From IMG/VR virus record IMGVR_UViG_3300035034_000321, positions 1-30,709 of that record: a stretch of DNA of 30,709 nt; one strand, given 5' to 3'. Below, piece by piece: positions 1-30,709 of this stretch. Below the pieces are notes generated by a model. The model did not search any database, was not told the origin of the DNA, and saw nothing but the letters and a program-made list of their open reading frames with translations. Both the position numbers and the translations under genes were made by a program. The stretch comes from a virus. Positions within the stretch are counted from its first letter, which is position 1; each line of letters opens with the position of its first letter.

Positions 1-1
1 T

Positions 2-40
2 ATTATGTCTTCGACTGATGTACACGATCTTGCCGATTAG
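2..40 (+). CDS. 3' end of a truncated upstream gene
   Basis: An open frame runs from the window edge to a TAG at 38-40, ending in the residues DVHDLAD. A purine-rich ribosome-binding site (AGAGGAAACC) and the next ATG follow directly, as expected between phage genes. Only about 12 codons are visible, so no function can be given and the reading frame is an inference from its position. Confidence 0.3.
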   Translation: MMSSTDVHDLAD

Positions 41-49
41 AGGAAACCA

Positions 50-183
50 ATGAGTTACAGTGAAGAAAAGAGGAAAATACCCTTAACGATCTTCTCAGCT
101 TAAAGTATGATGATTTCGACGTTGCGGAGTATGAGCCGAACCGTGAAAAATTTGTTACTTCCCGACCAGAGATCGCAATTTAA
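50..183 (+). pseudogene. small ORF split by a one-base frameshift
   Basis: An ATG at 50 with a good AGAGGAAA ribosome-binding site opens MSYSEEKRK and then soon meets a stop. From about position 64 to 183 a different frame (-1 relative to the ATG) encodes a normal-looking acidic tail that includes NTLNDLLSLKYDDFDVAEYE and ends REKFVTSRPEIAI. The two parts join if one base is missing in the A-rich run at 66-77. Either the gene is decayed or the sequence has a homopolymer error; a programmed shift is less likely because no classical slippery heptamer is obvious. The product, about 44 residues when repaired, is not recognised. Confidence 0.5.
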
Positions 184-198
184 TATAAGGTATTAGAG

Positions 199-396
199 AT
201 GGAGTTAACTCAACAAGAATTTTTTGATAAAAGTGTTGCAGGAGTACTCAAGCAAGGTGTAAAGTCTGCAGACGCTTTTAAAAACTGCCGTTACAGAGCA
301 AAGAAAGTAGGTGTTTACATGGAAGATTGGGAGATGGTTTTGTGATTAAGTGGTGTAAAGAAAGGAAGAGAGTTAAAACAATTAAACATCGTATGA
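199..396 (+). pseudogene. small ORF with in-frame TGA
   Basis: ATG at 199 opens a 48-codon frame beginning MELTQQEFFDKSVAGVL and ending WEMVL, closed by TGA at 343-345. The same frame stays open for 16 more codons (LSGVKKGRELKQLNIV) to a second TGA at 394-396, which overlaps the next ATG as ATGA, the typical junction of coupled phage genes. That junction suggests the original gene ended at 396 and that the internal TGA is a lesion, but the short form could also be complete. Product unknown, basic and lysine-rich. Confidence 0.45.
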
Positions 397-712
397 GTAA
401 AATCAACTACCTAATCATGCAGTATAGGCATGGAGGGAGGGATTACATGAACAAGGCTTTGAGAGAAGATGTCCTAAGCACTCTTGAGGACCAGTACCTA
501 GAGTCGTATACCATGCTCCACACCGGGGAGCGTATTACAGACGATCTTCCATAATATCTAGGATTGCGCCTGAACACGCTTTAACTATTCTAGTATCGAA
601 GAAATCGACGTGGCCTTCTGCAAAACACCCCCTAGATGCGGCCAGACTAGTTATCAAACACCAAAACAAGAAGATCGAAAAACTTTACAACGAAATTGAT
701 GGAGACGATTAA
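393..712 (+). pseudogene. small ORF split by a frameshift near 550
   Basis: Two starts are possible: ATG 393, coupled to the preceding frame by ATGA, and ATG 447, which has a very strong GGAGGGAGG site. The frame runs through MNKALREDVLSTLEDQYLES to RITDDLP and a TAA at 552-554. A shifted frame then continues without interruption (ISRIAPEHALTILVSKKSTW, later ARLVIKHQNKKIEKLYNEID) to TAA at 710-712. Joined, it would be a charged protein of roughly 90-105 residues. One indel near 545-555 separates the halves. Function not recognised. Confidence 0.5.
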
Positions 713-771
713 ATTGAAAATCTGTGCTATCGCTAATGACATCAAGAAAGAACTTTAGGAGTATTTGAACA

Positions 772-1242
772 ATGTCACTTGAGCAAAGACACTGGGTCTT
801 TTACAAGAAGAGCCTATCATGGGATCAATACTTCCTAGGTATGGCAGAGTATGCATCTAGGAAGTCTAAAGACCCATCCACTAAAGTTGGTGCTGTCATT
901 GTCAGACCAGACAAGAGCGTTGCATCTATTGGTTTCAATGGGTTTCCGAAAGGTGTTGAAGATAATCCAGAACAGTTGAATGATCGTTCTGAGAAATACC
1001 CACGGATTATTCACGCTGAACGAAACGCATTGAACTTTCTCAAGGAGGATGCTACCGGCTATACGCTGTATGTTTGGCCTATCCCACCATGTAGCGTATG
1101 TTCGGGTGATATCATTCAGAACGGAATCGCGCGCGTTGTGTGTCCTCCTGCAAACGATAGGTGGGCAGATTCATGCTCCATTGGAACCGATATGTTTGAA
1201 CAAGCCGGTGTCTGTATTGATGAGATTGAACTTATTGAGTAA
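772..1242 (+). CDS. deoxycytidylate (dCMP) deaminase
   Basis: Zinc-dependent deaminase that converts dCMP to dUMP, feeding dTTP synthesis during phage DNA replication. The cytidine/deoxycytidylate deaminase signature is complete in the 156 residues: HAE at 81-83 (zinc-binding His plus catalytic Glu) and PPCSVC at 105-110 with Cys107 and Cys110 as the other zinc ligands. The N-terminal part (KSKDPSTKVGAVIV, then GFNGFPKG) is typical of the family. Start chosen at 772 because AGGAG lies at 757-761. It is the first clearly intact gene after the broken left end and is followed by two membrane-protein genes on the same strand. Confidence 0.93.
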   Translation: MSLEQRHWVFYKKSLSWDQYFLGMAEYASRKSKDPSTKVGAVIVRPDKSVASIGFNGFPKGVEDNPEQLNDRSEKYPRIIHAERNALNFLKEDATGYTLYVWPIPPCSVCSGDIIQNGIARVVCPPANDRWADSCSIGTDMFEQAGVCIDEIELIE

Positions 1243-1279
1243 ATAACGAACATACATTGCATTAAAACGAGGTAAAACA

Positions 1280-2029
1280 ATGACATATTTCTTAGCAGGT
1301 CTTATTGGTGGATTCCTAAACTGGATTCGCGGTGGTGGGATAGGCCATATAATCCCACGTCCCGGTCGCTCACTGTATTGGGTATCCTTAGCAATTACTC
1401 TTCTTATGCTTCCATTCGTTAGCGCTTGGGTAGCAGTAACACTAGGTATTGCATTCCTATTGGGCGGAGCAAAAGGATGGGGCTCGTATTTCGATTGTGG
1501 TCGAAAGGCTAAAGGCTATAACGATTCCCCGGAAGTTGCGTGGATCGATGCCCTACTCTTGAAGACGTATGGACACGAGTGGGCAGTATCTGAAGAAAAC
1601 GTAAATCCTCGTCGTCTAAAAGAAGGTGAACTCACACCTCCGAGCGAAGACGCAACCTTGTTTGAAAAAATTGAATACAAAATCAATATGTTAACTAGGG
1701 TTAATGATGTTGTAGTCAACGGAAAAACTCGTCCTTACGAATGGCGTCGTATGAGAGATTGTACTGGCATGGCTCTACGAAGTCTCCATTACCTCCCATT
1801 CTTCCTTGTACTTCCAATTGCGTATGGTGATGCTGTTGCGCTACTGCCGATCATCGGCCTAGTAGCTTTTGCTCCCATGTACTACGTGTCTAGACTAATC
1901 TGGGATAAGGTCGAAGACAAATTTGGTAGTATTCATTGGAAAGTGTTTAGCGGAACTGCGTTAGCCGAATGGTTAACCGGCATGTCGTTCGGACTCATGA
2001 TCTGGGGTCAATATGTTATAGCAGCATAA
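1280..2029 (+). CDS. multi-pass membrane protein, unknown function
   Basis: 249 residues with several hydrophobic stretches: the N-terminal 16 residues, residues about 32-62, about 172-205, and the C-terminal 25. The central part (about 75-160) is polar and charged and likely soluble. A glycine-rich GGFLNWIRGGGIG motif follows the first helix. The start has a GAGG site at the usual distance. It would sit in the host inner membrane; no enzymatic motif is recognised. It lies between the dCMP deaminase and another small membrane protein, probably in one + strand unit. Confidence 0.75.
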   Translation: MTYFLAGLIGGFLNWIRGGGIGHIIPRPGRSLYWVSLAITLLMLPFVSAWVAVTLGIAFLLGGAKGWGSYFDCGRKAKGYNDSPEVAWIDALLLKTYGHEWAVSEENVNPRRLKEGELTPPSEDATLFEKIEYKINMLTRVNDVVVNGKTRPYEWRRMRDCTGMALRSLHYLPFFLVLPIAYGDAVALLPIIGLVAFAPMYYVSRLIWDKVEDKFGSIHWKVFSGTALAEWLTGMSFGLMIWGQYVIAA

Positions 2030-2040
2030 ATGTGGTCTTG

Positions 2041-2048
2041 AATAAATA
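2041..2048 (+). promoter_or_regulatory. possible T4-type late promoter (AATAAATA)
   Basis: AATAAATA matches the T4 late -10 octamer TATAAATA at seven of eight positions and lies 30 nt upstream of the ATG at 2079, a spacing close to that of the perfect copy at 3080. Assignment is by similarity only. Confidence 0.4.
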
Positions 2049-2078
2049 GATACACACATTTATGCACAGGTTATCAAC

Positions 2079-2342
2079 ATGTTAGAATTAGACGCCCTGA
2101 AGGCTGTGCTCTGCGACAAAAATATGAAAATAAACCTTATCGGGTTTTTGGCCTCGACGTTTATCATGTTTATGTGTATAGACAATTTGTCTCACTTTTA
2201 TAGCGTGGAGCAGGTCGGTAAACCAGAATCCATGCTATATCATGCGATAGGTCTGATCGGCCTTTATATCTCGGCAAAGATCGCAACCACATTTGGTTTT
2301 AATCTATATAAAATCAACGAAAAAAGAAAGAGGCTCAAATAA
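2079..2342 (+). CDS. small two-helix membrane protein
   Basis: 87 residues. Two hydrophobic segments are visible: about 18-35 (NLIGFLASTFIMFMCI) and about 57-75 (GLIGLYISAKIATTFGF), with a short polar loop and a basic C-terminal end (NEKRKRLK). This is the topology of many phage membrane effectors or holin-like proteins, but nothing identifies its role. The stop codon at 2340-2342 lies in the loop of a strong terminator hairpin, so this is the last gene of the first + strand unit. Confidence 0.65.
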   Translation: MLELDALKAVLCDKNMKINLIGFLASTFIMFMCIDNLSHFYSVEQVGKPESMLYHAIGLIGLYISAKIATTFGFNLYKINEKRKRLK

Positions 2343-2354
2343 GAGCCTCTTTTT
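2327..2354 (+). terminator. intrinsic terminator after the first + unit
   Basis: Perfect 10-bp stem AAAGAGGCTC / GAGCCTCTTT with loop AAATAA, followed by more T. It contains the stop codon of the upstream gene. The symmetric A and T flanks would also let it work for minus-strand transcripts arriving from the gene at 2423-3067. Confidence 0.85.
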
Positions 2355-2422
2355 GTGTTTGTGTAGGTACGTACCGCCTATGGTGCAAAGTCTTCTCACA
2401 CACGCGCACACGCTGTCTGAGG

Positions 2423-3067
2423 TTACATTTTGTATGCCATCTTGGCTGACCCCTTCTTCCAGCGGGCCAGCGGCAACCACATAATCAATTCCCAAGACTT
2501 GGGCGGAACCTTGATGAATTGCGAGCGCAAGTGATCCACACGATATTGTTTAACCGCGTGCTCGAACAGTTTAGAGCTTCCCAGAGTCTTGAGCACGCTC
2601 CAACTGATTTGCAACCTAGTGTTCTGGCGATAGCGTTTTTGGTTTCTTAGCTTGAGCAAAGACTTGAATGCGACTAGGCGCAATTCTGGTTTGAGGTAGT
2701 GCATGTTGATACCCAACAACATCTTGCTACCGTCCTTCGCCGTGTATTCATCAAAGAAAAACACCAACGGGTTCGCGTCCCATACCGGCAACTCGTCTTT
2801 CGTCTTCGCATCGTATTCGAACGTATACAAACTACCTATTGACACACCCTTTTTGAACAGGCTTCGATCACGCGCAATTCTGGCGAGCCTGACCTTGTTA
2901 TGCGCTTTCGGTACGTATCGGCTAAACCACTTCATCGAACGTTCGGTGTTACGCTTTTTAGCGTTAGGGTTCTTTTCATAGAACGCCTTTTCAATCGATT
3001 GAAGAATCTTTAGTTCAGTGTCCGTATTGCTCTGGATATTGCCGTCTTGTTCCAGTTTTTGTGTCAT
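2423..3067 (-). CDS. uncharacterised phage protein, T4-like family
   Basis: 214 residues, strongly basic. A central block with GSLYTFEYDAKTKDELP, then NPLVFFFDEY and GINMHYLKPELRL, resembles a pattern I associate with conserved proteins of T4-like phages, but I cannot attach a proven function. It is the only minus-strand gene between two + strand units and is divergent from the tail block; its upstream region overlaps the late promoter at 3080-3087. GAGAAAG precedes the start. A DNA-packaging or head/tail-completion role is possible but not shown. Confidence 0.6.
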   Translation of the reverse strand: MTQKLEQDGNIQSNTDTELKILQSIEKAFYEKNPNAKKRNTERSMKWFSRYVPKAHNKVRLARIARDRSLFKKGVSIGSLYTFEYDAKTKDELPVWDANPLVFFFDEYTAKDGSKMLLGINMHYLKPELRLVAFKSLLKLRNQKRYRQNTRLQISWSVLKTLGSSKLFEHAVKQYRVDHLRSQFIKVPPKSWELIMWLPLARWKKGSAKMAYKM

Positions 3068-3079
3068 TGCTTTCTCTTA

Positions 3080-3087
3080 TATAAATA
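3080..3087 (+). promoter_or_regulatory. T4-type late promoter TATAAATA
   Basis: Exact match to the T4 late promoter octamer, 36 nt upstream of the first tail/baseplate gene. Such promoters are read by host RNA polymerase carrying gp55-type sigma and the gp33 co-activator; a gp33-like gene is present at 19051-19296. A 10-bp palindrome ACTTATAAGT lies just downstream at 3096-3105. Confidence 0.75.
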
Positions 3088-3123
3088 GGGGTAACACTTA
3101 TAAGTATTTATTCGAGAGAGATT

Positions 3124-4062
3124 ATGTCCTCTATCCAAGAATTTTTTGCACACATTACCAAACACGGGGTCGCGAAAACAAATCGTTTCCGCGTACTTAT
3201 TCCATTGCCACCGGCTCTAAACCAGAAGGTCGCGTCGACCAATCAAGAAACGACTTCAAGTATTTTTGGATCGGATATTCTTAGCCTAGTTCAGACATTT
3301 GTCGGTAGTAGTCCGTCCGATGTTGCTCGCGGGCTGAATCTGATGATCGACAGCACGTCTATTCCCGGCAAGAACATCAGCACGACCGAACTCAAGTACA
3401 ACTCGGACTACCACAAAATCCCGTACTACAACCTGTACGAAGATCAAGATTTTGTGTTTAAGGTCAGTCGCGACATGTATGAGAAGAATATCATTGATTC
3501 TTGGATGGACATGATCATTGACCCTATCACGCACGACCTAGCTTACTATGATGAATACGTGTCAAACGTGACGATAGAACAATTGGATGACGCGGATAAC
3601 GTCGTTTATTCTGTTGTGCTGAAAGACTGCTTTCCGATCTCATGTAACGCTTTGGACGTGAGTCAAGACGCAAGTACGGAGACGCTCAAGCTATCCACTA
3701 CATTTGCATACAAGCGATGGACAAAGCCGGATGAAAATGGGGTGGTTGACACTGGCATTACGTCGCTGTCGCAAACCCCATTTGGGCCGATTATCAACCC
3801 CGTACTAAATAACCCGGCAGTGCAAAAGGGTCTGGAAGTGTTCGAACAAAACACGGGCATAAATCTAGAAGGAGAAGCACTTGCGATCTACAATCAGGTA
3901 AACGAGATTGTTGAAAACACGTCTGGACAATCCATTAACAAAAACGTCGGATTGATCAACGGCATAAAGGTTTCTACTCAAGGTAACGACAGATTAACAA
4001 CAACACAACAACAGGAAGTCATTGACGTTATCGATGACGTACTGTCCAAGTTGGGAGGATAA
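3124..4062 (+). CDS. 54: baseplate tail-tube initiator, gp54-like
   Basis: 312 residues, close to T4 gp54 (about 320). The N-terminus (EFFAHITKHGVAKTNRFRVL) followed by a variable Ser/Gln-rich insert, then SIPGKNISTTELKYNSDYHK, YEDQDFVFKVSRDMYEKNII and SWMDMIIDPITHDLAYYDEY, matches the tube-domain layout shared by gp19, gp48 and gp54. The C-terminal TFAYKRWTKP strand also fits. These proteins cap the baseplate and start tail-tube polymerisation. It follows a perfect late promoter and is directly followed by the gp26-like gene, whose GGAGG site lies within this gene's last codons. A tail-tube or gp48-type role is the main alternative. Confidence 0.6.
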   Translation: MSSIQEFFAHITKHGVAKTNRFRVLIPLPPALNQKVASTNQETTSSIFGSDILSLVQTFVGSSPSDVARGLNLMIDSTSIPGKNISTTELKYNSDYHKIPYYNLYEDQDFVFKVSRDMYEKNIIDSWMDMIIDPITHDLAYYDEYVSNVTIEQLDDADNVVYSVVLKDCFPISCNALDVSQDASTETLKLSTTFAYKRWTKPDENGVVDTGITSLSQTPFGPIINPVLNNPAVQKGLEVFEQNTGINLEGEALAIYNQVNEIVENTSGQSINKNVGLINGIKVSTQGNDRLTTTQQQEVIDVIDDVLSKLGG

Positions 4063-4069
4063 CATATAA

Positions 4070-4744
4070 ATGGCACTACCTAAAATTGACATTCCAAGAT
4101 ATGGTCACCACCTTTACGGCATCGACAAGGATATCAAGTATCGCCCGTTCACCGTCAAGGAACAGAAGATTCTTTTACAAGCAAAGGAGTCCAAAAGCAC
4201 GGGCGAAGAGGTTGACGCGATCAAACAGATTATTGACTTGTGTACAGACGGGAAGCTAGATGTTGCTGGCCTGCCGTTCTTCGATATCGAAGACTTGTTC
4301 ATCAGAATCCGCAGCAAGTCCGTTTCTGACGTTAGTGAAATTTGGTACAAGAATAAGGAGACTGACGAGCGCGTAAAAATTGTTGTAAACCTAAGCGACT
4401 TGCGCGTAGAGCCTAAAGACGGGCACGAAAAGAAAATCATGTTGACCGACACAATCGGGGTCATGATGAAATACCCGACACTAGACATGATCTTGAGCGA
4501 CAACAAGCAAGACGACTTCATCCCCAAATGCATCGACTATATCTTTGACGAAAACGAAGTTTATAACGACTTCACGACAGAAGAGCTTGAAGAGTGGGTT
4601 GACGACTTTGATACAGGCGCAATGTACAAGATCAACAATTTCTTCCGCACCATGCCTAGAATCAGGTATGAAACCGAAGTCAAGTTTAAGGACGGACAAA
4701 CCGAAGTCTTGAAGTTAGAGGGTCTTTCCGATCTTTTTACGTAA
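4070..4744 (+). CDS. 26: baseplate hub assembly protein, gp26-like
   Basis: 224 residues, near the 208 of T4 gp26. The N-terminal YRPFTVKEQKILLQAKES, followed by KQIIDLCTDGKLDVAGLPFF and DIEDLFIRIRSKSVSD, is the conserved start of the T4 baseplate gp26 family, whose members act as hub assembly factors rather than main structural subunits. The start has GGAGG from the preceding gene's end. The TAA at 4742-4744 overlaps the next ATG as TAATG. The next frame is -1 relative to this one, the arrangement of tail assembly chaperone pairs. Confidence 0.75.
   Translation: MALPKIDIPRYGHHLYGIDKDIKYRPFTVKEQKILLQAKESKSTGEEVDAIKQIIDLCTDGKLDVAGLPFFDIEDLFIRIRSKSVSDVSEIWYKNKETDERVKIVVNLSDLRVEPKDGHEKKIMLTDTIGVMMKYPTLDMILSDNKQDDFIPKCIDYIFDENEVYNDFTTEELEEWVDDFDTGAMYKINNFFRTMPRIRYETEVKFKDGQTEVLKLEGLSDLFT
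4733..4744 (+). other. possible -1 frameshift site or coupling junction, gp26/gp51
   Basis: The last sense codons of the gp26-like gene are CTT TTT ACG before TAA. The T5 run at 4734-4738 would allow TTT to re-pair one base back, after which the frame reads on through 4744 without a stop into the downstream 66-codon frame. The heptamer is not a classical X XXY YYZ site, so TAATG termination-reinitiation is an equally good explanation. Confidence 0.35.
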
Positions 4745-4944
4745 TGCTTTGTCATGAATCGATGTTGAGTTACTACAAGGCGAACGGCAGTCTAATGTTT
4801 AGGAGAAACAGCGTTTTCGAACAAAACATTTCCTTGACAGAATTGGAAGAAATGTTGCCGTTCGAGCGCGAAATCTACTTGATCCAGATCGAACAAAAGA
4901 TCGAGAAATACGAACAGCAGCAACAACAGAAAAAGAAGGGCTGA
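4744..4944 (+). CDS. 51: baseplate hub chaperone, gp51-like
   Basis: 66 residues starting at the overlapping TAATG. The core LTELEEMLPFEREIYLIQIE carries the 'pro-phe-glu-arg-glu-ile-tyr' pattern seen in gp51-type and other tail assembly chaperone extensions; the tail is a glutamine/lysine run (QQQQQKKK). T4 gp51 is much longer (about 249 residues), so this is a minimal version. No separate strong ribosome-binding site is seen, so it is probably made by reinitiation or as a -1 frameshift extension of the gp26-like protein. Gene order 26-51 is as in T4. Confidence 0.6.
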   Translation: MLCHESMLSYYKANGSLMFRRNSVFEQNISLTELEEMLPFEREIYLIQIEQKIEKYEQQQQQKKKG

Positions 4945-4947
4945 CCA

Positions 4948-6876
4948 ATGGCCGATGATAAGAAGAGCCAACTAAAAAGAACGTTGCAAGACGTTAGAAA
5001 AATGCGTCGTTCAATGAAGCTTCGCAAGAGCAACGATCCAAAAGTCGTGGGCAAGACTCTGGAAACGATTCTACACGAGGCCATTGTCTTGCGTTCGAGC
5101 GGGGCTAAGACCTTGGGTAAGGGTGCGGTTAACGAACTTGAGAACATCAGACGCGCTATGGTTGCGGGACAGATTGATGCGGGCGATAAGACCGCTGATT
5201 ACGTTGCTCGCTATTCTGGTGTTCTTAACAAGATTGGTGATGTGGAGAAGGACACGAAGCAGGGCATGAAGGAAAAGACGAAAGGCGTGGCTAAGGAAAG
5301 CGTTATGCGTAACCTCCCGTCTTCCGACTCCATGATTGCGGCCTTGACCGCAGCTAACCCCGTTCTTGGTTACGGCGCTAAAATGGCAAAGGATTTGGGC
5401 TCTAGCTTGATGTCGCGCAAGCGCGAGGCCAAGCAACAAGAGGGCGAGCGTATCAAAGCTCTTGAAAACGAGGGCCAAGATATTGAAGAAAAGCTAGAGA
5501 CTGGAAACGAGCTTGACGAGAAAAGCCGTTCTGGGCTAGAATCTAGACTTGAGCAAATCCATGACGAAATCAAGCGATTGAATGAGGTTCTAGGCGGAAA
5601 CACAGAAAAGCTTGAAGCCGCCAACGACAGCATTGAAGATGGTAACCGCTTAGAAAAATTGAGCTATGACGAGAGCAAGCGAAAGTCTGCTGAAAATTCT
5701 TTTGAGAAGGGTGGATTGGCCGCTGGTAATATTGGGGTAGAGGGTGAGAACGGATTTAACACCGACATGCTTGACAAAATGGAAGATATGGGTGGAGGCA
5801 ATAACTTCATTCCTGTCGGCATGTTTGGTGGTAAGGGCGGTCTTATAAGAAAGGCTATGCGTGGAACCGGAATTGGTGCTGTTGTTGCCGGTACGCTATA
5901 CAGCATGTTTGATGGTGGAGCTAGAACGTCTGAGATTTCGGGGCAAGACCCTGAAGACGTTAGCTGGCGTGACCGCACACAGTATTTGGGAGCGAACCCG
6001 ATTGGTGACATTGCCAACCTGACGGAAGACTATTTCCTAAAGCCTGTTCTCGGTATTGATTCGGGGATGGACTCAGACGGGTTCACCAGAGCCTATGTCG
6101 GTATGGTAAATGACTTCAGCAACGCGGTTGAAAGCTTTATCACAGACCCGATTGAAAGTAGCAAAAAGATCATCGAGTCTATCGACCAGAGCAAGTGGCT
6201 GAACGACATTCGGGCGTCGGTCACAGACGGTATAGAGTGGACGGTAAACGCATATAATGACATGGAAAAGCTTGCTGTCGATACGGCGAAAACCGCTTGG
6301 AACAGCGAGATTATGACCGACATGCGCGCAGGGTTGTCCGACGCGTATGAACAGACGAAAAACATGTTTACAGACATTGCCGATTCTACCAAAAAATGGC
6401 TTGGTCGTCAATACGATGAACATATCAAAGGCACGTGGAGAGAAGACGCGTTCAAAGCAATTGAAGACGCGCATGAAGACGCTGTTAGTTGGACAACAAA
6501 TGCTATGGAGCGCCTTGGTAGCTTTATAGGAGACGTGTTTGGTGACGATGGGGATAAGGCCGACGAGGATATCCCTGTCCAAGATCGACGTTTGCCCAGC
6601 GATAACGGATTCGACGCCGATTCAAAAAGCTTTGAAGCACCAGAGCCTATGAGCAACAGACTTGTTGAAACGTTGGCAGGATTCGACGTAAGTGGTTCCC
6701 TAGGAAACCAGACTGTTATGGCTGGTAACGACATGAGTACGACCGTCGTCAACAGCGGTGGTGGTCAAACGGCATCATTTGCTCCACCGCCAAAAGATAA
6801 CGGGGTTCTAGACTCGGATAGGTCGCTAAGAGCCAATACGCGAGGCAATATGAGAAGCGCAGTAGGCGGAATGTAA
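4948..6876 (+). CDS. tape-measure / baseplate hub-like structural protein
   Basis: 642 residues. The N-terminal 120 are very basic (QLKRTLQDVRKMRRSMKLRK), residues about 160-240 are a charged coiled coil, and a single hydrophobic segment lies at about 307-321 (GTGIGAVVAGTLYSMF), followed by long amphipathic helices to about 540 and a Gly/Asn/Ser-rich, probably flexible C-terminus. Long helical composition with one membrane-like segment and the position right after the hub chaperones fit a tail tape measure (the role of T4 gp29, 590 residues), but no diagnostic motif proves it. AAGAAGGG precedes the start. Confidence 0.5.
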   Translation: MADDKKSQLKRTLQDVRKMRRSMKLRKSNDPKVVGKTLETILHEAIVLRSSGAKTLGKGAVNELENIRRAMVAGQIDAGDKTADYVARYSGVLNKIGDVEKDTKQGMKEKTKGVAKESVMRNLPSSDSMIAALTAANPVLGYGAKMAKDLGSSLMSRKREAKQQEGERIKALENEGQDIEEKLETGNELDEKSRSGLESRLEQIHDEIKRLNEVLGGNTEKLEAANDSIEDGNRLEKLSYDESKRKSAENSFEKGGLAAGNIGVEGENGFNTDMLDKMEDMGGGNNFIPVGMFGGKGGLIRKAMRGTGIGAVVAGTLYSMFDGGARTSEISGQDPEDVSWRDRTQYLGANPIGDIANLTEDYFLKPVLGIDSGMDSDGFTRAYVGMVNDFSNAVESFITDPIESSKKIIESIDQSKWLNDIRASVTDGIEWTVNAYNDMEKLAVDTAKTAWNSEIMTDMRAGLSDAYEQTKNMFTDIADSTKKWLGRQYDEHIKGTWREDAFKAIEDAHEDAVSWTTNAMERLGSFIGDVFGDDGDKADEDIPVQDRRLPSDNGFDADSKSFEAPEPMSNRLVETLAGFDVSGSLGNQTVMAGNDMSTTVVNSGGGQTASFAPPPKDNGVLDSDRSLRANTRGNMRSAVGGM

Positions 6877-6881
6877 CGCCG

Positions 6882-6931
6882 GTTAGACGGTAAATAGATA
6901 TATAACAATACAAAAAATTTTACCGTCTAAC
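6882..6931 (+). repeat. 13-bp perfect inverted repeat upstream of the next gene
   Basis: GTTAGACGGTAAA at 6882-6894 is the exact reverse complement of 6919-6931; the 24-nt spacer is AT-rich. The left arm contains the GGTAAATA motif found upstream of other genes here, and the right arm ends just before the start region at 6946. It could be an operator, an mRNA hairpin or a weak terminator after the tape-measure gene. Confidence 0.7.
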
Positions 6932-6945
6932 ATTAGGTGATGTTA

Positions 6946-7173
6946 ATGAACTTACACGATTGGGAAAATCCGGCTACACCGAGTCCGCCTACACCGAGTC
7001 CGCCTAACCCATATGATCTGGAAAGACGAATCGCTCTACTCGAACAATCGAATCAGACGATCAAAGAAGAACTGTCTAAGATGAATACGAACCTAAACAA
7101 ACTGGTTTGGATCGTGTTGGGTGCAGTCGTGATAGCCGTTCTGAATCTATTGTTTCAGAACGCAGTAACATAA
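6946..7173 (+). CDS. small coiled-coil/tail-anchored membrane protein
   Basis: 75 residues from ATG 6946; upstream in-frame starts at 6937 (GTG) and 6940 overlap the AGG site at 6935-6937, so 6946 is preferred. Order: acidic N-terminus, a Pro/Thr/Ser repeat (PSPPTPSPP), a short coiled coil (DLERRIALLEQSNQTIKEEL), then one C-terminal transmembrane helix (WIVLGAVVIAVLNLLF). This resembles XhlA-type lysis accessory proteins in layout, but the family is not certain. It closes the tail block and is followed at once by a strong terminator. Confidence 0.65.
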   Translation: MNLHDWENPATPSPPTPSPPNPYDLERRIALLEQSNQTIKEELSKMNTNLNKLVWIVLGAVVIAVLNLLFQNAVT

Positions 7174-7198
7174 AAAGGCCGGGTTTTCCCGGCCTTTT
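7172..7198. terminator. bidirectional terminator ending the tail block
   Basis: GGCCGGG / CCCGGCC stem (7177-7183 and 7188-7194) with a TTTT loop, flanked by five A and four T, so it can stop transcripts from both strands. It begins at the stop codon of the preceding gene and separates the + strand late block from the minus-strand genes. Confidence 0.9.
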
Positions 7199-7200
7199 GT

Positions 7201-7454
7201 TTAGTTGTGTACGTCTGGTACACACCCCATTTTTTCGTAAATTGAATGAACAAGGTATTCAACTTCTTGTACCGACTCATAGTCATGACAAATCTATTGA
7301 TTTATCTAAACGCTTCACAGAAGAAGCTAAATGATGCGAAGCATCAAATAGACTTAGTTCCTCTCCACGTTTGTGATCGACCGACTCATACCCACTTGAG
7401 GGAAGGCAGACAACCAGTGTTCGCTTCATCGGGTGTAAAGTTTGTGGCTTTCAT
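7201..7454 (-). pseudogene. decayed minus-strand ORF in three frames
   Basis: Three protein-like segments overlap in different frames. An ATG at 7454 with an AGGAG site gives a 22-codon peptide (MKATNFTPDEANTG...). A second frame from ATG 7429 to TGA 7283 gives 48 residues (MKRTLVVCLPSSGYES..., later KRLDKSIDLS). A third, without a start, ends at TAA 7201 and reads DYESVQEVEYLVHSIYEKMG. Joined by two shifts they would make one protein of about 80 residues downstream of nrdA. The region also looks more AT-rich than its neighbours. Decay is the simplest reading; a pair of overlapping small genes is the alternative. Confidence 0.4.
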
Positions 7455-7495
7455 AACAATCTCCTGCTTATTAACGTGATCACACCATAAAAGAA

Positions 7496-7521
7496 AACCC
7501 ACGGTTGACATGCCGTGGGTT
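7496..7521 (-). terminator. terminator downstream of nrdA
   Basis: Nine-bp stem AACCCACGG / CCGTGGGTT with an 8-nt loop; on the minus strand it is followed by TTTTCTTTT. It lies a few bases after the nrdA stop at 7527. Confidence 0.85.
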
Positions 7522-7526
7522 TGTTA

Positions 7527-9215
7527 TTATTCACATGCAGGACAGTCAGTCTTCTTCTGTCTGGCGAACTCCTGTGCCGCGTTAACGCTGTGGTGATAGT
7601 ACAATGACTTGATCCCCATCTTGAACGCGTCCAACACGATCTTGTTGATCTCCTTCGGATCGTAGCTAGAATCGAACATGAGGTTAAGCGATTGCGACTG
7701 ATCAATATACGTCTGTCTAGTCGCGGCCTGACCAATCACCGACATTGGCGAAATCTCCCTAAAAGTCAGAAACACTTCGGCCTCTTCTTCGGTCAACACC
7801 CCTTCTTTCACAAGATGACGAACACTGCCATCCCGCTTGGCAATAGATTCCCAAACCTTCTTGTTGTTGTGCCCTTTCTCGTCAAGAAGCTTTTCCAAAA
7901 ACGGATTCTTGACTTCGACCTTCATCTTAGCCAAGTCCTTGATGTAGTAATTCGACATTAGGGGCTCAACCGATTGGCTAACTTGGCCGAGAATGAATGC
8001 CGAGCTAGTGGTAGGCGCGACCGCCATCGTGGTCGTGTTGCGGCGTCCCCATCCTTTGAGTACGCTAGGCTCTCCAAACATGCGTGCAAGCTTCTCAGAC
8101 GCGGCGTAAGAGCGTTTCCGAATGTTTTTGAACACCTCTACGTTAAGCTTAGCCGCGTCTATAGATTCGAACGACAGGCGCTTAGATTGTAGGAGAGAAT
8201 GCCAACCCAGAACACCTAGACCGAGCGCACGGTGATTCTTTGCAAAGTTGTATGCACGCTTCATGAATTCGAAAACAAGCTGATCTTCATACGTGTGCGA
8301 ATCACGATAGGCTTCGAGCTTGGTCAAGAATTCTTCGTTAACGGCGTCAAGGAACATCGTCATGACTTCGATCAAGTCGGTGTCTTTCCATTCGTCATAG
8401 TGCAGGACGTTCACGCTCGAAAGCACGCACACAAACGATTCGTGGTCAGACGACGGCAACATAATCTCAGAACAAAGATTAGATGCGTTGATCTTGTACC
8501 CACCCTTCTTGTAGACTTCAGGCATGGACTGGTTTGCGTTGTCGGTGTTGACAATGTAGGGGAAGCCAACTTCGTTACGGCTTTGCAACACCTTGGCCCA
8601 TGTCTTGCGCTTTGCCTTGTCACCGGCTTCCATTTCGGCAAGCCATTTGTTATCAACGGTGACACCAGTTGTCACGTTCTGAATCGGGTGACCCTCGGTT
8701 CCGATCTCAAGGAATTCTTCGATATCGCCGTGGTCGATAGGCAAGTAAGGCGCAAATCTGCCTCGTCTGACGTTAGACTGCGAAACCACGTCAGTCATTT
8801 TTTCAAAAAGTTCCATGAAGTGGACGCTACCGCTTGTCTTGCCACTATCAGAAATGTCGCTACCGCGCGCGCGAACATCACCAAAATAGCCTGATGTGCC
8901 GCCTCCCATCTTAGACATGATTCCGACTTCGGATTGAGCGTACAGAATCCCGCCGATATGATCGGGAACATGGGAATTGAAGCACGATACTGGTAGACCG
9001 CGCTTCTTACCAAAGTTTGCCCACACTGGTGAGCTAAGGCTGATCCAGCCCTTGCTCATGTAGTCATAGAACTTTTGTGCAAATCCTTCAACGCCTAGAA
9101 TGCGCTCAGCATTGTCGGCAATGACTTGAATGCGTTGTTCCGGCGTCTCCCCCACCGACAAGTATCCAGCAGCCAAGAATTTTCTTGAGTTGTCTGTAAG
9201 CCACTCAAATGCCAT
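7527..9215 (-). CDS. nrdA: ribonucleotide reductase class I, large subunit (no ATP-cone)
   Basis: Reduces ribonucleoside diphosphates to deoxy forms with NrdB. In 562 residues the catalytic set is complete: redox Cys78 (PVSCFNS), Asn246/Cys248/Glu250 in SNLCSE, second redox Cys263 (FVCVLSS), the radical-transfer pair Tyr539-Tyr540 (SLYYHHS) and the C-terminal redox tail CPACE (Cys558, Cys561). It is about 200 residues shorter than E. coli NrdA (761): the N-terminal ATP-cone is absent, and that domain is found instead on the adjacent NrdB. A GGAG site precedes the ATG, 45 bases after nrdB, so the two are one operon; a terminator follows. Confidence 0.96.
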   Translation of the reverse strand: MAFEWLTDNSRKFLAAGYLSVGETPEQRIQVIADNAERILGVEGFAQKFYDYMSKGWISLSSPVWANFGKKRGLPVSCFNSHVPDHIGGILYAQSEVGIMSKMGGGTSGYFGDVRARGSDISDSGKTSGSVHFMELFEKMTDVVSQSNVRRGRFAPYLPIDHGDIEEFLEIGTEGHPIQNVTTGVTVDNKWLAEMEAGDKAKRKTWAKVLQSRNEVGFPYIVNTDNANQSMPEVYKKGGYKINASNLCSEIMLPSSDHESFVCVLSSVNVLHYDEWKDTDLIEVMTMFLDAVNEEFLTKLEAYRDSHTYEDQLVFEFMKRAYNFAKNHRALGLGVLGWHSLLQSKRLSFESIDAAKLNVEVFKNIRKRSYAASEKLARMFGEPSVLKGWGRRNTTTMAVAPTTSSAFILGQVSQSVEPLMSNYYIKDLAKMKVEVKNPFLEKLLDEKGHNNKKVWESIAKRDGSVRHLVKEGVLTEEEAEVFLTFREISPMSVIGQAATRQTYIDQSQSLNLMFDSSYDPKEINKIVLDAFKMGIKSLYYHHSVNAAQEFARQKKTDCPACE

Positions 9216-9260
9216 ATTTTTCTCCGTATATTGTTATATTAGTAATTTCTTATAGACCTA

Positions 9261-10511
9261 TCAATCGAACAAATCGTCTTCGCTGAATGATTGGGTCTTC
9301 TTGGTGTAGTTGACAGAACGCTTGGCAAAGAAGTCCGTATGTGTGGTAGCATTGTTCTGAAGATCGAACCAGCTAGTAATTTCTAGGCTGTATTCGTCCA
9401 CTTCGAATACTGGCAAGAAACCACATTCGATCAGACCTTTATTGAAGCGGTTCTTGATATACTCGATCACGTCATACTTGCGCAGGTAATCGAAATCACC
9501 GTTTTCGAAAATCCATTCGATGATTTCGCGTTCGGCATCGAAAGCTTCGCGCACGAGAGCGTACACGCGATCCTGCAACTCTTCATCAAACCATTCTGGA
9601 TTCTCTTCTCGGATGGTATTGATCAGATCAGCACCAAACATGAAATGAAGCTCTTCCTCCAACGAGGTAGCGGCAACGGCATTACTCATACCCTTGAGAA
9701 CAGCCTTTTCCTTGTTGTAGGTCGAGATGATCAAGAATTGGGAAAACAGGCTCACGTTTTCGATGAAGAGCGAAAACATAAGCAAAGACTCAACGAAGTC
9801 CTCGATATCGCCGCTGACCTTGCCGGCCAGTGCTTTGTTCATGTAGGAAATGCGCTTCTTGATAGCCGGGACTTTCGTCACTTCGTCAAAGTTGTTATTT
9901 AGGCCAAGCTTTTCCAACAGGTGTGAATATGCCTTGGAATGACGAACTTCCGAATCTGCGAAAGTAGCTCCAACTTCCTTGATCTCGGGCTTGGGAATGC
10001 GATCGCCTATCTTACCCCAGAAATCCTTTACCGTGACTTCGACTTGAGAAATTGCTAACATGCAGCGACGAATGGTTTCGCGCTCTGACTCGCTTAGCTC
10101 TACTCTGAAGTCTTGAATGTCACCGCCATAGTTGAACTCTCTGTGGACCCAATAGGAGTTTTGAATCGCTTCCACATAGTTGTTTAGTTCAGGGTATTCG
10201 AATGGCTTGTAAGCAGTACGTGCTCGAAATATGTCGGGCTTGTTTCTGTCTCTGTACGTGATGTACTCTCGTGCGAGGTCGTGCATCTTCATATCCATTA
10301 GCGTGTTCTCGACTAGGATATGAATCTCGTCTACGGTAGGAACGTCCTTATCGGCCTTTTTGAGCTTGGTGGTAACGCGTCTGGCGACTTTCTTGCTTAC
10401 ATCTTCATCTGTCTCTCCTACCTCTTGCATGGCCTTCTCTACGGCCATTCTGATTTTGTCTCTATCGTATTCGACAATGCTGCCGTCTCGTTTTTGTACT
10501 CTCTCGATCAT
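9261..10511 (-). CDS. nrdB: ribonucleotide reductase small subunit with N-terminal ATP-cone
   Basis: Radical-generating subunit of class I reductase, 416 residues from ATG 10511, chosen over an upstream GTG at 10532 because AGAGGA lies just before it. Residues about 2-88 form an ATP-cone (IERVQKRDGSIVEYDRDKI, later MHDLAREYITYRDRNKPD), normally carried by NrdA. The ferritin-like core follows with Glu188-x-x-His191 and Tyr195 in EVRHSKAY (equivalent to E. coli Glu115, His118 and radical Tyr122), Glu251 in FIENVSLF and Glu286-x-x-His289 in EEELHF. The acidic C-terminal tail (SEDDLFD) would dock into NrdA. Sits directly upstream of nrdA. Confidence 0.95.
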   Translation of the reverse strand: MIERVQKRDGSIVEYDRDKIRMAVEKAMQEVGETDEDVSKKVARRVTTKLKKADKDVPTVDEIHILVENTLMDMKMHDLAREYITYRDRNKPDIFRARTAYKPFEYPELNNYVEAIQNSYWVHREFNYGGDIQDFRVELSESERETIRRCMLAISQVEVTVKDFWGKIGDRIPKPEIKEVGATFADSEVRHSKAYSHLLEKLGLNNNFDEVTKVPAIKKRISYMNKALAGKVSGDIEDFVESLLMFSLFIENVSLFSQFLIISTYNKEKAVLKGMSNAVAATSLEEELHFMFGADLINTIREENPEWFDEELQDRVYALVREAFDAEREIIEWIFENGDFDYLRKYDVIEYIKNRFNKGLIECGFLPVFEVDEYSLEITSWFDLQNNATTHTDFFAKRSVNYTKKTQSFSEDDLFD

Positions 10512-10539
10512 TGACTTCCTCTTGTTGAACACAATAAAT

Positions 10540-10573
10540 TTCGGCGGGAACAGTATTTACCGTCCCCGCCGAA
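10540..10573 (-). terminator. hairpin after the gene at 10601, with promoter-like motif in its loop
   Basis: Nine-bp stem TTCGGCGGG / CCCGCCGAA. Its 16-nt loop reads, on the minus strand, GACGGTAAATACTGTT, which holds the GGTAAATA motif (10554-10561) also found upstream of three other genes. nrdB starts 42 nt downstream. The T tail is weak (AATTTATTG), so it may be an operator or attenuator as well as a terminator. Confidence 0.6.
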
Positions 10574-10600
10574 TCAAAGTAGTCATGATGTAGTGTTGAT

Positions 10601-11125
10601 TTATTCTAGGTTGTATTGTTCGTTGTACTTCTGTCTACGCTCTTTGACGCACTGGAAAAACAACATTTGGTTCGCCATGCAACCGGGTTCTTTCTTGCGA
10701 ATATCAAGCCCGATCATTTGACTGACCATCCCGTTGATGTCCGGGTGATAGTCTTGACACCGCTTTTGCAAGTGGACACTCATTTCCAGTACATCTAGGT
10801 TCTGTCGCGAACTTCGAACCTCGTTAAATTCCCAGATTCGATCTAGTGAATCATACACGTATTGAAGCGGCAAGTCAAGACGTTTGGCGTCTTGTGCAAG
10901 CTTATCCGCAACGCACATTCCGAAATTTTGCTTGTTCTTATAGAACTCCGAAGCAGAAATTCCGCTAGGCTTTTCGAAGTCATAGCTACTAACCAAGCGA
11001 ACAAGGTTGGATTTGAACTTGTCGCTCATTTCCAGTTGTTGTAGTTCATAGTCTGCTGCTAGAGCCTGACCCATCGCCAGAACACCAGCCACCGCAGATA
11101 CAATCATGGGCGCAAGTTTTTTCAT
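10601..11125 (-). CDS. exported protein with signal peptide, four cysteines
   Basis: 174 residues from ATG 11125, preferred over TTG 11140 because AAGGAG lies between them. MKKLAPMIVSAVAGVLAMGQ followed by ALAADY is a classical Sec signal peptide with an Ala-x-Ala cleavage site after about residue 23, so the product is periplasmic. The mature part is helical and charged with four cysteines (MCVAD, RCQDY, GCMAN, QCVKE), enough for two disulfides. No family recognised. A phage protein sent to the periplasm could act in superinfection exclusion, lysis control or envelope modification; none is shown. Last gene of a cluster of small minus-strand genes. Confidence 0.75.
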   Translation of the reverse strand: MKKLAPMIVSAVAGVLAMGQALAADYELQQLEMSDKFKSNLVRLVSSYDFEKPSGISASEFYKNKQNFGMCVADKLAQDAKRLDLPLQYVYDSLDRIWEFNEVRSSRQNLDVLEMSVHLQKRCQDYHPDINGMVSQMIGLDIRKKEPGCMANQMLFFQCVKERRQKYNEQYNLE

Positions 11126-11126
11126 G

Positions 11127-11342
11127 TCAATCTCCTTCAATAAATTTGTGCAATTCTCTCAGGCTCTTCAGCCTGTCTTTCAATTCAGAATACAGTGCGT
11201 CTATGTCACTCAGTTTCACCTCCTTACTGCCTAATGCGTAATCTGCCGCCAGTGCATCGATATCGGCTGTGATCTCGTCTACCCGTGCCAGATGGTCAAA
11301 GGCTTGGTTTGCAATATTTTCTCTGCTCTTGTCCGTCAGCAT
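11127..11342 (-). CDS. small acidic coiled-coil protein
   Basis: 71 residues, largely helical (DEITADIDALAADYALGSKE, then YSELKDRLKSLRELHKFIEG). No signal peptide or membrane segment. The ATG at 11342 has GAGGA about 11 nt upstream and overlaps the 3' end of the preceding frame by 47 nt; its TGA sits just before the ATG of the exported-protein gene, so the two are probably translated together. Function unknown. Confidence 0.6.
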   Translation of the reverse strand: MLTDKSRENIANQAFDHLARVDEITADIDALAADYALGSKEVKLSDIDALYSELKDRLKSLRELHKFIEGD

Positions 11343-11427
11343 TATTCTGCATGTCCTCTATTGTGGATACCAGACCGTCAAAGTATTCGCTAGGGCCGAA
11401 CTTTTCGGCCACCGACCTAGACCACAT
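11296..11427 (-). CDS. small ORF, 43 residues, overlapping its neighbours
   Basis: Begins MWSRSVAEKFGPSEYFDGLV and ends RKYCKPSL. Codon use looks protein-like, but there is no separate ribosome-binding site: its ATG lies in the 9-nt loop of a 10-bp inverted repeat (11413-11441) and overlaps the end of the upstream frame by 11 nt. Translation would therefore depend on ribosomes finishing the upstream gene. It overlaps the next gene's start by 47 nt. Function unknown. Confidence 0.5.
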   Translation of the reverse strand: MWSRSVAEKFGPSEYFDGLVSTIEDMQNNADGQEQRKYCKPSL

Positions 11428-11441
11428 GGTAGTCTAGGTCG
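11413..11441 (-). promoter_or_regulatory. 10-bp inverted repeat with start codon in the loop
   Basis: CGACCTAGAC (11413-11422) and GTCTAGGTCG (11432-11441) pair perfectly around a 9-nt loop. In the minus-strand transcript the loop holds the AUG of the 43-residue ORF, and the 3' arm holds the stop codon of the upstream 33-residue ORF. Confidence 0.55.
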
Positions 11442-11518
11442 TGTTCTTCTGTCAGACGGCTAAGATAGTATTCCCGGTCTGTATGCCCGTTCTGTTCGTA
11501 GATTTCGCCTGTTACCAC
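11417..11518 (-). CDS. small ORF, 33 residues, GTG start
   Basis: From GTG 11518 it reads VTGEIYEQNGHTDREYYLSR and ends EEHDLDYHVV with TAG at 11417. AGGG lies about 10 nt upstream. The frame stays open further up but only into the promoter repeat, with no better start. A host-type promoter (11562-11590) points directly at it. The acidic, tyrosine-rich sequence looks coding, but the product is not recognised. Confidence 0.5.
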   Translation of the reverse strand: MVTGEIYEQNGHTDREYYLSRLTEEHDLDYHVV

Positions 11519-11539
11519 ACGATCGCTGTTACCCTGCCG

Positions 11540-11594
11540 TCTTTTCTCAGTTTGTGTTCATACTATATCACACTATTCTAGGTTTTGCAAATTA
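11540..11594 (-). repeat. 55-bp direct repeat, copy A (promoter plus leader)
   Basis: Identical over 55 bases to 11909-11963, 369 bp away. On the minus strand it holds -35 TTGCAA, a 17-bp spacer, -10 TATAGT and the beginning of a leader. The 3' end of the 107-residue gene (codons NLQNLE and stop) is encoded inside this copy. Confidence 0.95.
11562..11590 (-). promoter_or_regulatory. host sigma70-type promoter in repeat copy A
   Basis: -35 TTGCAA (11585-11590), 17-bp spacer, -10 TATAGT (11562-11567), reading leftward towards the 33-residue ORF. The -35 region overlaps the last codons of the upstream gene. Confidence 0.75.
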
Positions 11595-11896
11595 TCGGTC
11601 ATCAAGTCCCAAAGCAGGCCGGCTATAGAATCGTCAATCTTGGTGACGACCCATCCGAGCAGAAAGTCTGATGGGTCAAGGACGGTCTCATCGCCAGTCT
11701 TAGCATCAGTTCCAATAATACCACAATCGCTCACTTCCAGGTCGTCTGTTGCGTGAACGAAAAATAGGTCGCCCGGAGCATAGCTACCGATATGATCATG
11801 AATCTTCAGAACATCGCCAACGTATAAATCATACGGAAATTGGATATCAACTTTTGTCTCTGTCACTTCATGTTTGATTACTGCGCTGGTGCTCAT
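11573..11896 (-). CDS. uncharacterised acidic protein, 107 residues
   Basis: Starts MSTSAVIKHEVTETKVDIQF with a strong AAGGAG site. Predominantly beta-like and acidic (VGDVLKIHDHIGSYAPGDLF, then GDETVLDPSDFLLGWVVTKI); no membrane or signal segment and no motif I recognise. It has its own promoter in repeat copy B, and its last seven codons fall inside repeat copy A, which carries the promoter for the next gene. Confidence 0.7.
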   Translation of the reverse strand: MSTSAVIKHEVTETKVDIQFPYDLYVGDVLKIHDHIGSYAPGDLFFVHATDDLEVSDCGIIGTDAKTGDETVLDPSDFLLGWVVTKIDDSIAGLLWDLMTDNLQNLE

Positions 11897-11908
11897 AACA
11901 AATCTCCT

Positions 11909-11963
11909 TCTTTTCTCAGTTTGTGTTCATACTATATCACACTATTCTAGGTTTTGCAAATTA
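11909..11963 (-). repeat. 55-bp direct repeat, copy B (promoter plus leader)
   Basis: Exact copy of 11540-11594. Here it is almost wholly intergenic, only touching the TAA of the upstream 47-residue ORF, and leads through AAGGAG into the gene at 11573-11896. Confidence 0.95.
11931..11959 (-). promoter_or_regulatory. host sigma70-type promoter in repeat copy B
   Basis: -35 TTGCAA (11954-11959), 17-bp spacer, -10 TATAGT (11931-11936), then a purine-rich leader with AAGGAG before the ATG at 11896. Confidence 0.8.
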
Positions 11964-12104
11964 ACCTCTGTTCTCTGGTGGTTCGATACCGACAGCCTTG
12001 ACGTGCTTAATCAAGGACATGACGTTTTCTCCAAGGTCGTATAGATCGATGCAATTCCCGGTAGTCAAGTTGATGATATGTCTGATATGTTTTGACTTGT
12101 TCAT
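11961..12104 (-). CDS. small ORF, 47 residues
   Basis: Begins MNKSKHIRHIINLTTGNCID and contains GENVMSLIKHVKAVGIEPPE. The ATG lies two bases after the stop of the DNA ligase gene, so it is probably translated by coupling from the ligase message. No function recognised. Confidence 0.6.
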   Translation of the reverse strand: MNKSKHIRHIINLTTGNCIDLYDLGENVMSLIKHVKAVGIEPPENRG

Positions 12105-12106
12105 AC

Positions 12107-13444
12107 TTACTCGCTCAGTTTAAGTGCGTCTGTATACGCGTTGAGTTGTTCACGTACGCGATCGAGTGAATCGGCCTCGTCCTTGTCTTTTCGGAATTCT
12201 ACCACACGCGGGAGAAAAAGTGAATACTTGTATTCGTCGTCTTGGTTGGTGACGATATCGTTAGACTTGATTTCGACAATCGCACCAGTTTTAACAAGGT
12301 TGTCGATATTGGCGGTCACCCACTGCCGAACCTCGTCTGTAAAGCCGCCTGCATAGACGCTGAGAAGCCCGTCAGAGCTTTCGCACTCGATAGCCCCTAC
12401 CATACCCCCAAACTTGCCTTTACCGGCCTTATATCCAGTCACACGAAGATCGCAGGTAAACTCTACCTTGATCTTTACCTGTTCCTTAGATGTGCCGTTC
12501 TTCCACGGCAAGTCAAGATTCTTGACGATAGTTCCTTCCTCGCCTTGAGCACGATTTTCCTTGAAGTGTTCAAGCACTTCATCGCTGTTGTTGCATAGGC
12601 GCGTGTCCACGGCTCGAAACCAGTCGCCAAACTGGCCTTCAAGGGATTCCACACATTCTAGGCGCGTGTGTCTATACGATGCAGAGCTTTTACCCCGTCT
12701 GAAATCATCAATATCAACGCAGTCCCAGCAGTAGAACACCAGACGATCTTCATCCACTTCGTCGGAATTGATGTGCCCGTTTGACAGCGAGCGCTCCATG
12801 ATCTGACCGTTCTCGTCTTTGGTCAACAATTCGCCTTGAAGAACCGAATCTATAACAACGTCAACAATATCGTCTCCCCATTTCGACAATTTTAGAACCG
12901 ACCCGTTTCTTGTCATGAACGTGACAATATCATCATTTACGATAATGTCGCAGTACAGGCCATCCATCTTGGTTTGGGACAGGCACGGGTACTCGATGTT
13001 TGTCAAATTCTTCTGGCTGAAGGCAGATGCACGCATGTACGGGTGAATATAGATGTGATCAGGCCAGACCTTGTTGATGGTCTTCCCACTGACACCACAG
13101 CGGAGATCGCGTTTGATGATGCGAGCCAGAACCTGTGCGTCTTCGGCACTCAGGCGCTTGAGCGTGTTGTAAAGCAGGTTTCTCGCGTTGTCGCCCGTCA
13201 CCACACGTTCATTCAGTTCGTGAAGGACAGCAAAGGCAGAACCGACATTAGGCAGTTCGCCGGTATGGCTTTCCGGCATGTCAAATTCTTTGATGTAGTA
13301 ATCATACTGAGGATCAAGCGCGTACTTGACAACCTTGAGAAAAAGTCCTTCGTCAAGAGACGATAGGGTTTTCAGAATTTTTTCCTTGTTCTTGCGCGAG
13401 CGAGTGTCCGCAAGATGGGTTAAAATGTTTAGCATAGATGACAT
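12107..13444 (-). CDS. 30: ATP-dependent DNA ligase, T4 gp30 type
   Basis: Seals nicks with ATP during replication and repair. 445 residues, near T4 gp30 (487). The nucleotidyltransferase motifs are present: motif I with the AMP-accepting lysine, KMDG with Lys159; RNGS at 179-182; motif IV EGTIVK (303-308); motif V QVKIKVE with Lys324 and Lys326. The N-terminal helical domain contains RDLRCGVSGKTINKVWPD, typical of this group. AAGGAG precedes the ATG. It heads a unit with the 47-residue ORF immediately downstream and a 149-residue unknown gene 10 bp upstream. Confidence 0.96.
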   Translation of the reverse strand: MSSMLNILTHLADTRSRKNKEKILKTLSSLDEGLFLKVVKYALDPQYDYYIKEFDMPESHTGELPNVGSAFAVLHELNERVVTGDNARNLLYNTLKRLSAEDAQVLARIIKRDLRCGVSGKTINKVWPDHIYIHPYMRASAFSQKNLTNIEYPCLSQTKMDGLYCDIIVNDDIVTFMTRNGSVLKLSKWGDDIVDVVIDSVLQGELLTKDENGQIMERSLSNGHINSDEVDEDRLVFYCWDCVDIDDFRRGKSSASYRHTRLECVESLEGQFGDWFRAVDTRLCNNSDEVLEHFKENRAQGEEGTIVKNLDLPWKNGTSKEQVKIKVEFTCDLRVTGYKAGKGKFGGMVGAIECESSDGLLSVYAGGFTDEVRQWVTANIDNLVKTGAIVEIKSNDIVTNQDDEYKYSLFLPRVVEFRKDKDEADSLDRVREQLNAYTDALKLSE

Positions 13445-13454
13445 TCGGTTCTCC

Positions 13455-13904
13455 TTATTCTCCGATGTATTCGTGTAGAGACATTGCTAGCTTATAATCC
13501 AGAAACAGGCTAGCCCCTTCTGCACGCTTGTAATTCCAGTGTGTGAGCTTAGACAGAGCCGAAAGACGGGCATCAACTCCAATTACGTCAGCAATTTTTA
13601 ACCCCACCACGTCCAAGTTCATAAGCCCGTAGTCCACGTCCAAGTTCATAAGCCCGTAGTCGCTCGTGTTTACAACAAGATTGTTCTTTTCTAGATCGTC
13701 ATAAAATTTAGGATCAACGGTTTGCTCATATTTTTTTGAGAAAAAGAACCGATCAAACCAGTTGCGTTTACGCACATTCGTGTATTCCCCGTCGTCAAAC
13801 CTGTCGCAGATTGCGTACCCTTCCTGTCTTGCGCTTGTGAAGGCTTCAAAAATTTCTTCTACTTGGTCTTCGGTCAGTACAATTTCTACTAGAGAAGTTG
13901 ACAT
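13455..13904 (-). CDS. uncharacterised protein with internal 9-residue duplication
   Basis: 149 residues. The N-terminal part (VLTEDQVEEIFEAFTSARQE) is acidic and helical, followed by a charged middle (RKRNWFDRFFFSKK). DYGLMNLDV occurs twice in a row in the middle, caused by an exact 27-bp tandem duplication that keeps the frame. AGGTAATAC precedes the ATG. No domain recognised; it lies immediately upstream of DNA ligase in the same orientation. Confidence 0.7.
   Translation of the reverse strand: MSTSLVEIVLTEDQVEEIFEAFTSARQEGYAICDRFDDGEYTNVRKRNWFDRFFFSKKYEQTVDPKFYDDLEKNNLVVNTSDYGLMNLDVDYGLMNLDVVGLKIADVIGVDARLSALSKLTHWNYKRAEGASLFLDYKLAMSLHEYIGE
13608..13661. repeat. 27-bp tandem duplication inside a gene
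   Basis: Two identical 27-bp units, 13608-13634 and 13635-13661, in frame in the 149-residue gene. Identity of the copies suggests a recent slippage event. Confidence 0.95.
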
Positions 13905-13911
13905 GTATTAC

Positions 13912-14022
13912 CTATTTGGTTAGAGCGTGGACAATAGCCGTGTGCAAGTCCATGCCAGATTCTCCGTTTAGGAAGAACAGGACCATCACGGCGATAATGA
14001 TCATGAGTGTTTCTTCTTGCAT
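13912..14022 (-). CDS. 36-residue single-helix membrane peptide
   Basis: Starts MQEETLMIIIAVMVLFFLNG with a GAGG site directly upstream and ends in a polar tail (DLHTAIVHALTK). One transmembrane helix at about residues 6-18. Such mini membrane proteins are common in phages as lysis regulators or toxins to membrane enzymes, but there is no specific evidence here. A terminator-promoter module lies just upstream, so it may have its own promoter. Confidence 0.6.
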   Translation of the reverse strand: MQEETLMIIIAVMVLFFLNGESGMDLHTAIVHALTK

Positions 14023-14045
14023 GTAGCCCTCGGCTAAAAACGATT

Positions 14046-14075
14046 ATATTACCATAAGAAAAGGGGTGCTGTCAA
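14046..14075 (-). promoter_or_regulatory. promoter with -35 in a terminator loop
   Basis: TTGACA (14070-14075) is the loop of the terminator at 14059-14085; TAATAT follows at 14046-14051 after 18 bp (an overlapping TATAAT lies at 14043-14048 with longer spacing). It faces the 36-residue membrane peptide. Confidence 0.55.
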
Positions 14076-14085
14076 CACCCCTTTT
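14059..14085. terminator. terminator downstream of the gene at 14110
   Basis: AAAAGGGGTG / CACCCCTTTT perfect 10-bp stem, 7-nt loop, flanked by T/A on both sides. It stops minus-strand transcripts from 14110-15201 and can act in both directions. Confidence 0.9.
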
Positions 14086-14109
14086 TCGTTTCTTGTTGTC
14101 AGACTGTTG

Positions 14110-14691
14110 TCAGTCTTCTTGCTCTTTGTGCTTTTCAATGTACTTGCCAATGAACCCTGTAGGCTCGTGAGCGCTCTCGAATACGAATGTGCGAGAGTGT
14201 TTGCCCTTGTTGCGAAGTCGGGTGTAGTTGTCGGCAACCTTGTTCGGGCTGAACTTACCGATCCCGAAATCCTTTCTGCCGTTCTGGTCGTAGATAGCAA
14301 CATCGCCATCCGACGTTTTGATAAGCGACCCGTCCTGATCGTACTGCTTGGCAAAGTCCGAAATCAGGTCAATAAACTCCTGATCCGAATTTGCGTCTTT
14401 GCCAATGACAAAGATCGAGTCTTCGCTTACGTGCTGCTCGTCATCTTCTCCTTCGTTTTCGATCCAGTAACCGTCAACAAAGAAGTAACCATAGCCCGCA
14501 CGTCTGATCTTAGACGCTAGAGCCTTGTTGCGCTTGACGTTCTGTTTGTAGCTGTAGCTACCACGAAAAGCGGTTAGGATAGCAACCGGATAGTCGCCCT
14601 TCGTGTGCTGCCACACTCGACTAAGTGATTGCTCGTTTACTTGGTCCCCTTGCTCGCTCGCGAACTCGGAGAACGATTTGATATCAGACAT
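14110..14691 (-). CDS. uncharacterised protein, possibly DUF3293-like
   Basis: 193 residues. The pattern AILTAFRGSYSYKQNVKRNK, LASKIRRAGYGYFFVDGYW, EDSIFVIG and later KQYDQDGSLI resembles the DUF3293 layout (a small alpha/beta fold with conserved Asn and a sensing-like 'GQ/DQ' end), but this is from memory of the pattern, not a search. C-terminal FVFESAHEPTGFIGKYIEKH. Biochemical function unknown. GGGGTAAT precedes the start. It follows rnh and ends at a strong terminator. Confidence 0.65.
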   Translation of the reverse strand: MSDIKSFSEFASEQGDQVNEQSLSRVWQHTKGDYPVAILTAFRGSYSYKQNVKRNKALASKIRRAGYGYFFVDGYWIENEGEDDEQHVSEDSIFVIGKDANSDQEFIDLISDFAKQYDQDGSLIKTSDGDVAIYDQNGRKDFGIGKFSPNKVADNYTRLRNKGKHSRTFVFESAHEPTGFIGKYIEKHKEQED

Positions 14692-14715
14692 AGGATTACC
14701 CCTTATAAATTTTAC

Positions 14716-15201
14716 TCATTCTGTATTTACCATTTCAATGCCTTTCTCTTTGGCCTCAACACACAGCTTGTCAACACGCTCGTTATGAGTGTCGCCGTTG
14801 TGTCCCCTGACCCACTCGAATTTAACATTAAGTGTGTCATCACTAACAAGTGTATCAAGCTTTTTCCACATGTCAACGTTCTTGACGCTGTTGTTCTTCC
14901 AGTTCGTGCGCTTCCAGCCTTTGAGCCATTCGGTGCAGCCCTTGACGCAGTATTGCGAATCGGAATAGATGGTCACGTCTACTTTCCCTTCACCACGTTT
15001 CGGCGTGCCAAGCTGTCGGACAAACTCAAGGGCTTCGATGATAGACCGGAGTTCCATGCGGTTGTTCGTCGTATCGACTTCGTATCCGCTGTCTTCTATC
15101 TCACCACCTACGGCTTCATGCATTAGCACGTATGCCCAGCCGCCGACCTTGTGTTCTTGCTTAGGCGAAGACGCGCCGTCAGTGTATACAATAAATCCCA
15201 T
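14716..15201 (-). CDS. ribonuclease HI
   Basis: Cleaves RNA in RNA-DNA hybrids, for primer removal. 161 residues with the whole active site: Asp8 in YTDGA, Glu50 in NNRMEL, Asp81 in YSDSQY, His134 in VRGHNGD and Asp144 in ERVDKL. This is a cellular RNase HI fold, not the T4 Rnh (5' nuclease/FEN) type. Its ribosome-binding site GGGTGA overlaps the stop of the upstream glutaredoxin-like gene. Close to DNA ligase, giving a lagging-strand maturation set. Confidence 0.95.
   Translation of the reverse strand: MGFIVYTDGASSPKQEHKVGGWAYVLMHEAVGGEIEDSGYEVDTTNNRMELRSIIEALEFVRQLGTPKRGEGKVDVTIYSDSQYCVKGCTEWLKGWKRTNWKNNSVKNVDMWKKLDTLVSDDTLNVKFEWVRGHNGDTHNERVDKLCVEAKEKGIEMVNTE
14724..14731 (-). promoter_or_regulatory. 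GGTAAATA motif upstream of the gene at 14691
   Basis: Same octamer as at 6889, 10554 and 21445; it lies within the last codons of RNase HI, 32 nt before the next ATG. Shares TAAATA with the T4 late promoter. Confidence 0.35.
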
Positions 15202-15204
15202 AGA

Positions 15205-15435
15205 TCACCCGTTAGCCCGTGCGAGAATGTCTTCTCTAAACTCTAGATACCCACCTACGTAAACATTATTCCAGAACACGACAGGCGGTTCTGTGTGACC
15301 GTACTGACCAATGTAGTTACGCGCAACATCGTCTTCGTCCGTGTCCACGTACTTGTATTTCATGTAAAACTGCTGAATCGTGTTTACAACCATCTTTGTA
15401 TTTGGGGAATTTTTCCCGCCGTAGACCCAATACAT
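15205..15435 (-). CDS. glutaredoxin-like protein lacking cysteines
   Basis: 76 residues with a thioredoxin/glutaredoxin-type outline: an N-terminal strand MYWVYGG, helix VNTIQQFY, strand KYVDTD, the cis-proline segment TEPPVVFW and the glycine pair YVGGYLEFRED, which align with MPQVF and HIGGFDQLRE of T4 NrdC. The active-site position, CxxC in T4, reads KNSPNT, and there is no cysteine in the whole protein. It therefore cannot do dithiol or monothiol redox chemistry and may be a binding or structural derivative. Strong AGGAGG start site. Upstream of RNase HI. Confidence 0.65.
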   Translation of the reverse strand: MYWVYGGKNSPNTKMVVNTIQQFYMKYKYVDTDEDDVARNYIGQYGHTEPPVVFWNNVYVGGYLEFREDILARANG

Positions 15436-15466
15436 GGAATCCTCCTGTTAAAACGTGTGTCCAGAC

Positions 15467-15598
15467 TCAGCCCAAGTCATAGTCTAGCCAAGGGCTGAAG
15501 TCATCGTATTCTGCATCCAAATAATAGTCGTCCTGACTGCTGTCCCAACCGTTGTTGGAAGTGAAGATTTCCATTTCTTGATCAATTTGAGATTGCAT
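15467..15598 (-). CDS. 43-residue very acidic protein
   Basis: Starts MQSQIDQEMEIFTSNNGWDS and is dominated by Asp, Glu, Tyr and Trp (DDYYLDAEYDDFSPWLDYDL). AGGAGAG precedes the ATG. Acidity of this kind occurs in DNA-mimic inhibitors, but such a role is only a guess. It lies between the kinase-like gene and the glutaredoxin-like gene. Confidence 0.65.
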   Translation of the reverse strand: MQSQIDQEMEIFTSNNGWDSSQDDYYLDAEYDDFSPWLDYDLG

Positions 15599-15611
15599 AT
15601 TCTCTCCTAGT

Positions 15612-15998
15612 TTAGAGCTTGATTTCGAAGCGGTCGCGCATAGATTCTACCGCCTTTTGTGGAACGTCGTGAACGGTTGAACCGCCGTGGCGATTTTCTA
15701 CAATGATGGTGTGAACTTCGTAGCCGTGCGTTTTCGCCAGCCTCAAATATTCTTCAAATTCCCATTCGCGAGTGAAGGTGTTGTGTACAGCGATCTTAGG
15801 CGCTTCCATACCCATCCACAGGCCGACAGTGTTGAAACACCACTTATGTGCGTCAGCAAGGTAGTTCGGATTGAACTCCCCACCGTTATACAGGTCGAAA
15901 TAGTCGTCTGCCGCCACGTTGTACAGTTCGGCAATGATGTTGGCAAGAGTTGTTTTGCCGCTACCCGGCAGACCACGCAAGATGTACAAAGTTTTCAT
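15612..15998 (-). CDS. P-loop kinase-like NTPase
   Basis: 128 residues. Walker A GLPGSGKTT at 9-17, then AADDYF and VHNTF, and a C-terminal arginine-containing region (NRHGGSTVHDVPQKAVESM), the order seen in polynucleotide-kinase-type and related small P-loop kinases (AAA_33/N4BP2-like). Likely phosphorylates a nucleotide, nucleic acid 5' end or small molecule; substrate not deducible. Starts with AAGGA and a dedicated promoter (16024-16051). The upstream neighbour is a macro-domain gene. Confidence 0.75.
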   Translation of the reverse strand: MKTLYILRGLPGSGKTTLANIIAELYNVAADDYFDLYNGGEFNPNYLADAHKWCFNTVGLWMGMEAPKIAVHNTFTREWEFEEYLRLAKTHGYEVHTIIVENRHGGSTVHDVPQKAVESMRDRFEIKL

Positions 15999-16023
15999 AT
16001 TCCTTCCCCCAATTCACAACGGC

Positions 16024-16051
16024 ATTATACACCGTCTTTGGAAATGTTCAA
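16024..16051 (-). promoter_or_regulatory. promoter for the kinase-like gene
   Basis: -10 TATAAT (16024-16029) perfect; -35 TTGAAC (16046-16051), 16-bp spacer. Confidence 0.65.
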
Positions 16052-16070
16052 ATCGATTCTTACGCCTCTT

Positions 16071-16574
16071 CTATTGACCATATTCTACCACCACAATTTC
16101 CAAATTTTTATCGTTTTCGTATTCTTTAGCCAAGATGCTGATGATACGCTCTAAGTGCTCACGTCTACCGTTAGCCAGACCACAACCGATCTCAGGAATG
16201 ACAACGACCTCTCCATCCATGTTCTCTATCATTTCGCGCATGGCTTCATATACACCCATCCAATGAACAAGAACCGGAGGCTTGCCACACTTGTTTGTAG
16301 ATGCCTTGATCTGGTTAGCGTAAACGTACTGCGTGTACAGATTAAAAAATTGAAAATCTTCGTACCAGAATGACGAGTACGTACCGATCTTGTTGATATC
16401 GCCACAAATCGTTTTCTGGTCTTCGATCAAAGCCTGACCACGCGTGTAGTCGTTTACGCGTTTTGCCGCTCCACAACCCATCGTACAAAAGCAGTTGCAC
16501 CCGTGGGCAATAGCATCGGCACTGTAGTCATGGGCAACCTCTATAAGTTCACCCTTAACATACCGGATTTTCAT
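16071..16574 (-). CDS. macro-domain (ADP-ribose-binding) protein
   Basis: 167 residues covering one macro domain: strand MKIRYVKGELIEV, then DAIAHGCNCFCTMGCGAAKR (ligand-binding loop), GDINKIGTYSS, and IPEIGCGLANGRREH (second glycine loop). The type with HGCNC and few insertions resembles TARG1/ALC1-like hydrolases and phage Appr-1''-phosphate phosphatases. It would bind or cut ADP-ribose derivatives, e.g. remove ADP-ribose from proteins or nucleic acids. The ATG overlaps the upstream membrane gene's stop (TAATG). Substrate and role in infection not shown. Confidence 0.88.
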   Translation of the reverse strand: MKIRYVKGELIEVAHDYSADAIAHGCNCFCTMGCGAAKRVNDYTRGQALIEDQKTICGDINKIGTYSSFWYEDFQFFNLYTQYVYANQIKASTNKCGKPPVLVHWMGVYEAMREMIENMDGEVVVIPEIGCGLANGRREHLERIISILAKEYENDKNLEIVVVEYGQ

Positions 16575-16822
16575 TAGCTTTTCCCACGCACAATAGATCG
16601 GATAACGCCCGCAACGACAATGACCGCCAAATAGGTGAGAATGCCGTGTTCAATATAGAAGCCTGATCCAGCAGCCTCGGAAATCGTGTTCGTTCCCCAG
16701 ATGACGAGGAAAGGCATTAGAAAAATGGCGGCTAGGATGATAACCACAACCAACAGAATGCCGAGAATACCCCCTACATCATCTGTCGAACCATCGAAGA
16801 AATATGCGAGTCGCTTTTTCAT
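16574..16822 (-). CDS. two-helix membrane protein, holin-like
   Basis: 82 residues. Helix 1 at about 18-42 (GILGILLVVVIILAAIFLMP), helix 2 at about 60-76 (GILTYLAVIVVAGVI), with a basic C-terminus (RSIVRGKS). Size, two helices and a charged tail would fit a class II holin, and the next gene upstream is the cell-wall hydrolase, but other small phage membrane proteins look alike. It has its own promoter (16852-16880) and an AAAGGAG site, and its stop is coupled to the macro-domain gene. Confidence 0.65.
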   Translation of the reverse strand: MKKRLAYFFDGSTDDVGGILGILLVVVIILAAIFLMPFLVIWGTNTISEAAGSGFYIEHGILTYLAVIVVAGVIRSIVRGKS

Positions 16823-16851
16823 GTTTTAACTCCTTTGTTGTCTAACCAAGG

Positions 16852-16880
16852 ATCATACACGAGTCTTAACGCATTGTCAA
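16852..16880 (-). promoter_or_regulatory. host-type promoter before the holin-like gene
   Basis: -35 TTGACA (16875-16880) perfect, 17-bp spacer, -10 TATGAT (16852-16857). The -35 is inside the last codons of the cell-wall hydrolase gene. Confidence 0.75.
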
Positions 16881-17330
16881 GAATATGTGGTCATGAATTT
16901 TTACCTTGGTGTTCCACTCGTTTGCCCAATAGGGCTTAACGATTTTGTACGCGTAATAATGCGTAGCGCCCCCGGTATTGTCATTTATGCGACCTTCTGC
17001 CACAGCGTAGCCCACAGCCAGAGATTGAAGATATGCAACCTTGTCAATACGGTTGTTGATCACGAGCTTGTGCTTGCTCTCGTCTTCCAGATACGAAAAT
17101 TGCTTGTCTTGGGTCACGACTTTACAAATGCTATCCGGGTACGCGTGCGCGCGCACGCGATTGGCAATGACGTTTGCCACCGCTACCTTGCCCTCGTAGC
17201 TCTGGTTCCCGGCCTCGAAATAGATTGCGTGAGCCATACACGCGATATCCTTTTCTGAGTTGTGTGTGACCGGGCTGTGAGCTATCACAGACGTGAGGAA
17301 AAAGAATGCTGCCGGTCCTAAACTTATCAT
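16866..17330 (-). CDS. SleB-type cell-wall hydrolase (endolysin candidate)
   Basis: 154 residues. The Hydrolase_2/SleB domain is clear: MAHAIYFEAGNQSYEGKVAV with catalytic Glu39, VANVIANRV, YPDSICKVV, QFSY, then NDNTGGATHYYA, KPYWANEW and a final HDHIF. Family members cleave peptidoglycan (lytic transglycosylase or amidase-like). An N-terminal hydrophobic stretch, residues about 5-18 (GPAAFFFLTSVIAH), suggests export by a signal or signal-anchor sequence, so it might not need a holin pore. Its 3' end contains the promoter of the next gene. Confidence 0.88.
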   Translation of the reverse strand: MISLGPAAFFFLTSVIAHSPVTHNSEKDIACMAHAIYFEAGNQSYEGKVAVANVIANRVRAHAYPDSICKVVTQDKQFSYLEDESKHKLVINNRIDKVAYLQSLAVGYAVAEGRINDNTGGATHYYAYKIVKPYWANEWNTKVKIHDHIFLTMR

Positions 17331-17372
17331 TAGCGTCTCTCGTTAAAATCTTTTGAAATCGCCAACAAAGAA

Positions 17373-17390
17373 ACCCCGCCGAAGCGGGGT
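17373..17390 (-). terminator. terminator after gp32
   Basis: ACCCCGC / GCGGGGT with a stable UUCG tetraloop on the minus strand (GCTTCGGC), followed by TTTCTTTG. Typical isolation of a highly expressed gp32 message. Confidence 0.9.
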
Positions 17391-17415
17391 CATGTCTAGG
17401 CGTGATAATACTTGT

Positions 17416-18378
17416 TTATTCGCGCCCGGCCAGTCGTTTGAACTTGGCAAGCGGGTCTTCACCGTCATCGCCCGAGTCTCCACCAGATTCAGGCTCGGCG
17501 GGTTCTGCGCTCTTTGGCTCAGGGGCGGGAGCGCTTTGCTCCGGTTCTTCTTGCTCTTCAGCAATTGCTCGATTCATTCCCTTGTTGGTCAGCCAATCGT
17601 AGGGCTTACCCGTAACCTTTTCAAAGCGTGCAGCCACTTCATCAAAGCTTTTGAACTTTTCGGCATCGATGAACTCATTGACGTTATGGCACTGTTCTAC
17701 CACTTCATTAAGAGCGTCTTCGTCACCGTCCAAGAACTCGGACACGCTGTCGAACGAACTGTTTTCATAGTTGGGAACCAGAATCTTGCCGTCGCCGTCC
17801 CAGCGAGGAATTTCTTTACCCACCATGCGGATACGCAGGTCAGCACCTTCCCACAGGTCGAACGGGTCAAACTCGTCAACGTCATCGAACTCGGGCTCAA
17901 TCGCGTCTTCAATCAGCTTGAAGATTTGACGACCGAATTGATAGATTTTGACTTTGCCCTCGTTTTCCGGGTTTTCTTCATCCTTGACTACGTACACATT
18001 CGCGTAGTATTGTGAACGCGGTAGCCACTTCTTGGCTTGTTCACGTAGCGGCTCGTTGTCTTCTGCCTTGGCCTTGCGGAAGGCGCTAATAGCCGCGATT
18101 TGAACCGGGTCATCCTGACCAATGGTCTGAAGCGCTTTGTCAAAGAAGTTGCCACCCGCTCCGTTGAAGCTGTAGGACTTGACTTCTGCGAAAGCATCGC
18201 CATCCGGGTTAGGCAGCAGTCGGACGATAGCCGTGCCCTTCTTCTTTTGCTTGTTAAGGGTAGGCTTCCAAATGCGCTCGTCTCTAGGCGCACCATTACT
18301 GTTTGACTCGTTGAGCTTCTTCTGAAGGTCTTTGAGATTGGAACCGCGCTTCTTTTTAAGTTTATCCAGTTTGGACAT
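17416..18378 (-). CDS. 32: single-stranded DNA-binding protein gp32
   Basis: Coats ssDNA at replication forks and recruits UvsX, gp59 and polymerase. 320 residues, T4 is 301. Recognised by IWKPTLNKQKKKGTAIVRLL, YYANVYVVKDEENPENEGKV, KIYQFGRQIF, DPFDLWEGADLRIRM and DKFKSFEEL-like EKFKSFDEVAARF, matching T4 gp32 in order. The basic N-terminus serves cooperativity; the acidic C-terminus (from about 270, EEQEEPEQ and GDSGDDGEDP) is the protein-interaction tail. The zinc site of T4 (His64, Cys77, Cys87, Cys90) is missing: the matching stretch KALQTIGQDDPVQIA has no Cys or His. Followed by a strong terminator. Confidence 0.95.
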   Translation of the reverse strand: MSKLDKLKKKRGSNLKDLQKKLNESNSNGAPRDERIWKPTLNKQKKKGTAIVRLLPNPDGDAFAEVKSYSFNGAGGNFFDKALQTIGQDDPVQIAAISAFRKAKAEDNEPLREQAKKWLPRSQYYANVYVVKDEENPENEGKVKIYQFGRQIFKLIEDAIEPEFDDVDEFDPFDLWEGADLRIRMVGKEIPRWDGDGKILVPNYENSSFDSVSEFLDGDEDALNEVVEQCHNVNEFIDAEKFKSFDEVAARFEKVTGKPYDWLTNKGMNRAIAEEQEEPEQSAPAPEPKSAEPAEPESGGDSGDDGEDPLAKFKRLAGRE

Positions 18379-18446
18379 ATGATTTTCCTCGTGATTTTAG
18401 AATTTTGCATCTGTTCTAACGCGTTGCGCCTTACGAACCTAATGCA

Positions 18447-19058
18447 CTACACACTCTCTTGTAGACTGGCCTTTATACAGTTCTCAAACCAATTCCGTGA
18501 TACCAGTTGAACTACAAAGGGAGCGACGGCCTTCATGCGCGTACACACGGTAGGCCAAGCAACGATATCGTTACTCAGTTCTTCCTTATATATGTCATGG
18601 ATAAACGAGTGAAAGCATAGGAGCGTTTCAAGCTCTATGTTCTGATCATCATACTCTTCATGGATATTAGGGTATAGGCCCGTTGTTACGTACATGTCCC
18701 GAGGGTCATCGTACTTGTTCAACAGGTAAAGAACGTCTTTCGAAATTCTTTCTTTCAACCCCTTTATGCATGTCTCTCCAAATGAGGGTAGGTCAGTGTT
18801 TGCCGTCATGGCGAACAACTGCTTTTGCAGGATAAACGAGAAGTCATTCAATTTGAATGCATGATACAGGAAAGCAAGAAGGTTGTCAACCTTAGATTCT
18901 AAAGCCGCGAACTGCCATTTCCACTTGCTCTTCCTGAACGATTGTACACCAGCCTTTGTCTTGCCGTTGTACGTAAAGAAATCGTAGCCAGTACCGGGTT
19001 TGAAGTGAAGAACCATAGCGTTGTACGTCTGGTATGCTTCAAATCCGATATCAGACAT
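18447..19058 (-). CDS. 59: replicative helicase loader, gp59-like
   Basis: 203 residues (T4 gp59: 217). N-terminal GFEAYQTYNAMVLHFKPGTG, then YDFFTYNGKT, FRKSKWKWQFAALESKVDNL and a helical C-terminal half (ELETLLCFHSFIHDIYKEEL) match the T4 gp59 layout. gp59 binds forks and gp32 and loads the gp41 hexamer. It is next to gp32 and the probable gp33 gene, as in T4, and its ATG overlaps the gp33-like stop by 8 nt. Confidence 0.85.
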   Translation of the reverse strand: MSDIGFEAYQTYNAMVLHFKPGTGYDFFTYNGKTKAGVQSFRKSKWKWQFAALESKVDNLLAFLYHAFKLNDFSFILQKQLFAMTANTDLPSFGETCIKGLKERISKDVLYLLNKYDDPRDMYVTTGLYPNIHEEYDDQNIELETLLCFHSFIHDIYKEELSNDIVAWPTVCTRMKAVAPFVVQLVSRNWFENCIKASLQESV

Positions 19059-19296
19059 CGAAAATATTCACCAATTCCGTTTTTTCCTTTAGCATGTTGA
19101 GAGAGTACGCTTCGTACTTGATTGAGTCAACAACCTTCTTGTTTAAGTGGCGTACAACTTGCTCTACCTCTAGATCAGTTTCGTTCTCAACAAACCAAGT
19201 AATGGTTTCAATATAAGTAGGTAGCTCAAGTTCTTTCTTCAATTTCTCTAAGTGTATACAGAACGAATTAGAATCATTGAACCAGTTCTCAGCCAT
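19051..19296 (-). CDS. 33: late-transcription co-activator, gp33-like
   Basis: 81 residues, shorter than T4 gp33 (112). The helical core LKKELELPTYIETITWFVEN, then VRHLNKKVVDSIKYEAYSLN, lines up with the T4 segment EEFGMSYLEATTAFLEEN and IPSGIIEKIQSEAIDENLL. gp33 bridges RNA polymerase and the sliding clamp at late promoters. The position next to gene 59 and 32 is as in T4. No gp55 is in this window. It has its own promoter at 19329-19357. Confidence 0.68.
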   Translation of the reverse strand: MAENWFNDSNSFCIHLEKLKKELELPTYIETITWFVENETDLEVEQVVRHLNKKVVDSIKYEAYSLNMLKEKTELVNIFDV

Positions 19297-19328
19297 TCAT
19301 TGCCTCTTTCTTTGTAAGTAAAGATTTT

Positions 19329-19357
19329 ATCTTATCACATATTTGGCGAGAACGCAA
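19329..19357 (-). promoter_or_regulatory. promoter for gp33-gp59
   Basis: -35 TTGCGT (19352-19357), 17-bp spacer, -10 TAAGAT (19329-19334) preceded by TGn (extended -10). Confidence 0.55.
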
Positions 19358-19359
19358 CC

Positions 19360-19683
19360 CTATTTTTCTTCTTTGCAGAAATCTTCACCAAGGTCTTGTC
19401 TGTAGTAACACAATGACTGTCTCAACTCTCTGATAAAGCGCAACAACTCGTTCATGTTCTCCATATGAGAAGAAAACTCGCCTTTCGTCGCACCTATCAC
19501 TACTCGACCATCAACATCATATACCTGCCAGTCTACAGGAGACAGGCTAAGCGGCTGTGGAATCTCGGGATGCAATTGCGGGCCTTCCCCCTCTGAGGGT
19601 ACGAAAGTGCGGGCACAGCCCGGCACAACCAGCACAACGACGGCGACAAGCGTCAAGAGTCTGGTGTGGAAACCTTTCAACAT
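19360..19683 (-). CDS. outer-membrane spanin lipoprotein (o-spanin)
   Basis: 107 residues. Hydrophobic signal LLTLVAVVVLVV followed by the lipobox VPGC (Cys about 23), then a proline-rich stretch (HPEIPQPLSLSPVDWQVYDV) and a helical C-terminus. A small lipoprotein overlapping a gene for a membrane-anchored coiled-coil protein is the standard o-spanin/i-spanin pair, which fuses inner and outer membranes in the last step of lysis. The ATG overlaps the i-spanin stop by 7 nt. Confidence 0.8.
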   Translation of the reverse strand: MLKGFHTRLLTLVAVVVLVVPGCARTFVPSEGEGPQLHPEIPQPLSLSPVDWQVYDVDGRVVIGATKGEFSSHMENMNELLRFIRELRQSLCYYRQDLGEDFCKEEK

Positions 19684-20081
19684 TTTTCATCGTCTCCTGA
19701 CTCACATTCCATCTTGTTGCGAATCGTTTCCAGTTGAGAATTTATCTGGTCTTCGACCTTCTCTCTATTGTCAAGAATCTGTTGATCCGGCATCGACACA
19801 AATTCTTGAATCCGTTCGTCCATGCGAATGAAGTCCTTTCGGATAGTAGCGTATCTGCGTCGGACGGCCTGAATATCCTTCTTCTGTTGTTCCAGACCGT
19901 CTTTGATGCCTTTAATCTCTTCGCCTAGTCCGGTGTTGGTTGTTTCCAGACTATCGACGGTCTGCTTTTGCTTGCCGTAATCATACACGAAAAAAGCGGC
20001 GGCGAAAATAGCGATGGCTATAACCGCAATCTTGATGATCTTCGCATATCGCTTGAAGAAATTTAGGGCGGCGGAAATCAC
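19677..20081 (-). CDS. inner-membrane spanin (i-spanin)
   Basis: 134 residues from a GTG that overlaps the previous stop (GTGA). One N-terminal transmembrane helix (IIKIAVIAIAIFAAAFFVYD, about 15-34), then a long periplasmic coiled coil (SLETTNTGLGEEIKGIKDGL to VEDQINSQLETIRNK) and two cysteines near the end, which may form disulfide-linked dimers. This is the Rz-type topology. It lies directly upstream of the o-spanin lipoprotein. Confidence 0.8.
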   Translation of the reverse strand: MISAALNFFKRYAKIIKIAVIAIAIFAAAFFVYDYGKQKQTVDSLETTNTGLGEEIKGIKDGLEQQKKDIQAVRRRYATIRKDFIRMDERIQEFVSMPDQQILDNREKVEDQINSQLETIRNKMECESGDDEKC

Positions 20082-20668
20082 TTGACAAACACCATTGAGC
20101 CGTTTCTGTTGTTGCGTACCAACATGCGCTTGTTCTTGTAGTACATGTCTTTCATTTCCTTGCGCAAGCTCTCGTCTTCTACGTAGTTAGTCCAGCGTTT
20201 GAACGGGACTTTGCCGCGTACGAAGCCGTGGAACGTCTCGTCATCAACGTCAACCATGTCATGACCCATGAACTTAGATTTCTTGAACATAGGCTTGGCA
20301 TCTGGGTTGGCTACCCCCGCTGTTGATGTTGATGCGCTGGCGCTCTCTTCGTTAAGATCGACCGATTCGACCACACCAAAGACTTCCTCGCGGTACTTCA
20401 TAGCGTAGTCATAGACTTGAGCAAGCTCATAGCCATCGACGTTTAGATACGAGCGAGCGATTCTACTGGCGTAGTATTCGATTGCTTTTTTGAGTGTACC
20501 GCCGTTCTCTTTCTTCTTGCGATCAATCACGACGTACAACTTTTCAATCGCGTCTTGATAATCTTTGGAGTGAAGTATACGCGAGATCACTCCCGGCACA
20601 CGATCCGTCCAATTCTTTTCATCGAGTTCTTCAACTGTTTGCACAAACTTCTTGAATGGTTTGGTCAT
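20078..20668 (-). CDS. uncharacterised protein, 196 residues
   Basis: Helical N-terminal two thirds (FVQTVEELDEKNWTDRVPGV, then AIEKLYVVIDRKKKENGGTL), a Ser/Ala/Thr linker (SASASTSTAG at about 110-120), and a compact basic C-terminal domain (VDDETFHGFVRGKVPFKRW, ending RNNRNGSMVFVK). Two-domain layout, no signal or membrane segment. It overlaps its upstream neighbour by ATGA and the i-spanin by GTGA, so all are cotranslated. I do not recognise the family. Confidence 0.7.
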   Translation of the reverse strand: MTKPFKKFVQTVEELDEKNWTDRVPGVISRILHSKDYQDAIEKLYVVIDRKKKENGGTLKKAIEYYASRIARSYLNVDGYELAQVYDYAMKYREEVFGVVESVDLNEESASASTSTAGVANPDAKPMFKKSKFMGHDMVDVDDETFHGFVRGKVPFKRWTNYVEDESLRKEMKDMYYKNKRMLVRNNRNGSMVFVK

Positions 20669-21021
20669 TGTCTGTATTCCTTTGCTACTTTTCGATGGAA
20701 AACAATATCGTATTGCCCATCCCCGACAAGGGGAAGAGACAGAAAAAACAGGATGGAGTTCATTTTATGATAAAGACCGGGCTTGAGCTTCAACCCAATC
20801 ATTTGGCTTGCCGCATGATGATCGAACACGTTGAATATCGAAATCGTGTTATTCACCAACAATTTGATGTTGCTCGAATCTCCCCTGTCTTCCCAACACA
20901 TCATGCGCGTGAGCGTACCGATCTTTCTCAAATCAGACAAAAACTCGTCTTCTGTGAGGCAGAACATGTTGTCGTAGTAATGCGCTGCATATACCTGAAA
21001 GTTTTTGCTCGTCAACTCCAT
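20665..21021 (-). CDS. conserved T4-like hypothetical protein
   Basis: 118 residues. The segment NIKLLVNNTISIFNVFDHHA followed by SILFFLSL resembles a helical pattern I know from small conserved proteins of T4-like phages (an 'IVLxNVFG...' helix pair), but no function is established. Stop overlaps the next ATG (ATGA). Confidence 0.65.
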   Translation of the reverse strand: MELTSKNFQVYAAHYYDNMFCLTEDEFLSDLRKIGTLTRMMCWEDRGDSSNIKLLVNNTISIFNVFDHHAASQMIGLKLKPGLYHKMNSILFFLSLPLVGDGQYDIVFHRKVAKEYRQ

Positions 21022-21030
21022 TGCCGGTTC

Positions 21031-21414
21031 TTACTCTTCCACTTTCTTCTTAGGCGGACGGCCTCTGCGGCGACCCGTAGGCTTCTTATCACTTGTTTTC
21101 TTCTTGGTCGTGCTCTGCTTTTGCTCTGTGGTGCTCTCAGCCTTAGTCTGATCAGACTTTTCTTCCTCTGAAGGGGGTTGCTCACCATCCTTCTTTTCAT
21201 CGTCTTGTGAAGGCTCTGGGACGGTTTTGCTTTCTTCCGTTTCAACCGTTTGCAAAGATCGTTTCGCCTCTTCATTCAGTGCGGCAAGCCCGGGGTCCAA
21301 ATCCTTTACCAGCTTCAGATATTCGCCGGTTTCTTTAACCATCCAACCACGGCTAGTCGCTACAACTTCTTTCTTGTGTTTTGGCACGCGTGCCCAGCTA
21401 GGCAAATTAGACAT
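21031..21414 (-). CDS. AT-hook-bearing lysine/glutamate-rich protein
   Basis: 127 residues. Short ordered N-terminus (MSNLPSWARVPKHKKEVVAT, RGWMVKETGEYLKLVKDLDP), then a long low-complexity charged region (KKDGEQPPSEEEKSDQTKAE) and at the end GRRRGRPPKKK, a textbook AT-hook core (RGRP) flanked by basic residues. AT-hooks bind the minor groove of AT-rich DNA. The protein could bind host or phage DNA; lysine-rich C-termini of this kind also occur by composition alone. AAGGAG start site; the terminator at 21459 and a GGTAAATA motif lie upstream. Confidence 0.72.
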   Translation of the reverse strand: MSNLPSWARVPKHKKEVVATSRGWMVKETGEYLKLVKDLDPGLAALNEEAKRSLQTVETEESKTVPEPSQDDEKKDGEQPPSEEEKSDQTKAESTTEQKQSTTKKKTSDKKPTGRRRGRPPKKKVEE

Positions 21415-21444
21415 ACTTTCTCCTTAGAATCTTGATGTATGACT

Positions 21445-21452
21445 TATTTACC
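21445..21452 (-). promoter_or_regulatory. GGTAAATA motif upstream of the AT-hook gene
   Basis: Lies just past the T-run of the terminator at 21459-21484 and 30 nt before the ATG at 21414. Same octamer as three other pre-gene sites; shares TAAATA with T4 late promoters. Confidence 0.35.
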
Positions 21453-21458
21453 AAACAA

Positions 21459-21484
21459 AAAAGCCCGCCTAAGTGCGGGCTTTT
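21459..21484. terminator. terminator after the DsbA-like gene
   Basis: AAAAGCCCGC / GCGGGCTTTT stem, 6-nt loop, A and T runs on either side, so bidirectional. Lies 15 bp downstream of the stop at 21499. Confidence 0.9.
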
Positions 21485-21498
21485 GTGGAGTCGGGCGA

Positions 21499-21774
21499 TC
21501 AGTCACCCATTACGGTTTCATACAGGTGACGATATTCCTCGAACTCGTCAACCTTTTCGTTAAAGGTCATTTCGAAACTGTCCTTTGCCATTTGTCGAAT
21601 GGCCTTCTTTCGAATTTCCAAGTCTTCGGAGATAGCTTCAATAGCCTCTTTCTGATACTCCTTTTCTGACGACACTCGCATCATGGAGTTGACAATGCCT
21701 TTGACCACACCTTCAAGGCGCTCCCGGTCTTTCGGATTGGATGGCGGGTTTGCACTCTTCTCGTTTTCTTTCAT
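21499..21774 (-). CDS. DsbA-like double-stranded-DNA-binding protein
   Basis: 91 residues. The C-terminal two thirds (KEYQKEAIEAISEDLEIRKK, then AIRQMAKDSFEMTFNEKVDE and EYRHLYETVMG) align in pattern with T4 DsbA (helix pair, 'YNELIKDIRIRAKDELGVDG' then 'VVELYDTVF'). T4 DsbA binds dsDNA near late promoters. In T4 dsbA lies beside 33, 59 and 32, which are 2-4 kb away here. AGAGGT start site. Family assignment is by eye. Confidence 0.6.
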   Translation of the reverse strand: MKENEKSANPPSNPKDRERLEGVVKGIVNSMMRVSSEKEYQKEAIEAISEDLEIRKKAIRQMAKDSFEMTFNEKVDEFEEYRHLYETVMGD

Positions 21775-21795
21775 GTAGTCTACCTCTCTACGTTA

Positions 21796-21889
21796 TAAAA
21801 ATGACCGGGCGATGGCCCGGCCAAACGACACCCCAAAGGAGGTTGGGATTTTAGAAATATGCGTAAACAACCGTGTTGTCTCCTGTTTC
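21796..21889 (-). ncRNA. candidate small RNA between promoter and terminator
   Basis: A promoter with a perfect TTGACA fires into about 94 nt that end in a GC-rich hairpin followed by T5, with no convincing ORF in between. The expected transcript could fold CAAC-ACG-GTTG and CCCAA...TTGGG hairpins before the terminator. A purine AGGAG near its start is followed by no ATG. It may be a regulatory RNA or simply the leader of the DsbA-like gene with an attenuator. Confidence 0.35.
21805..21820 (-). terminator. GC-rich terminator or attenuator
   Basis: CCGGGC / GCCCGG with a 4-nt loop; on the minus strand followed by TCATTTTTA. It is upstream of the DsbA-like gene and downstream of a promoter, so it would end a short transcript. 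Confidence 0.65.
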
Positions 21890-21895
21890 GCCCCC

Positions 21896-21925
21896 ATTAT
21901 TACATATGAGGGCATGTGTTGTCAA
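21896..21925 (-). promoter_or_regulatory. host-type promoter upstream of the small RNA region
   Basis: -35 TTGACA (21920-21925), 18-bp spacer, -10 AATAAT (21896-21901), starting just past the stop of the gene at 21929. Confidence 0.7.
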
Positions 21926-21928
21926 GGC

Positions 21929-22276
21929 TTATTTGAGGTAGCCCGGACCCGCCCAAGAGCAGTTACCGTACTCGCCTTCGAGAATGTTTCCTCGCGCACT
22001 GTTGCGGGTGGGAGTAGCAACCCCGGCAGGCTTCAGAATGTCGCCCTTCTTGAACTTCTTGTCGTCATCAGTTGCGACGATGAAGCTGTGAACGCTGCGG
22101 TTGCTCACGATCTTAACGTACTTTCGACCGGGGCGAACTTCGACGCTATCGGCGTACTCACGTACTCGCTTGTCAACCCAAGCTTCGTCATGACCGTGAA
22201 ACTCGCGACCGCGCTCGGTCCACTTGCGATAGTCGGCAATCAGATAATCGATGTAAGCATTGATTTCGTTGTTCAT
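21929..22276 (-). CDS. conserved hypothetical phage protein, 115 residues
   Basis: The core VRPGRKYVKIVSNRSVHSFI, then KKFKKGDILKPAGVATPTRN and SARGNI, is a pattern I have met in conserved phage and plasmid proteins of unknown function; it suggests a small beta-rich fold. Acidic helical N-terminus (MNNEINAYIDYLIADYRKW). AAAGGAG start site and a perfect -10 promoter in a 40-nt leader cassette (22274-22313). Confidence 0.75.
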   Translation of the reverse strand: MNNEINAYIDYLIADYRKWTERGREFHGHDEAWVDKRVREYADSVEVRPGRKYVKIVSNRSVHSFIVATDDDKKFKKGDILKPAGVATPTRNSARGNILEGEYGNCSWAGPGYLK

Positions 22277-22307
22277 AATCTATCTCCTTTCCTTAATTTC
22301 TGTAATC

Positions 22308-22336
22308 ATTATACAAAAATTTGGAGGGGCTGTCAG
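22308..22336 (-). promoter_or_regulatory. promoter with -35 in a terminator loop (cassette 1)
   Basis: -35 CTGACA (22331-22336) includes the loop of the hairpin at 22323-22343; 17-bp spacer contains the 3' stem arm and T-run; -10 TATAAT (22308-22313). Confidence 0.8.
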
Positions 22337-22343
22337 CCCCTCC
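22323..22343 (-). terminator. terminator after the gene at 22347
   Basis: GGAGGGGC / GCCCCTCC perfect 8-bp stem, 5-nt loop, followed on the minus strand by AAATTTTTG. Confidence 0.85.
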
Positions 22344-22346
22344 CGA

Positions 22347-22568
22347 TTACCGATATAGCGTGACGAAATCGCCAAAGTATTTGTCAAACGTTTCAACAAG
22401 GTTATCGTAGTCGCCCGATTTCATTTCTGCGCTCACCTCTTCGTAGTCTAGGTCGAGTTGGCGACATAGACCCTTGGCTTGACCCAGAAGCGCAAACGCA
22501 TTTCCGTCAGGCCCGGTCAAATCGATTACGTACCCGTTGTCCATTTCTTCGATGCTCTTGATAGCCAT
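22347..22568 (-). CDS. conserved hypothetical phage protein, 73 residues
   Basis: Starts at ATG 22568 with GAGGA before it; an in-frame GTG 15 bases upstream is less likely. MAIKSIEEMDNGYVIDLTGP, DGNAFALLGQAKGLCRQLDL, EMKSGDYDNLVETFDKYFGD and VTLYR form a pattern I know from conserved phage and bacterial proteins of unknown function. Overlapping expression with the gene at 22580 (11-bp gap) suggests a pair. Confidence 0.75.
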   Translation of the reverse strand: MAIKSIEEMDNGYVIDLTGPDGNAFALLGQAKGLCRQLDLDYEEVSAEMKSGDYDNLVETFDKYFGDFVTLYR

Positions 22569-22579
22569 GATCCAATTCC

Positions 22580-22909
22580 TCACATCGTCAGCGCGAGGCC
22601 GGTCGTGTCCTCGAAGATTTCGCGAACCATGTCAACATAGACACCTTCGACTTCTTTCTTGACCGTGTATTTGTGGCCCCAGATGCGACCGAACTCTACG
22701 TCAAACAGGTCTAGGCCAGCGTTGTAACGGATTTTGAAGTAGTTGATACCGTCATGGGCCTTGGCTTTGAACTTGAAGCTGAAGAACGGGTTGTCCGTCT
22801 CCATGTCGCCTTTGGCAAAGTTCTTGGCTCCGATCATCAAGGCCAGACGACGAGTCCCGCCCATGATGGCTACCATGTTCTTGACTGTTTCTTCGTTAAA
22901 ATCGCTCAT
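22580..22909 (-). CDS. conserved hypothetical protein, 109 residues
   Basis: The segments MGGTRRLALMIGAKNFAKGD, FFSFKFKAKAHDGINYFKIR and FDVEFGRIWGHKYTVKKEV, followed by EGVYVDMVREIFEDTTGLAL, match a pattern seen in phage and plasmid conserved hypotheticals (small alpha/beta, 'GAKNF...KAxxGIN...GLxL'). No catalytic motif. AGGAGAT start site and cassette promoter 2 upstream. Confidence 0.78.
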   Translation of the reverse strand: MSDFNEETVKNMVAIMGGTRRLALMIGAKNFAKGDMETDNPFFSFKFKAKAHDGINYFKIRYNAGLDLFDVEFGRIWGHKYTVKKEVEGVYVDMVREIFEDTTGLALTM

Positions 22910-22940
22910 GATCTAATCTCCTTTCTCAATGTCTGTACAC

Positions 22941-22969
22941 AGTATAACAAAAGGGGCTTACTTTAGCAA
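22941..22969 (-). promoter_or_regulatory. promoter with -35 at a terminator loop (cassette 2)
   Basis: -35 TTGCTA (22964-22969) overlaps the loop of the hairpin 22949-22978; 17-bp spacer; -10 TATACT (22941-22946). Confidence 0.75.
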
Positions 22970-22978
22970 GCCCCTTTT
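22949..22978. terminator. terminator after the gene at 22981
   Basis: AAAAGGGGCTT / AAGCCCCTTTT perfect 11-bp stem with 8-nt loop, directly past the stop codon of the 79-residue gene. Confidence 0.9.
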
Positions 22979-22980
22979 CG

Positions 22981-23220
22981 TCACGCTTCGTCACCAAACA
23001 CGTCTTCATATGCGTTGTAGCGTTTGGCATCGTCTGCGTTCAAGTAGTTGCAGACAAGAAGCTCTTTCGCATCAATCGGTGCTTCGCCCGCCCAAACCGC
23101 ATCAGGACAAACGATCTTCACGTTCTCGTAGTTGCGGAAGTGCAAACGCTCGTCTTCACGGTTGTTCTCGCGAACGATCACAGTAAACACTTTTTCAACA
23201 TTCGGGTCGTTGGCACACAT
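22981..23220 (-). CDS. uncharacterised protein, 79 residues
   Basis: From ATG 23220, chosen for its AAAGGAG site and the consensus promoter just upstream. MCANDPNVEKVFTVIVRENN, then NYENVKIVCPDAVWAGEAPI and AKELLVCNYL; beta-rich and acidic with three cysteines. Function not recognised. Followed immediately by a terminator. Confidence 0.7.
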   Translation of the reverse strand: MCANDPNVEKVFTVIVRENNREDERLHFRNYENVKIVCPDAVWAGEAPIDAKELLVCNYLNADDAKRYNAYEDVFGDEA

Positions 23221-23251
23221 AACAAAATCTCCTTTCTCAATTTCTGGGTTC

Positions 23252-23280
23252 ATTATAACCAAATTTTGAGAACGTGTCAA
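23252..23280 (-). promoter_or_regulatory. near-perfect sigma70 promoter (cassette 3)
   Basis: -35 TTGACA (23275-23280), 17-bp spacer, -10 TATAAT (23252-23257): full consensus. Its leader matches those of cassettes 1 and 2. No stem-loop is visible around its -35. Confidence 0.9.
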
Positions 23281-23283
23281 CCC

Positions 23284-23724
23284 TTATCGCTTAGAATTTT
23301 CGGCCTCTTCGATTCCGTCCTTGTTTTTCTCGTACCAACGTACCAGTTTTTTCGCCGCGCCTTCAATCGTCTTGTCACTGATCTTGCGATACTCGACACC
23401 GTATTGCTTCAGTTCAAATCCCATTGTCACGTTCGAGAACGATACCTTGGGTAGATCAACGATATTGCCGCTGTTGTCGTTCAAGTGCATCATAAGCATG
23501 ATAAGCGACGGCGAGTTGTGTGGCGTAACCTTTGTTCCCTTGCCATACGTAACGACTTGGATTGTTTGTCCAAAAAGCTTGGACAAACTGACTTTGACCT
23601 CGTGATTAGGCAGAATCTTTTCGATCTTGCTTTGCAGGTCTTGCGCTACCTTTGGTGCTTTCTCTTGAATGTCCTCGGGCGTAACTGCCTCAAAACAAAA
23701 TTCTGAAAACTCTTTGATTGACAT
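23284..23724 (-). CDS. uncharacterised protein, 146 residues
   Basis: Start at ATG 23724 (AGAGGTAAG before it); an in-frame ATG 10 codons upstream (MNTNKSEVS) is possible. MSIKEFSEFCFEAVTPEDIQ, then LQSKIEKILPNHEVKVSLSK, GTKVTPHNSPSLIMLMMHLN and the acidic-basic C-terminus KNKDGIEEAENSKR. Alpha/beta, no membrane segment, no recognised motif. It is immediately downstream of the gp41 helicase gene and lies in the same orientation. Confidence 0.7.
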   Translation of the reverse strand: MSIKEFSEFCFEAVTPEDIQEKAPKVAQDLQSKIEKILPNHEVKVSLSKLFGQTIQVVTYGKGTKVTPHNSPSLIMLMMHLNDNSGNIVDLPKVSFSNVTMGFELKQYGVEYRKISDKTIEGAAKKLVRWYEKNKDGIEEAENSKR

Positions 23725-23755
23725 GCTTACCTCTGATTTATTTGTGTTCATATAT

Positions 23756-25132
23756 TTAGTCCCAATCAATTTCGGACGGGTCTTTCTTCTTCGGCAGGCG
23801 CTTACCCACGTCTTGGTTGATATCCTCGACCGTCTTCGCGTCCCCACCGTCGCTAGCATCATAATAGCGCATCTTGTTGAAGTCAATTCCCACGACTTGC
23901 GGCTTGACCTTAGTCTTGTTGCCCCATCGGGTTTTCAACAGATGGAATACCTGTCGATTGTTCTCTTGCAACACTTCGTTAGTCGTGATCGCCATCATGA
24001 AGTCAGCAGTTTGCGGCAGGCCAATAGACTCTGATGTTGCAGTCAGGTCAGGGCTGTCTTCGTTAGCCGCTCCACGGTTGGTCTGTGTAGCGCTAAAGAC
24101 CGGAACCTCAAATTCTACACCAAGACCGCGTAGCTCTTCGGCAATGGCCTTGACATAGGAATAGGAGTTGACGCCAGACATGCTAGTGTAGCGACTTGAT
24201 GCACAGATGTTGACGTAATCCACAAACACAATATCTGCATTGAATTTCTTCTTTTGCTTCAACTCCTTTAGCAAGTGTCGGAAGTGCCCCGCGTGTGCGC
24301 CCGAAGTCGGATACTCCTTGACGAAGAGTTTGCCGTTAGTCTTGCTCTTCAGGTTATCGACCTTGGACATGAACTCGTCTTTGCTCATGTTCTTCAAGTC
24401 GTCGGTTGTCGTGTTGTACAGATTGGCTTCCACGCGCTCGTACACGACTTCTTCGGCCATTTCCATGCTAATGTAAAGCACGTTCTTGCCTTGCTTCATC
24501 AACTCGCCTGCTAGATAGCACATGAGAGAAGACTTGCCCACGTTGGTGAATGCCAAGGCAATGCTCAGGCTTTTCTTCTTTAGCCCACCGTTTGTCAGGC
24601 GTTGAAGCGCAGACAGTGGCAGGGCTAGGCGCTCGTCCTCACTCGTGTACAGGTTGTAGCGTGCTTCCGCATCGTCAAAGAATTCCATGCCGATCGACGT
24701 GTCGAAACTCACGCTCAACGCGCTGTCCAACAGGTCAGGGATAGCATGTTTGTCCATCCCATTTTCATCGCCTTCCAGAATGTTGATAGACGAATAGATC
24801 GCGTTGTAAACTGCCTTGTCCTTGCAGTATTCTTCCGTCTCGTCTATCAGCCAATCTAGGTCAGGCATTTCGTCCTTGCCCTTGCTAGCCTCTTCAACGA
24901 TCTCCACAATATCTTCATACTCGGTGTCACCGATTGGAGATTTTTGAAGACTGATCGCAATCGCTTCTAGATTAGGCGGATTGTTGTACTTGTCATAAAG
25001 ATGCTTGTATGTTTTGAAAAGGGTCTTGTACCCACCATCAAAGAAAGATGCGTCGAGGAACGGGTACACCTTGCGAGAGTATTGTTCTGAAAACAATAGC
25101 CCTTTGAAGATAGATGTTTCGATGTTCTGCAT
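23756..25132 (-). CDS. 41: replicative DNA helicase, T4 gp41 type (DnaB-like)
   Basis: 458 residues from ATG 25132 (AAGG upstream), against 475 in T4. Unwinds DNA at the fork as a hexamer, loaded by gp59. N-terminal helical domain (MQNIETSIFKGLLFSEQYSR), then the RecA-like motor: Walker A AFTNVGKSS with Lys200, ISMEMAEEVVYER (motif H1a-like), Walker B IVFVDY (301-306), and the arginine/glutamine switch region ATQTNRGA. C-terminus acidic. A promoter-terminator composite lies just upstream (25159-25198). Confidence 0.95.
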   Translation of the reverse strand: MQNIETSIFKGLLFSEQYSRKVYPFLDASFFDGGYKTLFKTYKHLYDKYNNPPNLEAIAISLQKSPIGDTEYEDIVEIVEEASKGKDEMPDLDWLIDETEEYCKDKAVYNAIYSSINILEGDENGMDKHAIPDLLDSALSVSFDTSIGMEFFDDAEARYNLYTSEDERLALPLSALQRLTNGGLKKKSLSIALAFTNVGKSSLMCYLAGELMKQGKNVLYISMEMAEEVVYERVEANLYNTTTDDLKNMSKDEFMSKVDNLKSKTNGKLFVKEYPTSGAHAGHFRHLLKELKQKKKFNADIVFVDYVNICASSRYTSMSGVNSYSYVKAIAEELRGLGVEFEVPVFSATQTNRGAANEDSPDLTATSESIGLPQTADFMMAITTNEVLQENNRQVFHLLKTRWGNKTKVKPQVVGIDFNKMRYYDASDGGDAKTVEDINQDVGKRLPKKKDPSEIDWD

Positions 25133-25158
25133 TCGTAATGCCTTGTTAAAAACCTTGA

Positions 25159-25187
25159 ATATTACCAAAAAAGCGAGAGAGCGTCAA
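25159..25187 (-). promoter_or_regulatory. promoter with -35 in a hairpin loop, before gp41
   Basis: -35 TTGACG (25182-25187) in the loop of the hairpin at 25171-25198; 17-bp spacer; -10 TAATAT (25159-25164). Confidence 0.7.
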
Positions 25188-25198
25188 CCCCCTCGCTT
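25171..25198 (-). terminator. terminator after uvsX
   Basis: AAGCGAG / CTCGCTT 7-bp stem, 14-nt loop, then T6 on the minus strand; about 19 bases past the uvsX stop. Confidence 0.75.
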
Positions 25199-25216
25199 AG
25201 ACCGAAGCGCCTAGAC

Positions 25217-26308
25217 CTAGCTAGGTTTCACTTCGCCAGTTTCGGCATCAAGTTCTTCCCCTTCGTTCAGCATTTCGGAAAGATTGTCATCGAACAAACC
25301 ACCGCTGTTGAGCGAGTACAGGTTAGTTACCGCCTTTAGGAAGCTTTCGTCTTTGAGCAACGGTTCCCAAAATGCGCCACAACTGCTTTCCGCCCGTCTC
25401 CAACTCTTGTCATCTTCTACGCTCGGGCGCGTGAACCAGCCTTGCTTGGGTTTCTCCACATGCCCGGTGATCAACGCAATGTCTAGCAGGCCGGAATACT
25501 TGTCGATCCCTTCATCAAATCGGACTTCGAACGGGATAGCAGATTTTTCCTTGATGAACCTAGACTTTTCGGTGTTCATGATGAACGTATGACCGGCCAA
25601 ATCCTTTGCGTCCTTACCCTTGATCTTGCGCCTGCCAATGATGAAAATGTTGTCTGCGCTGTAGATACCGCCTGTACCGCCACCGACTACATCACCACCG
25701 TACATGTCCATCGTCTGGTACACGTGGTTGATCGCAACTAGCGGAATGTCTTTAGTCGCGAGATAGGGTGTGACCATGCGCCACAAAGACTTGAGTTGCT
25801 TCGCCCGGCTCATGTCCGCTACCGACTTCTCGTCCTTGGCGTCATCAATCTCTTTCTTCGACGCGAGGTTACCAACGGAGTCAATGAACACCATTGCGTG
25901 ATCTGCCCGACCGATTTCTTCAAGCTGTTGAATGATATCGAACTTCAGTTCTTCGATATTCTTTACCGGCAAGTGAATAACTCGGTCGGTGTCAATCCCC
26001 ATGCTCTTGAGATAGTCATCGGTAATACCGAACTCCGAATCATAGAAGATTACCAAACCATCTTCGTACTTGCGTTGATACGCGGCACACATCATAAGGC
26101 CAAGCAATGACTTGAATGATTTTGACTTGCCCGCTAGCATGGTCATTCCTGAAGTGAAGCCGCCCATCAGATTTCCAGACATGGCGAGGTTCAGGCTATA
26201 CACGGGTGTGCTGATCATGTCCTTCTCTGACGAGAGAAAGTCTGATCCAGAAAGGACGGACGCGCCCTCAATTTTAGATTTTTTCAAAAGTCTATCAGCT
26301 AGTGACAT
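25217..26308 (-). CDS. uvsX: RecA-like recombinase UvsX
   Basis: 363 residues from ATG 26308 (AAGGGGT before it; the longer open frame upstream is non-coding and overlaps the neighbour). Drives strand exchange and recombination-dependent replication with gp32. Walker A GKSKSFKS at 60-67 (T4 UvsX: GPSKSFKS at the same place), FYDSEFG at 89-95, Walker B MVFIDS (139-144), then VAINHVYQT and GGGTGGIYSADNIFII for DNA binding. C-terminus acidic. T4 UvsX is 391 residues. Confidence 0.95.
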   Translation of the reverse strand: MSLADRLLKKSKIEGASVLSGSDFLSSEKDMISTPVYSLNLAMSGNLMGGFTSGMTMLAGKSKSFKSLLGLMMCAAYQRKYEDGLVIFYDSEFGITDDYLKSMGIDTDRVIHLPVKNIEELKFDIIQQLEEIGRADHAMVFIDSVGNLASKKEIDDAKDEKSVADMSRAKQLKSLWRMVTPYLATKDIPLVAINHVYQTMDMYGGDVVGGGTGGIYSADNIFIIGRRKIKGKDAKDLAGHTFIMNTEKSRFIKEKSAIPFEVRFDEGIDKYSGLLDIALITGHVEKPKQGWFTRPSVEDDKSWRRAESSCGAFWEPLLKDESFLKAVTNLYSLNSGGLFDDNLSEMLNEGEELDAETGEVKPS

Positions 26309-26318
26309 TCGATACCCC

Positions 26319-26873
26319 TTAGTGAATTGTGTTCGTCGTGTGGTTGAGCACATCGCTAAAATTGCCAAACCCATTCTCTTCGAATGTTTTGACCATAAGC
26401 TCCATAACCTGTCTGTAATACAGCAGGCCAGACGAATCCATAAAGTCATACAGGGCGTCGATCTTGTCACTTAGCTCGCGATTCTCGGTCACGATCTCTG
26501 CCAAGACGTGATCGACAATATCAAGTCGTTCCTCGGCAGAGTAGTATTTCTGATCGACAAGGTAGGAGAACGCTTCATCAACGTTCTTGTTTTCAATCGA
26601 CACATCGTAGATAGGTTCTATGTCTTCGAACCCCTCTACCGGGATGGTCTTGTGTTCAATCAAATCCTTGATGTGCTGTTTAAGTTCGGCTGATTCGTCT
26701 TGCTCGTAGTCGATATAGTATACCGGGAGCTTGCAGTAGTAGAACGAATCTTCGACGTATTGTACATGAACGTCTTTGTTTGTCAAGCCGGTTACAAATT
26801 CTTTGAATCTTCCGTTGACGTACTCTAGTTCGTCATCGATACTGACCTTGATGTTAAGTCTTGTTGTGGTCAT
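26319..26873 (-). CDS. uncharacterised acidic protein between UvsX and polymerase
   Basis: 184 residues, acidic and helical (MTTTRLNIKVSIDDELEYVN, YYCKLPVYYIDYEQDESAEL, AEERLDIVDHVLAEIVTENR). No membrane or signal segment and no motif I know. Placed 10 bp upstream of uvsX and downstream of gp43, so it is probably expressed with replication genes. AGGGAG lies further upstream of the ATG than usual (about 15 nt), perhaps limiting its level. Confidence 0.68.
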   Translation of the reverse strand: MTTTRLNIKVSIDDELEYVNGRFKEFVTGLTNKDVHVQYVEDSFYYCKLPVYYIDYEQDESAELKQHIKDLIEHKTIPVEGFEDIEPIYDVSIENKNVDEAFSYLVDQKYYSAEERLDIVDHVLAEIVTENRELSDKIDALYDFMDSSGLLYYRQVMELMVKTFEENGFGNFSDVLNHTTNTIH

Positions 26874-26938
26874 ATATGCTGTTGAGACTCCCTGTGGTTC
26901 GCTCTAAGAGCTTTAATTTATGTTCGAAGGCCAGCACA

Positions 26939-29524
26939 CTAGAACAGTGTGTTGACCTCTTCTCGGTGCCATCCAACCGCGTCTATAAAGATTTGCAACG
27001 GCTGCACAAACGCTTTTTCAAACATCAGGTCATAATTTACGTAAGGCTCTAGCTCAAATTCCTTCGGCATGAACGTGTCAAAGGCCACCACCGTATTTCT
27101 AGTCGGGTTGGGCATGTTTAGCTCCACGTACTTGATCTTGTCGCCGCTCACGATCTTGGGCACGCGTTTAGCACCAACGTCGTCCACCATTTTGTTATGT
27201 ATGATGGACGCCTTGACATGCATGGGCGTACCGCTCTTGTACAGGTTGATATCGTGTTCCCATTTCTCGATATCGTTTACGTTCTTAACCAGTGCAATGT
27301 CATTTACGTTCAGGCCGTAAAAATACTTTTCGGTATCACTCACGATCTGATGTACGTCGCTTTCCTCGCCTGTAAGCGCTGCCGTATAGCAAGAGACAAG
27401 CGCTTCTTTACTGAAGTCTGGCATACCACCCTTGACTGACTCCATACCCATGATCTTGATCTTGGGTTCTTCCGGCTTGTATCTCGTTCCTTCGTTGTCC
27501 AGTACCGCCATGACGTACTTTTTCTTAGCCACGAAAACAGCACGCTTGGCAATGGTTTCGCGCTCCCAAATCATCTTCTGCTCATACGCACGCGTGTAGT
27601 CGCTCAAGTGCTGGCATCTGTCCACGATCTCGGGCGACACCACCTCTTCACAGAACTGGTCGCACATGTCAACTGCTTGCGTGTCGGTAATGTCGGACGG
27701 CAGGCTCTTAACGAATTTGTCGATTGTGAAATAGCCGCTATCCGTGTCACTGTATACCCACGTGTCGTCATCGGTTGATAACACGCGCTTCATGAATTCG
27801 TTGACATGTGAGCACGTCCACTTGTTCACAAGCTGACCCGTAAGCGTAATTGCTTCTGCGTTCTCGACCTTATAGTACAGGAAGTATTTGTTGCCTAGCG
27901 CACCGTAGCCGCCGTTGAGCAAGATTTTCAGCCCCATTTGCATGTTGTTGCTCTTGGACTTCATATCCCCGTACTTGCGCTTTTCCTCCGGCGTTTGCGC
28001 GTCAACAATATGCTGCTCGGCCTCAAGCATCTTCTTTTTGAAAACCTTGCGCTGTACGTATAGCTCACGCTTGATCTCGGAGAAGAACGACATGCGATCC
28101 TTGCGATAGAATTCGAAGTTGGCCGTCATGGTAAGACCATACTTGTCCAACGGGCTTAGATCGATGTTCTCGTTTAGCAGGTCGGTAAACGTGTGGTCTT
28201 CCTTGATCTTCAATAGCTCTGGTGGCAATTTGTCTTCGGACACAAGCGTTTCCGGCCCGATGTTGTACTGCATTTCAATATGCGGATACAATGACGCGAG
28301 GTCGAAACTCACAATCCAATCATAGAATCCGGGCGCGGGTTGCTTGACGAACGCACCTTCAAACTCTCGGTCTTCCGTGATTTCCTCGCGCTTGGACAAA
28401 GGCGCGACTCCCTTAGTGAACAGGAATTTGGCAACCAGTTGTTCCCAAATCTTTACCGTACCCATCGTGTCTTCATAGTTGGACATGGAATAGTAGGCAA
28501 GCGCGTATGTCAGGTCAAACAGACCAAGCTTCTTTTCCAGACGGACGATCAGATTAACGTCCTGAATGTTGTAGTCGTTGAATAGCTGGTAGTTTTCTTT
28601 CCATAGCTCGAATAGATTGCCATACTGTTCGTAGTCAAGCTTTTTCTCGCCTAGTTCCACGTGCGCGATATAGTCTAGCTTGAAACTCGCTCTAGGTTCG
28701 AACGTATGCTTTTTGTAAAGCTCCATGTAGTCAAGGTGCGGCATACCAAAGATATCGACCTTCGTCTGCATCTTGCCGTAATTACCCTTCACTTCTCGGA
28801 ACGAAATCTTGCCGAACGGAGACAGCATCTTGTTGGTCAGCTTCTTGCCGATCTGCGAATAGCATCGGGTCACGATATAGACCATATCGAATTGTTCGGA
28901 GTTCCACCCTGTTGTCAGGTCATAGTCATGATCCTTGAAGTGGTGGAGCATGGCGATAAGCAAATCTTTCTCGTCTTCAAAATGGTAGAACTCAGTATCA
29001 AGCTCTTGCACCTCTTCAGGTGACAGGTTCTTATGCCATTTGTCTTCGCCCTTGTACTTCAGGCTATACGTGTAGAAGCGCTCTTCAACAGAATCGTAAA
29101 AGGTCACGCCGTTAATCGGGTGTCTAGCCTCGACAGGTTCAGGGAATCCATCATCAGAATAGACCTCGATATCCAAGTAACCTACCCGGATTTGTTTCTC
29201 GTCATAATCCGGTTCCTTGCCTTCGAACAGGTCGATGATGAACTGGTTGGCGAAGTTGGTGTTACCGTGGATTGACATGCCGTCTACGTCGGCATACATG
29301 TCTACAAAGCTTCGCGCATCTTTGATAGTGTCGAATGGCACACGCTTTAGCGGATTTCCATAGATTGAAAACGCGTCAACCTCGTCGTCGTCCTGTCCTT
29401 CGATTTGAGTGAATAGGTAGGGTTCGTAGAAGTCAACAACCTTTGTTTCGGTGTTGGCATCCTTTCCGTTCTTGTATCGGAACAGGATTTTGTTACCCCA
29501 CGTCTTGTAATAGGTGTAGAACAA
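26939..29524 (-). CDS. 43: family B DNA polymerase, T4 gp43 type
   Basis: 861 residues (T4: 898); polymerase and 3'-5' proofreading exonuclease. Exo I Asp118-Glu120 in YLDIEVY, Exo II Asp213 in SEQFDMVY, Exo III Asp322 in YNIQDVNL; polymerase motif A Asp408 in DLASLYPHI, motif B around NGGYGALGN (537-545), motif C YSDTDS with Asp593 and Asp595. The start is TTG at 29524 with AGGAG six nt upstream and no ATG in range. C-terminal NTLF may bind the sliding clamp. The short upstream leader is fed by a terminator-loop promoter at 29555-29582. Confidence 0.97.
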   Translation of the reverse strand: MFYTYYKTWGNKILFRYKNGKDANTETKVVDFYEPYLFTQIEGQDDDEVDAFSIYGNPLKRVPFDTIKDARSFVDMYADVDGMSIHGNTNFANQFIIDLFEGKEPDYDEKQIRVGYLDIEVYSDDGFPEPVEARHPINGVTFYDSVEERFYTYSLKYKGEDKWHKNLSPEEVQELDTEFYHFEDEKDLLIAMLHHFKDHDYDLTTGWNSEQFDMVYIVTRCYSQIGKKLTNKMLSPFGKISFREVKGNYGKMQTKVDIFGMPHLDYMELYKKHTFEPRASFKLDYIAHVELGEKKLDYEQYGNLFELWKENYQLFNDYNIQDVNLIVRLEKKLGLFDLTYALAYYSMSNYEDTMGTVKIWEQLVAKFLFTKGVAPLSKREEITEDREFEGAFVKQPAPGFYDWIVSFDLASLYPHIEMQYNIGPETLVSEDKLPPELLKIKEDHTFTDLLNENIDLSPLDKYGLTMTANFEFYRKDRMSFFSEIKRELYVQRKVFKKKMLEAEQHIVDAQTPEEKRKYGDMKSKSNNMQMGLKILLNGGYGALGNKYFLYYKVENAEAITLTGQLVNKWTCSHVNEFMKRVLSTDDDTWVYSDTDSGYFTIDKFVKSLPSDITDTQAVDMCDQFCEEVVSPEIVDRCQHLSDYTRAYEQKMIWERETIAKRAVFVAKKKYVMAVLDNEGTRYKPEEPKIKIMGMESVKGGMPDFSKEALVSCYTAALTGEESDVHQIVSDTEKYFYGLNVNDIALVKNVNDIEKWEHDINLYKSGTPMHVKASIIHNKMVDDVGAKRVPKIVSGDKIKYVELNMPNPTRNTVVAFDTFMPKEFELEPYVNYDLMFEKAFVQPLQIFIDAVGWHREEVNTLF

Positions 29525-29554
29525 ACCTAGCTCCTATGTTTGGTGTAAAGACTG

Positions 29555-29582
29555 ATATTACCAAAGTTGCTGAGCCTGTCAA
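29555..29582 (-). promoter_or_regulatory. promoter with -35 in a terminator loop, before gp43
   Basis: TTGACA (29577-29582) is exactly the loop of the hairpin 29567-29592; 16-bp spacer; -10 TAATAT (29555-29560). Confidence 0.65.
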
Positions 29583-29592
29583 GGCTCAGCAA
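29567..29592 (-). terminator. terminator at the end of the MazG-like gene
   Basis: TTGCTGAGCC / GGCTCAGCAA perfect 10-bp stem, 6-nt loop. The stop codon and last codons of the MazG-like gene are within the 5' arm. Confidence 0.8.
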
Positions 29593-30202
29593 AGGTAGTC
29601 GGTTTGAGAAGCTTACCTTCTCCGTCATTACCGCGAAGCAGGTACACCGTCTCTTTATTCAGTTCGCGCACGACTACGGCAATATTTCCAAACTTGTTGC
29701 CATACTTCTCTCTAGCGTGTGCAAGCTCTCGCTCTTCAGCCCACATCACGCTAGGGACAAACTTTGAGTCATTGCTGTCTAGCACGCGCAACATATAGCT
29801 TTCGACCGCGCTCAACCCATATTGTTTGACCGCCCAGATAAGCAACAACTGGATATCAAAGTGGTGCGGAACCGAATTTGATGAAAACGCTTCAACGCAT
29901 TTGAGAAGCGTGTGTACGTCCAGCGGATGACATTCATCGATTCTCGTGTCTGCGGTTAGCGCATACGGGAATAGCATGTAGTTGAGATAGGATGCGGTTA
30001 CAAACACGTCGCACACGCCGTCAAGGATTTCTCTATCGTCTCGGTCCTTAATGGCATCACGCGTTTCTTCGATTTCGCTAATAACCAAAGAACGCTGTAG
30101 TTCAATGTCTTGTTGACCTACTGCAGCGTTCCATACTACAGCGTTCCAGTCGATTACTCGGTTTAGGCATTCCCCGTACATGGGGAAACTGATTTCTTGC
30201 AT
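29579..30202 (-). CDS. MazG-like nucleotide pyrophosphohydrolase
   Basis: 207 residues. The metal-binding pattern of MazG/dUTPase-like all-alpha NTP pyrophosphatases is present: SEIEETRDAI followed by EILDGVCDVFVTA (ExxE ... E/DxxD). The second half ends with a beta segment KFGNIAVVVRELNKETVYLL and KLLKPTTFAEP, typical of phage MazG proteins. Such enzymes split dNTPs or (p)ppGpp-related nucleotides to monophosphates. Next to a (p)ppGpp-hydrolase-like gene, 10 bp apart. Confidence 0.82.
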   Translation of the reverse strand: MQEISFPMYGECLNRVIDWNAVVWNAAVGQQDIELQRSLVISEIEETRDAIKDRDDREILDGVCDVFVTASYLNYMLFPYALTADTRIDECHPLDVHTLLKCVEAFSSNSVPHHFDIQLLLIWAVKQYGLSAVESYMLRVLDSNDSKFVPSVMWAEERELAHAREKYGNKFGNIAVVVRELNKETVYLLRGNDGEGKLLKPTTFAEP

Positions 30203-30212
30203 GTTGTTCCTT

Positions 30213-30656
30213 TTATTTCAGGTAGTTGATTGCGTCTTTGTACTTATTCCGTCGTTCAATGTCTTTGGCCCCAACCTCTGGCAGACGGTTCAAATCAGCG
30301 TTGTGATTTAGGTCGGCAATCTTGACCTTTCGCGCAAGGTCGTTTGCCTTAACCCTCGCAAGATAGGCTCGGTAGGGTTCGTACTCTCGCTTGGTCATGG
30401 CGTCAACCCCGGCAACAACTCGGTCAACCGTATCGGCATCGACAACCGGGGCAAGCCAGTCTTTAACGTCTTCCAGCGTAACAACAGTGTCTTCGACAAC
30501 ATCATGAAGGTAAGCAACGGCTTTTTCTTCCTCGCCGCGAACACCGTCAACAACCGCCTTGAGGTGGCCGTTGAAGTAATCAACGCCAGCCCGGTCGGTA
30601 TCGCCACGATGCGCTCGCTTGGCGAGAGCTTTGGCTTTGTTAACTAATTTGCTCAT
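30213..30656 (-). CDS. MESH1-like (p)ppGpp hydrolase (HD domain)
   Basis: 147 residues from ATG 30656 (AAAGGAG before it; upstream in-frame extension lacks a site). The HD-domain hydrolase pattern of SpoT/MESH1 is clear: AKRAHRGDTDRAGVDYFNGH with His31, AYLHDVVEDT with His51-Asp52 and Glu55-Asp56, and VKIADLNHNADLNRL with Asp115. No synthetase or regulatory domains, so it is a stand-alone small alarmone hydrolase. It would remove ppGpp, keeping host metabolism on during infection, possibly together with MazG. Confidence 0.85.
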   Translation of the reverse strand: MSKLVNKAKALAKRAHRGDTDRAGVDYFNGHLKAVVDGVRGEEEKAVAYLHDVVEDTVVTLEDVKDWLAPVVDADTVDRVVAGVDAMTKREYEPYRAYLARVKANDLARKVKIADLNHNADLNRLPEVGAKDIERRNKYKDAINYLK

Positions 30657-30682
30657 TGGCACTCCTTTCTGACTCAGGTTAT

Positions 30683-30709
30683 ATAATACCAAAAAAGAAG
30701 GGGCTTGCA
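30683..30709 (-). promoter_or_regulatory. promoter of the hydrolase gene, cut by the window edge
   Basis: -10 TATTAT (30683-30688) after a T6 run and half of a hairpin (GCAAGCCCCTTC). With a 16-bp spacer the -35 would be xTGCAA, running one base off the window. It looks like another terminator-promoter composite. Confidence 0.5.

Follow-up and report, generated by a model that had tools for sequence, protein, structure and literature searches.

Predicted terminator hairpins with a promoter -35 hexamer at the loop recur at gene borders of a T4-like phage fragment and in unrelated phages

The window analyzed here, that is, the whole 30.7 kb stretch of a virus record, belongs to an uncultured T4-like phage and covers a fragment of its genome. 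Among named phages, Pseudomonas phage pf16 is the closest relative (46% identity in DNA polymerase), and a DNA-level search of the window against phage records returned no match. Another record, IMGVR_UViG_3300038652_000039 (contigs L001 and L002), is 99.0-99.7% identical to the window across 12 kb. The minus strand carries T4-type replication genes, namely, those for DNA polymerase, a UvsX-like recombinase and a DnaB/gp41-like helicase, along with genes for single-strand binding protein, helicase loader, ligase and ribonucleotide reductase, and the tail genes are on the plus strand. An ORF at 14110-14691 on the minus strand matches the Pfam family S-AdoMet_lyase (1.7e-10), a type of anti-restriction enzyme known from phage T3, and a MazG-like ORF contains a 15-bp tandem duplication at 30123-30137 of the window that is single in L002.

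The earlier note on this DNA had claimed that one compact layout recurs at five minus-strand positions, and we found the composite element at all five: a strong hairpin tailed by a T-rich stretch, with a hexamer resembling TTGACA located at the loop and, 16-18 nt beyond it, a -10 box. A sixth site had been suspected at the right edge, where only the 3' part lies within the window; it is completed by the 99%-identical contig L002, in which the whole element (196-239) reads AGAGAAGGGGC-TTGCAA-GCCCCTTCTTT-TTTTGG-TATTAT with a spacer of 17. At five or six gene borders, then, about 36 bases combine the putative stop signal of one gene with the putative start signal of the next. The composites and the replication genes beside them are as follows:

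30678..30709, minus strand: TGCAAGCCCCTTCTTTTTTGG-TATTAT, the 3' part of composite 6, which the window edge truncates
29592-29555, minus strand: composite 1, TTGCTGAGCC-TTGACA-GGCTCAGCAA-CTTTGG-TAATAT, spacer 16, -18.0 kcal/mol; hairpin 29592-29567, -35 at 29582-29577 in the loop, extended -10 TGG-TAATAT ending at 29555
26939..29524, minus strand: DNA polymerase (phrog_262), proposed to be driven by composite 1
25217..26470, minus strand: UvsX-like recombinase (RecA, T4_UVSX_C), proposed to be closed by composite 2
25198-25159, minus strand: composite 2, AAGCGAGGGGG-TTGACG-CTCTCTCGCTT-TTTTGG-TAATAT, spacer 17, -17.0 kcal/mol; hairpin 25198-25171, -35 TTGACG in the loop (25187), TGG-TAATAT
23756..25168, minus strand: DnaB/gp41-like helicase, proposed to be driven by composite 2
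22978-22941, minus strand: composite 3, AAAAGGGGCTTGCTAAAGTAAGCCCCTTTT-GT-TATACT, spacer 17, -19.5 kcal/mol; hairpin 22978-22949, -35 TTGCTA made of the end of the 5' arm and the loop (22969)
22343-22308, minus strand: composite 4, GGAGGGGCTGACAGCCCCTCC-AAATTTTTG-TATAAT, spacer 17, -17.3 kcal/mol; hairpin 22343-22323, -35 CTGACA (22336), -10 TATAAT
14085-14046, minus strand: composite 5, AAAAGGGGTGTTGACAGCACCCCTTTT-CTTATGG-TAATAT, spacer 18, -15.7 kcal/mol; hairpin 14085-14059, -35 TTGACA in the loop (14075), TGG-TAATAT

The hairpin energies of the five complete composites range from -15.7 to -19.5 kcal/mol, and all five sites have the sequence hallmarks of an intrinsic terminator, with a U-rich tract coming after a stable, GC-rich hairpin; this tract is weak at 29555-29592, where composite 1 has the poorest T-run (CTTTGG) and falls short of five T in eight bases. 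The promoter hexamers match the sigma-70 consensus in 9-11 of 12 positions at all five sites and are 16-18 bp apart. In N4-type hairpin promoters, a virion RNA polymerase reads a hairpin of single-stranded DNA; at the window sites, the match to the sigma-70 hexamers is in the double-stranded form. The -35 begins 1-4 nt ahead of the loop and the -10 box 2-9 nt past the stem, with the extended -10 TGG-TAATAT common to three sites and TGG-TATTAT present at the edge site. Upstream stop codons and stems are separated by 25 nt at most, with the first stem overlapping its stop codon, and a Shine-Dalgarno sequence and a start codon follow about 30 nt past the -10 at 29555, 22941 and 22308. Composite 1 is located upstream of the DNA polymerase gene, and composite 2, identical in L001 (3212-3251), between the genes for the UvsX-like recombinase and the DnaB/gp41-like helicase, the true start of which is probably downstream of the called TTG. 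Composite 3, also identical in L001 (5432-5469), and composite 4 begin, respectively, 3 and 4 nt past the upstream stop codon, each followed by AAGGAG (the Shine-Dalgarno sequence) and ATG, and composite 5 comes after the SAM-lyase-like ORF.

Judging from the sequence, each of these sites very probably is an intrinsic terminator, read in RNA, overlaid on a sigma-70 promoter, read in DNA, so that the border between the two genes would be bifunctional. As part of the upstream gene's transcript, the inverted repeat would fold and, with the T-run, end transcription. In double-stranded DNA, the same bases would constitute the sigma-70 promoter of the next gene, the loop providing the -35 and the 3' arm plus T-run the 16-18 bp spacer, followed by the -10, often as extended TGG-TAATAT. 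One stretch would be able to do both because the hairpin acts only in RNA and the promoter only in double-stranded DNA and, since the predicted start lies just past the terminator, the leader of the new transcript would be free of the hairpin. With the promoter overlaid on the terminator, about 50-70 bp are enough to hold the stop, the start and the ribosome-binding site. The layout probably evolves time and again, with unrelated stems, because selection favors genes that are compact, insulated and each promoted on its own. We infer from these sequence features that the two activities both operate in this phage, and likewise when they do. Annotation tools treat promoters and terminators separately, and such dual use can be missed; the composites may also be of use as compact parts for synthetic operons.

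By rule-of-thumb estimates, RNA release at the composites is predicted in or beside the -10 box, 7-14 nt ahead of the predicted start, which is about as close as possible. An extension of the bifunctional-border reading is that polymerase would stay on the DNA after releasing the RNA and restart at the nested promoter, coupling the neighboring genes. Such a hand-off is physically plausible given single-molecule work in which polymerase usually remains on the DNA after intrinsic termination and can reinitiate at nearby promoters (PMC6978380, PMC6978322). However, restarts are reported mostly in the reverse direction (PMC6978322), and the promoter would also lie under a terminating polymerase, which could block it; occlusion is equally plausible. 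On balance, we consider polymerase hand-off at these sites possible but rather unlikely, and the broader proposition, that the nested layout would be a convergent, largely phage-specific device coupling adjacent genes by polymerase recycling instead of readthrough, seems to us just as doubtful. With a promoter located at the expected site of RNA release by the terminating polymerase, the composites are natural test objects for both polymerase recycling and promoter occlusion.

The overlay of terminator and promoter is seen again at the DNA polymerase border in pf16 and its relatives. The composite at this border is GCTGAGCC-TTGACA-GGCTCAGC...TAATAT in the window (TTGACA-16-TAATAT), AGCCGCTGTA-TTAGCACTT-TACAGCGGCT...TAGTAT in pf16 (TTTACA-17-TAGTAT), and GTCGCTGTAA-GCCCT-TTACAGCGAC...TAGTAT (TTTACA-18-TAGTAT) in L125, L126, L127 and L129, four metagenomic relatives within the pf16 clade. 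The layout is the same while the stem in the window is unrelated to those of pf16 and the four contigs, in a comparison that was not blind because the border was found by direct inspection after the automatic detector had given no clear composite in L125-L129 at T >= 5. Another contig, L124, has no composite at the DNA polymerase border and one elsewhere, at 3160-3198. At about 9930-9980, at its polymerase border, L124 has a possible attenuator, a hairpin resembling a terminator, with TTTT, immediately ahead of the ribosome-binding site. Two hairpins of pf16 (L003), near 33139 and 36037, with TTGACA and TTGACT in the 5' arm, were not counted as composites, the first being without a T-run on that strand. 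In L001, compared to the window, a base change at 22336 turns CTGACA into TTGACA and a G-C stem pair into G-U, which brings the promoter closer to consensus, with the hairpin still predicted to form.

Applying one detector with a positional null to named phages, we observed nested composites above the null in the Enterococcus phages VD13 (7 vs 0.24) and 9181 (4 vs 0.27) and in the Staphylococcus phages 6ec (4 vs 0.75) and K (9 vs 1.9), and not above it in T4 (0 vs 1.0), RB49 (1 vs 1.2) and Syn9 (0 vs 0.8). The composites of VD13, 9181, 6ec and K resemble those of the window in having the -35 at the terminator loop and the -10 at 16-18 nt, but these phages belong to unrelated lineages with other hosts, and the VD13 stems are similar to one another. 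T4 and Syn9 have the same two parts, ordinary intrinsic terminators and sigma-70 promoters, but nest them no more often than expected by chance. In phage K, where transcription ends at 43 annotated terminators (PMC9241854), two of the nested hairpins coincide with terminators annotated by the depositors; its nested composites include those near 32921, 129226, 136385 and 137365 of NC_005880. The view of the earlier note, that stems differing in sequence point to a shared architecture rather than to copying, is thus supported both by the orthologous borders of the pf16 relatives and by recurrence in unrelated phages.

Composite promoter-terminators are already known from T4-like phages, in which they were described in 2010 and 2014 as PeSLs, promoter-early stem-loops (cited in PMC4503421 and PMC3950731). 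Going by these citing papers, PeSLs and the window composites are alike in pairing, at T4-like phage gene borders, a host-type promoter and a stem-loop terminator, whereas the window differs in that its stems are unrepeated and no shuffling is seen at the sites in comparison with one close relative. RB49 has its elements in tandem, hairpin first and promoter after it (12 such cases, compared to 0 in the window), whereas in the window the -35 is at the loop. Because both this tandem geometry and near-identical repeated copies giving homology are absent, we do not file the window composites as PeSLs in the strict sense. At 43031, 33335 and 25338 on the minus strand of RB49 (L378), the promoter spacer is itself an inverted repeat, for example, TTGACA GGGGATCGGTGATCCCC TATACT, a third way to combine hairpin and promoter, without a T-run.

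KVP40 carries four near-identical arm-nested elements, AAAGGGTTGACNNNNGTCAGCCCTTT...TATTAT. Like those of the window, they have the -35 nested in the terminator hairpin, the -10 at 17-18 nt and a T-run in the spacer; unlike in the window, TTGAC is in the stem, paired with GTCAG, and not in the loop, and the copies within the genome are near-identical. The arm-nested cassette GGGTTGACNNNNGTCAGCCCTTT is present in many copies in each of several genomes of jumbo phages (among L491-L563, for example, in contigs of 345-378 kb), with the -10 nearly always at 17-18 nt. The novelty implied by the earlier note accordingly stands in part: judging by the papers that cite the PeSL work, published composites and the arm-nested elements of KVP40 precede it, and the loop-nested -35 with unique stems is what differs, although the nested geometry may be in the original papers as well. 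In the literature searched, where the PeSL work is represented by citing papers, no description of a -35 in a terminator loop was found, which is weak evidence of absence, and promoters and terminators go unmentioned in the RaK2 genome paper.

The studies of Arbiol in 2010 and Comeau in 2014 are said to have dealt with RB49/phi1 and KVP40/nt-1, for which gene shuffling via PeSL copies was reportedly observed. By analogy, the window composites could be copies of one mobile element, spread by recombination and mediating gene shuffling, and the same functional parts are indeed found in related phages, with the four KVP40 copies and a -10 at 16-18 nt in 87 of the 91 distinct viral sites of the KVP40-type cassette. 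We regard this origin as improbable for the window, where the stems are not copies of one another, several composites flank core replication genes, and the sequence is collinear with L001/L002, the single close relative, across the composites, with no gene gain or loss there.

The fusion of terminator and promoter was further surveyed in IMG/VR, which was searched by hairpin alone, with the -10 not used in selection; counts are of sites after removal of identical sequences, and related phages still add related sites. Among the 120 matches listed for the first pattern, GGGG(N0-2)TTGACA(N0-2)CCCC, a -10 (>=5/6) was found at spacing 17 in 45, compared to 0-7 at other spacings (8-35 nt), and a T-run accompanied 44/72 of the listed hairpins with a -10 vs 16/48 of those without. 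For the second pattern, GGGG(N0-1)TTGACA(N0-1)CCCCTTTT, with the -10 defined as at least 5 of 6 at 16-18 nt, 42 of the 56 distinct viral sites had a -10, compared to 3/27 distinct sites for the loop-reversed control of the same composition, GGGG(N0-1)TGTCAA(N0-1)CCCCTTTT. In 257 Gb of bacterial and archaeal genomes, the second pattern occurred at 20 sites only, 3 of them with a -10. Thus, a viral T-run hairpin with a TTGACA loop usually has a well-placed -10, and it is in viruses that this combination is concentrated. The results indicate that one stop/start fusion has been reached again and again by phages of unrelated lineages, at a density unmatched in bacterial genomes for the pattern tested. 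The association of TTGACA loops with a -10 box 16-18 nt on, which the earlier note had suggested looking for in other phage genomes, holds against controls. The promoter motif alone does not imply nesting, given that only 4/120 TTGACA...TGGTAATAT promoters have a strong loop hairpin (3.3%, vs 1.2% in shuffled flanks). Likewise, a TTGACA loop without a T-run means little, as the short hairpin of site 1, GAGCC-TTGACA-GGCTC, is followed by a -10 in only 4/22 distinct sites in other viral contigs.

Among the listed matches of the first pattern, a T-run is missing from 28 of the 72 hairpins that have a -10, so that some similar inverted repeats are not terminators, and these would suit an operator, with a protein binding the inverted repeat around the -35 to regulate a plain promoter and any termination being incidental. 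An operator is an improbable explanation of the window sites: the stems differ at every site, unlike an operator, and are unrelated at the orthologous border, a T-rich stretch follows on the transcribed side, and the hairpins are located at, or 3-25 nt past, upstream stop codons.

Within the window, the co-occurrence of terminator and promoter is non-random, as the earlier note had held. With cut-offs of E <= -12 and a minimum of 4 T in 8 bases, counts for the window were 26 terminators and 5 composites, compared to means of 4.3 and 0.02 in 150 dinucleotide shuffles (maximum of 1 composite in 150), so that equal co-occurrence in shuffled sequence was not found; sliding the loop window by 60-400 nt in the real sequence gave 0.09 expected vs 4 found at a stricter T-run setting. 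Ordinary terminators and promoters, both common in phages, could overlap by chance when crowded into short gaps, but this explanation, refuted at the level of sequence statistics by the shuffles, the 17-nt spacing peak among the matches listed and the reversed-loop control, retains next to no probability.

The outstanding feature is the nesting rather than promoter-like matches alone, for which the scan gave a modest enrichment in the right half (29 vs 16.9 +/- 3.3) and 25 vs 21.8 +/- 5.0 in the left half. Several strong promoters of the window have no hairpin, for example, that at 23280 (12/12). Nesting is frequent, not universal, since the early-region terminators at 21823, 21487, 17391, 10573 and 7522 are not composites. 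The last of these, at 7495-7522, is a bidirectional terminator between convergent genes, with TTGACA at the plus-strand loop and without a well-placed -10 box. The terminator at 21487-21456 on the minus strand has the loop ACTTAG, which is CTAAGT in the 99.7%-identical L001 (6926-6951) and thus inverted between the two close relatives, and its tail reads TTTGGTAAATAAG, which recalls a T4-type late promoter.
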